Shown: positions 1-40,820 of the stretch, in pieces
Numbering within the stretch: the first letter of the stretch is position 1
How the letters are laid out: the number at the start of each line of letters is the position of its first letter
DNA from: a virus
Direction: 5' to 3' (one strand)
Length of the DNA stretch: 40,820 bases
Virus record (IMG/VR): IMGVR_UViG_3300009159_000127
Location: 1-40,820 of that record
Program-made: the position numbers and the translations under genes
Notes under the pieces: generated by a model
The model's database searches: none
What the model was told of the DNA's origin: nothing
Seen by the model: the letters and a program-made list of their open reading frames with translations, nothing else

Positions 1-2387
1 GGATGTGCCCATTGACCAAGATCATCTTTAATGATTTTTCCTTTTTTAGCACTAGCCATTGTTTTCTTTGCATATGGACCATTACTTGGAGCACCTACCC
101 TTGCATACATACTTCCTGTAGCTCCTGGAATAGAACCACCCATTTCACGTTTAACAGCTGTTGCTGTTACATTTACAGGTGTTTTATCTCCCAAATTTGA
201 TAATACATTTCTTTTTTGAGCTTCTATTAAAAGGTTATGTTTATTCTTTTCTGACATAGGTAATGTTCCAACTACACTTCCAATAAAATTATTATATAAA
301 TCAGAGCTAGTCTCTTTCCATTGATTTGGTGAATTATACTCATGTAATGCTCCTGCAACATTAGTAGCTAATACATTAAGAGGTGCTACTCCAGGAATAA
401 AATTTGCCCAACTAGGTAATATAGAAGACATAGCAGCTGAACTTGAAGAATGTCTTATAGCATCTAATGGTCCATTATGTAAACCTGTATTTATTCCTTG
501 TTCCACAGCTATCTCTTGAGCTCTTTGTTGTGCTGGAGTTACATATTTTTTAATAAGATCTTTTTCTTTTTTTCTTAATTTAGTATTATAGTTAGAAACG
601 TTTACCCTTTTTCCTTTTTGTGCTTGAGGAATAGAACCACCTGTTTTGAAACCATTTAAATCTTTAAAAGTTGTCATAGGAGCAACTTCTTTATAATGTT
701 TTGCAAAGTATTCTGCTTCTTCAGGAGAGTCAAATTTAGGATCTTGTTCAAAAGCCTTCGCCATTCCTATTTTAGACTTCATCATACTTTTCATTCCATC
801 AGCATAATCTTTTGATCTTTCTAATACATCCAATAACTTATATGCATATTCTTCTTGTTCTGGAGTAATGTCTTGTGCAGTAGGATCACCTACTATTATT
901 CTAGAAGCAATAGTTTCTAATATATCTTGTTTATCAGGAGAATATGGTTCACCCTTATTCATTGTATTAAAATACTTTTCTTGTTTTGGAGTTATACCAA
1001 ATGTTGGTCTTTCATATCCATTACGCATAGCAAGTCTAGCTTGTTCAAGTTTTGCAACATGCCTTTTTTGTTCGTCACTTAATGGAGAATAAGGATTAAT
1101 GATAACATGATTATCTTCAGTGGCCATTCCTCCTACATCAGTTCTTTCTTTAAGGAATTCATCTTCTGAAGGATATAAGTTTCTTTCAGGATACCAATAT
1201 ATTGGATCAATAGATTGTTCTTGTTCAACAATACTTGGTTTTTTAAACATTGATTCCCCAAATTGTGCTTGAGGAACATAATTAACTGGATAGACAGATC
1301 CACCTGTTTGTTTTTTAAGAGTAAACTTTGGATTGTTTGGATCAAATGGTAAGAAATCATTAGTATTCCAAATACGACCATACCAAGTATCATTATAATT
1401 ACTACTAGGAACCCCAGGAGCAGGATTATTTATATTTTGATAATACCAATCTCTACCTTTATTCATTAAAACTCTTCTTTCATTTTCTGAAAGTTTTCCT
1501 ATTGTATTAGCATATTCATCATCAAAAGAATATGCTGGATTTTTTCTACCTGCCCATTTACCATCTTTATCTAACTTGGATTTATCATATTTTCTATAAT
1601 ATTCTTGTAATGCAAATGCTCTAGGATCTTTAGTTATTTTATTATTGTCTTTATCCCAACCAGCATTAAAAACAAAATCCATTGCCTCACTTGCTTCCAT
1701 TGCACTTGCATTAGGCATTATTTTTTGCACCTCTGGATATACACTATTCATTAACATATTCATGTATTGAGGATCACTATAATATGGTAAGGGAGCACCT
1801 CCAGGACCACCTTTTAGTTGCTCATACTTCAATATTTTATCAGCTTGATATGCAACACTATCTTTAGAAGTCATTGCCTTTGATTTTATATTCAAAGGTT
1901 TTTTAGTTGTACCTTCTTGAGTAGTAGAAACCTTACCACCCATTTCCATTGCATCAGGATTATCATCAACTCCTATAACCTCCCAGTTATCATCAAAGAC
2001 AATTAAACTACCATGTTTAGTTTTCACTTTCTTTGCTCCAAGCTTTTTAGCTTGTGCAGTCATAGCTTCCCAATCAGGAACCCAAATACCTTCTTCATTA
2101 TAACCCCCAGCATCCTCTATTACTGGAATAGAAGAATTTAATTTACCACCCATTTGAAACTGTCCACCCCATGCAGGAGAATAATCTCTTCCTACATTGC
2201 TATATCCATCTCCTTTAAATCCTTCAGGAGCAGAAGCTTTGGAATCATTATAGTTATCCATCCAACCACCATTCTTCATGTTGTTGCTATTGTCTCTACC
2301 ACACTCATGACATATATACATATCCTTCTTACTAGAATCAGATTTGTTCCAAGACCATCCACATGTGCATGTTACTTTTCCTTTCAT
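1..2387 (-). CDS. Giant virion protein, N-terminal ~795 residues (cut by window edge)
   Basis: The frame is open from the ATG at 2387 to base 1 and starts one base after the stop of the preceding gene. The N-terminus is a small zinc ribbon with Cys7, Cys9, Cys26 and Cys29. A low-complexity region follows with repeated M/T-G-G-K/S motifs (such as FQMGGKL, MEMGGKV, REMGGSIPGATG) and the sequence MYARVGAPSNGPYAKK near the edge. Residues ~637-705 carry DAIRH, then HE, then DLYNN. This order resembles the DUF6973 pattern, so a virion-borne hydrolase or cell-wall-active domain is possible but unproven. As the last gene of the structural operon it may be an internal or tail-tip protein. I recognise the architecture from Bacteroidota phages but know no function for it. 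Confidence 0.8.
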   Translation of the reverse strand, partial: MKGKVTCTCGWSWNKSDSSKKDMYICHECGRDNSNNMKNGGWMDNYNDSKASAPEGFKGDGYSNVGRDYSPAWGGQFQMGGKLNSSIPVIEDAGGYNEEGIWVPDWEAMTAQAKKLGAKKVKTKHGSLIVFDDNWEVIGVDDNPDAMEMGGKVSTTQEGTTKKPLNIKSKAMTSKDSVAYQADKILKYEQLKGGPGGAPLPYYSDPQYMNMLMNSVYPEVQKIMPNASAMEASEAMDFVFNAGWDKDNNKITKDPRAFALQEYYRKYDKSKLDKDGKWAGRKNPAYSFDDEYANTIGKLSENERRVLMNKGRDWYYQNINNPAPGVPSSNYNDTWYGRIWNTNDFLPFDPNNPKFTLKKQTGGSVYPVNYVPQAQFGESMFKKPSIVEQEQSIDPIYWYPERNLYPSEDEFLKERTDVGGMATEDNHVIINPYSPLSDEQKRHVAKLEQARLAMRNGYERPTFGITPKQEKYFNTMNKGEPYSPDKQDILETIASRIIVGDPTAQDITPEQEEYAYKLLDVLERSKDYADGMKSMMKSKIGMAKAFEQDPKFDSPEEAEYFAKHYKEVAPMTTFKDLNGFKTGGSIPQAQKGKRVNVSNYNTKLRKKEKDLIKKYVTPAQQRAQEIAVEQGINTGLHNGPLDAIRHSSSSAAMSSILPSWANFIPGVAPLNVLATNVAGALHEYNSPNQWKETSSDLYNNFIGSVVGTLPMSEKNKHNLLIEAQKRNVLSNLGDKTPVNVTATAVKREMGGSIPGATGSMYARVGAPSNGPYAKKTMASAKKGKIIKDDLGQWAH

Positions 2388-2388
2388 A

Positions 2389-3255
2389 TTATTTGTATGA
2401 GATTTGTGCAGGAGTTAATATAAATTGAGACACTAGATGCGTTGTAGCAGAGTTATCAAGAATGTGTCTCACCTTCAATTCTTTTGCTCTTAGCGTTGCT
2501 TTCTTAAAGCTTCTAGGACCATAGTCCATATTAGCTTGGTTCACCACCTTATCAATAGAAAGACTCTGACATGTTGTATTAAACAATGGAACTTGAGAAC
2601 TCTTCTCTACTGCCCAGAATGTATTATATTGATAGAAGCTATCACTCTTTGTATATGTGATGGTTTTGCTATCAGCATTGAATATTGGGTATTGCATGTA
2701 CGCACGCATGTTGTTCATTGGTTTTGCTACAAGCTCAAGAATACCAGAACTCTGTTGTCCATTATATAGAATAGCTTTATTAAACCATTCATCATTTGTT
2801 TCTATCCTTGAGTTATCATTAAATACACCATCTGGTATACTAAGATATTTATATGCCTTAGTGTAGTCTTTTACATTCTGCAATATCTCATCTTGGTACT
2901 GATAAGAAAATGGATACTCAATAATATATGGTTCTATGTTTCCATAAAAGTAGTTATATATTTCTATATTAGTTAAGTGTCTCCACAAACAAGCTGTAGT
3001 AGTTTGAATGTAATTTGCATTAGCATATTGTAAAACATTAAACTGACTATAAGGAAAACTCTTTTTAAACTTACATTTTCCTGTAGACTCAATTACAACA
3101 ATACTAACATTATCATCTACTACATAAGTGATTCCTCTAATCAAAGTTTTCTTAGGAACATCCATAGCAATAATATTACCAAACTGATCGCTGATATTAA
3201 ATGGTCCAACGCTTGGTCCAGATATTGCTAATTTTATTGTTAAATTCTTTGACAT
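2389..3255 (-). CDS. Tail-associated protein with N-terminal GPFN module (288 aa)
   Basis: This 288-residue protein starts 12 bases after the stabilization-protein stop. Residues ~1-65 (LAISGPSVGPFNISDQFGN, ending near STGKCKF) match the N-terminal module of three fibre-cassette proteins at 13.1-15.4 kb. Here the module joins a different C-terminal part with no Thr linker, rich in aromatic residues and Asn. No signal peptide or membrane segment is visible. By position next to the stabilization protein it is probably a tail or tail-tip component. The shared N-terminus suggests that all four proteins dock on the same virion partner; that is inference. Confidence 0.75.
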   Translation of the reverse strand: MSKNLTIKLAISGPSVGPFNISDQFGNIIAMDVPKKTLIRGITYVVDDNVSIVVIESTGKCKFKKSFPYSQFNVLQYANANYIQTTTACLWRHLTNIEIYNYFYGNIEPYIIEYPFSYQYQDEILQNVKDYTKAYKYLSIPDGVFNDNSRIETNDEWFNKAILYNGQQSSGILELVAKPMNNMRAYMQYPIFNADSKTITYTKSDSFYQYNTFWAVEKSSQVPLFNTTCQSLSIDKVVNQANMDYGPRSFKKATLRAKELKVRHILDNSATTHLVSQFILTPAQISYK

Positions 3256-3267
3256 ATTTCAATCTTA

Positions 3268-6200
3268 TTAAGGAACAGAGGTGGTAGTACTTGTTGTAGG
3301 AGAAACTGCAGTGGTGGTTGTTGTGGTAGTTGGCGTTGATGTAGTAGTACTAGTAGTTGTACTGGTACTAGTCGATGTGCTAGTAGAGGTGCTAGTAGAA
3401 GTACTGCTAGAACTAGTAGTTGTTGTAGTTGGTTGACAACTTACATCACTTATACATGATATTGATCCACCTGTAATTGATAATCCACTACCTGGATTAC
3501 AATCTGATGTAAATGATCCAGCTTGTGCACATATATAAATTACATTATCACTTACAGTTTGAGTTTGAGGAGCACCTGCATAATCAATCCAACTTACATC
3601 ACAAGTGCCAATTACTTGAACAGTGTAACAGAAATTAGGAGGAGCCACTGTAGTTGTACTTGTTGTTGTAAGAAGATTTCCATTATCTGTTAATGAACAT
3701 ATTACACATGTAGTTGCTTGAGTTGCTGAATTAGGAATTATTCCAAAGTTATCTACAAATGTTAAAGAGTATAAAGGAGCTGAATCTACTACATAAAAAT
3801 CTCCTACATTATCTACTACATATATACTACAATTACATTCAAAGATAGATGTTGGAACAACTGATCCAAGATCTATATCAAGATCAATAGCGTTTGTTGC
3901 ATAATCATATTGAGTAAGATAATATGCTGATGTTATTGAATCCTGATTAAGTATTAGTAACTTACCAGAACTTGTGTATAAGAAATTACCTAATGCAACT
4001 CTATCTGTCTGCAATGTAAATACAGTTGTTGAAGATGCAATGGTTGTAGTGATATCTAACTCAACTACTTCTTGAGGACTAACTGATGAATCTACAGCAA
4101 TTAATAATGTATTACTTAATGATGATATACCAGAAGCAGTTGTAAATCCTCCAGGAAGAGTTATGTTTCTATTAAACACTGCACTGAAAGGACTTGTTAT
4201 AACATCCCATTCAACAATATCAGCATCTATAGACCAAAGTTTATTTGTTGATAATTGTATTCCATATGAACTTGTATATCCTGGCACTGATAATGTATTT
4301 AAAGATCCACTTAAATTAAAATAACTTATAACATCTCCTTCGCTAAGTAATATTCCACAACATGCTGATACTCTAGCAGCTAGTGTACTTGTTGAAGTTG
4401 TTGTTCCAAATTGACAATATCCAATTTCTTCAACAATTCCATTTATAACATTATAAGCAAATTTATAAGATTGTCCTTGAGGTGTAAAATACCAACCATC
4501 AGGAGCTAATGTGCAATCTACATCATTACCATAGTAAACTGTATCACCAATACTAAGATCAGTTGCCATAACTGAGAAACCAGTTAATGTTGTAATTGTA
4601 GAAGTTGTAAATGCAATTGCAGCACAAGCGTCCATAAGACTTCCTGTAGAAACAACTGCAGGAGAAGCTCCAACTTGATATCCAGTATAGAATCCATATA
4701 AATTTAATTCAGTAGGTCTCATGCACATAGTAGTTGTAGTTGTTGTAGAAGGAGAAGGTACTGTAATTACACCTGTTCCATTTAGATTACAGAATAGTTC
4801 ACTTGCTATTCCACCTAATTGACAATCTAATATAATAATTGTAGTACTAGTTGTAGTAGTAGATATAGGAATTGAAGTGGTTGTGGTTGTTGTTGGAGGA
4901 GGAGGAATTAATCTTCCAACTAGTGCTGAGAAATTAAAATCATCACAACATCCATTAATTCCTGAATAGAAGAAATTGTTTTCTGCTATATAGAAATTAG
5001 GAATATAACTATGGAAAGATATCCAACTTTTAGTATTGAAGTTGAATGATATTGTCCAAGACTTATTACAGAAGTAATCAGGATCTGTTAAATACACTTG
5101 AGTTCTTATTGCAAGTCCACTGATTGTATCTTCTACATAAAACTGTTGTAAGATATCATCGTATTTTACATCCTTATCAATAGGGATATAATCTAATTTA
5201 GTAAAAATCACTCTTTCAAACTTACTATCATATACTCCATGAAGTCCTACTCCTGTGAAGTTATTATCTATGTTTACATCTGGGAAGTATCTAAGAATCT
5301 CAAATGCCAAATGGTCTGTGAAGAATCTATTCATACCAGAACCAAATCCAGAAAGTTCTACAGCTTGGGTTCCAGAAATTAAAAAGATTTGTCCTCTCTT
5401 AGCATCTACAGTAATTTGACCTTGAGGAATCTTCAATAAGAACTTATTCTGACTTCCTACATATCCAAGATCTGTTTCAGCAAAATCAATTGGAGGTGCT
5501 CCTCTAAATAAATTAGGATTACCTACATATGCTGCTTGTGGATTACTTGTATCAATAGTCAATAAGTTATTATACATCAAAGATTTGTTTTCAAATCTAG
5601 CAAGTACAGCTTTATTTTGAATACCATCTAATGATATAAGATTACCATAGTTTTGAGGGAAATCAAAATATGATAATGATCTATAAGTCAACCAACTATT
5701 AACTCTATTATCAGCATCTGTGTTTTGAGAATCTGAATAGATTGCTCTAAATGGATAATATGTATAACAAAACTGATCAGCCCAATCAGCAGGAAGATGT
5801 GTAAATGTATTTTCCTTATTCTGTTTAGAGAATGTTACATTATAGTAATAAGTGTTATCTTGTGCTATTGTTACAAAATCTTCTTGTACCCAATCATCAG
5901 GAATACCTGTTGATACGTGTGGCCAGAAGTCACCTTCTCTATTATTAAATGCTTGTCTAAGATCTATATTGTAAGAGCTCTCACAATAGAAGTTAGGAAT
6001 ACCATATGCAAACAAATAAAAGAATCCATCATAGTAGGTTCTATTTGAACCAGAAGGTGCATTCATCCTACCTGTAAGAGGATCATAATTAGGACAATCA
6101 AAGTTATTAGCTTTGTATGAAATAATATTTGACATTACAATACCATCTACTGTAAAATCTGATAATATAGAACGTGCTGAGTGCCAGTATTTTGGATAGG

Positions 6201-9200
6201 CTATGTTACCAATCTCATCATAGAATATATCTGAATCATCAGGAGCTCCAACTCTATTATCAATAAAGTATGGTATCTTTGTTTTGAATGTAAATCTAGA
6301 TATGAATGTATCTCCACCAAATACAGTGGCAATCTCTGATGAGTTTATATCCACCTTTCTTTGAAATCCTGTATCAATTGTAACGTATGAATATATCTGT
6401 CCCCATTGGTTAACAAATGAATTTTTCATAGAAGCATAATAAGAAACAACACTAATAGGTTGTTGTTTAGCTGGAGCATTGCATACTTGACTACTTCCTA
6501 TAGTAAATCTAGATACATCTGTAATGAAAGGAGTCCCTCCTGAATCAAGACTTGGTGTACTGCTAGGAAAAAGTAAAGCTGTAACTGGATTAGTATTTCT
6601 ATCTTCTATAGTTTTGATATATACAGAACTTTCTCTTTCATAATTGTTTACATTAATTCCACCTGGTTCTCCAACAGATTGAACACCTGGAATAAGATAA
6701 CGAGCAAAATCAATTGTTCTTTGTTTAATACCAGTTGTGGTTCCTATTGTAACATTATTACCTATGTCTCCATAATAGTCATAATTAGCTATTGAGTTAA
6801 ATGAATACGCATAGTTCTTTCTAGTAATACCATTTATATAAATAGTTAAATATGCTTGATATGCAGCAAACATAAATGAAGCATTGAATGGATCTGATTT
6901 ACCTCCTAAATCTCTTGAACTAGCTAATGCATCTCTCTGAGCGTCTTCTGAAAGTAATTTATATTTAGCATTATTTTTAACTTGAACAAAATGAGCTCTA
7001 CCACCACCAAACATTACATTTTCAAGTTTTAATACATCACCTAAGAAGGGTTGTCCAAATGATGTTTCAGGAGAATTAAATATCTGTCTGTAATTTAATA
7101 TTCCAGGAGTGAAGCCAGGAAGAGGTGTTTCTTTTCTACCATCAAATGTAGACCTTCTACTTCTACCAAAATTTACAACCCCTTCAGGTTGAATTTCTTC
7201 AGGTTCAAGATCAGCACGTGGATTACACTTAAATTGATCATACCAAGGATTATTACAATCATCACCTACATTTCCACCAACATTCACTATGGCTCTACCA
7301 GTACTACAACCACCTCCAAAGATGTTAGTGTTGGAGTCCATATACTGTGTTTTTGAGGTAAGAACAGTATTGTCTGAAGTAAATGGAGTTTGCCAATTTG
7401 CAGTATATCCTTTAGTTCCACGACAGCCATTTAAGTAATATGAATCAAAATTTCCAGGACCAACAAATACTCTAGGACCAACACCTATTTCTACTATAGG
7501 TCTAGATGTAGAAAGAAACTCAATTGTTGTATTAGCAGGTACTGTTTTTGTTCCAGTTTGATTTGTATTAGGATCTTTGTATGAAATTTCAATCTCAGCA
7601 TTACTTCTGTTTATTACTAACCATGGTTCAGATAATTGATTGTATGCATTATTAAATTTATTTAAGAAAGGATCTGGATTAAGATCATTATATGGATAGT
7701 TTGGATAGTAAAGAGTTTGATCTTGTCTTTCATAAGATCCAATATTACGAAGTATTCCTTTAGCTATAATAGATTTGTTTGTTCCTCTATCTCCTCTAAC
7801 TATTTTAAATGCAACAATATCATCTTTCTGTTCAGGAGTTAATGATGAGTTAGCAATTAATTGACTAACTTCTTTAACATCAACTCTTACACCTATAGGA
7901 AACACTGCATCATTTTGCATAACTGGTGTGAATCCAGGACCTGCAACAAATGTTGGATTCTCAAATATAGGACTTACAAGAACATCTGGAAACTTGTGAT
8001 GTCTAATAGGTTGACCAGCAAGGTCACCCCATACATCTATATTACAAGGATATTCTTCTATAGATTCCCAATAAGCAAATTCACCATATTCATATGGTGT
8101 AGCATTATTAATAGGATCTCCAGTAGCTGGTCCTATTACAGATGCTGTGTTATATATCTTCCAATAAGGACTATATCCAATACCTGTTACAGGATCTGTA
8201 GTAGTAGGTTCACCTATGAAGTCATCGTTAGTATCTGGAACAGGTGGTTGACTTAACTCATTGTTGTTCATCATTCTTCCTGGGATATGGAAACCATCTG
8301 TTTGTTTTCCATTTTTAAGAAGAAATACAATCTCAAATGCATACACCTCATCACGTAGATAACCACGTAGGTTTGTAGCATTTAATTCATCTGAATAATT
8401 TTCATTAGAAGGGATTCTATATGTTTGCCATCCAAGAGTGATTTGACTAGCAATAGATTGATAATTTATTCTATCTATAGATGTAAGATTATCCCATACA
8501 AGAATATCTTGTACAGCTGTTACATCTTGTGCAATATCATAATAGGGATATTTCTCAAATATATCTATAATGGTAAGACGAATGTTATCTACATTCTGAC
8601 CTGTGTATATTACCTGATCAGTAGAATTTTCAATAAAATATGTACCTACTAATTGTACAGAAGTGACAGCATTTACACTGCTAATAACTGCTAAGTTATA
8701 GTATTGGTATTGTCCTGAAGTATCAAGATCAGCAATGTCTACAACAACTGATTTACCAACAGTGTAATTATAATTCACTGTAGTGATGAAAGGATCAGCA
8801 ATAGGTGTAGGATTTGTAATGGAATAATATGATGTGAATGCATTACCAACAGCATCAGAATATTGTATAGCAAATTGTACAGTTCCTGCTTTTAGTTCTC
8901 CACCTGTAATTACATCTGAAATGGTTAGTGATGGGATACTAAAATTAGGTTGTATCTTTAATTGGTTGCAATCTACTTGATCTGTAAATGTAGGATCACA
9001 AAGATTTGAATTAACTGTTGGTATGTAAGGAACATTATTTATATCTAGATATCTTCTAGGATTTAATCCATCTGTCCAATATATCTCTGTTGTACAGTTT
9101 GTTATTCTATGTACAGTTTTTTGTATTGGATGATTTATATTAAAGTTAAGACATTTAGCATCAACTAATATATGATATATACAATCATTGTTATCCATAT

Positions 9201-9492
9201 ATCCAATATGACTATCTCCTGTATTAGGATTAGTGATAAAGAATATATGTTTGTTTTGTTCTCCAATAAAATGAGTACCAATTAATGTAAATCCTTTTGG
9301 GAAATTTACACAAAGTTCATTACCTGGTTCATTCTGATAATTTACAGAATTGGCATCAAAGTTTTCTAAGGCAGCATTTAATGCATATGTAAGAGTTCCT
9401 GGTTTAATCTGGTTCAAAGTTTGATCCATATTTAAACCAATAGTAGCATTATTATACTCCTGTTTGATATTTCCTTTTTGTTCTTCAGCCAT
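3268..9492 (-). CDS. Tail stabilization/muzzle-type protein with adhesin-like C-terminal extension (2074 aa)
   Basis: Residues 1 to ~1530 look like the crAss-type 'stabilization' (muzzle) protein. The opening reads GLNMDQTLNQIKPGTLTYAL, followed by NEPGNE and a long beta-rich, aromatic body without Thr runs. The C-terminal ~540 residues differ: a Thr linker at ~1531, small Cys-containing domains, a second propeller-like region (~1710-1935), another linker, then a Cys module (~1950-2015) very like one in the 790-aa fibre protein. It ends in a Ser/Thr tract of ~55 residues closing with TSTTTSVP. Likely role: closing the tail tube and carrying adhesin domains. The first part is well supported by order and size; the roles of the extension are inferred. 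Confidence 0.8.
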   Translation of the reverse strand: MAEEQKGNIKQEYNNATIGLNMDQTLNQIKPGTLTYALNAALENFDANSVNYQNEPGNELCVNFPKGFTLIGTHFIGEQNKHIFFITNPNTGDSHIGYMDNNDCIYHILVDAKCLNFNINHPIQKTVHRITNCTTEIYWTDGLNPRRYLDINNVPYIPTVNSNLCDPTFTDQVDCNQLKIQPNFSIPSLTISDVITGGELKAGTVQFAIQYSDAVGNAFTSYYSITNPTPIADPFITTVNYNYTVGKSVVVDIADLDTSGQYQYYNLAVISSVNAVTSVQLVGTYFIENSTDQVIYTGQNVDNIRLTIIDIFEKYPYYDIAQDVTAVQDILVWDNLTSIDRINYQSIASQITLGWQTYRIPSNENYSDELNATNLRGYLRDEVYAFEIVFLLKNGKQTDGFHIPGRMMNNNELSQPPVPDTNDDFIGEPTTTDPVTGIGYSPYWKIYNTASVIGPATGDPINNATPYEYGEFAYWESIEEYPCNIDVWGDLAGQPIRHHKFPDVLVSPIFENPTFVAGPGFTPVMQNDAVFPIGVRVDVKEVSQLIANSSLTPEQKDDIVAFKIVRGDRGTNKSIIAKGILRNIGSYERQDQTLYYPNYPYNDLNPDPFLNKFNNAYNQLSEPWLVINRSNAEIEISYKDPNTNQTGTKTVPANTTIEFLSTSRPIVEIGVGPRVFVGPGNFDSYYLNGCRGTKGYTANWQTPFTSDNTVLTSKTQYMDSNTNIFGGGCSTGRAIVNVGGNVGDDCNNPWYDQFKCNPRADLEPEEIQPEGVVNFGRSRRSTFDGRKETPLPGFTPGILNYRQIFNSPETSFGQPFLGDVLKLENVMFGGGRAHFVQVKNNAKYKLLSEDAQRDALASSRDLGGKSDPFNASFMFAAYQAYLTIYINGITRKNYAYSFNSIANYDYYGDIGNNVTIGTTTGIKQRTIDFARYLIPGVQSVGEPGGINVNNYERESSVYIKTIEDRNTNPVTALLFPSSTPSLDSGGTPFITDVSRFTIGSSQVCNAPAKQQPISVVSYYASMKNSFVNQWGQIYSYVTIDTGFQRKVDINSSEIATVFGGDTFISRFTFKTKIPYFIDNRVGAPDDSDIFYDEIGNIAYPKYWHSARSILSDFTVDGIVMSNIISYKANNFDCPNYDPLTGRMNAPSGSNRTYYDGFFYLFAYGIPNFYCESSYNIDLRQAFNNREGDFWPHVSTGIPDDWVQEDFVTIAQDNTYYYNVTFSKQNKENTFTHLPADWADQFCYTYYPFRAIYSDSQNTDADNRVNSWLTYRSLSYFDFPQNYGNLISLDGIQNKAVLARFENKSLMYNNLLTIDTSNPQAAYVGNPNLFRGAPPIDFAETDLGYVGSQNKFLLKIPQGQITVDAKRGQIFLISGTQAVELSGFGSGMNRFFTDHLAFEILRYFPDVNIDNNFTGVGLHGVYDSKFERVIFTKLDYIPIDKDVKYDDILQQFYVEDTISGLAIRTQVYLTDPDYFCNKSWTISFNFNTKSWISFHSYIPNFYIAENNFFYSGINGCCDDFNFSALVGRLIPPPPTTTTTTSIPISTTTTSTTIIILDCQLGGIASELFCNLNGTGVITVPSPSTTTTTTMCMRPTELNLYGFYTGYQVGASPAVVSTGSLMDACAAIAFTTSTITTLTGFSVMATDLSIGDTVYYGNDVDCTLAPDGWYFTPQGQSYKFAYNVINGIVEEIGYCQFGTTTSTSTLAARVSACCGILLSEGDVISYFNLSGSLNTLSVPGYTSSYGIQLSTNKLWSIDADIVEWDVITSPFSAVFNRNITLPGGFTTASGISSLSNTLLIAVDSSVSPQEVVELDITTTIASSTTVFTLQTDRVALGNFLYTSSGKLLILNQDSITSAYYLTQYDYATNAIDLDIDLGSVVPTSIFECNCSIYVVDNVGDFYVVDSAPLYSLTFVDNFGIIPNSATQATTCVICSLTDNGNLLTTTSTTTVAPPNFCYTVQVIGTCDVSWIDYAGAPQTQTVSDNVIYICAQAGSFTSDCNPGSGLSITGGSISCISDVSCQPTTTTTSSSSTSTSTSTSTSTSTSTTTSTTTSTPTTTTTTTAVSPTTSTTTSVP
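3270..3430 (-). repeat. Ser/Thr linker repeat, C-terminus of stabilization protein
   Basis: This stretch encodes alternating Ser and Thr (QPTTTTTSSSSTSTSTSTST, then TTTST tracts) up to the stop codon. Serine is written with both AGY and TCN codons and threonine with ACT, ACA, ACC and ACG, so the DNA is not a clean triplet repeat. ACTAGT recurs. Confidence 0.9.
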
Positions 9493-9497
9493 AATGA

Positions 9498-10472
9498 TTA
9501 GTTATTACGTCTTCTACCATATCTATTAGTACGATTAGGAAGCTCATACATATTAAATCTATTAAGATCGTTTTTAATTCTTCTTTGTTTATCCCAAGGA
9601 GTTTGTTTCTTAACTTCAATATCAGCCATAATGTATGCTTCTTCATATGCCTGTTTGTGATAAGCAAGCTTCTGTTGTAACTGATTAAATGTTTCATCAT
9701 TAGTTTGGTTAGTAAGCATCTCAAACACTTTGAACTTAATGAATGCTTCTACATATTCTCTTATACGATAATTGTCAGGAATCATTTGATTTCCTATCTC
9801 ATCATACTCTGTAGCATAGAATAATAAATGAACAACGCCATTTCTGAAGTTTGTTACAAACTTATTATCTCTTATATCAAAGCTATCATGACTAGCAGAA
9901 CCAGGAGTGAATTGATGAATAGGAGGAGCTTGAGCATACATTTCCCAATTGTTTGTATAATCTACACCACAGTTTTGTCTTGCAGATATATTACCAGGTC
10001 TAAGTAAATACTCATGAGTAAATTGTCTAGCTGTACTATTGTTTGTTTTATAAACAGCTTGTACTAATGTTGGCATACATGTACCATCACATGCTGAATT
10101 CTGACAACCAGGGTTGTTACAAGGTGTTCCTCCAATAGTTAGTGGAGAGACTTGTATAGTGGTTGCAGAAGCTGCTTGTGAATAGAATGAATTAGCATCT
10201 TGATATGGAAAACCATTTACTGCTGTACACATCCAAGCTTCTCTTACAGCGTAAAAGTTATCAGGAAGTCTAGCTTGAAAATCTTCTATATATAAAATCT
10301 CTTCACTTATAACAAATGTAGTTCTTCCTAACTTCTTTAGAGCTTTATCTAAGTAGGTAGGAAATAAAAGATCATCTACAGCACCTGTATCAAAATAACT
10401 TTTAAGTTCTTCTTTAACAGTTGAATAGACAGGCTCTGGGGATACGAAATTGTATTTATAGTAGTATGACAT
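9498..10472 (-). CDS. Tail tubular protein, crAss type (324 aa)
   Basis: This 324-residue protein begins MSYYYKYNFVSPEPVYSTV and has an alpha-rich N-terminus (ELKSYFDTGAVDDLLFPTYL), a central Cys-rich insertion (NPGCQNSACDGTCMP, ~residue 125) and a helical C-terminal half ending in a basic Asn/Arg tail (NRYGRRRNN). Size, start and position directly upstream of the stabilization gene fit the crAss tail tubular protein (P22 gp4-like ring family), which joins the ring stack to the tail. The Cys cluster could bind metal or form disulfides in the virion. The alternative is another ring protein; structural identity is fairly secure. Confidence 0.78.
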   Translation of the reverse strand: MSYYYKYNFVSPEPVYSTVKEELKSYFDTGAVDDLLFPTYLDKALKKLGRTTFVISEEILYIEDFQARLPDNFYAVREAWMCTAVNGFPYQDANSFYSQAASATTIQVSPLTIGGTPCNNPGCQNSACDGTCMPTLVQAVYKTNNSTARQFTHEYLLRPGNISARQNCGVDYTNNWEMYAQAPPIHQFTPGSASHDSFDIRDNKFVTNFRNGVVHLLFYATEYDEIGNQMIPDNYRIREYVEAFIKFKVFEMLTNQTNDETFNQLQQKLAYHKQAYEEAYIMADIEVKKQTPWDKQRRIKNDLNRFNMYELPNRTNRYGRRRNN

Positions 10473-10478
10473 AGTTCA

Positions 10479-10958
10479 TTATTTTTTCCACTCATTGTAA
10501 ATGTATTGATACTTATCGTTGGTCTTTAAGTAATGTGATAAAAGTCTTGATGTTAATCTAGAAGGTTTGAAATACCATAGATCAGAGTTTTTAAAACGTG
10601 CTGTGTTTTTAAACCACATCCATCCAAAGAAATATCCTTCTGTGTGGTAATTAAAATTATAAATCACCTTTCCTTTCTCTTTGGTCTTTTGCCAATCTAT
10701 AGGAAGATTAACAAACTCTTTACCATCTATATTGTTCTTTAGTTTTCTTCTTTTCTTTTTGTTGATTGAAAACTCTCCAAACCCATAAGGAAGCTTTGCC
10801 TTCTCTCCTGTTTCTAATATATATTCTTTAAAAGATTCATTGTAAGTGTATAATATATTTCTCCATTCATCGTATGTTAGTTTTATAGATGGATACTTTT
10901 TACAGAAATGATTATAACTATCTTTACTAGAAGATCTCCAATCAATCTTTGTTCTCAT
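10479..10958 (-). CDS. Conserved basic protein between ring and tubular proteins (159 aa)
   Basis: A basic protein (MRTKIDWRSSSKDSYNHF) with a motif LPYGFGEFSINKKKRRK in the first half and many Trp/Tyr/Lys residues after it. It overlaps the upstream ring gene by one base, so translation is probably coupled. I recognise this small protein as a regular neighbour of the ring and tubular proteins in crAss-like phages. The GFGEF segment with flanking Lys/Arg resembles the beta-arm start of HU/IHF-like proteins, so DNA binding during assembly is possible. No firm function. Confidence 0.65.
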   Translation of the reverse strand: MRTKIDWRSSSKDSYNHFCKKYPSIKLTYDEWRNILYTYNESFKEYILETGEKAKLPYGFGEFSINKKKRRKLKNNIDGKEFVNLPIDWQKTKEKGKVIYNFNYHTEGYFFGWMWFKNTARFKNSDLWYFKPSRLTSRLLSHYLKTNDKYQYIYNEWKK

Positions 10959-11686
10959 TAATTAGTTGATTTTGAATTTGGTGCTTGACCATCTATTCCT
11001 TCTTGACTTATGTCTGTTTTAATTTGGAAGTAAGTAGTTAGAAGCTTTTGTGATGTAAGTTGTAGCACTTGTTGTTCTAGATATCCTGGAAGAGCAAACT
11101 CTTTATCTAATGGATTCATACATAGTTGTTCGTTTGTATAATCAGGAGAACCACATCCACATTCTGGATACATGATTTCATTATCTACATCTTCTTCAAA
11201 CAATGCTACAAACCTAATTGATTTAAGCAATGGGTTATTCACGTATAGATATCCATTAGATATCCAGAAGTATTCTTCTTTCTTTATTACAGGAAGCTTC
11301 AATAGATTAATGTATCTATTAACAGTGATCTCTTTTAACTTCTTTCCTTGACCACCCATTGCATTAATAGAATAAACTCCTTGTATTACATATTGGTAAT
11401 TACCCTCTGATACACGTGGAAGTTTAAACTTAGTTCTTGCAATACTACAATCATCTACATAGTTGCAACATTCAGAGATGGGTACTTCTACCATCTCTAA
11501 ACAAGGAATTGTAGTGAATAATGTATCTGTTGCCCAAAGTTTTCTAAGATTGGTTTCTCTCTTAATAAGTAATAGAGCATTGTTTCTAATCTCAGAAGCA
11601 ATAGCTCTATCTGTTATTAAAGAATCTGTAGAAAGTATCTTGTGGACACTTCTAACATCACTAACTAATTTTCTTAATGTTGCCAT
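10958..11686 (-). CDS. Ring protein, crAss type (242 aa)
   Basis: A helical start, MATLRKLVSDVRSVHKILS, is followed by SLITDRAIASEIRNNALLL and the Cys segments EMVEVPISECCNYVDDC and YPECGCGSPDY, and a Gln-rich helix near the C-terminus. This pattern and its place in the tail module fit the ring proteins that stack beneath the portal in crAss-like virions. The cysteines (three before residue 80, two near 180) may stabilise the ring. It starts two bases after the metallophosphoesterase stop and shares one base with the next gene, so it belongs to one transcript with both. Confidence 0.75.
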   Translation of the reverse strand: MATLRKLVSDVRSVHKILSTDSLITDRAIASEIRNNALLLIKRETNLRKLWATDTLFTTIPCLEMVEVPISECCNYVDDCSIARTKFKLPRVSEGNYQYVIQGVYSINAMGGQGKKLKEITVNRYINLLKLPVIKKEEYFWISNGYLYVNNPLLKSIRFVALFEEDVDNEIMYPECGCGSPDYTNEQLCMNPLDKEFALPGYLEQQVLQLTSQKLLTTYFQIKTDISQEGIDGQAPNSKSTN

Positions 11687-11688
11687 AA

Positions 11689-12900
11689 TTATATTCTACT
11701 TTCAAATTCAGCAACTTTGCCAAGCTCTACATCATATACTAATGCTAGAGCAGCTCTTACTGAATGTACGTAATTATTATCTAAGTGCCATCTATCAGTT
11801 CCTGATAAGCTAGGCATTTGTTGTATTCTCACTCCCTTAACTTCTTTAGCCATATAGTGATGTTTATCTCCTGTATGCACCTCTCTGTATTTAGCATTAC
11901 CAAATGCTTGACTATATTGAGGATGTGTTGCAAACAATAAAGGAAGATCTTCTATCTTACAATTACCATGGTGCCAACCAATGAATGTATTTCCTAATGT
12001 GATTCCCTTAACTACACTATGTTCTCTTATAAAATCTACATCTGCAACTTCTTTAAAGAATACATCTAATGCATGTGCTAGATAAAAAGATTTAGTTCTA
12101 TCATGATTCCCTTGTACTAATACAACCACTACATGATTTGCATATTGTCTTAACATGTTAATTGTATCTACAAGAATAGAAAACCCTAATTCATATTCTT
12201 CTGAATAATCCATTATAGTGTCCTGTGGAGTACCTTGTGTAGTTTGATGTTGATAGTTATCAGTGTGAAAGAAATCATTCGATATAGGCAATATAACAGT
12301 GTCTATATGATAATTAGAAACAACTTTGTTAATCAAAGATTGAGCCACATCAAGATATCGATTAGCTCTTGCTTGAATACTATTATCACCATCTACAGTT
12401 CTTTTAGCTAAGTGGTAATCAGATAGAGATATCTCTACATTCACCACATCTTTTAAGTTAGGTATTTTGGTAACTAATATATTGTTTGGTTTGTAGTTTT
12501 CTAAAAACTTGGAAAAGTCTTCAGGTGAGTAATCTTTTGCTTGTTTTCTTTTAGAGAATACAGAGGAAGTAAACTTCCCACTTGGTAGCATCTTAGACCA
12601 GTAATTGGTAATTACATATTTATCTAAGTTTATCTTATGTAGCTTAGCTAGTTCAATATCATCTTTAGGTTCAAAGTCACTAGTTATAACACTTTCAATG
12701 GTTCCTTTTTCAACATTTACTTTTCTAGTTTCTTCTGTGTAATTATCTATAAATTTAGGATCTTCTTTTTGTTTTAACTCTTTCATTAACTCATTAACTT
12801 CATATTCACTTACACCTAGCTTTTGAGCATAAAACTTTTTACTTTTTTTCCAATGTAATAATTCTTCTAATTGATACAGTAATCTTTGATTTTCAGACAT
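11689..12900 (-). CDS. Calcineurin-like metallophosphoesterase with N-terminal HTH-like segment (403 aa)
   Basis: The metallophosphoesterase signature is present in order: D161-x-H163 (LSDYHLAK), N208-D209 (ISNDFFHTD), G264-N-H-D267 (VQGNHDRTK), H310 (IGWHHGN) and H347-H348 (HTGDKHHYM). These residues bind two metals in Mre11/SbcD-like nucleases and related phosphatases. Residues ~22-42 (FYAQKLGVSEYEVNELMKEL) look like a helix-turn-helix. It is the first gene of the tail-protein transcript, about 30 bases after a predicted promoter. A DNA end-processing or repair nuclease is the best guess; a phosphatase or cyclic-nucleotide phosphodiesterase remains possible. Confidence 0.85.
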   Translation of the reverse strand: MSENQRLLYQLEELLHWKKSKKFYAQKLGVSEYEVNELMKELKQKEDPKFIDNYTEETRKVNVEKGTIESVITSDFEPKDDIELAKLHKINLDKYVITNYWSKMLPSGKFTSSVFSKRKQAKDYSPEDFSKFLENYKPNNILVTKIPNLKDVVNVEISLSDYHLAKRTVDGDNSIQARANRYLDVAQSLINKVVSNYHIDTVILPISNDFFHTDNYQHQTTQGTPQDTIMDYSEEYELGFSILVDTINMLRQYANHVVVVLVQGNHDRTKSFYLAHALDVFFKEVADVDFIREHSVVKGITLGNTFIGWHHGNCKIEDLPLLFATHPQYSQAFGNAKYREVHTGDKHHYMAKEVKGVRIQQMPSLSGTDRWHLDNNYVHSVRAALALVYDVELGKVAEFESRI

Positions 12901-12928
12901 ATACAGTTATGTTAGTTAAAAAAATATT

Positions 12929-12962
12929 GTAAAGATAAATAATAGTTTTTATATATTCCAAA
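12929..12962 (-). promoter_or_regulatory. Bacteroidota-type promoter for the tail-protein transcript
   Basis: On the minus strand TTTG (12962-12959) and TATCTTTAC (12937-12929) are separated by 21 bases, close to the Bacteroidota -33 TTTG / -7 TAnnTTTG pattern. It lies between the terminator of the fibre cassette and the metallophosphoesterase start at 12900. Confidence 0.55.
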
Positions 12963-13010
12963 TAATTTTAGTTAGAGCTGTAATTATTTATAACTAAATT
13001 AGTTAGAAAC

Positions 13011-13038
13011 AAAAACTCCTCAAGAAGATCTTGAGGAG
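13011..13038 (-). terminator. Strong intrinsic terminator ending the fibre cassette
   Basis: Minus-strand hairpin CTCCTCAAG / CTTGAGGAG (9 bp, 5-base loop) followed by TTTTTGTTT, 42 bases after the stop of the 364-aa fibre gene. The perfect stem plus U-tract is textbook. It separates the fibre operon from the promoter at 12,929-12,962. Confidence 0.9.
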
Positions 13039-13079
13039 AAATCACAGAAAACCAACAAACTATGATTTTTTTATTATTG

Positions 13080-14174
13080 TTATGGACATGTTGTTCCAAA
13101 TGTATTATCTATTACTCCTACACCATTTATTTGTACATTGTAACTGTTAATAGAAGCATTTAATTGAATATGATAAAAGTCTCCATCACCTGGAAATTCT
13201 AATGTCATTGCAATATCTGTATACACAATTAATCCATTAACAATATCTAAATTACCAGTTATCCAACAAGGTGTTGCCATTGGTAATGGACAAGCATTTG
13301 ATGGAGAAGACATTGATGAAACAACTCCTTCTCTAGTTGATAGACAATTACCATCTCTAACTAATATTACAACTAAATCTGTCTCAAGAATTCCTGGATT
13401 AGTAAATGTATATGTTCCATCTGCACTAAATGATATTTCTTGTATTATTGCACCATTTATAATAAGTGTCATACAATGACCAGTAGGAGAAGTACCAGTA
13501 ACCTCTACATCAATATCATCATTACAGTTTCCAGTATCTCCAACACCAGATCCTCCAGCACTAATAGGTGCAGAAGTTGAAATACTACAAGGATTCATTA
13601 ATATATCAGCTATGTAAACACTTGAATATACATTGTTAATATATAAGTTATTAGGATTTAGAGTGGTAGTTGTAGTTGTTGTACTAGAACTACTTGTTGA
13701 TGTGCTTGTTGAAGTAGACGTGCTAGTTGATGTTGATGTACTACTAGAACTAGTGGTAGTGGTGGTAGGAGCAACAGTTGTTGATGTAGTTGTTGTAGTG
13801 CTACTACTTGAAGTGCTAGTAGATGTGCTTGTACTAGTGCTTGTTGAACTACTACTAGTTGTACTTGTAGTTGGAGCAGCTGTAGTACTAGTACTTGTAG
13901 TGGTAGATGTACTACTTGTAGATGTGCTACTAGTTGTTGTAGTGGTAGGAAGTACATTCACTGGTACATTAACAAAGTTTGTACACACTCCTACAGACTG
14001 TACTTTAATTGTAGTTGTTCCATCAGGAACAAATAGAGCTGTATATCCAGCAATTAAAGCTGCAGCAGATACATTTGTTGCAAATGGAGTAACATATCCA
14101 TCTGTATTTGAATAAAGGTTAAAAGGACCTGCATCTCCACCAGGTGGTAAAACCAATGTTATTAATATTGTCAT
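13080..14174 (-). CDS. Modular tail adhesin: GPFN module, long Ser/Thr linker, C-terminal YTD module (364 aa)
   Basis: Residues 1-~75 form the GPFN module (PPGGDAGPFNLYSNTDGY, ending SVGVCTNF). Residues ~76-175 are three runs of Ser/Thr linker separated by short AAPTTST/VAPTTTT spacers. The C-terminal ~185 residues hold a Cys-containing beta domain (CNDDIDVEVTG, ending NACP) and then a small module (CWITGNLDIVNGLIVYTD, ending TTCP) that resembles the C-termini of the 334- and 635-aa proteins. Last gene before the terminator at 13,011. Probably a fibre or surface adhesin: N-terminus as virion anchor, linker as flexible stalk, C-terminus as binding head. No enzyme motif. Confidence 0.75.
   Translation of the reverse strand: MTILITLVLPPGGDAGPFNLYSNTDGYVTPFATNVSAAALIAGYTALFVPDGTTTIKVQSVGVCTNFVNVPVNVLPTTTTTSSTSTSSTSTTTSTSTTAAPTTSTTSSSSTSTSTSTSTSTSSSSTTTTTSTTVAPTTTTTSSSSTSTSTSTSTSTSTSTSSSSTTTTTTTLNPNNLYINNVYSSVYIADILMNPCSISTSAPISAGGSGVGDTGNCNDDIDVEVTGTSPTGHCMTLIINGAIIQEISFSADGTYTFTNPGILETDLVVILVRDGNCLSTREGVVSSMSSPSNACPLPMATPCWITGNLDIVNGLIVYTDIAMTLEFPGDGDFYHIQLNASINSYNVQINGVGVIDNTFGTTCP
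13661..13960 (-). repeat. Longest Ser/Thr linker repeat of the window
   Basis: About 300 bases encode almost only Thr and Ser, in three blocks each starting PTTTTTSS or PTTSTTSSSS and running into STSTSTSTS. The complementary strand gives artefactual Val/Leu-rich open frames. Serine codon families AGY and TCN are mixed throughout. Confidence 0.9.
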
Positions 14175-14185
14175 TTGAATTTATA

Positions 14186-14404
14186 TTATGTTAATGTTAT
14201 ATCTATATTATTTGAACAATCTCCTGTAGATTGTACTCTTACAATAGTTGTAAAATTAGGAACTAAAGCAGAAGAATATCCTGCTAAAAGAGCTGCTCTA
14301 CTTACTCCTGTTTCAAATGCTGAAATATACCCATCTGTGTCTGAGTATAGATTAAAGGGACCTGAATCAATCCCAGCTACTGTTAATGTTATTAGTACTG
14401 TCAT
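14186..14404 (-). CDS. Stand-alone GPFN module protein (72 aa)
   Basis: The whole protein is one GPFN module: GIDSGPFNLYSDTDGYISAF, a central AALLAGYSSALVP, and STGDCSNNIDITLT at the end. It lacks the linker and C-terminal domains that follow the same module in both neighbours. It sits between the 364- and 320-aa adhesins with gaps of 11 and 10 bases. The reading frame is intact and the start spacing normal, so it may be a functional small docking or capping subunit. The alternative is the anchor remnant of an adhesin that lost its distal part. Confidence 0.65.
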   Translation of the reverse strand: MTVLITLTVAGIDSGPFNLYSDTDGYISAFETGVSRAALLAGYSSALVPNFTTIVRVQSTGDCSNNIDITLT

Positions 14405-14414
14405 ATTATTTGGT

Positions 14415-15377
14415 TTAGTTTTTAATTAATCTTACTGATAATCCTTGATTTGCTGAAGCCCATACTCTGTCAATCCTATCGTTAAAACTACTCAATAAGT
14501 AACTCCAACGATTTACAGAACTTGGAGCTATTGTTGTAGTTCCAAAATAAGCTTCAATGTAAAGACCTAGAAAATATCCTGCTGTTGCTGCTCCACCTCC
14601 TGGTAAAGCACTAAATCCTGCAGTGTTAGTTCCTCCAATTGTCCAATGACATTGACCTGCTTCTTTTAATTTACCTCCTATTAGTATTTGATAATCACTA
14701 CCTGGTCCATATAATGGTATCCAAGTTCCTCCACCTAACGTTGATGTTAATGTAGTCCATTCTGCATCAGTTGGAATATGATAGCCTGCAGGTGCTAGTC
14801 CTCCATTAGTAGTTGCTATAATAGCATAAACATTATATAGTTTACCATAAGTTGCTTCATTAGCTGGATCAAAATTATAATAACACCAAGCTGGACCAGT
14901 TGCTAAAGACCATGCAGTTGCATTAGTTATTTGAGGAATAGGTGTACCATCTCTAAAGGTACTTACATTCAAGTTACAACCTGTCCAAATTTGAGATCCT
15001 ATTGTAACATCATGAGCAATACAATTTGCACATATTGTAGTAGTACTTGTTGTTGTACTACTAGTACTAGATGTGCTAGTTGTAGTACTTGTAGATGTAC
15101 TGGTTGAAGTAGATGTACTTGTACTGGTTGAAGAGCTACTAGTTGTAGTGGTAGTAATTAAATTTATATTTAAATCAATAAAGTTTGTACACAATCCAGT
15201 AGATATCACTCTAATTATTGTAGCGTCATTAGGTACAGTTGAACTGTATCCAGCTTGCAATGCAGCAGCAGACACATTCGTTGCAAATGGAACTGTGTAC
15301 CCATCTGAATCTGAATAAAGATTGAAAGGTCCTACATCACCTCCAGGAGGAATAACTAATGTTGTTACTATTATCAT
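14415..15377 (-). CDS. Tail adhesin with GPFN anchor, Ser/Thr stalk and FISUMP domain (320 aa)
   Basis: Residues 1-~75 are the GPFN module (PPGGDVGPFNLYSDSDGY). Residues ~76-115 are the linker (TTTTTSSSSTSTSTSTSTST, then TTTICANC). From ~120 to the end is a FISUMP-type domain (Fibrobacter succinogenes major paralogous domain, C-type-lectin-like fold): VTIGSQIWTGCNLNVSTFRD, YGKLYNVYA, GLAPAGYHIPTDAEWTTL, GGKLKEAG, TGFSALPGG and the terminal LSVRLIKN. Such domains are used as binding heads on Bacteroidota cell surfaces and phage tails. The domain is complete at both ends. The most likely receptor-binding protein of the window, with the collar-domain protein as the other candidate. Confidence 0.85.
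   Translation of the reverse strand: MIIVTTLVIPPGGDVGPFNLYSDSDGYTVPFATNVSAAALQAGYSSTVPNDATIIRVISTGLCTNFIDLNINLITTTTTSSSSTSTSTSTSTSTSTSTTTSTSSTSSTTTSTTTICANCIAHDVTIGSQIWTGCNLNVSTFRDGTPIPQITNATAWSLATGPAWCYYNFDPANEATYGKLYNVYAIIATTNGGLAPAGYHIPTDAEWTTLTSTLGGGTWIPLYGPGSDYQILIGGKLKEAGQCHWTIGGTNTAGFSALPGGGAATAGYFLGLYIEAYFGTTTIAPSSVNRWSYLLSSFNDRIDRVWASANQGLSVRLIKN
15030..15160 (-). repeat. Ser/Thr linker repeat in the FISUMP adhesin
   Basis: Encodes TTTTTSSSSTSTSTSTSTST followed by TSSTSSTTTSTTT between the GPFN anchor and the FISUMP head. It has the same PolyT-S4-(ST)n design and mixed serine codons as the linkers of neighbouring genes. Confidence 0.9.
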
Positions 15378-15399
15378 ATTTTTTATTTATTATTTATTA

Positions 15400-16404
15400 T
15401 CAACATGCAGCACATACAACACCTAAAGGAGTAACAACACCTAAAGAAGTAACTGAATTTGTCGTACATACTGAACTACCTGTAATTTTTATTTTATACT
15501 CATTTACTCCATCTCCTGTAAAAGGAATAGTACCTAATGCATTTATATAAACAACACTTGATGAAGTTGCCTTTTCGACACCTGGTGTTGCATCAATATT
15601 TGTTACCCAACAATCAGTATCTAATGTTGCAGCACAACCATCAAAGGAATCAGGTGTTCCAGATATACGAGAAAGGAAATATGTACAACAATCTCCAGTA
15701 GTTGATTCTTCCCAAGTAGCACTATCATCACCACCAGTTAATGTAATAGAGTCTATTTGAGCACAAACATTACGAGAAAGTGGTCCTAATTCTCCATCTC
15801 CTACATAACTAAACACTGTATCACCTGCACAATTAATATATGAGAACTCTGTAAGACCTGTAACAGGTTCTGGAAAAGGTGGTTCAACATAAGTCACAGT
15901 GTAACATAGACATTCTAGACTAGTGGTAGTAGTTGTTGTTGTACTACTACTTGTTGATGTTGATGTACTGGTACTAGTGCTGGTACTAGTGCTAGTGCTA
16001 GTTGAAGAACTGCTAGTTGTAGTGGTAGTTGGATCTGGAAGTTGATTAACACTTCCTGTAAAATTACATATAGGTAATTCAGTAGCAGTTACAGTGAACC
16101 CACACACAGGTAATTCAGTGGCAGTTATTGTAAAATCACAAATAGGACAACATATAAAGATTTGATTATTTATATTCTCTATGTCTTCTGTAATGATCAT
16201 TATATCCTCAGTGATGTTCATTATATCCTCTGAAAGAATGTTTACACTATCTATAGCAGAACATATAACATTATCAAACTTAGCAAGAATTGTATTTAAA
16301 TCATCACAAGTATTTACACCTGTACAAGGAAGTGGAGTGCTATCATATGAGACAGCACTCGTTCCTATTATTGTTGTATTATTTATTTGAGGACAATCAG
16401 CCAT
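15400..16404 (-). CDS. Modular fibre protein: Cys/coiled-coil N-terminus, linker, Cys module, YTD-like end (334 aa)
   Basis: The N-terminus (LPCTGVNTCDDLNTILAKFD, ~residues 25-45) and the heptad-like Ile/Asn region after it (NITEDIMIITEDIENINNQI) match the N-terminus of the 790-aa protein upstream, suggesting a shared oligomerising anchor. Three copies of an FTxTATELPxC-type short repeat follow, then the Ser/Thr linker (~130-165). Next is a Cys module with FSYINCAGD, of the type repeated in the 790-aa protein. The C-terminus (CWVTNI, IPFTGDGVNEYKIKITG, ending VVCAAC) resembles the ends of the 364- and 635-aa proteins. Likely a fibre; ligand unknown. Confidence 0.72.
   Translation of the reverse strand: MADCPQINNTTIIGTSAVSYDSTPLPCTGVNTCDDLNTILAKFDNVICSAIDSVNILSEDIMNITEDIMIITEDIENINNQIFICCPICDFTITATELPVCGFTVTATELPICNFTGSVNQLPDPTTTTTSSSSTSTSTSTSTSTSTSTSTSSSTTTTTTTSLECLCYTVTYVEPPFPEPVTGLTEFSYINCAGDTVFSYVGDGELGPLSRNVCAQIDSITLTGGDDSATWEESTTGDCCTYFLSRISGTPDSFDGCAATLDTDCWVTNIDATPGVEKATSSSVVYINALGTIPFTGDGVNEYKIKITGSSVCTTNSVTSLGVVTPLGVVCAAC
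15918..16035 (-). repeat. Ser/Thr linker repeat in the 334-aa fibre
   Basis: Encodes PTTTTTSSSSTSTSTSTSTS, more ST pairs, then SSSTTTTTTT. It differs from neighbouring linkers in length and codon order but follows the same design. Confidence 0.9.
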
Positions 16405-16427
16405 TTTTTAAAATTAAAATATGTTTA

Positions 16428-18800
16428 TTATTCAACAAAAGTTGTGGTGGTTGTTGTCGTAGGAGCAACAGTAGTTGTAGTGGTGGTTGTAGGACAAGGA
16501 TCTTCACTTTCCACTGTACCATTTGTTACATCTAATGTTCCTTGTTGAAGACAATCTAATGTCTCTATATTTGGATAAAGTATTGATCCACTCACTTCAA
16601 TACCATCACAATCTAAAGCTGTCCAAGAAGTATCTCCAGGATTAGTAACTACTGTATATTGAACACAACCTCCTGTACAACATCCTGCAATAGTTGGTTG
16701 ATCAACTGTAATAACTACTGTAGTCCCAATCAAGTAAGATGCTAATGGTTCCTTTGGAAATAACACTGCACAAAAAGCATTTGTATATGTTCCAGCTGTA
16801 TCATAAGAATATATTTGAGGTTGGTCAGAACAATCAGTAAATCCAACATCAACAACACCTTTAGTTGAGGCAATTAGATCATCTTCATCTATAATTATAT
16901 CAAAACTTTTACAAGGACAAGTTGTTGTTGTTGTTGTTGTACTACTACTTGAACTAGTGGTAGTAGTTGTTGAACAATCTGCACCAACAGTTCCTATAAT
17001 ATGAGTTCCTGTAGTAGGTAATGGATTCCAATTAGGTGTTACACTAGGATATACACATATAATTCCTGAATTGTTTGTTACATCTATAATAGGTATTACA
17101 ACAGGTAAACCATCACAATCTGTATATTCTAAATTAGAACTATTTGGTCCTACTGCTTCCCATGTCCATTCTACACATGGAGCTATCGTTGTAGTTGTAG
17201 AGGTGGTAGATGTTGAACTTGAACTAGTTGTAGATGTTGAACTTGAACTAGTTGTTGTGGTAGTTGGTGAAATACAAGTTGATCCATATGTAATAATTCC
17301 TGTTCCACATGTAAATGCTGGTGTAACTCCTCCAACTAATGAACAAAATGTAGGAGAGTCTCCAGCACTAACATTAACTGTTTGAGATACCCCATTGCAA
17401 TCTGTATATTCAATTACACTGTATCCAGGAAAAGCAGGACAATCACCTGCTGCATTAATTGAAATTTCAACACATGATACAACAGCTGTAGTAGTTGTTG
17501 TTGTCGTAGGACAAGGCTCAGAATTAACTATTACCACTTCAGCTCCTAACAATAATGAACCATCTATTACACAACCTGTATTAAGAATATTAGGAAATAT
17601 AATTGTTCCTCCCACTGTTATGAAGGTGTTACATTCAACAGCTTCCCAAACAGTTTCTTTAGGATCAGTTCCTGTAGCTTCTAAGTTGTAAGATGTACAA
17701 GGTAAAGTTGTGGTGGTAGTGGTGGTTGATGATGGTGGTATAGTTGTAGTAGTTGTAGTAGTTGGAGCACATTCTCCACCACTTTCACAGGTAATAGCAC
17801 TTCCTAAAATTGTAACAGCACCAGTTCCACTAATAGCAATAGAACCAACTTGAGCACATATATAAATTGTCTCATCTTTAATCTTCAGTACTTGAGGATC
17901 TCCACCACCATCTGTCCAATATATGTACACTGTTCCTATAACTGTAACTTCATTACAGAAAGATTGTATAGGTGCTGGAGTTGTTGTTGTGGTGGTTGTA
18001 ATAACTGAGCAACATTCACCTGTATTTAATACATTAATTTTTCCAACTTCAATTGTTGGATAATTGTTATTTACACAAACTACATTAACATCAAGACTAC
18101 CAGTAACTGTTAAAACTTCAAATGTATCACATTCTACATAAGTAAGTGTTCCAGGAAACTGAAATATTGAAACATATTCATGATATGTACAAGGGCAAAT
18201 AGTTGTAGATGTGGTGGTGGTAGTTGGTGAAGTACAACAATCAAATGTATTAATAAAACTTACATTTCCTATTATAATAACAGCATATGTATTATCCACA
18301 CATAGACATTGAAGAATATCATCTGCTTGTGCTGTAACAGCTTGAGTTGATCCACAAGGAACATATATTACACTACCAGGATTTATTCTTGGTCCAACTA
18401 AGGTATATGTAGTACAAGAACAAGGAAGTGTGGTTGTTGTTGTAGTTGTAGCACCACAACATACAGCTAATGTATTGTTTATATTAACTATACTAGTATT
18501 AATATTTATAATTTGATTGGTGATGTTTGTAACTTGTATATTTAATATATTGATTTGATTAAGTAAGTTGCATATAATTTCATCAATCTTTTGCAATATC
18601 ACATTAAGTGTATCACATGGCTCAGCTATAATGCAATCCAATACAGGACCATTATAAAGCACATTACTAGATAGAATTACATTAGTTCCACATTGATCTT
18701 GTCCACAACCAGTATTAGGAAGTGTAGAAGTGCATCCACAAGGACTATTTAAAACTACGTCTGTGCAACAAGGATTAACTGGTAAAAAAGGATGTGACAT
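16428..18800 (-). CDS. Large multi-domain fibre: eight Cys modules joined by Thr linkers (790 aa)
   Basis: The Cys-rich N-terminus (CCTDVVLNSPCGC, EPCDTLNVILQKIDEIIC) and an Ile/Asn coiled-coil-like stretch form a probable oligomerising anchor (~1-115). Eight beta-type modules of ~60-90 residues follow, each bounded by Cys and usually carrying Y/W-x-D/E-C-x-G (YTDCNGV, YTDCDGL, WTALDCDGI). Thr7-type or Ser/Thr linkers separate most of them. Modules 4 and 8 are close copies (W-x-A-x-x-C, G-x-I-x-x-PNI, PCPTTTTTT). Module 3 matches the end of the stabilization protein. The protein ends in a bare linker (TTTTTTTFVE). Probably a long beaded adhesin on the tail; ligand unknown. Confidence 0.78.
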   Translation of the reverse strand: MSHPFLPVNPCCTDVVLNSPCGCTSTLPNTGCGQDQCGTNVILSSNVLYNGPVLDCIIAEPCDTLNVILQKIDEIICNLLNQINILNIQVTNITNQIININTSIVNINNTLAVCCGATTTTTTTLPCSCTTYTLVGPRINPGSVIYVPCGSTQAVTAQADDILQCLCVDNTYAVIIIGNVSFINTFDCCTSPTTTTTSTTICPCTYHEYVSIFQFPGTLTYVECDTFEVLTVTGSLDVNVVCVNNNYPTIEVGKINVLNTGECCSVITTTTTTTPAPIQSFCNEVTVIGTVYIYWTDGGGDPQVLKIKDETIYICAQVGSIAISGTGAVTILGSAITCESGGECAPTTTTTTTIPPSSTTTTTTTLPCTSYNLEATGTDPKETVWEAVECNTFITVGGTIIFPNILNTGCVIDGSLLLGAEVVIVNSEPCPTTTTTTTAVVSCVEISINAAGDCPAFPGYSVIEYTDCNGVSQTVNVSAGDSPTFCSLVGGVTPAFTCGTGIITYGSTCISPTTTTTSSSSTSTTSSSSTSTTSTTTTIAPCVEWTWEAVGPNSSNLEYTDCDGLPVVIPIIDVTNNSGIICVYPSVTPNWNPLPTTGTHIIGTVGADCSTTTTTSSSSSTTTTTTTCPCKSFDIIIDEDDLIASTKGVVDVGFTDCSDQPQIYSYDTAGTYTNAFCAVLFPKEPLASYLIGTTVVITVDQPTIAGCCTGGCVQYTVVTNPGDTSWTALDCDGIEVSGSILYPNIETLDCLQQGTLDVTNGTVESEDPCPTTTTTTTVAPTTTTTTTFVE

Positions 18801-18812
18801 TGTGTTGATTTA

Positions 18813-19931
18813 TTAAGGTATGTACATTATAAAGTAACAACCTATACTAGGTTGAATATTTGAGTGAGGTTGATTACCACCTGCATCAGCATTAGTAACA
18901 AAAACATTTTGTCCTGCTCCTGTTCCTTTTAATCCTGTAGGATTAGTAGATGTTGTTCTAGTAAATGGTACAGATTTTCTACCACCATTACCATCACCAG
19001 AAGAATTAGTCACACCTTCAAAAGTATGATCATGTCCTGGATCATTAATTATAACAGTTGTGGTGTGTGTATGAGAAGCAAGTTGATTAGCAGTAAGTTG
19101 AACTTGATTAGTACCTGTTGTAGTACCTATTGCATAATTAGGATTACCTGGTAAACTTGGATCAGTTTGAGGAGTTACATAAGAATTAGCTCCCATAGCA
19201 TTAGAACCTACTAACACTCTACCTCTTAAATCAGGTGTAAAATTTTGTCCATTACATAAATAAATTTTTGCCCAATCTCCTATACCAGCTCCTGTACTAT
19301 CAAATTTACCTGTTAAGAAAGCAGTAGTTGGATAGAAAGGTATTGGAGTGTAAGGAACCATTTTGGTATTGATTAAAGTTGTTCCTGGTATACCATTAAG
19401 ATATGCTTGAATATAATAATTGATCCCAGGCTGTCCAGGAGTGCTAACAATTGGAACATAATTAGTTTCAAGATCTAAAGCTAATGCTTGTAAATCAACT
19501 CCTAATTGGCAAACTTTATTTATTACAGCTTGTACAATAGCATGTGTATCTGAAGAAGCTGTAACACCTGTTAAACATCCAATTGTATAATTAGCATTTA
19601 ATATAGCAAGTTCAGCAACTATATCATCTACTTGTTCTTGAAGATCACAAGCAGCTTGTATAAGAGCTTTTGATATATCTACAATTGTTAAGTCTCCACA
19701 TGTAGGTAGATATTGTTGTACAAGGTTACATACCACTGTAGGTGCAAGATCTATTTTTATTCCTGTACCATCTAAAGTTGATACAAGAAATGTAATTAAT
19801 GCTTGTTCTACAAATGATAATGAATCACCTGTTTGGATTCCTAGGACAGGAACATCTATTCCTGTATATTTTACACATCTGTCAGAGACAATCTCTGTAC
19901 ATCCATTGTAACAATTTGAGCAAGTTGACAT
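18813..19931 (-). CDS. Tail fibre with phage tail-collar-type C-terminal domain (372 aa)
   Basis: The N-terminus has clustered Cys (STCSNCYNGCTEIVSDRC) followed by KYTGIDVPVLGIQTGDSL, a motif I know from anchors of Bacteroidota phage fibres. A middle helical/coiled region runs to ~residue 190. The C-terminal third is a tail-collar-like domain: PFYPTTAFLTGKF, IYLCNGQNFTPDLRGRVLVG, a His-rich SHTHTTTVIINDPGHDH and the end PHSNIQPSIGCYFIMYIP. In T4 gp12-like and microcystin-dependent (MdpB)-like proteins this fold trimerises and binds surface glycans; the H-x-H residues may bind metal. It is the only fibre gene here without a Thr linker. Confidence 0.85.
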   Translation of the reverse strand: MSTCSNCYNGCTEIVSDRCVKYTGIDVPVLGIQTGDSLSFVEQALITFLVSTLDGTGIKIDLAPTVVCNLVQQYLPTCGDLTIVDISKALIQAACDLQEQVDDIVAELAILNANYTIGCLTGVTASSDTHAIVQAVINKVCQLGVDLQALALDLETNYVPIVSTPGQPGINYYIQAYLNGIPGTTLINTKMVPYTPIPFYPTTAFLTGKFDSTGAGIGDWAKIYLCNGQNFTPDLRGRVLVGSNAMGANSYVTPQTDPSLPGNPNYAIGTTTGTNQVQLTANQLASHTHTTTVIINDPGHDHTFEGVTNSSGDGNGGRKSVPFTRTTSTNPTGLKGTGAGQNVFVTNADAGGNQPHSNIQPSIGCYFIMYIP

Positions 19932-19952
19932 ATTATTTTATTTTTAAAAAGT

Positions 19953-21860
19953 TTAACAAGAGCTGGTTGAGTTAATCTGTCCAGAATTAGGCACTCTAAT
20001 TACATTATTTGCTGATATATTTTTATAATATAAATTTCCTCCAACAAATATAGTTGTTAATCCTGCATCAGTGTATACAAAACTTCCAAAAGCAAACGTA
20101 GAACTAGTTGAGTATAACGTTATCACTGCAACAGTTTCAAGACAGGCTAAAGCATTATTTGCAGTTCCTATAGAAAATCCTGCTGAATAAATTACAGTGG
20201 TTGTTGTTGTTGTAGTTGGTGGTATTGTAGTTGTGCTAGTTGTAGTAGAAGTACTTGTACTGGTACTAGTCGATGTGCTAGTACTAGTAGATGTAGTAGT
20301 TGAGGTACTGCTAGAACTAGTGGTAGTAGTTGTAGGTATTAATAAAGTGGTAGTGGTTGTTGTTGTAAAATTACACAATTCCTCAAGATCTTCTTGTGTA
20401 AGTATTTGTACCAAACCATTAGTAACATATAAAGGTGCATCTGAAATATAATAACCATCTTCAGCAAAAGTATTTGTAACACTATTATATAACATTGAAG
20501 TTTCTTCATCATAATAATAAGTTGTAATATCAAATACAAGTGAGCCTAAATTAACATTACTAATTGCTAGATTATAGAAAAAAAGACAGGTATCTTCTAA
20601 AATATTAGATACAACAATATCTTCTACTGGTGATATTGTTTGATACTCAAGTAAAACTGGTATTGGAATAGCTCCTGGAGGAATAGATGTTGTTGTAGTA
20701 GTTGTTGTTGTAGAACAAGTTCCTAATGTACTTGAGTACATTAAACCTGTTATAGTTGCATCACCCCATTCAGAATAAGTACCAATAGGATAATAACTAG
20801 AATTAAGTAATGGTTGTAATAAAGGAGCAAGTTCTTCAGAAGCATAAATCCATTGACTACCATCATAATATAAACTACCAGGGTAACCTCCCCCAAGTTC
20901 ATAAACAGGTCTACCATTTTGAAAAGGAGCATTTCCTAATATTGGTAATTCTACTTGATATGCAATAGGGTTTTCATCACCTACAGATTCTTGAAAAATA
21001 GAAAAACATATAAATTCAGGACAATCACCTAATGAAGAATTATATACAAAAAACTGGTCATCAATAACTTCCCAAGTACCTATAGGATAATCTTGAGCAA
21101 CTGAAGAAATATATGAAAATACATTACCAATTGTTGCATTATATAATTCAGAGACAACCCATTGATTTACATAATCACCTGATATGGAGAACCATATGTA
21201 TACAGGTTCAACATCAGGTACATATGCAGTTGTACAATCTGTTAGAAGAGTTTTATAATATGGTTTTCCATTTATTAAACCTACTTCAGGCTCAATAGTA
21301 CAAAAATAATTATTCCCTGGAGCTTCTCCTCCCATAAAGAAACACATAGAAGCTATAGTGGTAGTAGTTGTTGTTGTGGTTGAACTAGTTGAAGTGGTTG
21401 TACTTGAACTTGAACTTGAACTAGTAGTTGTTGTAGTTGGTGGTATTGTGGTAGTTGTAGTACTGGTTGAACTAGAGGTAGTGGTAGTTGTAAGAGGTGC
21501 AAGTGTACTAGTACTAGTACTGGTAGGATTTGGTACAATAGTTATATCACAAGATTCCTCTATACAAGGTTCTGGAGTGTTACATCTACTTACACATCCC
21601 ACTGTAAGACGTATCACTCTACTAGCTATCATAGCTATAGAATATTCCTGTACATAACTTGGATTAATACGTTTGTACATTAATATTCTTCTATATCCTA
21701 TCAATTGAGTTATGTCATCTGCAGGAACAGGTTTGTTCAACATATATGAAATATTGTTGTACAAGTTGTTACCAAGTTCTGCTAACTTGCAATCTATTTT
21801 TTTAAGTAAAGATGAAATGTCCGGGCATTCAGGACAGTTGGTTAGTCTTGGTGATAACAT
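19953..21860 (-). CDS. Modular fibre with duplicated inner domain and three Ser/Thr linkers (635 aa)
   Basis: The frame stays open upstream to an ATG at 21911, but those 17 codons lie over the 31-aa gene at 21,871-21,966. The start at 21860 (MLSPRLTNCPECPD) is preferred. A Cys-rich N-terminal anchor (~1-115) precedes a double linker. Two related domains follow: one with NGKPYYKT, YPIGTWEV, YNSSLGDC, the other with NGRPVYEL, YPIGTYSE, YSSTLGTC. Next comes a Thr8 linker, an unrelated acidic domain, the longest (ST)n run, and a C-terminal module (GFSIGTANNALAC, FVYTDAGLTTIF, YYKN, ending NSTSSC). Probably a fibre or adhesin. Confidence 0.75.
   Translation of the reverse strand: MLSPRLTNCPECPDISSLLKKIDCKLAELGNNLYNNISYMLNKPVPADDITQLIGYRRILMYKRINPSYVQEYSIAMIASRVIRLTVGCVSRCNTPEPCIEESCDITIVPNPTSTSTSTLAPLTTTTTSSSTSTTTTTIPPTTTTTSSSSSSSTTTSTSSTTTTTTTTIASMCFFMGGEAPGNNYFCTIEPEVGLINGKPYYKTLLTDCTTAYVPDVEPVYIWFSISGDYVNQWVVSELYNATIGNVFSYISSVAQDYPIGTWEVIDDQFFVYNSSLGDCPEFICFSIFQESVGDENPIAYQVELPILGNAPFQNGRPVYELGGGYPGSLYYDGSQWIYASEELAPLLQPLLNSSYYPIGTYSEWGDATITGLMYSSTLGTCSTTTTTTTTSIPPGAIPIPVLLEYQTISPVEDIVVSNILEDTCLFFYNLAISNVNLGSLVFDITTYYYDEETSMLYNSVTNTFAEDGYYISDAPLYVTNGLVQILTQEDLEELCNFTTTTTTTLLIPTTTTTSSSSTSTTTSTSTSTSTSTSTSTSTTTSTTTIPPTTTTTTTVIYSAGFSIGTANNALACLETVAVITLYSTSSTFAFGSFVYTDAGLTTIFVGGNLYYKNISANNVIRVPNSGQINSTSSC
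20195..20355 (-). repeat. Ser/Thr linker repeat before the YTD module
   Basis: Encodes PTTTTTSSSSTSTTTSTSTS, a long ST run and TTTIPPTTTTTTT, joining the acidic domain to the C-terminal module of the 635-aa fibre. Mixed serine codons. Confidence 0.9.
21355..21535 (-). repeat. Ser/Thr linker repeat after the N-terminal anchor
   Basis: Encodes NPTSTSTSTLAPLTTTTTSS, an IPPTTTTTSSSSSSS block and a TTTTTTTT end. Both IPP spacers are followed by Thr5, the same punctuation as in the linker at 20,195-20,355. Confidence 0.9.
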
Positions 21861-21870
21861 AATATCAATT

Positions 21871-21966
21871 TTATTTATTTGCTTTTGCAGCACACGCTGC
21901 ACACATTCCATTTTTCAGCTGACATCCACAGCCTACATTAGCTCCACATCCTGAACATTGTGCCAT
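21871..21966 (-). CDS. Cys-rich miniprotein (31 aa)
   Basis: A 31-codon ORF starting at the ATG at 21966, three bases after the 187-aa gene (start codon 21964-21966, previous stop 21969). It encodes MAQCSGCGANVGCGCQL, then KNGMCAACAAKANK. Six cysteines in CxxC, CxC and CxxC spacing (Cys4, 7, 13, 15, 22, 25) fit a tiny zinc-binding fold. The same kind of protein sits next to structural genes in other Bacteroidota phages as far as I recall. Its 3' end covers the longer upstream frame of the 635-aa fibre, which decides that gene's start. Too short for most ORF callers. Confidence 0.6.
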   Translation of the reverse strand: MAQCSGCGANVGCGCQLKNGMCAACAAKANK

Positions 21967-21968
21967 AA

Positions 21969-22532
21969 TTAATAAAAGTTTATTAAGTAGTTGTTACCAG
22001 AACAACCACAGTTGGTTCTTAAAAAGTTGTTTAACAAATTATCTGCCTGAGCATATAATGTATTTGATTCAAATTCTGCACAGTTATTAGCTGCTGCAAT
22101 TGCTCCTTGAATAAAAAAGTTGATTGTATTTAGTTGTACACTAGATTGTGTTTTAAGGGCTCTATCACACTCCATCATATTTAATTGAAGAAACGCACTG
22201 TCAAACTTCTCTTGAAGCTTGTCAACACGTATTATTGTCTTCTCTACATTATATAAATATGAAGGAGCTACAGAATATCTCAATCTGTATATTCCATCAG
22301 GAAGTGGTTGATTACAACCTGGTTCTGTGATTCCTAAATTAGACGATGTAAATACATTGATTTCATCAGGAACAAATGGTAGTATCTTGGTTCCAAATCC
22401 TGGAATATCAATCTCAATAGTAGGTGCTGACACCACTGGAGGATTGGTAGGATATACAGAAGCATCTGCAACACCAAGTGTAAGTACACTGTAAGTAGGA
22501 ATTACTAATATGTCTAATTGTAAGTTTGCCAT
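21969..22532 (-). CDS. Conserved virion protein, beta N-terminus and helical C-terminus (187 aa)
   Basis: Residues 1-~110 are beta-type and Pro-rich (LDILVIPTYSVLTLGVADAS, IEIDIPGFGTKILPFVPDEI), ending with LPDGIYRLRYSVAPS. The rest is helical (IRVDKLQEKFDSAFLQLNMM, AAANNCAEFES) with CGCSG near the C-terminus. It lies between the Thr-tailed virion protein and the fibre cassette, the position where crAss-like phages encode small conserved structural proteins. It may be the adaptor that attaches fibres. No enzymatic motif, signal peptide or membrane segment. Confidence 0.65.
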   Translation of the reverse strand: MANLQLDILVIPTYSVLTLGVADASVYPTNPPVVSAPTIEIDIPGFGTKILPFVPDEINVFTSSNLGITEPGCNQPLPDGIYRLRYSVAPSYLYNVEKTIIRVDKLQEKFDSAFLQLNMMECDRALKTQSSVQLNTINFFIQGAIAAANNCAEFESNTLYAQADNLLNNFLRTNCGCSGNNYLINFY

Positions 22533-22546
22533 GTTTTTATAATAAT

Positions 22547-22589
22547 TATGCCAGAGGAATATGAGTGATATCCTCTTTCCCCTGGCATA
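22547..22589 (-). other. Intergenic stem-loop
   Basis: TATGCCAG (22547-22554) pairs with CTGGCATA (22582-22589), enclosing AGAGGA / TCCTCT. It sits in the 91-base gap between the 397- and 187-aa genes. On the coding strand it has no U-tract, so it is more likely an RNA-processing or 3'-end stability element than a terminator. Confidence 0.55.
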
Positions 22590-22623
22590 GGTTATTTTTT
22601 AAATTTTTTACTCTTCTTTATTC

Positions 22624-23817
22624 TTAAGGAATATTTGTAGAAGTAGTTGTAGTTGTTGATGCAGGAGCACTAGATGTAGTTGTTGTAGTTGTGATACAAG
22701 GAATACCTTGATCTACTACAGCACCTAAAGCACCTACTAAGATTGCTTCAAACGCAGAAGTTAAATTACCACCTCCTTGTGGGATAGCAATAATAACTGT
22801 AGAGTCTTGTTGAATATAATCACCCCATTGGTACTCAGATCTGTTATACTCATTAAATCTGATATAGAATGTGTTATAAGTTTCACCAGCAGAAACATAA
22901 GATTCGAAGTTCTCGTTATAACCATTCATTCTGTATAAATGTTTCAAGTAACCTGCTTGGTAGCTGTAGAAGTTTTTCTCTAATTGGATAATTTCTGCAG
23001 ATGTACCAGTGGCATAAGAAGCACGTTGAGTAATAACAGGATTAGCAACTAAGTTACAATTATCAGCAACAATAAAGTCAGCAGTGGTAGCTGGACCAGA
23101 ATATACAAATGTTCTGAAATACATTCTGTCATATTCAAATGGGAATGCTGCAATATCACAAGGTTGTCCATATTGAGTTAATGGTTTTCCTGTAATACGT
23201 AATGTATCACCATTTATATTTTCAAATGTAAAGAATGTGTTGAAACTAATGTTATCAGGGTTGATACCAGGAGCTTGTTGAGTTAATTTAGCAATCAATA
23301 AGTTGATGATAGTATTATCACTTACATCATCACATGGATTTTCGTCACAACCACAGCATGGAGCTTGGATTGTTACTGAACGAGTGAAACCATTGAAATA
23401 CAATGTATCAATGTAAGAAGAGTGAGCACGCAAAGTTAATGTGATAACTTCTCCACATTGTACAGTGAAATTAGTTACATCTGTAATTTGATTAGCAGCT
23501 GTAGGACATCCTGATACTTTGTACCATTCTGTTACATTAGAGTTCTTTGTTGAAATTGTTTGAGCATTACCTGTTAATGCAGTTGTTTGAACTCCAATCT
23601 TGTCAGATCTTTTAGATCCTTGAAGATAAGTGTTGTCTCTACCTTGTGCAACGTAGAAATAAGGAGCAGCTTTAATAGTTGTAGCATCTACTGTAGCATA
23701 CAAGTTGTTAAAGATTCCCACAATACCTGGGTCTAGGTCTTGTGTTGAGCCAGAGCTAGGGACAGCATTCTGCCCTACTGGAACCACGAATAACGTGGTT
23801 AATGAAAAATCAGCCAT
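22624..23817 (-). CDS. Virion protein with C-terminal Thr tail; candidate auxiliary/decoration protein (397 aa)
   Basis: Starts MADFSLTTLFVVPVGQNAVP; the body contains YFYVAQGRDNTYLQGSKRSD, a Cys cluster CCGCDENPCDD at ~175 and AYATGTS-like beta sequence rich in Tyr/Phe. After a hydrophobic GAIL/VGALGAVV-type stretch it ends TTTTTTSSAPASTTTTTSTN plus IP, a bare Thr tail with no head domain. GC is slightly higher than in the fibre genes, as in the capsid gene. Position after the connector genes suggests an abundant virion protein such as an auxiliary capsid protein. I do not recognise a named family. If abundant, it would display many Thr-rich tails. Confidence 0.65.
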   Translation of the reverse strand: MADFSLTTLFVVPVGQNAVPSSGSTQDLDPGIVGIFNNLYATVDATTIKAAPYFYVAQGRDNTYLQGSKRSDKIGVQTTALTGNAQTISTKNSNVTEWYKVSGCPTAANQITDVTNFTVQCGEVITLTLRAHSSYIDTLYFNGFTRSVTIQAPCCGCDENPCDDVSDNTIINLLIAKLTQQAPGINPDNISFNTFFTFENINGDTLRITGKPLTQYGQPCDIAAFPFEYDRMYFRTFVYSGPATTADFIVADNCNLVANPVITQRASYATGTSAEIIQLEKNFYSYQAGYLKHLYRMNGYNENFESYVSAGETYNTFYIRFNEYNRSEYQWGDYIQQDSTVIIAIPQGGGNLTSAFEAILVGALGAVVDQGIPCITTTTTTSSAPASTTTTTSTNIP

Positions 23818-23842
23818 TTTATTTATTTATTAAGTTAAAAAT

Positions 23843-24574
23843 TTACTCGTTTGTTTGTATTCTGAACTGAGCACTTTGTACTGCTGCAGCATTCTCAGTA
23901 TACATTGCTAGATTTTGTACTGTTAAGTCTAACAATTCATCCTCTAAATATAATTCAAGTTCACAATCTTGATCAAATGATGGAAGACCATCTAACATTA
24001 TATATCCTGCTTTATTTATATATTGAGGATATCTCATGTACATTATCTGTATATTATTAGGAGTGAACGTCCCATCAGTGAATATAGAGATTTTATCAGA
24101 AGCAAGAACATTAAATGTTTCTTGGTATTCAAAGCTTGGTTTGTAATGATCGTTGTTTAATATAAACTGAAGATCACCATGTTTAGCAAGATCTCTATTA
24201 ATCCATATTCTTCTATCCTTACATCTTCCTTTATCAGCTAAAACATATGAATCTACATAGAACATATATTGTGGCGTAAGATCATGAACATTAGCAGACC
24301 ATTGATTTAAATTAAGATCTTCTAATACTAGTGGCAATGGTTGATGATTATAATCTAATATAAGACTCTGTAAGTCTTCATAACGTTTCTTAAATGAATC
24401 TTGCCCTAATTGACTAGAAGTACTAATACCATCAATCTTTTGCTTTATCAACTTTATCTGAGCCTCATTCAAAGCTAAGATTTTGTCTTCTAATTGAATC
24501 TGTTGGTGCTCATTAGTTGATAGTTTATTTAATTTTTGATCTATTTTATATAATAAACTATCTACTGGTATCAT
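23843..24574 (-). CDS. Head-tail connector/ring-like protein (243 aa)
   Basis: The N-terminus is a coiled-coil-like helix (SLLYKIDQKLNKLSTNEHQQ to ~60). The middle has DSYVLADKGRCKDRRIWINR, and the C-terminus ends with a helix of the kind seen in connector and ring subunits (LYLEDELLDLTVQNLAMYTE, then AVQSAQFRIQTNE). Lying after the capsid gene and before the virion proteins, it is probably one of the ring or adaptor proteins below the portal. The family name is uncertain. Confidence 0.6.
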   Translation of the reverse strand: MIPVDSLLYKIDQKLNKLSTNEHQQIQLEDKILALNEAQIKLIKQKIDGISTSSQLGQDSFKKRYEDLQSLILDYNHQPLPLVLEDLNLNQWSANVHDLTPQYMFYVDSYVLADKGRCKDRRIWINRDLAKHGDLQFILNNDHYKPSFEYQETFNVLASDKISIFTDGTFTPNNIQIMYMRYPQYINKAGYIMLDGLPSFDQDCELELYLEDELLDLTVQNLAMYTENAAAVQSAQFRIQTNE

Positions 24575-24601
24575 ATGCTTTTATATTTTTAAACTAGCCA
24601 C

Positions 24602-25570
24602 TTAAATAGCAGCTAGTTTTTTAGTTTTTAATTTTCCTTCTAATACTAATAACTCATCTTGGTTATCATCATCAGCTAAGAATTTTACTAAATCTTCTTC
24701 ATCTTTAGCTATTTCAAATTCTCCTTCATAAACCTTACCATTAGGTTTAACTCTATAAATAGAATGTGCTACAGCTTGTTTAACAAGATCTTTAATATGG
24801 AGTAAAGCTTCTTTCATGTCAGCAAATCTATTAAACACTTCAACTGGATTCAATCCTGAATACTTACCATTCTTGAATTCTGTTTGTTTTAATACATTAT
24901 CTACTAAGTTATAAACTACTTCTTCTTTTGAATCTTCTGATACTGGAAGCCCTAAAAGTCTTGCAACTTTACGTTTCTTCTCAGGTGTCATAGAATCAAA
25001 CTTAACAATTGCTTTGTTGATCAATTGTTTTTTCTTGTAGATCACTGCATTCTCTATCTCATCATCAACAACATAAAATTGTGTCTCTGCTGGATATTCA
25101 CCTCTTTCCCAAGCTTGATGGCTTGATGCAATAGTAGGGTGTACTCTTAACCATGAAAAGGCTATTTCTTGGAAAGCATTTACTAAATCAAAATAGTTAT
25201 CACCATCCATCAATTTAACTGCTTGTACGTGTGTTTGATCATCTGGAGATAATGATAATCCATAGTTCCAGAATTTAGAACGTGGTCCAAGATCAATATC
25301 ACCAATCTCGTCTTCAAGTCTTTTTTTAAGAGTAGTTACTCTTTCAACTTCAAGTTCTCTTTCAGTATCATCTTTAATTCGTTTGATGTAAGTAGCGTCT
25401 GGATCTAGTCCTGTTCTGTATTTACCATCTAATTCTTTATAAGGATATTTGAATACACCTGTTCCAGGGATTCTTGTCATTCCTTTTTGTGCTAACCCAC
25501 TATCCATAGTTTGCAATTGCGAACTATTGTATTCTCTTTTGATAGTAGAAATTTTGCCTGTCTTACCCAT
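24602..25570 (-). CDS. Conserved virion-assembly protein of unknown function (322 aa)
   Basis: A charged, mostly helical protein: IPGTGVFKYPYKELDGKYRT near the start, a Lys/Glu-rich helix (~70-90), a central Trp/Phe-rich part (FSWLRVHPTIASSHQAWERG) and an acidic C-terminus (DEEDLVKFLADDDNQDELL). The segment LIGLP-like ARLLGLPVSEDSKEEVVYNL looks like a SAP/HeH-type small helical domain (~205-230), which can bind nucleic acid. First gene after the structured RNA that follows the capsid gene. Its neighbourhood supports a head-assembly or maturation role. Confidence 0.6.
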   Translation of the reverse strand: MGKTGKISTIKREYNSSQLQTMDSGLAQKGMTRIPGTGVFKYPYKELDGKYRTGLDPDATYIKRIKDDTERELEVERVTTLKKRLEDEIGDIDLGPRSKFWNYGLSLSPDDQTHVQAVKLMDGDNYFDLVNAFQEIAFSWLRVHPTIASSHQAWERGEYPAETQFYVVDDEIENAVIYKKKQLINKAIVKFDSMTPEKKRKVARLLGLPVSEDSKEEVVYNLVDNVLKQTEFKNGKYSGLNPVEVFNRFADMKEALLHIKDLVKQAVAHSIYRVKPNGKVYEGEFEIAKDEEDLVKFLADDDNQDELLVLEGKLKTKKLAAI

Positions 25571-25606
25571 AATGTAGTTATTTAATAATATTTGGTTTTA
25601 TTTAGT

Positions 25607-25711
25607 AGAGTGTTCCCATCGAAGGGTCTGGCTATCAGGAAATCCTGATCCATCACTCTGGGTTGAGAATCATCCCCTCTAGGAGGGAGAGGAGGTGAGG
25701 GGAGTCATCTC
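25607..25711 (-). ncRNA. Structured intergenic RNA after the capsid gene (hairpin plus three-way junction)
   Basis: On the transcript, just after the capsid stop, a long hairpin forms: GAGA (25711-25708)/TCTC (25668-25665) outside and TCCCCTC (25703-25697)/GAGGGGA (25679-25673) inside. Then AGAGTG (25659-25654)/CACTCT (25612-25607) closes a junction holding ATCAGGA/TCCTGAT (25649-25643 with 25640-25634) and CCC/GGG (25626-25624 with 25617-25615). The stretch is much richer in G and C than its surroundings. Function is inferred: attenuation or RNA stability that raises capsid output. Confidence 0.6.
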
Positions 25712-25723
25712 GAAATTTTATTC

Positions 25724-27286
25724 TTAGAATTGTGGGATTTCCTCGATCAACACAGTTCTAGAAAGATCTTCAATAAATACGTCACATCTGTCTTTCATCC
25801 AGATTTCGTATCCTGGGAATTTGTTAGCTGAACTCATACCTTGAGACTTAGCAAAACCTAAGTGGTGACGAGTACCATCAATATAACCCCATGTCATAGA
25901 AGGAGCACCTTTCATACGTACTTCTCTAATGTTGTTTACCATTGAACCATCAGACATTGGAGACACATCAAACACCATAAATACTGGAGTAGATTTTTTG
26001 TTTTGTCCAAACTCTAAGTTAGTTTGTGGTAAATCTAATTCTTTTAAGTGGATTAATTCAACACGACCAGTCTCACGAGTTACCATTGCATCAAATGCAA
26101 AGTTGTAAGTGATATGTTGTCCTTCTCCTTGCATGTATCTGTTTCCAGAATCTGCCATGAACGTAAGACCAGAGTTTAATGCATCTGTTTTCAAAGCTTG
26201 TTGGAATACATCGAATCCAGCTTCATTAGTATACATTTTTACACTTCTGTCTTTTACATCCACTCTTCTGTAGAACAAGTCTCCAAATACTGAACGAATC
26301 AAGTTAGCAGAGAATTCACCTCTGTTATATTGTACCAAGTTTCCATTGTTACGCATTCTGTGATATACACCAGCAGATGTTCTTTTTAATTCTTGTTTAG
26401 AACCATTAGTTTTAACTGTACCAGGCTTAGCCCAAATCATACGTTTAACTTTTAATTCTATCATTGACTTACGCATCCAGAACTCAATGAATGGTTCCCA
26501 TTTAACATCATTACGAGTTAAAGGTAATTGGTTACGTCTTTGTGGAGCATATACTAAAATGTCAAGTGGCTTACCAGAAGCATCTCTCATCATTTTGTCA
26601 TCAGCCCATTCTGTGATTTTGTGCTCATATCCATATGCAGAACCTAAAGATTCAAACATAGTGATTTGCTCACCTAATCTTGGAAGACCTAATAAGTCTT
26701 GGTCAAACTCACCAATAGCAGCATCAACTAATTCTAGTTCAATACCATACTGTAAGAACGTAGGGTTTACAAAATCAACTGTTGGATTGTCAGTTACTAA
26801 TGTAAATGTGTACAAATAACCCATATTCCATGGTTGTGGATCTTTGATCACGTAGAAACGTGGACCATACTGACGTGTACCTACAGAAATGATAGCATTT
26901 TTAGAAAACTCATTAGTATCTAATACTAAGTTAAATTCTTGACCATCGATACCTGTTTTACCATCATCAATTAAATCTTGCGTAGAAGCAGGAATGTCAA
27001 TGATTTTTGGGAATTTGTAAGGAACTGCTACTTGCCATTTCCATGCATCACTATTATTATCAATGTAATAAGGTGTGCTCTTGTTGATCATGTCCAAGAA
27101 GTCATTACTGTACAATGAGCTCTGAGTATATAAAGAGATAATCTTTTTATCATAATCAGCTGGCTCTGTGGAGTGAAAACTCTCTAAGTGATTTGAGTCT
27201 GTAAGTTTCCCCACTGCACGTTTGTCCATAGACGCAACACGAGCATAAGTAAAACCTGTTAACCCAGGGATTGTTTGAATTGCCAT
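25724..27286 (-). CDS. Major capsid protein (520 aa)
   Basis: A 520-residue protein between a scaffold-like gene and connector genes, the standard place for an HK97-fold major capsid protein; crAss-like capsid proteins have about this length. It starts MAIQTIPGLTGFTYARVASM and has an N-arm-like acidic/helical part, a Trp-rich beta region (YVIKDPQPWNMGYLYTFTLV), a basic spine-like section (KSMIELKVKRMIWAKPGTVK) and a conserved-looking C-terminus (RHHLGFAKSQGMSSANKFPG, then VLIEEIPQF). Codon use and GC are slightly above the fibre genes, as expected of a highly expressed gene. No signs of cleavage or linkers. Confidence 0.85.
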   Translation of the reverse strand: MAIQTIPGLTGFTYARVASMDKRAVGKLTDSNHLESFHSTEPADYDKKIISLYTQSSLYSNDFLDMINKSTPYYIDNNSDAWKWQVAVPYKFPKIIDIPASTQDLIDDGKTGIDGQEFNLVLDTNEFSKNAIISVGTRQYGPRFYVIKDPQPWNMGYLYTFTLVTDNPTVDFVNPTFLQYGIELELVDAAIGEFDQDLLGLPRLGEQITMFESLGSAYGYEHKITEWADDKMMRDASGKPLDILVYAPQRRNQLPLTRNDVKWEPFIEFWMRKSMIELKVKRMIWAKPGTVKTNGSKQELKRTSAGVYHRMRNNGNLVQYNRGEFSANLIRSVFGDLFYRRVDVKDRSVKMYTNEAGFDVFQQALKTDALNSGLTFMADSGNRYMQGEGQHITYNFAFDAMVTRETGRVELIHLKELDLPQTNLEFGQNKKSTPVFMVFDVSPMSDGSMVNNIREVRMKGAPSMTWGYIDGTRHHLGFAKSQGMSSANKFPGYEIWMKDRCDVFIEDLSRTVLIEEIPQF

Positions 27287-27323
27287 TTGTTATTCGTTTT
27301 TGTTAATTATTAATTATTTTTTG

Positions 27324-28586
27324 TTATAAGAACCATTGATTAGGTTTAGCTCCTGAACTAGTAGTTGACTTTGATTTAGTCACTTGTCTTGCAACTTCTC
27401 CAAACAGTTCGTTAGATTTCTTTGTAACGCCTGTTCTTTGTATAGTTGATAATGTTGGATCTTTCTCTAACATTTTCATAAGAAGTCCTAACTTAACTTT
27501 CATTGCATGGTTCTCTGGTCTTTTCATATCCAGTATAGCACGATCAAAGTCTGAAAGAAGTTCTCCTGAAGGAGTTTTCCATTTATCAACTAATAAGAAG
27601 TCTTGTAGTTCTGTTGCTAATTTTGGATTGATAGGAATACCATCAAACTCTTTTGTTTTTACCTTCTCTTGCAAGATGGTTTGTACGTTGTTTATGTATT
27701 GATTTCTGATTTGAGCTTTTTGTTGTAACTCAACTTCAGATTTTTGTTCTAATTGGTGTAACTTGGCTGCTTCTTTTTTAACCAAAACTTTATGATGTTT
27801 TGTAGCTACGCTTTCAAGATCACCATAGTTTTTAAACCTTTCGATTTCTGTATCAACATCCTCAGGTTCAAATCCCTGATTTAGTAATGCTTGTTTAACT
27901 ACCCTTACTTGATTATCTTCATTAGAAAGATCCATTTCAGCAAAGTTTACCACTTGATTATAAACACCAAAGTAATCTTTTGGATTAACTCCTTTCACAA
28001 ATATGGCTTCAAAAGCTTCTTGATAATCTTCTCCAAATTGTCCTATGAAATTATTTACTGTTTCAATTGCACCTTTTTTCTTTTCTTCATTGAATCGTTC
28101 TAAAAACTCTTCTGCAGTGGATACTGGTTCTGGATCTTCATCATCATCATCATTAGTAAACACTCCTAGTTTATAAAGATCATTTGCAAGAGCAGTGAAT
28201 TGTGTTCCTTCTGGAGCACCATCATCATCTGAATCATTACTTGCTTCATTATCAACTTTTGCAGATTTTGCAGGTTTTGATACTGGAGCATCATCTTCTG
28301 CATCATCATCATCATCACTTAAGAAATCAGCAATCATTGATTGTCCTTCTGCTTTCTCTTCATCTGTTTTACCATCAACGCTTTTAGGAGGAATAATATC
28401 CTTACCTTTTTTTACTGCTGGTACACTTGGTGCATCAGGACCATCTGCGTCTTTTATAATAGGTGTAACATCTTCTGGATTTGATGTTGATGTTTCAGGG
28501 GAAAACAAGTCATTTAATAGTTCTTGGTTACCCATTCCCATTTCCATAGTATTCTCAATACTAAAGTTATCTAAATTATCAGCCAT
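27324..28586 (-). CDS. Scaffold-like acidic protein (420 aa)
   Basis: A very acidic, low-complexity N-terminal half (MGMGNQELLNDLFSPETSTS; SDDDDDAEDDAP; FTNDDDDEDPEP) is followed by a charged helical second half (KKEAAKLHQLEQKSEVELQQ) and a Ser/Thr-rich basic C-terminus (TKSKSTTSSGAKPNQWFL). Acidic, helical and directly upstream of the capsid gene, it fits a scaffolding or capsid-assembly protein, which in many phages ends in a basic capsid-binding tail. No prohead protease is visible nearby. A predicted promoter lies just upstream, so it and the capsid gene may share a dedicated transcript. Confidence 0.7.
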   Translation of the reverse strand: MADNLDNFSIENTMEMGMGNQELLNDLFSPETSTSNPEDVTPIIKDADGPDAPSVPAVKKGKDIIPPKSVDGKTDEEKAEGQSMIADFLSDDDDDAEDDAPVSKPAKSAKVDNEASNDSDDDGAPEGTQFTALANDLYKLGVFTNDDDDEDPEPVSTAEEFLERFNEEKKKGAIETVNNFIGQFGEDYQEAFEAIFVKGVNPKDYFGVYNQVVNFAEMDLSNEDNQVRVVKQALLNQGFEPEDVDTEIERFKNYGDLESVATKHHKVLVKKEAAKLHQLEQKSEVELQQKAQIRNQYINNVQTILQEKVKTKEFDGIPINPKLATELQDFLLVDKWKTPSGELLSDFDRAILDMKRPENHAMKVKLGLLMKMLEKDPTLSTIQRTGVTKKSNELFGEVARQVTKSKSTTSSGAKPNQWFL

Positions 28587-28618
28587 ATGTAGTTGTATTT
28601 ATGTTTGGTTTATTAATG

Positions 28619-28649
28619 TAAAAGTATAATAAGAGTTTTTAATATCAAA
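28619..28649 (-). promoter_or_regulatory. Putative promoter for scaffold-capsid transcript
   Basis: Minus-strand TTTG (28649-28646), 19 bases, then TACTTTTA (28626-28619), one mismatch from TAnnTTTG. It lies in the 142-base gap between portal and scaffold genes, 33 bases before the ATG at 28586. An extra internal promoter would fit the high need for capsid protein. Confidence 0.45.
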
Positions 28650-28652
28650 GGA

Positions 28653-28760
28653 TTATGAATCAATGTAATCCAATTTTCTAGATAATATAGCATTAATATG
28701 TTTTACTCTTATGTCTGGAAGAACTTTTTTAACTTTTTTTGTTATTTCTTCCCTTAGCAT
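28653..28760 (-). CDS. Small ORF overlapping the portal 3' end (35 aa)
   Basis: ATG at 28760, in a different frame from the portal; it crosses the portal stop and ends at 28653. The product begins MLREEITKKVKKVLPDIRVK and continues HINAILSRKLDYIDS, an amphipathic helical sequence that looks coding rather than random. It shares 32 bases with the portal gene, including the run ACAAAAAAAG. Two readings are possible: an independent small gene with coupled translation (an A-rich stretch precedes the ATG), or a -1 or +2 frameshift product that gives some portal copies a new C-terminus. I recognise no family. Confidence 0.45.
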   Translation of the reverse strand: MLREEITKKVKKVLPDIRVKHINAILSRKLDYIDS

Positions 28761-31314
28761 TTTCTTTTGCAACAGCAAGATCGTTTTGCATGTTTTCTCT
28801 TTCTACTTGTAATTTTTCTCTTTCTATAGACATTTTATCAGAAGATTGTTTATTTTTAGATTGTATCTCAGTCATCTTTAATCCATAATCTTTAGTAGCT
28901 CTAGCTTGCTCATTAGAAAGTTTACTCATCTCTAATACATCAGGAATAGTGTTCTCATTAGCATCTTCACTTTCTACATTACCAAATCCTGTAGCTTGTA
29001 TAATAGCAATCTTTTCTTTAGATAGTCTATCAAGTTGTTTTTGGTAATCATCATTAGCTTGATCAGCTTGTTTCATCTGAATAGCTTGTTGCATTTGAGC
29101 TTGTGCTTGTTCTTGTTGTTGTTGAAGTTTTTGTTGTTCAAGTTGCTGAGCTTGATCTTGTTGAGCAATTTGTCTATCTCTAAGATCTTTGAATGTCTTC
29201 TTCATATCTCTCATAGACTTGGTAGTGTATAATTCTACTACATCATAAAGTGTGCCACCATTCTGAATAAGAGCTTGAGAAAGTTGTCTAAGTTCAGTGA
29301 ACATTTGTTGATCTTCTGGTCTATTAGTTAAGAACACTTTAAGATCTCTGAATTTAAGATCTGAACCATTCACTTGTACAAATGCAGATTCTCCTTCGTT
29401 TGTAATATATGACAATGTACTCTCAGGTTTAGAACTCTCTACATATAATGCAGCATCTATAATACCTTGGTATAATTGTCCCATAACATATTCATGTGCA
29501 ATGAATAGAGGCTCTGTTTGCGAATAACTTTGTTTCATCGCAGTGTTTGTCCCTGTAGCACTTTCAGAGGCAGAAATGTCACCCATACGCTGTCTAGACA
29601 TACCTACAAGTTCCCAACACTCAGTCTTAAGTTGTTGAGCTAATGTATATCTTGCTTGTATCTCTTGTGTACGTGTAAGATCAAGAGCTGTAAATTGATT
29701 GAATGAACTAGGAGCTTTTAAGTTCTCTGGACTGTCATCAATAAATACCACACCTCTATTACGTGCTTCCATTTCCCACATATCAAGAGCATCTTGTGCA
29801 TCTCCATCTTTAGGAATAGGAATATGTCTAATTGACATAAGTTGAACTTTACCCACTTCTTTCTCAAGAAGCTTATACAATTGGTTCATACATACATTAT
29901 ATAGCACTTGAAAAGGTTTCATAAGATCTACTAGAGATTTAGCCTCTGTATTCTTCACTTCATATGTTGTACCTATAATAGGACAATAATTTAATAATTT
30001 AAATGGTTTGATGTGGTAAATGTCTGGACCAATTTTAGTTCCTTGATACCATTCATTTATCCATCCCCATTCTAATGATTGTTGTGAAGGCATAGTTCCT
30101 GATTTATAATTCTCATCAACAAGCATAGATTGCTCATTACCCATTTCATCTATGTATATAAGTTTACCTATTTTCTTTTTAGAAATCCAATAACTTCTAA
30201 CCACAACATATTTATAACCAAATGAACTAACATTGTTTGTTAGCCCTAAGAAGTCTTTAAGTCCATCATTGTTCTCTTTCATTTCTGATTCAATGATCAT
30301 ACGTGTCTGTAACACTAATGGGTCAAATGTATCATACATTACAGAGTCTTGTCCAGGAATAGCATCTGGATTACCTAAATTAGATTCACGTACATTGATC
30401 AATCCATAGTCTTGGAGTGATGAACGTAAGTGGTCAATCTCCTCTTTCGTAAGATCTGGTATGCTTTCAATGATCTCTGAAAGCTCCATAACTTGTACTG
30501 TGCCAGCAGCATAGGCTCCTTGAGCTCTACCAGTGGGATCTGATATCCACTTTCTATCAGGAGTAGTAAGAAACCAAGTGTTCTTTGGGTTGGCCACTTC
30601 GATATTGAAACCAAGTTTCGAGTTGTCTTCATATATATGGTAAAATTCTCTTGCTGATATTAGAAGATCTCTAAATGCATCTTCTGATTTTTCTTTTATA
30701 TTAAACTCAGCTTTTTGACATGTAAGAATATGATTAGCCCATTTCTCTGCAACAGATGTATAGCTATCTAATTGATCCTTAACTTGATCCATTGTCAATT
30801 GCTCTAGTTGCTCAGGTTCAATTTCTTGTCCTTCCATAGAAACTTTAGCCAAGATCTGTTGTTTAGCTTGATTCATTACATATTTTTGTAATGTATCTGT
30901 TTTAAATTGTAGTTCTTCTGACTGACTATCATCATCAAAAGCTTTCACTCTAAATGTATCTGGTCTTTTAGAGATCTCTCCTACTAACTCATTAACAGGA
31001 GTGGTAATAATAGAATACATCTTAACATAAGCAGGAAGTTCTAGATCTCCTGTAAGAACATCTGTAAAGCTTCTCACCTCTGGTTCTTGATAGAAATCTT
31101 CCATACGAAGAATTCCTTTCATAAGATCATAATTCTTAACAAATGTATCTCTGTTCTTTACATACTCAGCATATGCTTTGTTGGAGAAATAGTCCATTGT
31201 ATTCTTTATCCAACTCTCATCTTGCTTCTCCTTATCTGTTTTGAACTGATCAGGGAATATATTCAGATAAGCGTATCTGATAGTTGCATCTTTGGTATAT
31301 CTAATTATTGCCAT
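28729..31314 (-). CDS. Portal protein (861 aa)
   Basis: A large protein directly downstream of the terminase gene (one base apart), the classic portal position; crAss-like portals are likewise long. It begins MAIIRYTKDATIRYAYLNIF, has a clip/stem-like central region (YVVVRSYWISKKKIGKLIYI, then LEWGWINEWYQGTKIGPDIY) and a conserved-looking MSRQRMGDISASESATGTN. The last ~150 residues form a Gln-rich coiled coil (QQDQAQQLEQQKLQQQQEQA) followed by Lys/Glu helices, perhaps the barrel reaching into the head. The stop follows a run of seven A, where the 35-aa overlapping ORF enters another frame. Confidence 0.88.
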   Translation of the reverse strand: MAIIRYTKDATIRYAYLNIFPDQFKTDKEKQDESWIKNTMDYFSNKAYAEYVKNRDTFVKNYDLMKGILRMEDFYQEPEVRSFTDVLTGDLELPAYVKMYSIITTPVNELVGEISKRPDTFRVKAFDDDSQSEELQFKTDTLQKYVMNQAKQQILAKVSMEGQEIEPEQLEQLTMDQVKDQLDSYTSVAEKWANHILTCQKAEFNIKEKSEDAFRDLLISAREFYHIYEDNSKLGFNIEVANPKNTWFLTTPDRKWISDPTGRAQGAYAAGTVQVMELSEIIESIPDLTKEEIDHLRSSLQDYGLINVRESNLGNPDAIPGQDSVMYDTFDPLVLQTRMIIESEMKENNDGLKDFLGLTNNVSSFGYKYVVVRSYWISKKKIGKLIYIDEMGNEQSMLVDENYKSGTMPSQQSLEWGWINEWYQGTKIGPDIYHIKPFKLLNYCPIIGTTYEVKNTEAKSLVDLMKPFQVLYNVCMNQLYKLLEKEVGKVQLMSIRHIPIPKDGDAQDALDMWEMEARNRGVVFIDDSPENLKAPSSFNQFTALDLTRTQEIQARYTLAQQLKTECWELVGMSRQRMGDISASESATGTNTAMKQSYSQTEPLFIAHEYVMGQLYQGIIDAALYVESSKPESTLSYITNEGESAFVQVNGSDLKFRDLKVFLTNRPEDQQMFTELRQLSQALIQNGGTLYDVVELYTTKSMRDMKKTFKDLRDRQIAQQDQAQQLEQQKLQQQQEQAQAQMQQAIQMKQADQANDDYQKQLDRLSKEKIAIIQATGFGNVESEDANENTIPDVLEMSKLSNEQARATKDYGLKMTEIQSKNKQSSDKMSIEREKLQVERENMQNDLAVAKENAKGRNNKKS

Positions 31315-31315
31315 G

Positions 31316-33337
31316 TTATCTAAACAATTTACTTTTTGGTGTGTTAAACATTGATCTGCTTTGTGTAAACAGAGTATTCTTTTTGTTCTTAGTGAACATT
31401 GATTGTATTCTTACATCTTGTTCTCCTCCTATTTTACCTATTACAGGATCTAGCTTCATAGCTAATGCCACAGCTAATTCTGCAGCAATGATTCTATCAA
31501 AGTTACCTTGCTCATTATACTGTATCATTTCTTCAAGAAGAACTGGATCAAATATCTTTGACATTCCTTTTATTTCTGATATGATGTTTCCATCATCATC
31601 TTTCTCTACATGTATAGCTTCTTCTGTATACTTCTTAAGACATCCATGTAAGAAGTCTCTAATCTTCTCAGAAGATCTGTGTATTCCATAATCCCTTCTC
31701 ACTGTGGTGTTTGGAACAATTTCCTTTAACCAGTCTGGTTGTTTCTCTAGATAATGAGCATCTCCTTTAGCTATCATGTAGTCTATAAAAGAGATTTCGT
31801 CATTCTCACATAGAGCTCTAGCATTATAATATTTAATAAGATAGCGAGCTTGTTCTTCCCATGTTTCTTTCTTATCTGGTCTAGCACAATAGCTGGCCAC
31901 AAACATATCTTGATACTTCTCTCCTGCAATGGCATGCATACGTTTGTATATATACACAGATCCTAGAGATGAACTGTAAGCAGACTTTCCTTGTCTATAA
32001 GGGTCAATTCCTGCAACATAAAGTCCATATGGAGGAGCTTCAATTGGAAACTCATATATCACTACAGGAGCATCTTTCATGTCACTATTCTTCAGAGGGA
32101 AGTTTGATATAGGAAGTTTGTCTGTAAATTCATGTTTCACTCCTTCACCATCATCATATAAAACAACAGGTGTACCTGTTCTTTCTTGCATTAATAATCT
32201 GGCTTTCTGACGTTTAGCTGATTCAATATCAAATATATTGGTATCTTCATTTAAGAATATATCATCCACCTCTTGTGGATAGTACATCTTCTCTTTCAGA
32301 TAGGCCATTCTATCACCAGCTTTTTTAAGCTTCTCTAGATTTGAATTGGTAATCTCTGTAGCTTTCTCTTCATTAGAGACCATCATCTTCACTTGATGTA
32401 AAGAAGATCCTTCTGGTTTTTCTAAGAAAGCACCAAGAGAACTTTCCTCTTTGGCTTCCATTCTATATTTATGTGATATGAATAACCCATGCACTCTCTT
32501 ATCATCCTTTGCATTGTTGTATTCTAGGAAGTTGAAATTCTCAACATCGAACATTAAGCTCTTTGCATCCATGAACATCTTCATATCTCCACCAGTACCT
32601 GTTAGTATAGGTGAACATCCCCAACCAAATGGTGTTGTAAAACCTGGTATAGCAGCTTGAAGTCCTCTAAGAAATGATCCCTTACCTATCTCATCAATAA
32701 TAAGCCTTCTAGGTTTAGTACCTGCAATAGCTTCTTCATTGTTACCACCATCTAAGTTACGTATAAGAATCTGAGAGAATGGTATTCTCTCTCCTGACTT
32801 AGTCTTAATCCCTAAGGTAACTTGGTTTTTCCAGTTATCCTCTACCCTCTGCCATCTCCATGATTTAGGTAGGAAGTTAAGTCCTTTGTCAATCTTATCT
32901 GTAATCAGTTTTATATCAGGAGCATTCAGTCCTGCAATAATGTTCTGACTATTTTCATCAAACGTAGCTCCTTGTCCTATATAAGAAGCCTCAATAACAG
33001 ACTTAGCAAAACGTCTAATACCTAGTATAACTAGTCCTTTCTTTTCTTTTTGAGCTCTGTCTATCTCATTTGTTACTAACCACTCATTATCTCTAAGAAG
33101 AGGGTTAGCATATTTCTGATTGATACGTCCATATTCATCTATGATATCAACCTCTGTATGCCATATGTTTAAATGCCAATATAGAAATGGATTGATGTAT
33201 TGTCCATCCATCATACAGCCATTCATACAAAGTTCCTTGTGGAAATTGAAGAATGATTTGTACTCACTAGATGTTTCATCTGGAATACGTCCTTGATTGA
33301 TGAACCAATCCTTATACTCTATATTATGTAGTTTCAT
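31316..33337 (-). CDS. terL: Terminase large subunit (673 aa)
   Basis: Packaging ATPase-nuclease. Walker A-like GIRRFAKS at ~106-113 (a variant P-loop with R-R in place of G-x-G), Walker B LIIDEI with D215-E216, and coupling-type TGTGGDMKMF at ~246. The C-terminal RNase H-like nuclease shows IDPYRQG (D445), CENDE (D513/E514) and a late FDRIIAAELAVALAM helix. It starts MKLHNIEYKDWFINQGRIPD. The 110-aa upstream gene ends one base earlier and the portal follows one base later. With motor and nuclease residues in place the gene is intact. It acts at the portal vertex to cut and pump DNA. Confidence 0.93.
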   Translation of the reverse strand: MKLHNIEYKDWFINQGRIPDETSSEYKSFFNFHKELCMNGCMMDGQYINPFLYWHLNIWHTEVDIIDEYGRINQKYANPLLRDNEWLVTNEIDRAQKEKKGLVILGIRRFAKSVIEASYIGQGATFDENSQNIIAGLNAPDIKLITDKIDKGLNFLPKSWRWQRVEDNWKNQVTLGIKTKSGERIPFSQILIRNLDGGNNEEAIAGTKPRRLIIDEIGKGSFLRGLQAAIPGFTTPFGWGCSPILTGTGGDMKMFMDAKSLMFDVENFNFLEYNNAKDDKRVHGLFISHKYRMEAKEESSLGAFLEKPEGSSLHQVKMMVSNEEKATEITNSNLEKLKKAGDRMAYLKEKMYYPQEVDDIFLNEDTNIFDIESAKRQKARLLMQERTGTPVVLYDDGEGVKHEFTDKLPISNFPLKNSDMKDAPVVIYEFPIEAPPYGLYVAGIDPYRQGKSAYSSSLGSVYIYKRMHAIAGEKYQDMFVASYCARPDKKETWEEQARYLIKYYNARALCENDEISFIDYMIAKGDAHYLEKQPDWLKEIVPNTTVRRDYGIHRSSEKIRDFLHGCLKKYTEEAIHVEKDDDGNIISEIKGMSKIFDPVLLEEMIQYNEQGNFDRIIAAELAVALAMKLDPVIGKIGGEQDVRIQSMFTKNKKNTLFTQSRSMFNTPKSKLFR

Positions 33338-33338
33338 T

Positions 33339-33671
33339 CTATCCTCTACCTTTTAAGAATTCTTCTGCCATAGATCCAAGCTCTTGGCCACCACGTGTTT
33401 CCACCTTCTTAGCTTCTTGCTTTTCTCTCATAACATCCACTTCTTTTAAAAGAGCAAGGTAGTTTTTCATTGTCTCTTGAACAAACTTTCCCTGACTCTC
33501 AATAGAGGCAATCACCATAGGCATAGCACCACCAGCTTTAGTTTCTTTCCATTTGATTCTATCCTCTAATGTATGTAAAGGATTAGCATCAACGTATTGT
33601 TTCCAACTTGCTAATTGTGTTTCAGCCCAATCTAGCTCAACGTCTATATATGTAGTTTTTCTTATTGCCAT
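33339..33671 (-). CDS. Candidate small terminase subunit (110 aa)
   Basis: A 110-residue helical protein beginning MAIRKTTYIDVELDWAETQL, with a central LASWKQYVDANPLHTLEDRI and a Lys/Glu-rich coiled-coil C-terminus (MREKQEAKKVETRGGQELGS). The stop lies one base before the terminase start, the usual place of a small terminase. Size fits, but no clear helix-turn-helix is visible, so the call rests on position. It overlaps its upstream neighbour by one base. Confidence 0.5.
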   Translation of the reverse strand: MAIRKTTYIDVELDWAETQLASWKQYVDANPLHTLEDRIKWKETKAGGAMPMVIASIESQGKFVQETMKNYLALLKEVDVMREKQEAKKVETRGGQELGSMAEEFLKGRG

Positions 33672-34060
33672 TATTTAGTTAGTTTTAAAAACTTTAACAC
33701 TTTATATTTAAAGCTAGTTTTACGTTTATATTCATCATGATCTTTATAATCAAGAATACTATTCGCTAAATTATTATACTTAAGTTGTTCTTCAGAATTA
33801 GCAGCAAGTCTATTTTCAAATGCTAATTCTTGTTCTCTAAATCTTTCTCTTCTTCTTTCTTGTTGTGAATGATAAATATCTTCGCCATCAGGACAAAGGA
33901 ATTCTTGCATACCATTTAAATATGCTCTTCTAAATGTTCCTAATGTATTACCATTACAAATATAAGAAATTGTTTTATTTTCCTCCTTTGTAAAAGTCAT
34001 TTGATTCCATGTGTCAAATGAACTTGTGTCCACATTCCATCTTAAATCTTGATCTTCCAT
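33671..34060 (-). CDS. Hypothetical charged protein (129 aa)
   Basis: Not recognised. It starts MEDQDLRWNVDTSSFDTWNQ; the first half has a single CNGN and CPDG, and residues ~65-85 are an Arg/Glu helix (SQQERRRERFREQELAFENR). The C-terminus is basic (KTSFKYKVLKFLKLTK). No membrane segment. It shares one base with the 110-aa gene downstream, so the two are probably translated together; a packaging or head-assembly accessory is possible from context only. Confidence 0.6.
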   Translation of the reverse strand: MEDQDLRWNVDTSSFDTWNQMTFTKEENKTISYICNGNTLGTFRRAYLNGMQEFLCPDGEDIYHSQQERRRERFREQELAFENRLAANSEEQLKYNNLANSILDYKDHDEYKRKTSFKYKVLKFLKLTK

Positions 34061-34084
34061 AATGTAGTTTGGTATTGTATTGTA

Positions 34085-34363
34085 TTAATCTTCCTCCTCT
34101 TCGAACAATGTTCTCTCCAAATTCATGCCATCCTTTATTATCTCTTCTATTTCTTCTTCATCTATATGAGGAGAATCCATATTCAATTCTATTTCATATT
34201 TCTCTAAAGCAAAGAGGAATTCTTTATCTGTAACTCCCCAAACATCATCATATCCATCTAATGCTGTAGAAATATGTCTTCCTATATTATACGTTGGATG
34301 GGCTTTACGTAAGTTTTCCAATGTCTGTAGAATTTGTCGATAATAGTTTGGTTTTCTGCTCAT
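34085..34363 (-). CDS. Hypothetical acidic protein (92 aa)
   Basis: Not recognised as a named family. Basic start (MSRKPNYYRQILQTLENLRK), a middle GRHISTALDGYDDVWGVTDK and a strongly acidic end (HIDEEEIEEIIKDGMNLERT, then EEEED). The segment WGVTDKEFLFALEKYEIEL resembles a helix pair. It lies 24 bases from the gene downstream and six from the gene upstream. An interaction or regulatory role is plausible from charge alone. Confidence 0.6.
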   Translation of the reverse strand: MSRKPNYYRQILQTLENLRKAHPTYNIGRHISTALDGYDDVWGVTDKEFLFALEKYEIELNMDSPHIDEEEIEEIIKDGMNLERTLFEEEED

Positions 34364-34369
34364 GCTATA

Positions 34370-34654
34370 TTATATTAAATCTTCAATATCATCTTTAGAA
34401 AAAGGAGATGATGATGATGGTGGTGTATCAGTTTCATTGTTTATTAAAAAATCCATTCCATAATCTATTATGTCTTCTTCGTCTTCTTCTTCAAGAGATA
34501 AGTATTCAGGCTTCACTGTAATCTTAAGACTATCTCTTGGTGCCTCTCCATCATCATTAACATTTCCTGATAAATCAATAAAATCAGCTCCATTCTCAAA
34601 TAGGTCTGTAAGGATTTCTATAAATGGTCCTAATGGTATTTTACGTAACATCAT
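34370..34654 (-). CDS. Hypothetical acidic protein (94 aa)
   Basis: Begins MMLRKIPLGPFIEILTDLFE (the second Met at 34651 may be the true start), continues GADFIDLSGNVND, then DSLKITVKPEYLSL, and ends in an acidic Ser-rich tail. I have seen this opening in other Bacteroidota phage proteins but know no function. It overlaps the zinc-ribbon gene by 14 bases, so translation is probably coupled. Confidence 0.62.
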   Translation of the reverse strand: MMLRKIPLGPFIEILTDLFENGADFIDLSGNVNDDGEAPRDSLKITVKPEYLSLEEEDEEDIIDYGMDFLINNETDTPPSSSSPFSKDDIEDLI

Positions 34655-34910
34655 TTTCTTCTGGTATTTGCTGTGCCATCCATTTCTTTAATGGACATTC
34701 ACAGGTTAAACATTTGGTCTTAGCAGATAGTGTGCATCCACACTCTGTGCAATGTGCATCTGGTCTTACAGATGCGTGATTTTTAGAATGCTTATCACAT
34801 GCATTACATATAGCAAGTCTTTCATTGCTCACATGTTGAATAAAAGCTTTTTCTTTTTCTTGAGGAAGAAGGTGATTCTTCCATCCCTCAATTATCTGTC
34901 CTAGGCTCAT
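34641..34910 (-). CDS. Small zinc-ribbon protein (89 aa)
   Basis: Eight cysteines in ribbon spacing: C35-x-x-C38, C54-x-x-C57-x-C59, C67-x-x-C70-x-C72, inside RLAICNACDKHSKN, HCTECGCTLSAKTKC and CECPLKKW. This is a widespread phage family in which the N-terminal helix (EKEKAFIQHVSNERLAIC) precedes the ribbon; its function is not established. It overlaps both neighbours (23 and 14 bases). Two zinc sites are likely. Confidence 0.75.
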   Translation of the reverse strand: MSLGQIIEGWKNHLLPQEKEKAFIQHVSNERLAICNACDKHSKNHASVRPDAHCTECGCTLSAKTKCLTCECPLKKWMAQQIPEENDVT

Positions 34911-35232
34911 TGATTTTTGGTTTTAGAATTTTAATATCGTTTAATATTGAAATTAGTTTTTGTTCTGTAGAATGTCTTTTATTGTCTGATAAAGAATCAT
35001 TAGCTAATATGTTCTCATATGATTGTTTTATCTTAACATACTTGTCATATTGTGCTTGAGCTCTTTTCTGGTTGAAATAAAACTTTCCAAATCCAGAGAT
35101 CTCTATACTATCATGTACATTAAGAGCATCATTAGCAGAATCAAACTGATGAATAACAACAGAATCAATTGTCTTCTCAGACACCACCATACTAATTGCC
35201 ATCTTCTTGATGATCCACTCTTTCACTGACAT
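34888..35232 (-). CDS. IHF/HU-like DNA-binding protein (114 aa from the preferred start)
   Basis: The frame is open back to an ATG at 35256, but MSVKEWIIKKMAISMVVSEK at 35232 is the better start because it matches how HU/IHF-like proteins begin (a helix before SEKTIDSVVIHQFDSA). The signature HDSIEISGFGKFYFNQKRAQ (~40-60) corresponds to the V-x-L-x-G-F-G-x-F strand of HU/IHF. The C-terminal helices replace the usual DNA-wrapping arm. crAss-like phages carry such IHF-like genes beside the packaging/structural block. It may bend phage DNA for packaging or regulate the late operon. It overlaps the 130-aa gene by about 40 bases. Confidence 0.72.
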   Translation of the reverse strand: MSVKEWIIKKMAISMVVSEKTIDSVVIHQFDSANDALNVHDSIEISGFGKFYFNQKRAQAQYDKYVKIKQSYENILANDSLSDNKRHSTEQKLISILNDIKILKPKINEPRTDN

Positions 35233-35584
35233 TGATTGGGGCTTCTTCATGTACAATTTTTATATTCAACATTAAGTCTTTCTTGAAATCTATGCAGATC
35301 TTAGGGTTTATCTTCACCTTACCATTCTCCTTAATAAATATACCCATCCTCTTAAGCTTAGAAATAATGTTGTTGATTGTTGGAGATGTACTGTTGTATG
35401 TTTTGCAGAACTCCTCCCTTACATTAGCATATGTAATGTTTCCCTTAATAGCTGTAAAAGCTATAAGTTGTATCTCTCTTTCTGTTAGATGTAGATTGTT
35501 TATTGTGAATAGTATATTATAATACTTCTCAGCTAATTGAAATTCTGTAGATACAATCTTCTTAAGACTCTGTACTATCATCAT
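35192..35584 (-). CDS. Winged-helix-type protein, first gene of the late operon (130 aa)
   Basis: Contains an N-terminal helix, LHLTEREIQLIAFTAIKGN, and a recognition-type stretch STSPTINNIISKLKRMGIFI followed by a small wing (KENGKVKINPKIC), a layout typical of winged helix-turn-helix proteins. It is the promoter-proximal gene of the leftward operon, starting about 12 bases after the predicted transcription start, so it may control that operon. No sigma-factor or repressor family can be named. Its 3' end overlaps the IHF-like gene. Confidence 0.65.
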   Translation of the reverse strand: MMIVQSLKKIVSTEFQLAEKYYNILFTINNLHLTEREIQLIAFTAIKGNITYANVREEFCKTYNSTSPTINNIISKLKRMGIFIKENGKVKINPKICIDFKKDLMLNIKIVHEEAPINVSERVDHQEDGN

Positions 35585-35603
35585 AATTTAGTTTTAATAC
35601 TGA

Positions 35604-35634
35604 CAAAGATATATAATAAAAAAACATAATCAAT
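35604..35634 (-). promoter_or_regulatory. Promoter of the leftward (late) operon
   Basis: Minus-strand ATTG (35634-35631), 19 bases, then TATCTTTG (35611-35604): a full match to the Bacteroidota -7 element and three of four to the -33 element. The first gene starts at 35584, giving a very short leader. Confidence 0.65.
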
Positions 35635-35724
35635 ACATAAAAGACAAATATTTAATTCCTATGCTATATTATGAAAACTTATTTATATATCTATACAGAC
35701 AACAAATGTTCTTATATAAACAAA

Positions 35725-35738
35725 CCCACCCACCCACC
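35725..35738 (-). promoter_or_regulatory. G-rich run with G-quadruplex potential in the divergent region
   Basis: The minus strand reads GGTGGGTGGGTGGG: three GGG runs and one GG with single-T loops. This can form a two-layer G-quadruplex, or a three-layer one with a defect. It lies upstream of the late promoter in an otherwise very AT-rich region. The rest of the 319-base gap (35,585-35,903) holds the late promoter, T-rich stretches and the hairpin at 35,853. Confidence 0.45.
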
Positions 35739-35852
35739 AAAGGTATAACACATTTTATATATTCTCCAAATTTTTTTTCTAAAATTTTCAAACCCCTTGT
35801 GTATATAGTGTGTGAGACCCCTACCAGTTGCAACCCCACGCATGATTTGGAA

Positions 35853-35873
35853 GATTGGGGTAGTCCCCCAATC
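35853..35873 (+). promoter_or_regulatory. Hairpin upstream of the first rightward gene
   Basis: GATTGGGG (35853-35860) and CCCCAATC (35866-35873) form a perfect 8-bp stem with loop TAGTC, ending 30 bases before the ATG at 35904. ATGATTTGG (35842-35850) can compete for the same 3' arm (CCAATCAT) with one bulged T. It could be a leader RNA structure, a protein-binding site or a terminator of upstream transcription; no U-tract follows. Confidence 0.55.
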
Positions 35874-35903
35874 ATAATTATAAATAAATAAAAAACAGAA
35901 AAA

Positions 35904-36299
35904 ATGGCTTTAAATTTCAAAAATTACGAGAGAGCAGAAAGAACAGAATTAGGAACAGTTGCAGAACTGATTGGAAAAGGTGGTAAGATTAAGTTATCTC
36001 CAAGAAACTTTGCTGATGATAGCAAGCGTGTTGCTGTCATCCTTGAGCAAGCTAATGGTGCAAGTGATATGGTAATCTGCTCTGCTGAATTGAGCAAGAG
36101 ATTGCGTAGTAAAGAAATCACTTTGTCCAATCTAATTGGGTTCACTGTTACTGAACAGTTGAGTGTTAGTGGCGAACTGATTAATGTTATCACGTTACCA
36201 ACAGGTGGTGGTATGATTGAAGTTAGCATTGATGATGTGAAAGCAACAGCTTACGAGCCTGTTAGCACGTTCAATGCTGATGAGCTTGTTGCGTTCTAA
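35904..36299 (+). CDS. Conserved hypothetical protein, likely highly expressed (131 aa)
   Basis: First rightward gene, with an A-rich ribosome-binding region (AAAAACAGAAAAA) before the ATG and its own strong terminator. The product begins MALNFKNYERAERTELGTVA, has a glycine loop (ELIGKGGKIKLSPRNF), CSAELSKRLRSKEIT in the middle and a beta-type end (LPTGGGMIEVSIDDV). No cysteine pairs or membrane segments. Codon use is less AT-biased (AGC, GCG and CGT appear) than in its neighbours, which suggests strong expression. I think I have seen the family in Bacteroidota phages but cannot give a function; nucleic-acid binding is one guess. Confidence 0.7.
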   Translation: MALNFKNYERAERTELGTVAELIGKGGKIKLSPRNFADDSKRVAVILEQANGASDMVICSAELSKRLRSKEITLSNLIGFTVTEQLSVSGELINVITLPTGGGMIEVSIDDVKATAYEPVSTFNADELVAF

Positions 36300-36309
36300 T
36301 AAGTTGATT

Positions 36310-36334
36310 GAGCCCCTTTGGGGCTCTTTCTTTT
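36310..36334 (+). terminator. Intrinsic terminator after the 131-aa gene
   Basis: GAGCCCC / GGGGCTC (7 bp, loop TTT) followed by TTTCTTTT, 11 bases after the stop codon. It isolates the 131-aa gene as a single-gene transcript. Confidence 0.9.
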
Positions 36335-36391
36335 ATATATAGGGTGGGTTTTATAAAATAGGGTGGGCTCTTTAAAATACAAAACATATCG

Positions 36392-36535
36392 TTTATTGCA
36401 TTATTCTCAATAAATAAAACTTTCTACGAGGAGCGTAATAACTATTCTTCAATGAAAAGAGCATTAGACTGAGAATCTTCTAATAAAATATATATTCATT
36501 GGAGTGTAAATGAATCAACGTGTAGACCATCACGT
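36392..36535 (+). ncRNA. Gene-free stretch with a chain of stem-loops (candidate RNA A)
   Basis: No ORF fits between 36,300 and 36,598. Perfect stems appear in series: TTTATTG/CAATAAA (36392-36398 with 36408-36414), ATTAGA/TCTAAT (36463-36468 with 36479-36484), ATTCATT/AATGAAT (36494-36500 with 36509-36515) and ACGTG/CACGT (36518-36522 with 36531-36535). Some short AT stems are expected by chance. It shares AAGAGCATTAGA and a CTCAATAA...ACTTTCTA motif with the next gene-free stretch. A structured RNA is possible; the strand is inferred from flanking genes. Confidence 0.35.
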
Positions 36536-36598
36536 AATAAATAGGTCAGTAATAGAAACAACAAACAACGTCAAACACAAATAAATATATATAGCATT

Positions 36599-36766
36599 AT
36601 GGTAGCAATAGACATAACAAAGAGCATTGAAGCATTAAAACAAAACTCATTATCTAATGAAGAGTTTTATACTAATGGAGACATTGATGAGAAGAGATAT
36701 ATATACATGAGAGATCAAATTGAGATGACATTAAGTTATTATCTCTTTTTATTTGAAGAAGAATAA
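36599..36766 (+). CDS. Hypothetical small acidic protein (55 aa)
   Basis: ATG at 36599, stop at 36764-36766, followed within five bases by a terminator. The product starts MVAIDITKSIEALKQNSLSN and ends TLSYYLFLFEEE; it is acidic and helical with no motif I know. The tight link to a terminator and the lack of stop codons over 55 codons in an AT-rich region support it as real. Confidence 0.55.
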   Translation: MVAIDITKSIEALKQNSLSNEEFYTNGDIDEKRYIYMRDQIEMTLSYYLFLFEEE

Positions 36767-36770
36767 TAAT

Positions 36771-36791
36771 GGGCTCTTCTTGGGCCCTTTT
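36771..36791 (+). terminator. Intrinsic terminator after the 55-aa gene
   Basis: GGGCTC / GGGCCC (6 bp including one G-U pair, loop TTCTT), followed by TTTT, directly after the 55-aa ORF. Confidence 0.8.
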
Positions 36792-36800
36792 AAATAACAT

Positions 36801-37071
36801 CCACTCAATAGCAGAAGCTAATAGTTTGATGTGTGAAGACCACACATTAGTAGCAAGACTATTAATACTTACTTGTGAGTAACTCCAGACTGAAATAACA
36901 TAAGTTGAGAGTGGATTTAATAATATAATGTGTGAGTGTATACATTTGCTCGTGTATACAGTGATAGAGAGTAGGAAATCAAATAAAGCTTCTCACACAT
37001 TTATAATACAATCAACTACCAAATATTTGGTATATACATAGAAGAGCATTAGAAGTATGCTATAGTTGATT
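36801..37071 (+). ncRNA. Nested multi-stem region, candidate structured RNA B (~270 nt)
   Basis: The 436-base gap 36,767-37,202 has no convincing gene. Part 1: CCACTC (36801-36806) pairs with GAGTGG (36909-36914) around TAGC/GCTA, ATGTGTG/CACACAT (36829-36847), ATTAGTAG/CTATTAAT (36846-36866, one G-U) and TTACT/AGTAA. Part 2: AATGTGTGAG/CTCACACATT (36927-36936 with 36992-37001) around TGTATAC/GTATACA (36937-36943 with 36954-36960). Part 3: AATCAACTA/TAGTTGATT (37010-37018 with 37063-37071) around CCAAATATTTGG and AGCAT/ATGCT, a three-way junction. TACATTTG (36941-36948) also matches a -7 promoter element, so a promoter could overlap part 2. Confidence 0.5.
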
Positions 37072-37161
37072 AACAAAAAACTCAATAACTTTCTAAGATG
37101 TTGAAGACACCAGTTTCTATACAATACATGTTGATATATGTTCGACCATATGTTAAGTATA

Positions 37162-37177
37162 GTTTTAGGTGTAAAAC
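37162..37177 (+). promoter_or_regulatory. Leader hairpin before the 103-aa gene
   Basis: GTTTTA / TAAAAC with loop GGTG, ending 25 bases before the ATG at 37203. It resembles in placement the hairpins before 35904 and 40531. Confidence 0.4.
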
Positions 37178-37202
37178 ACAAATCCTTTAATAACAAATAG
37201 AA

Positions 37203-37514
37203 ATGAGCAAACATTTAACTAGTAAAGAAATGGATAACAGACTTGGTGCTGTTATGAATGCATTCAAAGAAGAGAATGCAACAAGTGTATTCAACATGAA
37301 TTGTGTAGCAAGCATGTTGAGAAGTGGTACTTATAGTATCAATGGTGATGATAAGACTAATAAACAAGTGGCTGATTCAATCAGTAGATTGACAGCCTTT
37401 GTTAATAGAATATCTGATATAGTACATAAGGGTGCAGAAGAATGTGATCTTGATACTCAGATTGATGCCAATCATAAGTTTTGGAAAGACCTTGAAACAA
37501 TATTAAATCCTTAA
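37203..37514 (+). CDS. Hypothetical helical protein (103 aa)
   Basis: Begins MSKHLTSKEMDNRLGAVMNA; helical throughout, with TYSINGDDKTNKQVADSISR in the middle and HKGAEECDLDTQIDANHKFW near the end. No known motif. AATAACAAATAGAA before the ATG is a typical A-rich Bacteroidota translation start. First of a run of short genes separated by 2-10 bases, probably one transcript to about 39.26 kb. Confidence 0.65.
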   Translation: MSKHLTSKEMDNRLGAVMNAFKEENATSVFNMNCVASMLRSGTYSINGDDKTNKQVADSISRLTAFVNRISDIVHKGAEECDLDTQIDANHKFWKDLETILNP

Positions 37515-37524
37515 TAACAAACAA

Positions 37525-37731
37525 ATGAAATCAACAAAACTTATGTTGGCTGTAATAGCCACATTTCTCATTACATGGTGTGTAATGGGATTGATTGGGT
37601 ATTTATTATCTGATCTGTCATTCAGAGATTGTATGACAAATGGTGCAACAATAATGATTATGTTCATTATAGGCTGGATACCAGCTTCAATAGTTGGATA
37701 TGATGTTAATGAACAATTAAACTCTTATTAA
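37525..37731 (+). CDS. Small membrane protein, two TM segments (68 aa)
   Basis: TM1 at ~6-28 (LMLAVIATFLITWCVMGLIG) and TM2 at ~41-58 (ATIMIMFIIGWIPASIVGY), separated by a short polar loop. No catalytic motif. Ten bases after the previous gene and two before the next, which also starts with a membrane anchor. Possible roles are superinfection exclusion, host-envelope modification or holin-like lysis; the sequence cannot decide. Confidence 0.65.
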   Translation: MKSTKLMLAVIATFLITWCVMGLIGYLLSDLSFRDCMTNGATIMIMFIIGWIPASIVGYDVNEQLNSY

Positions 37732-37733
37732 TT

Positions 37734-37988
37734 ATGAAAACAAATTATTATTCAATTCTTTTAGCCTTATTGGCTTTCTCAATTGGTCTTAACGTATGTC
37801 TATTATACGAAAGACCAATTTGTATGGATAAAGATGTCCTTGTTAATGAGAATTTTGACAATCCTGTATTTATATGGAATGATGATCTTGAATCTATTCC
37901 AATGGATAACACACCAGTGTTATTACAGTTTGGATCTAAGAACTCAGACACATTATATCTAGGACCTATTGAAGAACCAATTAAATAA
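37734..37988 (+). CDS. Membrane-anchored small protein (84 aa)
   Basis: An N-terminal hydrophobic segment (~6-25, YSILLALLAFSIGLNVCLLY) follows a short basic start (MKTN), then a soluble acidic domain (~30-84, NEDFD/WNDDLESIPMDNTP-type). A Cys sits at the end of the hydrophobic stretch, but L-N-V-C is not a proper lipobox, so a simple anchor is more likely than a lipoprotein. Two bases after the two-TM gene; the pair may act together at the inner membrane. Confidence 0.6.
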   Translation: MKTNYYSILLALLAFSIGLNVCLLYERPICMDKDVLVNENFDNPVFIWNDDLESIPMDNTPVLLQFGSKNSDTLYLGPIEEPIK

Positions 37989-37995
37989 CAACGTT

Positions 37996-38241
37996 ATGAT
38001 ACAAATTAAATATCATGTAGGCTCAATGTATTGGCCTGCAATTAAGAAAATGGTTGATCAATTAAATACACAATCTATCACCTGCTCTATTGAAGAAGTA
38101 GGTGATAGTAAATATTTAATGATTGGTATTCCAGAATCATTTGATCTTGGACAAACAGCATTATATATAGGAACTATTATTGGTATGATTGAACAACAAT
38201 CATTAACAACACAATTTTATTTAAAAGATGTAGTTATATGA
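37996..38241 (+). CDS. Hypothetical protein (81 aa)
   Basis: The frame is open back to 37969, but the ATG at 37996 lies just after the previous stop and after AAATAACAACGTT, so it is preferred. The product starts MIQIKYHVGSMYWPAIKKMV and alternates beta and helical parts (SITCSIEEVGDSKYLMIGIP; ALYIGTIIGMIEQQ). It looks like a small alpha/beta domain; no family recognised. Confidence 0.6.
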   Translation: MIQIKYHVGSMYWPAIKKMVDQLNTQSITCSIEEVGDSKYLMIGIPESFDLGQTALYIGTIIGMIEQQSLTTQFYLKDVVI

Positions 38242-38354
38242 TAACACTATGTATTTTTCCTAATTTCAAGGGAACTAAAAGAGAACATTGCCATGCATTA
38301 TTAATATGTGTGGCTCTTGATATGTTATATATTGTACCATTATTAATAAACTAA
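38238..38354 (+). CDS. Hydrophobic mini-ORF (38 aa)
   Basis: Its ATG overlaps the TGA of the preceding gene (ATGA). The product starts MITLCIFPNFKGTKREHCHA, then a hydrophobic end (LLICVALDMLYIVPLLIN) that could be one membrane segment. It fills the gap up to the next ORF, which begins five bases after its stop. Overlapping start and gap filling support it; length alone does not. Confidence 0.4.
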   Translation: MITLCIFPNFKGTKREHCHALLICVALDMLYIVPLLIN

Positions 38355-38358
38355 AACT

Positions 38359-38538
38359 ATGAACACAGAACAAATTAAAGAACAGATTAATCTTATCGAT
38401 CAACAATTGTTTGAATTAGACGAAACATTATCATGTAGTGATGAAATAGATATTCATCGTTATTATGAATTAGAAGCAAAATTAATAACACAAAGAAAAT
38501 TATTATTAACTGATTACGAAAACTTAATTGCATTATGA
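38359..38538 (+). CDS. Hypothetical helical protein (59 aa)
   Basis: Begins MNTEQIKEQINLIDQQLFEL and continues with Glu/Lys/Leu-rich helices (HRYYELEAKLITQRKLLLTD). Probably a small two-helix coiled coil. Its TGA overlaps the ATG of the next gene (ATGA), typical of coupled translation. No family recognised. Confidence 0.55.
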   Translation: MNTEQIKEQINLIDQQLFELDETLSCSDEIDIHRYYELEAKLITQRKLLLTDYENLIAL

Positions 38539-38729
38539 TTATGAAAATTGAAATCAACAAACAAATATTTTGTTCATTAGCTGAGAAACTGGATTTGAAC
38601 AAAAAGAATACTGAAATAGAAAACTTCAATGAATGGATGCTTAATAAAATAAAGAGTGTTCATTATTCTAACAATGAAGAAATGTGTAATGCATATGAAA
38701 AAATAGAAGAAAGATATGTTAATAACTAG
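38535..38729 (+). CDS. Hypothetical small protein (64 aa)
   Basis: Starts at an ATGA overlap (38535; a second Met at 38541 is possible). Sequence MIMKIEINKQIFCSLAEKLD, then EIENFNEWMLNKIKSVHYSN and NAYEKIEERYVNN; charged and helical. It overlaps the following gene by 14 bases. No known motif. Confidence 0.55.
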   Translation: MIMKIEINKQIFCSLAEKLDLNKKNTEIENFNEWMLNKIKSVHYSNNEEMCNAYEKIEERYVNN

Positions 38730-38922
38730 AACTTCAGTATTTGGTGTAACAAGGACGAAAGATCTTCCTATAACACAAGAGCAATATAACGCCTGGGAAT
38801 CAGGCGTTTTTGCTCAAGATGCATTTACTAATTTAGATGCAGCAGATAGAGAGTTTATCATTAGTGGTAACACTGATGAAGATTGGAATAAGATGTTTGC
38901 TGAAGAAGCAGATGATGTTTAA
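38716..38922 (+). CDS. ITRTS-type small phage/plasmid protein (68 aa)
   Basis: Begins MLITRTSVFGVTRTKDLPIT and contains EEQ-like TQEQYNAWESG, then LDAADREFIISGNTDEDWNK and an acidic end. I recognise this as a widespread small phage/plasmid family of the pattern ITRTS...TRT...P(I/V)T...Q...W..G...Q.A....REFI.(S/T)G.T.E.W; its function is unknown. Codons ~25-32 coincide with a terminator-like hairpin (38,788-38,811), odd for a coding region. Overlaps the 64-aa gene by 14 bases. Confidence 0.72.
   Translation: MLITRTSVFGVTRTKDLPITQEQYNAWESGVFAQDAFTNLDAADREFIISGNTDEDWNKMFAEEADDV
38788..38811 (+). terminator. Terminator-like hairpin inside a coding sequence
   Basis: AACGCCTG (38788-38795) and CAGGCGTT (38801-38808) form a perfect 8-bp stem with loop GGAAT, with five consecutive T (38807-38811). 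This is as strong as the terminators at the ends of other rightward genes, yet it lies within codons of the ITRTS-type gene. Confidence 0.7.
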
Positions 38923-38940
38923 TTTAAAAATAAATGTATT

Positions 38941-39111
38941 ATGATATTATATTGCATAGTTAGTTACTTCATTATGTTTGGTATATTATTAAGCGAACAT
39001 AAAAGATTTGACACATTAAGTTACCAAGATGTGGTACTTTCAGTATTTGCTCCTTTCATTGTTCCAATTATTTTTGGAATGCATATTAATGATAAAGGTG
39101 ATGAAAAATAA
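38941..39111 (+). CDS. Small membrane protein, two TM segments (56 aa)
   Basis: ATG at 38941. TM1 ~2-18 (ILYCIVSYFIMFGILLS), a polar loop EHKRFDTLSYQD, TM2 ~31-47 (VVLSVFAPFIVPIIFGM) and a charged tail. A shadow frame at 39029 overlaps it; the 56-aa frame is preferred because it starts 18 bases after the previous stop and couples to the next gene. The TM-loop-TM layout is compatible with a holin-like or exclusion protein, without proof. Confidence 0.55.
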   Translation: MILYCIVSYFIMFGILLSEHKRFDTLSYQDVVLSVFAPFIVPIIFGMHINDKGDEK

Positions 39112-39262
39112 GAGACCAAGAGTTCCAGCCAAGATAATGGTTGGTCAAGTGGTCTATTCTACAAACCCTATTCAACAAGGATGTTGTAGAGTGCTTGTTA
39201 TTTATGAGAAATATCATGCCCTTTCTTATAAAAGAATATGTAGATTTGTAAAACAAGAATAA
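39101..39262 (+). CDS. Small basic protein (53 aa)
   Basis: Preferred start is the ATG at 39101, inside the end of the membrane-protein gene (11-base overlap), giving MKNKRPRVPAKIMVGQVVYS, then NPIQQGCCRVLVIYEKYHAL and a Lys/Arg-rich end. The basic, beta-rich sequence with KIMVGQVVYS resembles a small SH3/KOW-like barrel, a weak guess. Last ORF before the 313-base gene-free stretch. Confidence 0.5.
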   Translation: MKNKRPRVPAKIMVGQVVYSTNPIQQGCCRVLVIYEKYHALSYKRICRFVKQE

Positions 39263-39440
39263 ATTGGGTGTCCAAATCCAATAAGGTTAAACATTGAATA
39301 CCTTGAGATGCCAAGCACCTCTAAAGATACTATCAGTAATGGTAGACATGCAGCATCCTTGAGAAAGATGTGATATATCTCAGTAACAAACACTGACTGC
39401 GTGAATGAGTTCTCAGCTTGACCCTATTCTAGGGTGCTAA
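39263..39440 (+). ncRNA. Stem-loop-rich gene-free stretch, candidate structured RNA C
   Basis: The gap 39,263-39,575 has no good ORF. Stems in order: ATTGG/CCAAT (39263-39282), AAGGT/ACCTT (39283-39304), GAG.TGC/GCA.CTC with one A.C mismatch (39305-39321), CTATC/GGTAG (39330-39345), TCAGT/ACTGA (39380-39396) and ACCCTA/TAGGGT (39421-39435). CATC/GATG (39354-39357 with 39367-39370) and TGAGA/TCTCA (39360-39364 with 39378-39382) interlock as an H-type pseudoknot, an alternative to TCAGT/ACTGA. The rest of the gap holds the promoter-like site at 39,453 and the palindrome at 39,522. Confidence 0.45.
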
Positions 39441-39452
39441 TTTACTAACAAT

Positions 39453-39487
39453 TTTGGATGATTGTTATTTAAATCTGTATAACGTTG
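39453..39487 (+). promoter_or_regulatory. Possible promoter for the ParB/DGQH-type gene
   Basis: TTTG (39453-39456), 23 bases, then TAACGTTG (39480-39487), one mismatch from TAnnTTTG. The TTTG lies in the loop of a stem AACAAT/ATTGTT (39447-39452 with 39461-39466). Confidence 0.35.
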
Positions 39488-39521
39488 GCTTTCATTGGTC
39501 AACACAACTAATTGATAAGTG

Positions 39522-39535
39522 GACGCACATGCGTC
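39522..39535 (+). promoter_or_regulatory. Palindromic hairpin/operator upstream of the ParB-like gene
   Basis: GACGC ACAT GCGTC: as DNA, two 6-base arms GACGCA/TGCGTC around CA. GC-rich in an AT-rich leader, 40 bases before the ATG at 39576. It may be an operator (perhaps for the ParB-like product itself) or an RNA hairpin. Confidence 0.45.
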
Positions 39536-39575
39536 ATAATTTAAACATAGAACACAAATTAAAAACAAAGAAAAC

Positions 39576-40331
39576 ATGGACAAAAAAACATTGACAATTA
39601 AGACATTAAAAATGTCAGGAAACAAAGGATTTGCTTTATTAGCAGGAGTGAACAGACCAATAGTTCCTCATCACGTAACTAAATTATCTACATCTTTAGA
39701 TAAAATGGGAGTTAGAAGACCTGTTATTGTAGCAACAATTGATTTTATTGATGGTAACAAAACAACTTACATCATTGATGGACAACATCTTTATCATGCT
39801 CTTATGAGAATGGGTTGGGATGTTCCATATACAGAAGTACAAATTAAAGATAATGTTGATCTTGCAGAACATTTAGCATTATTAAATAGTTCTTCTAAAT
39901 CATGGACTATGAAGGATTATATTCTTGTATGGAGTAATGTCAATAAAGATTATATTAAATTGAATAAATATTTCAATACATATGATATAGAACTATCACA
40001 AGTAGCAGAGATTCTTATGAACAACAGCTGTGGTAATCATTCAGGAGGTTCTAATATATCATCACTGATTAAAAAAGGTGAATTTGTTATTGATGATGAG
40101 AAAAGAGGTGTTACAATATTAAACTATGTAACAGATGCTCTAAAACTTGTAAAACGTATGGATAGAATGAGCAACAAATTGTTTATTTATTCTTATGTGA
40201 ATTTTATTAATTCATATGATAGATATGATCACAAACAATTCTTAGCCAATCTTAAATTAAACAAAGACAAGTTTAAAACTGTTACACAAGACCCAGAAGA
40301 ATATAAAAAACTATTAAAATCAATAATATGA
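39576..40331 (+). CDS. ParB/Srx-fold (DGQH-type) protein (251 aa)
   Basis: Residues ~27-105 have the ParB N-terminal/sulfiredoxin-like pattern: NRPIVPHHVTKLSTSLDKMG, RRPVIVA, TYIIDGQHLYHALMRMGWDV, then EVQIKDNVDLAEHLALLNSS. The D-G-Q-H motif corresponds to the D-G-x-H/R nucleotide-binding motif of ParB and DGQHR-type proteins. The C-terminal half is helical and Lys/Asn-rich, without a classic ParB HTH that I can see (a segment ELSQVAEILMNNSCGNHSGG is HTH-like). Such phage proteins may bind DNA, cleave it or hydrolyse CTP; which is not clear. The A-rich leader is typical. Overlaps the next gene by four bases (ATGA). Confidence 0.72.
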   Translation: MDKKTLTIKTLKMSGNKGFALLAGVNRPIVPHHVTKLSTSLDKMGVRRPVIVATIDFIDGNKTTYIIDGQHLYHALMRMGWDVPYTEVQIKDNVDLAEHLALLNSSSKSWTMKDYILVWSNVNKDYIKLNKYFNTYDIELSQVAEILMNNSCGNHSGGSNISSLIKKGEFVIDDEKRGVTILNYVTDALKLVKRMDRMSNKLFIYSYVNFINSYDRYDHKQFLANLKLNKDKFKTVTQDPEEYKKLLKSII

Positions 40332-40474
40332 AAACAATAGAACTAGAACCAACAGCATTTTATCAATTTAAACAAAGAGCATTAGAATTAAGAGTGTGGT
40401 TTGATTGTAAAATAACAAAAGGAATTTATCTTATTACAGCTGATGAATCATCCTTAGAAAAATTAGGTTATTAA
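40328..40474 (+). CDS. Hypothetical small protein (48 aa)
   Basis: ATG at 40328 overlaps the TGA of the ParB-like gene. Product MKTIELEPTAFYQFKQRALE, then LRVWFDCKITKGIYLITADE and a short end: a small alpha/beta protein. A terminator follows 13 bases after the stop, so this two-gene unit is complete. No family recognised. Confidence 0.58.
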   Translation: MKTIELEPTAFYQFKQRALELRVWFDCKITKGIYLITADESSLEKLGY

Positions 40475-40486
40475 TTTGTGGAGATT

Positions 40487-40512
40487 AGGCCCTAGCAATA
40501 GGGCTTTTTCTT
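40487..40512 (+). terminator. Intrinsic terminator with GCAA tetraloop
   Basis: AGGCCCTA / TAGGGCTT (8 bp including one G-U) closed by the stable GNRA tetraloop GCAA, followed by a T-rich tract (TTTTCTTTTT). It ends the ParB-like unit and lies 24 bases before the next ATG. Confidence 0.9.
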
Positions 40513-40530
40513 TTTATAAAACAAAAGACA

Positions 40531-40728
40531 ATGAGAAAATATTTAATATGTTATTGGGCTGAACGCAATGATTGTGCTACAGACCTAGAAAAATTTGTAG
40601 AAGCAGACAATATGATGGAAGCACTTGAGAAGTTTACAGCAAACAATGTGTTTAAATCTATAGACAGTGTAAGTTTAATTGTTAACCCTAATTATATACC
40701 AGATTTTAATTATGAAACAAGAATGTAA
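40531..40728 (+). CDS. Hypothetical small protein (65 aa)
   Basis: Begins MRKYLICYWAERNDCATDLE and has a helix AEADNMMEALEKF-type followed by VSLIVNPNYIPDFN. The beta-alpha-beta pattern (a strand with YLICYW, a helix, then a strand) fits small phage proteins in which a -x-A-x-x-A-x-E-x-F helix follows the first strand. No function known. Overlaps the next gene by 17 bases. Confidence 0.6.
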   Translation: MRKYLICYWAERNDCATDLEKFVEADNMMEALEKFTANNVFKSIDSVSLIVNPNYIPDFNYETRM

Positions 40729-40820
40729 AGATTGTAATAAGTCATTAGAAGACTGTACATGTTTAGAAGACACTATTGAGCTTCCAAACCAAGCACTTAA
40801 AGATGCTGCTGAAAGATTAA
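40712..40820 (+). CDS. Cys-rich protein, N-terminal part (cut by window edge)
   Basis: ATG at 40712; open to the window end. The product starts MKQECKDCNKSLEDCTCLED, then TIELPNQALKDAAERL. Cys5, Cys8, Cys15 and Cys17 (CxxC, CxC) form a likely zinc knuckle ahead of a helix. Such an N-terminus is familiar from Bacteroidota phage small proteins of unknown role. Confidence 0.55.
   Translation, partial: MKQECKDCNKSLEDCTCLEDTIELPNQALKDAAERL

Follow-up and report, generated by a model that had tools for sequence, protein, structure and literature searches.

Structured phage RNAs are a known kind of molecule. GOLLD and ROOL are large, ornate examples, some of them built of one conserved and one variable part, and species 1 and 2 of phage T4 are stable RNAs of phage tRNA clusters. 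In Y RNAs, the binding stem is conserved and the domains attached to it vary, and RNA triple helices of the ENE type consist of a U-rich internal loop and an A-rich tract. Few viruses of the human gut are more abundant than the crAss-like phages. In the literature that we searched, the only non-coding RNAs described for these phages were tRNAs, introns, and scattered Rfam hits, and the main text of a survey of structured RNAs in the human microbiome does not mention crAss (PMC8040213).

The DNA analysed here, hereafter the window, is a piece of a crAss-like phage, 40,820 nucleotides (40.8 kb) long. It is placed there by the match of its major capsid protein to Crass_capsid (PF23898, 3e-29); its terminase and portal have PHROGs matches. 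The structural genes run leftward, and the genes from position 35904 on run rightward. Positions 36801–37071, in which a sequence-only reading had seen one candidate structured RNA with three closed domains, lie some 1.2 kb inside the rightward block, preceded there by a gene of 131 aa and an ORF of 55 aa. Immediately 5′ of this stretch, a terminator-like hairpin (GGGCUC-uucuu-GGGCCC followed by UUUU, 36771–36787, plus strand) forms the left border of the array described below, which sits beside the early genes of the phage.

The surroundings hold several further features. Candidate phage promoter motifs occur at 36335–36375 and 36585–36600 of the window and in contigs L005, L006, and L007; TATATATAGGGTGGG, followed about 20 bases later by another GGGTGGG copy, is conserved upstream of the array, AATATATATAGCATTA is conserved ahead of the 55-aa ORF, and each is a possible motif of this kind. 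The GGGCTC/GAGCCC terminator-like hairpin of L005 (5890–5980) carries a loop insert of about 80 bases, as if it also accepted modules. Elsewhere in the window, the coding positions 38001–38271 have unusually strong predicted RNA structure (z −3.6, 200 shuffles) that includes an 11–12 bp hairpin, and positions 13080–21911 encode a series of putative tail or adhesin proteins whose linkers are long Thr/Ser repeats (TTTTTSSSSTSTST).

All three long-range closing stems of the sequence-only reading are present on the plus strand, the second and third with the lengths it gave and the first with 8 rather than 6 bp. The closing helix of unit D1 (36799–36916), AUCCACUC/GAGUGGAU (36799–36806/36909–36916, 8 bp), encloses several hairpins. 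That of unit D2 (36927–37002), AAUGUGUGAG/CUCACACAUU (36927–36936/36992–37001, 10 bp), encloses an inner hairpin UGUAUAC/GUAUACA, and that of unit D3 (37010–37071), AAUCAACUA/UAGUUGAUU (37010–37018/37063–37071, 9 bp), closes two hairpins and thereby forms the three-way junction that had been described. The 270-base stretch is indeed devoid of a convincing gene. It was also correctly held to be no tRNA, tmRNA, or group I intron: ARAGORN reported 0 genes and Rfam 15 (including RAGATH, hatchet, pistol, and twister) gave 0 matches in the window at the gathering cut-off, with only sub-threshold chance hits up to E 10.

The same reading considered stems of 9–10 bp at this spacing unlikely by chance. 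The stems proved real, but the statistics of folding energy and of the arms were only suggestive. On the plus strand, 36801–37071 folded better than most shuffled controls (z = −2.76, 3 of 200 shuffles as good), but was only modestly unusual; the minus strand gave z = −3.39, with 1 of 200 shuffles as good. About 7% of windows along the contig reach z ≤ −2.7, while at least one perfect arm of 9 bp or more arose at this spacing in 267 of 2000 shuffles and at least two arose in 27 (1.4%), so that folding energy by itself is merely suggestive. Taken by unit, the z-scores are −3.6 for D1, −2.3 for D2, −2.9 for D3, and −2.4 for the adjoining chassis RNA introduced below; the entire array (36796–37182) has z −3.5 and a minimum-energy fold with one domain per unit. 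It is the recurrence of the units in other phages that places the structure beyond chance.

D2 was found at 96–100% identity over 76–77 nt in five contigs (L005, identical to L084, and L081, L082, L083, and L085), where it sits between differing, unrelated flanks. D3 (62–72 nt) occurs at 71–91% identity in five contigs (L065, L137, L138, L139, and L140) with an invariant closing stem, variable hairpin loops, and, again, unrelated flanks. The similarity stops at the closing stem in both cases, and elsewhere the units stand alone or in other orders; in L082, D2 lies immediately 5′ of a chassis. Since D2 and D3 occur apart in other phages, one three-domain RNA is ruled out: the plus-strand, gene-free structured RNA of the sequence-only reading stands, but as three separate modules. 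These alignments show that D2 and D3 travel between phages as complete modules, each bounded by its closing stem. The array's first slot accordingly holds different units, because the same hairpin that precedes D1 in the window lies directly 5′ of D2 in L081 and of D3 in L137 and L139. No covariation was seen among the D2 and D3 relatives, as these hardly vary; compensatory changes are thus missing from the two units, but are abundant in the adjoining 37075–37180.

D1 alone might be chance structure that fills the gap between real units, as neither blastn nor exact 20-mer matching found a relative of it. We consider this unlikely, given that none of 200 shuffles folded as well (z −3.6) and that D1 follows the terminator-like hairpin and precedes D2, its closing stem resembling those of the other units. 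At D1's position, L005 (5973–6090) has another stem-closed unit (AATAGTCTTGC...GCAAGACTATT), of which GCAAGACTATT is also found within D1.

The interval of the sequence-only reading ends 3 bases before the most conserved element of the locus, which we call the chassis. A blastn search with the flanks gave the first lead, in the form of 50–60 bp of noncoding DNA just 3′ of the stretch that is about 85% conserved in several Crassvirales genera. Fetched loci, degenerate-pattern scans of viral contigs, and one genome collection yielded 86 distinct members with the consensus AAAAAACUYAAUAACUUYCCAAGNYRUUGAGGRCACCAGUUUCUUNNN - variable arm - NNNAAGUUUUAGGUGUAAAAYRCA. The RNA folds through two short helices and a pseudoknot behind an A-rich 5′ strand, and carries a single variable arm in type I and two in type II; the arms are 13–215 nt long. 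We found no published description of this RNA in the open-access literature searched.

The chassis of the window is of type I, with its conserved core at 37075–37180 on the plus strand. The covariance-model hit, which spans 37067–37186, scores 105.8 bits (E 5e-19) against a model that includes the window sequence itself among its building sequences. The nearly invariant A-rich 5′ strand AAAAAACUCAAUAACUU (37075–37091) is followed by a pseudoknot of UCU (37092–37094) with AGA (37105–37107), which is YCC/GGR in relatives, by helix P1 (UGUU, 37099–37102, with AACA, 37175–37178), and by helix P2 (CACC, 37108–37111, with GGUG, 37168–37171). An internal loop, AGUUU (37112–37116)/UUUUA (37163–37167), separates P2 from the exchangeable variable arm P3 (CUAUAC...GUAUAG, 37117–37162). 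The window thus has every part that defines the chassis (P1 YRUU/AAYR, P2 CRCC/GGYG, pseudoknot YCC/GGR, P3 arm, and A-rich 5′ strand), with all pairs formed. Type II, found in cr272_1 and in contigs of about 15–183 kb, has an extra variable arm inside the 5′ strand (AAUAUAAAAUAUCC...GGAUUUCC) and CGCC in place of CACC. In five larger carrier contigs, the covariance model scored a single strong hit apiece, apart from one contig with two, and L120 has a tandem variant. A third subtype was considered and rejected, the L120 tandem being the only convincing copy and the remaining pattern hits being due to chance.

RNAalifold, unprompted, predicts P1 (YRUU/AAYR), P2 (CACC/GGUG), and P3; the pseudoknot YCC/GGR was taken from the alignment. 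In 35 type I sequences, 96.6% of cells are paired and 87 cells carry double changes, compared to 30.5 in shuffles, with every slid version far worse. Among 85 members of both types, counted as sequences and not as independent events, P1 is paired in 84, P2 in 85, and the pseudoknot in 84–85. The first pseudoknot pair is C-G in 35 and U-A in 50 (85/85 paired), P1 occurs as UG/CA, CA/UG, CG/CG, UA/UA, and UC/GA, and the second pair of P2 is A-U in 64, G-C in 12, G-U in 9, and never mismatched. The P3 closing stem covaries family-wide, its first 7 pairs being formed in 505 of 553 instances against 355 expected and a maximum of 393 in 1000 shuffles. The one exception is L043, in which P1 and one pseudoknot pair are disrupted and the 3′ end appears degenerate; the window itself shows a rare compensatory change of the third pseudoknot pair from C-G to U-A (UCU/AGA), shared with one other member. 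Because distant phages use several pair types, shared descent alone is an unlikely cause, and the RNA structure and modularity are well supported by the comparative data. An additional helix, UYAAU/RUUGA, that would pair the 5′ strand with the loop was rejected: it is 97.7% pairable, but shows no double change, is equalled by shuffles, and competes with P1.

The arms are exchanged between phages, as the following comparisons of sequence show. The window and L065 have an identical P3 arm (46 of 46 bases) and unrelated upstream flanks, and cr113_1 combines the upstream flank of cr109_1 with the arm of cr114_1 and cr115_1. One 52-base module (87% identity) serves as P3 of the type I chassis of L070, as P3 of the type II chassis of L121, and as P4 of the type II chassis of L116. 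Furthermore, the L034 arm matches sequence outside any chassis in L041 (75% over 79 nt), and the second arm of L122 does so in L113 (85% over 55 nt). A further recurrent module, AGTTGTAATA ... TATTACAACTGAGTGCAGAGGG, in which a conserved 3′ tail follows the closing stem and which is at times present in two copies, was observed in L025, L028-L030, L032, L035, L038, L045, L048, L057, L058, L060, L064, L068, L071, and L080; it matched no Rfam family in the loci scanned.

Chassis members reside nearly all in phage contigs, which are Crassvirales wherever the capsid test is positive. Named carriers belong to Loutivirinae, Boorivirinae, Uncouvirinae, Bearivirinae, and Oafivirinae of the Suoliviridae and to Mahlunavirus of the Steigviridae; Crass_capsid scores above the cut-off in 16 of 23 further chassis contigs, the other 7 being left unplaced by this test. 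Two matches come from bacterial genome assemblies and may be mis-binned phage contigs. Searches of crAss001, crAss002, phi14:2, and cr271_1 found no chassis and cr125_1 has a 3′ remnant only, so within this set of genomes, which leaves out p-crAssphage, the sequences indicate that the chassis is accessory, can be lost, and is not essential to the group.

Known RNA families surround the chassis in related loci. Rfam identifies hatchet, RAGATH-7, RAGATH-14, a RAGATH-1 hammerhead, tRNAs, tmRNAs, and a permuted tmRNA nearby; RAGATH-7 (RF03159), RAGATH-14 (RF03145), and hatchet (RF02678) lie in the same arrays on the same strand, often a few hundred bases 3′ of the chassis. By covariance model these are different families from the chassis, D2, and D3, and no Rfam family matched the chassis in six type I relatives (E ≤ 1) or in six short relatives representing both types (E ≤ 5). 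RNA arrays of the crAss-like forward block therefore include known families, with the chassis, D2, and D3 not among them. The tmRNAs lie at L018:5709-6083, L005:9357-9737, and L036:6604-6846, one of them permuted, and L055 (1524–1739) has a group I intron about 1.3 kb 3′ of its chassis.

The nearest ORF has the same strand as the chassis upstream in 60 of 69 members and downstream in 65 of 68 (125/137 together), within a gene-free gap of 1.4 kb at the median. Because of this gene-sense orientation and the G-U pairs tolerated on the sense strand, the chassis most likely acts as an RNA. It could be a cis-acting leader (riboswitch, antitermination, or attenuation) for downstream genes, given that it is sense-oriented, lies close to the beginning of the rightward operon, and is followed in the window by an ORF that begins 23 bases past its end. 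We regard this as improbable, since (i) the next ORF of 100 aa or more lies anywhere between about 10 and 2500 bases away, with no constant position, (ii) the next element 3′ is often a tRNA, a ribozyme, or another RNA, (iii) arms are swapped while the flanks stay unchanged, (iv) a PHROG family search with the two ORFs on either side of the window's array returned no match, and (v) an unsystematic comparison found no common downstream gene.

A new class of self-cleaving ribozyme that processes the array, with the pseudoknotted core as a putative active site, appears more doubtful. In its favour, such ribozymes typically combine a compact pseudoknotted core with peripheral arms that vary, and hatchet and hammerhead occur in the same arrays. 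The more than 45 near-invariant positions of the chassis, both ends included, however, exceed what known small ribozymes need; the chassis resembles no Rfam ribozyme, and it is usually single-copy, whereas hatchet occurs twice in L014. We see very little room for a DNA element (recombination site, replication origin, or packaging site) with hairpins acting as DNA: the units do shuffle as if between recombination points, and the element is mostly single-copy and near the strand-switch region, but the strand bias, the tolerance of G-U on one strand, the variable arm lengths, and the absence from related phages all speak against it. The idea that the chassis is a Y RNA partnering a phage Ro60 (TROVE) protein, which crAss001 expresses early (PMC10136315), is scarcely credible and was rejected by a co-occurrence test, as the architecture is alike in outline only, TROVE (PF05731) exceeds the cut-off in crAss001 alone, a phage that lacks the chassis, and no chassis-bearing record passes it; G016 gave one weak sub-threshold match.

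Combining these findings, we propose that 36796–37182 is probably an array of four independently folding non-coding RNA units that is transcribed and trimmed to stable RNAs acting in trans. D1, D2, D3, and the chassis lie in the rightward operon, beginning about 1.2 kb past the switch in gene direction, and would be transcribed as part of it. The transcript would then be cut into small stable RNAs by ribozymes of related arrays or by host RNases; Rfam found no ribozyme in the window's own array. The conserved core may shield the RNA or bind one conserved partner, while the exchangeable arms and the free-standing modules would meet targets that vary across hosts, with host regulators, RNases, and RNA-sensing defences as candidates. 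The core sequences that flank P3 could serve as homology for phage–phage recombination, which would explain arm swapping. That the product is stable and acts in trans is inferred from these sequence patterns. More tentatively, Crassvirales may possess a combinatorial RNA system, in which a chassis with one or two sockets takes up exchangeable modules, modules of the same kind also stand free, and reshuffling between phages would keep pace with changing hosts or defences.

The locus thus adds a conserved, uncatalogued RNA, backed by covariation and found in dozens of crAss-like phages within arrays of exchangeable modules, and this RNA may reveal RNA-based control of hosts or defences by these phages. 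Several known systems invite comparison. An RNA-protecting triple helix of the ENE type would suit the A6 tract 5′ of the core and the AGUUU/UUUUA loop between P2 and P3, although the A tract lies 5′ instead of forming a 3′ tail. Both parts are near-invariant and give no covariation, and a triple helix is unlikely to be essential because L061 keeps the core without the A tract. T4 species 1 and 2 are likewise non-tRNA structured RNAs beside tRNAs in a phage array; we know of no swappable-arm architecture in RNAs of this type. Like GOLLD and ROOL, the chassis is a structured non-coding phage RNA, but its core has only about 65 conserved nucleotides, and Rfam matches neither family in the window or its relatives, as the sequence-only reading had anticipated in seeing no specific resemblance. 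The design of a chassis with exchangeable arms appears new and, if the plug-in reading is true, would be an RNA counterpart of swappable protein cassettes.
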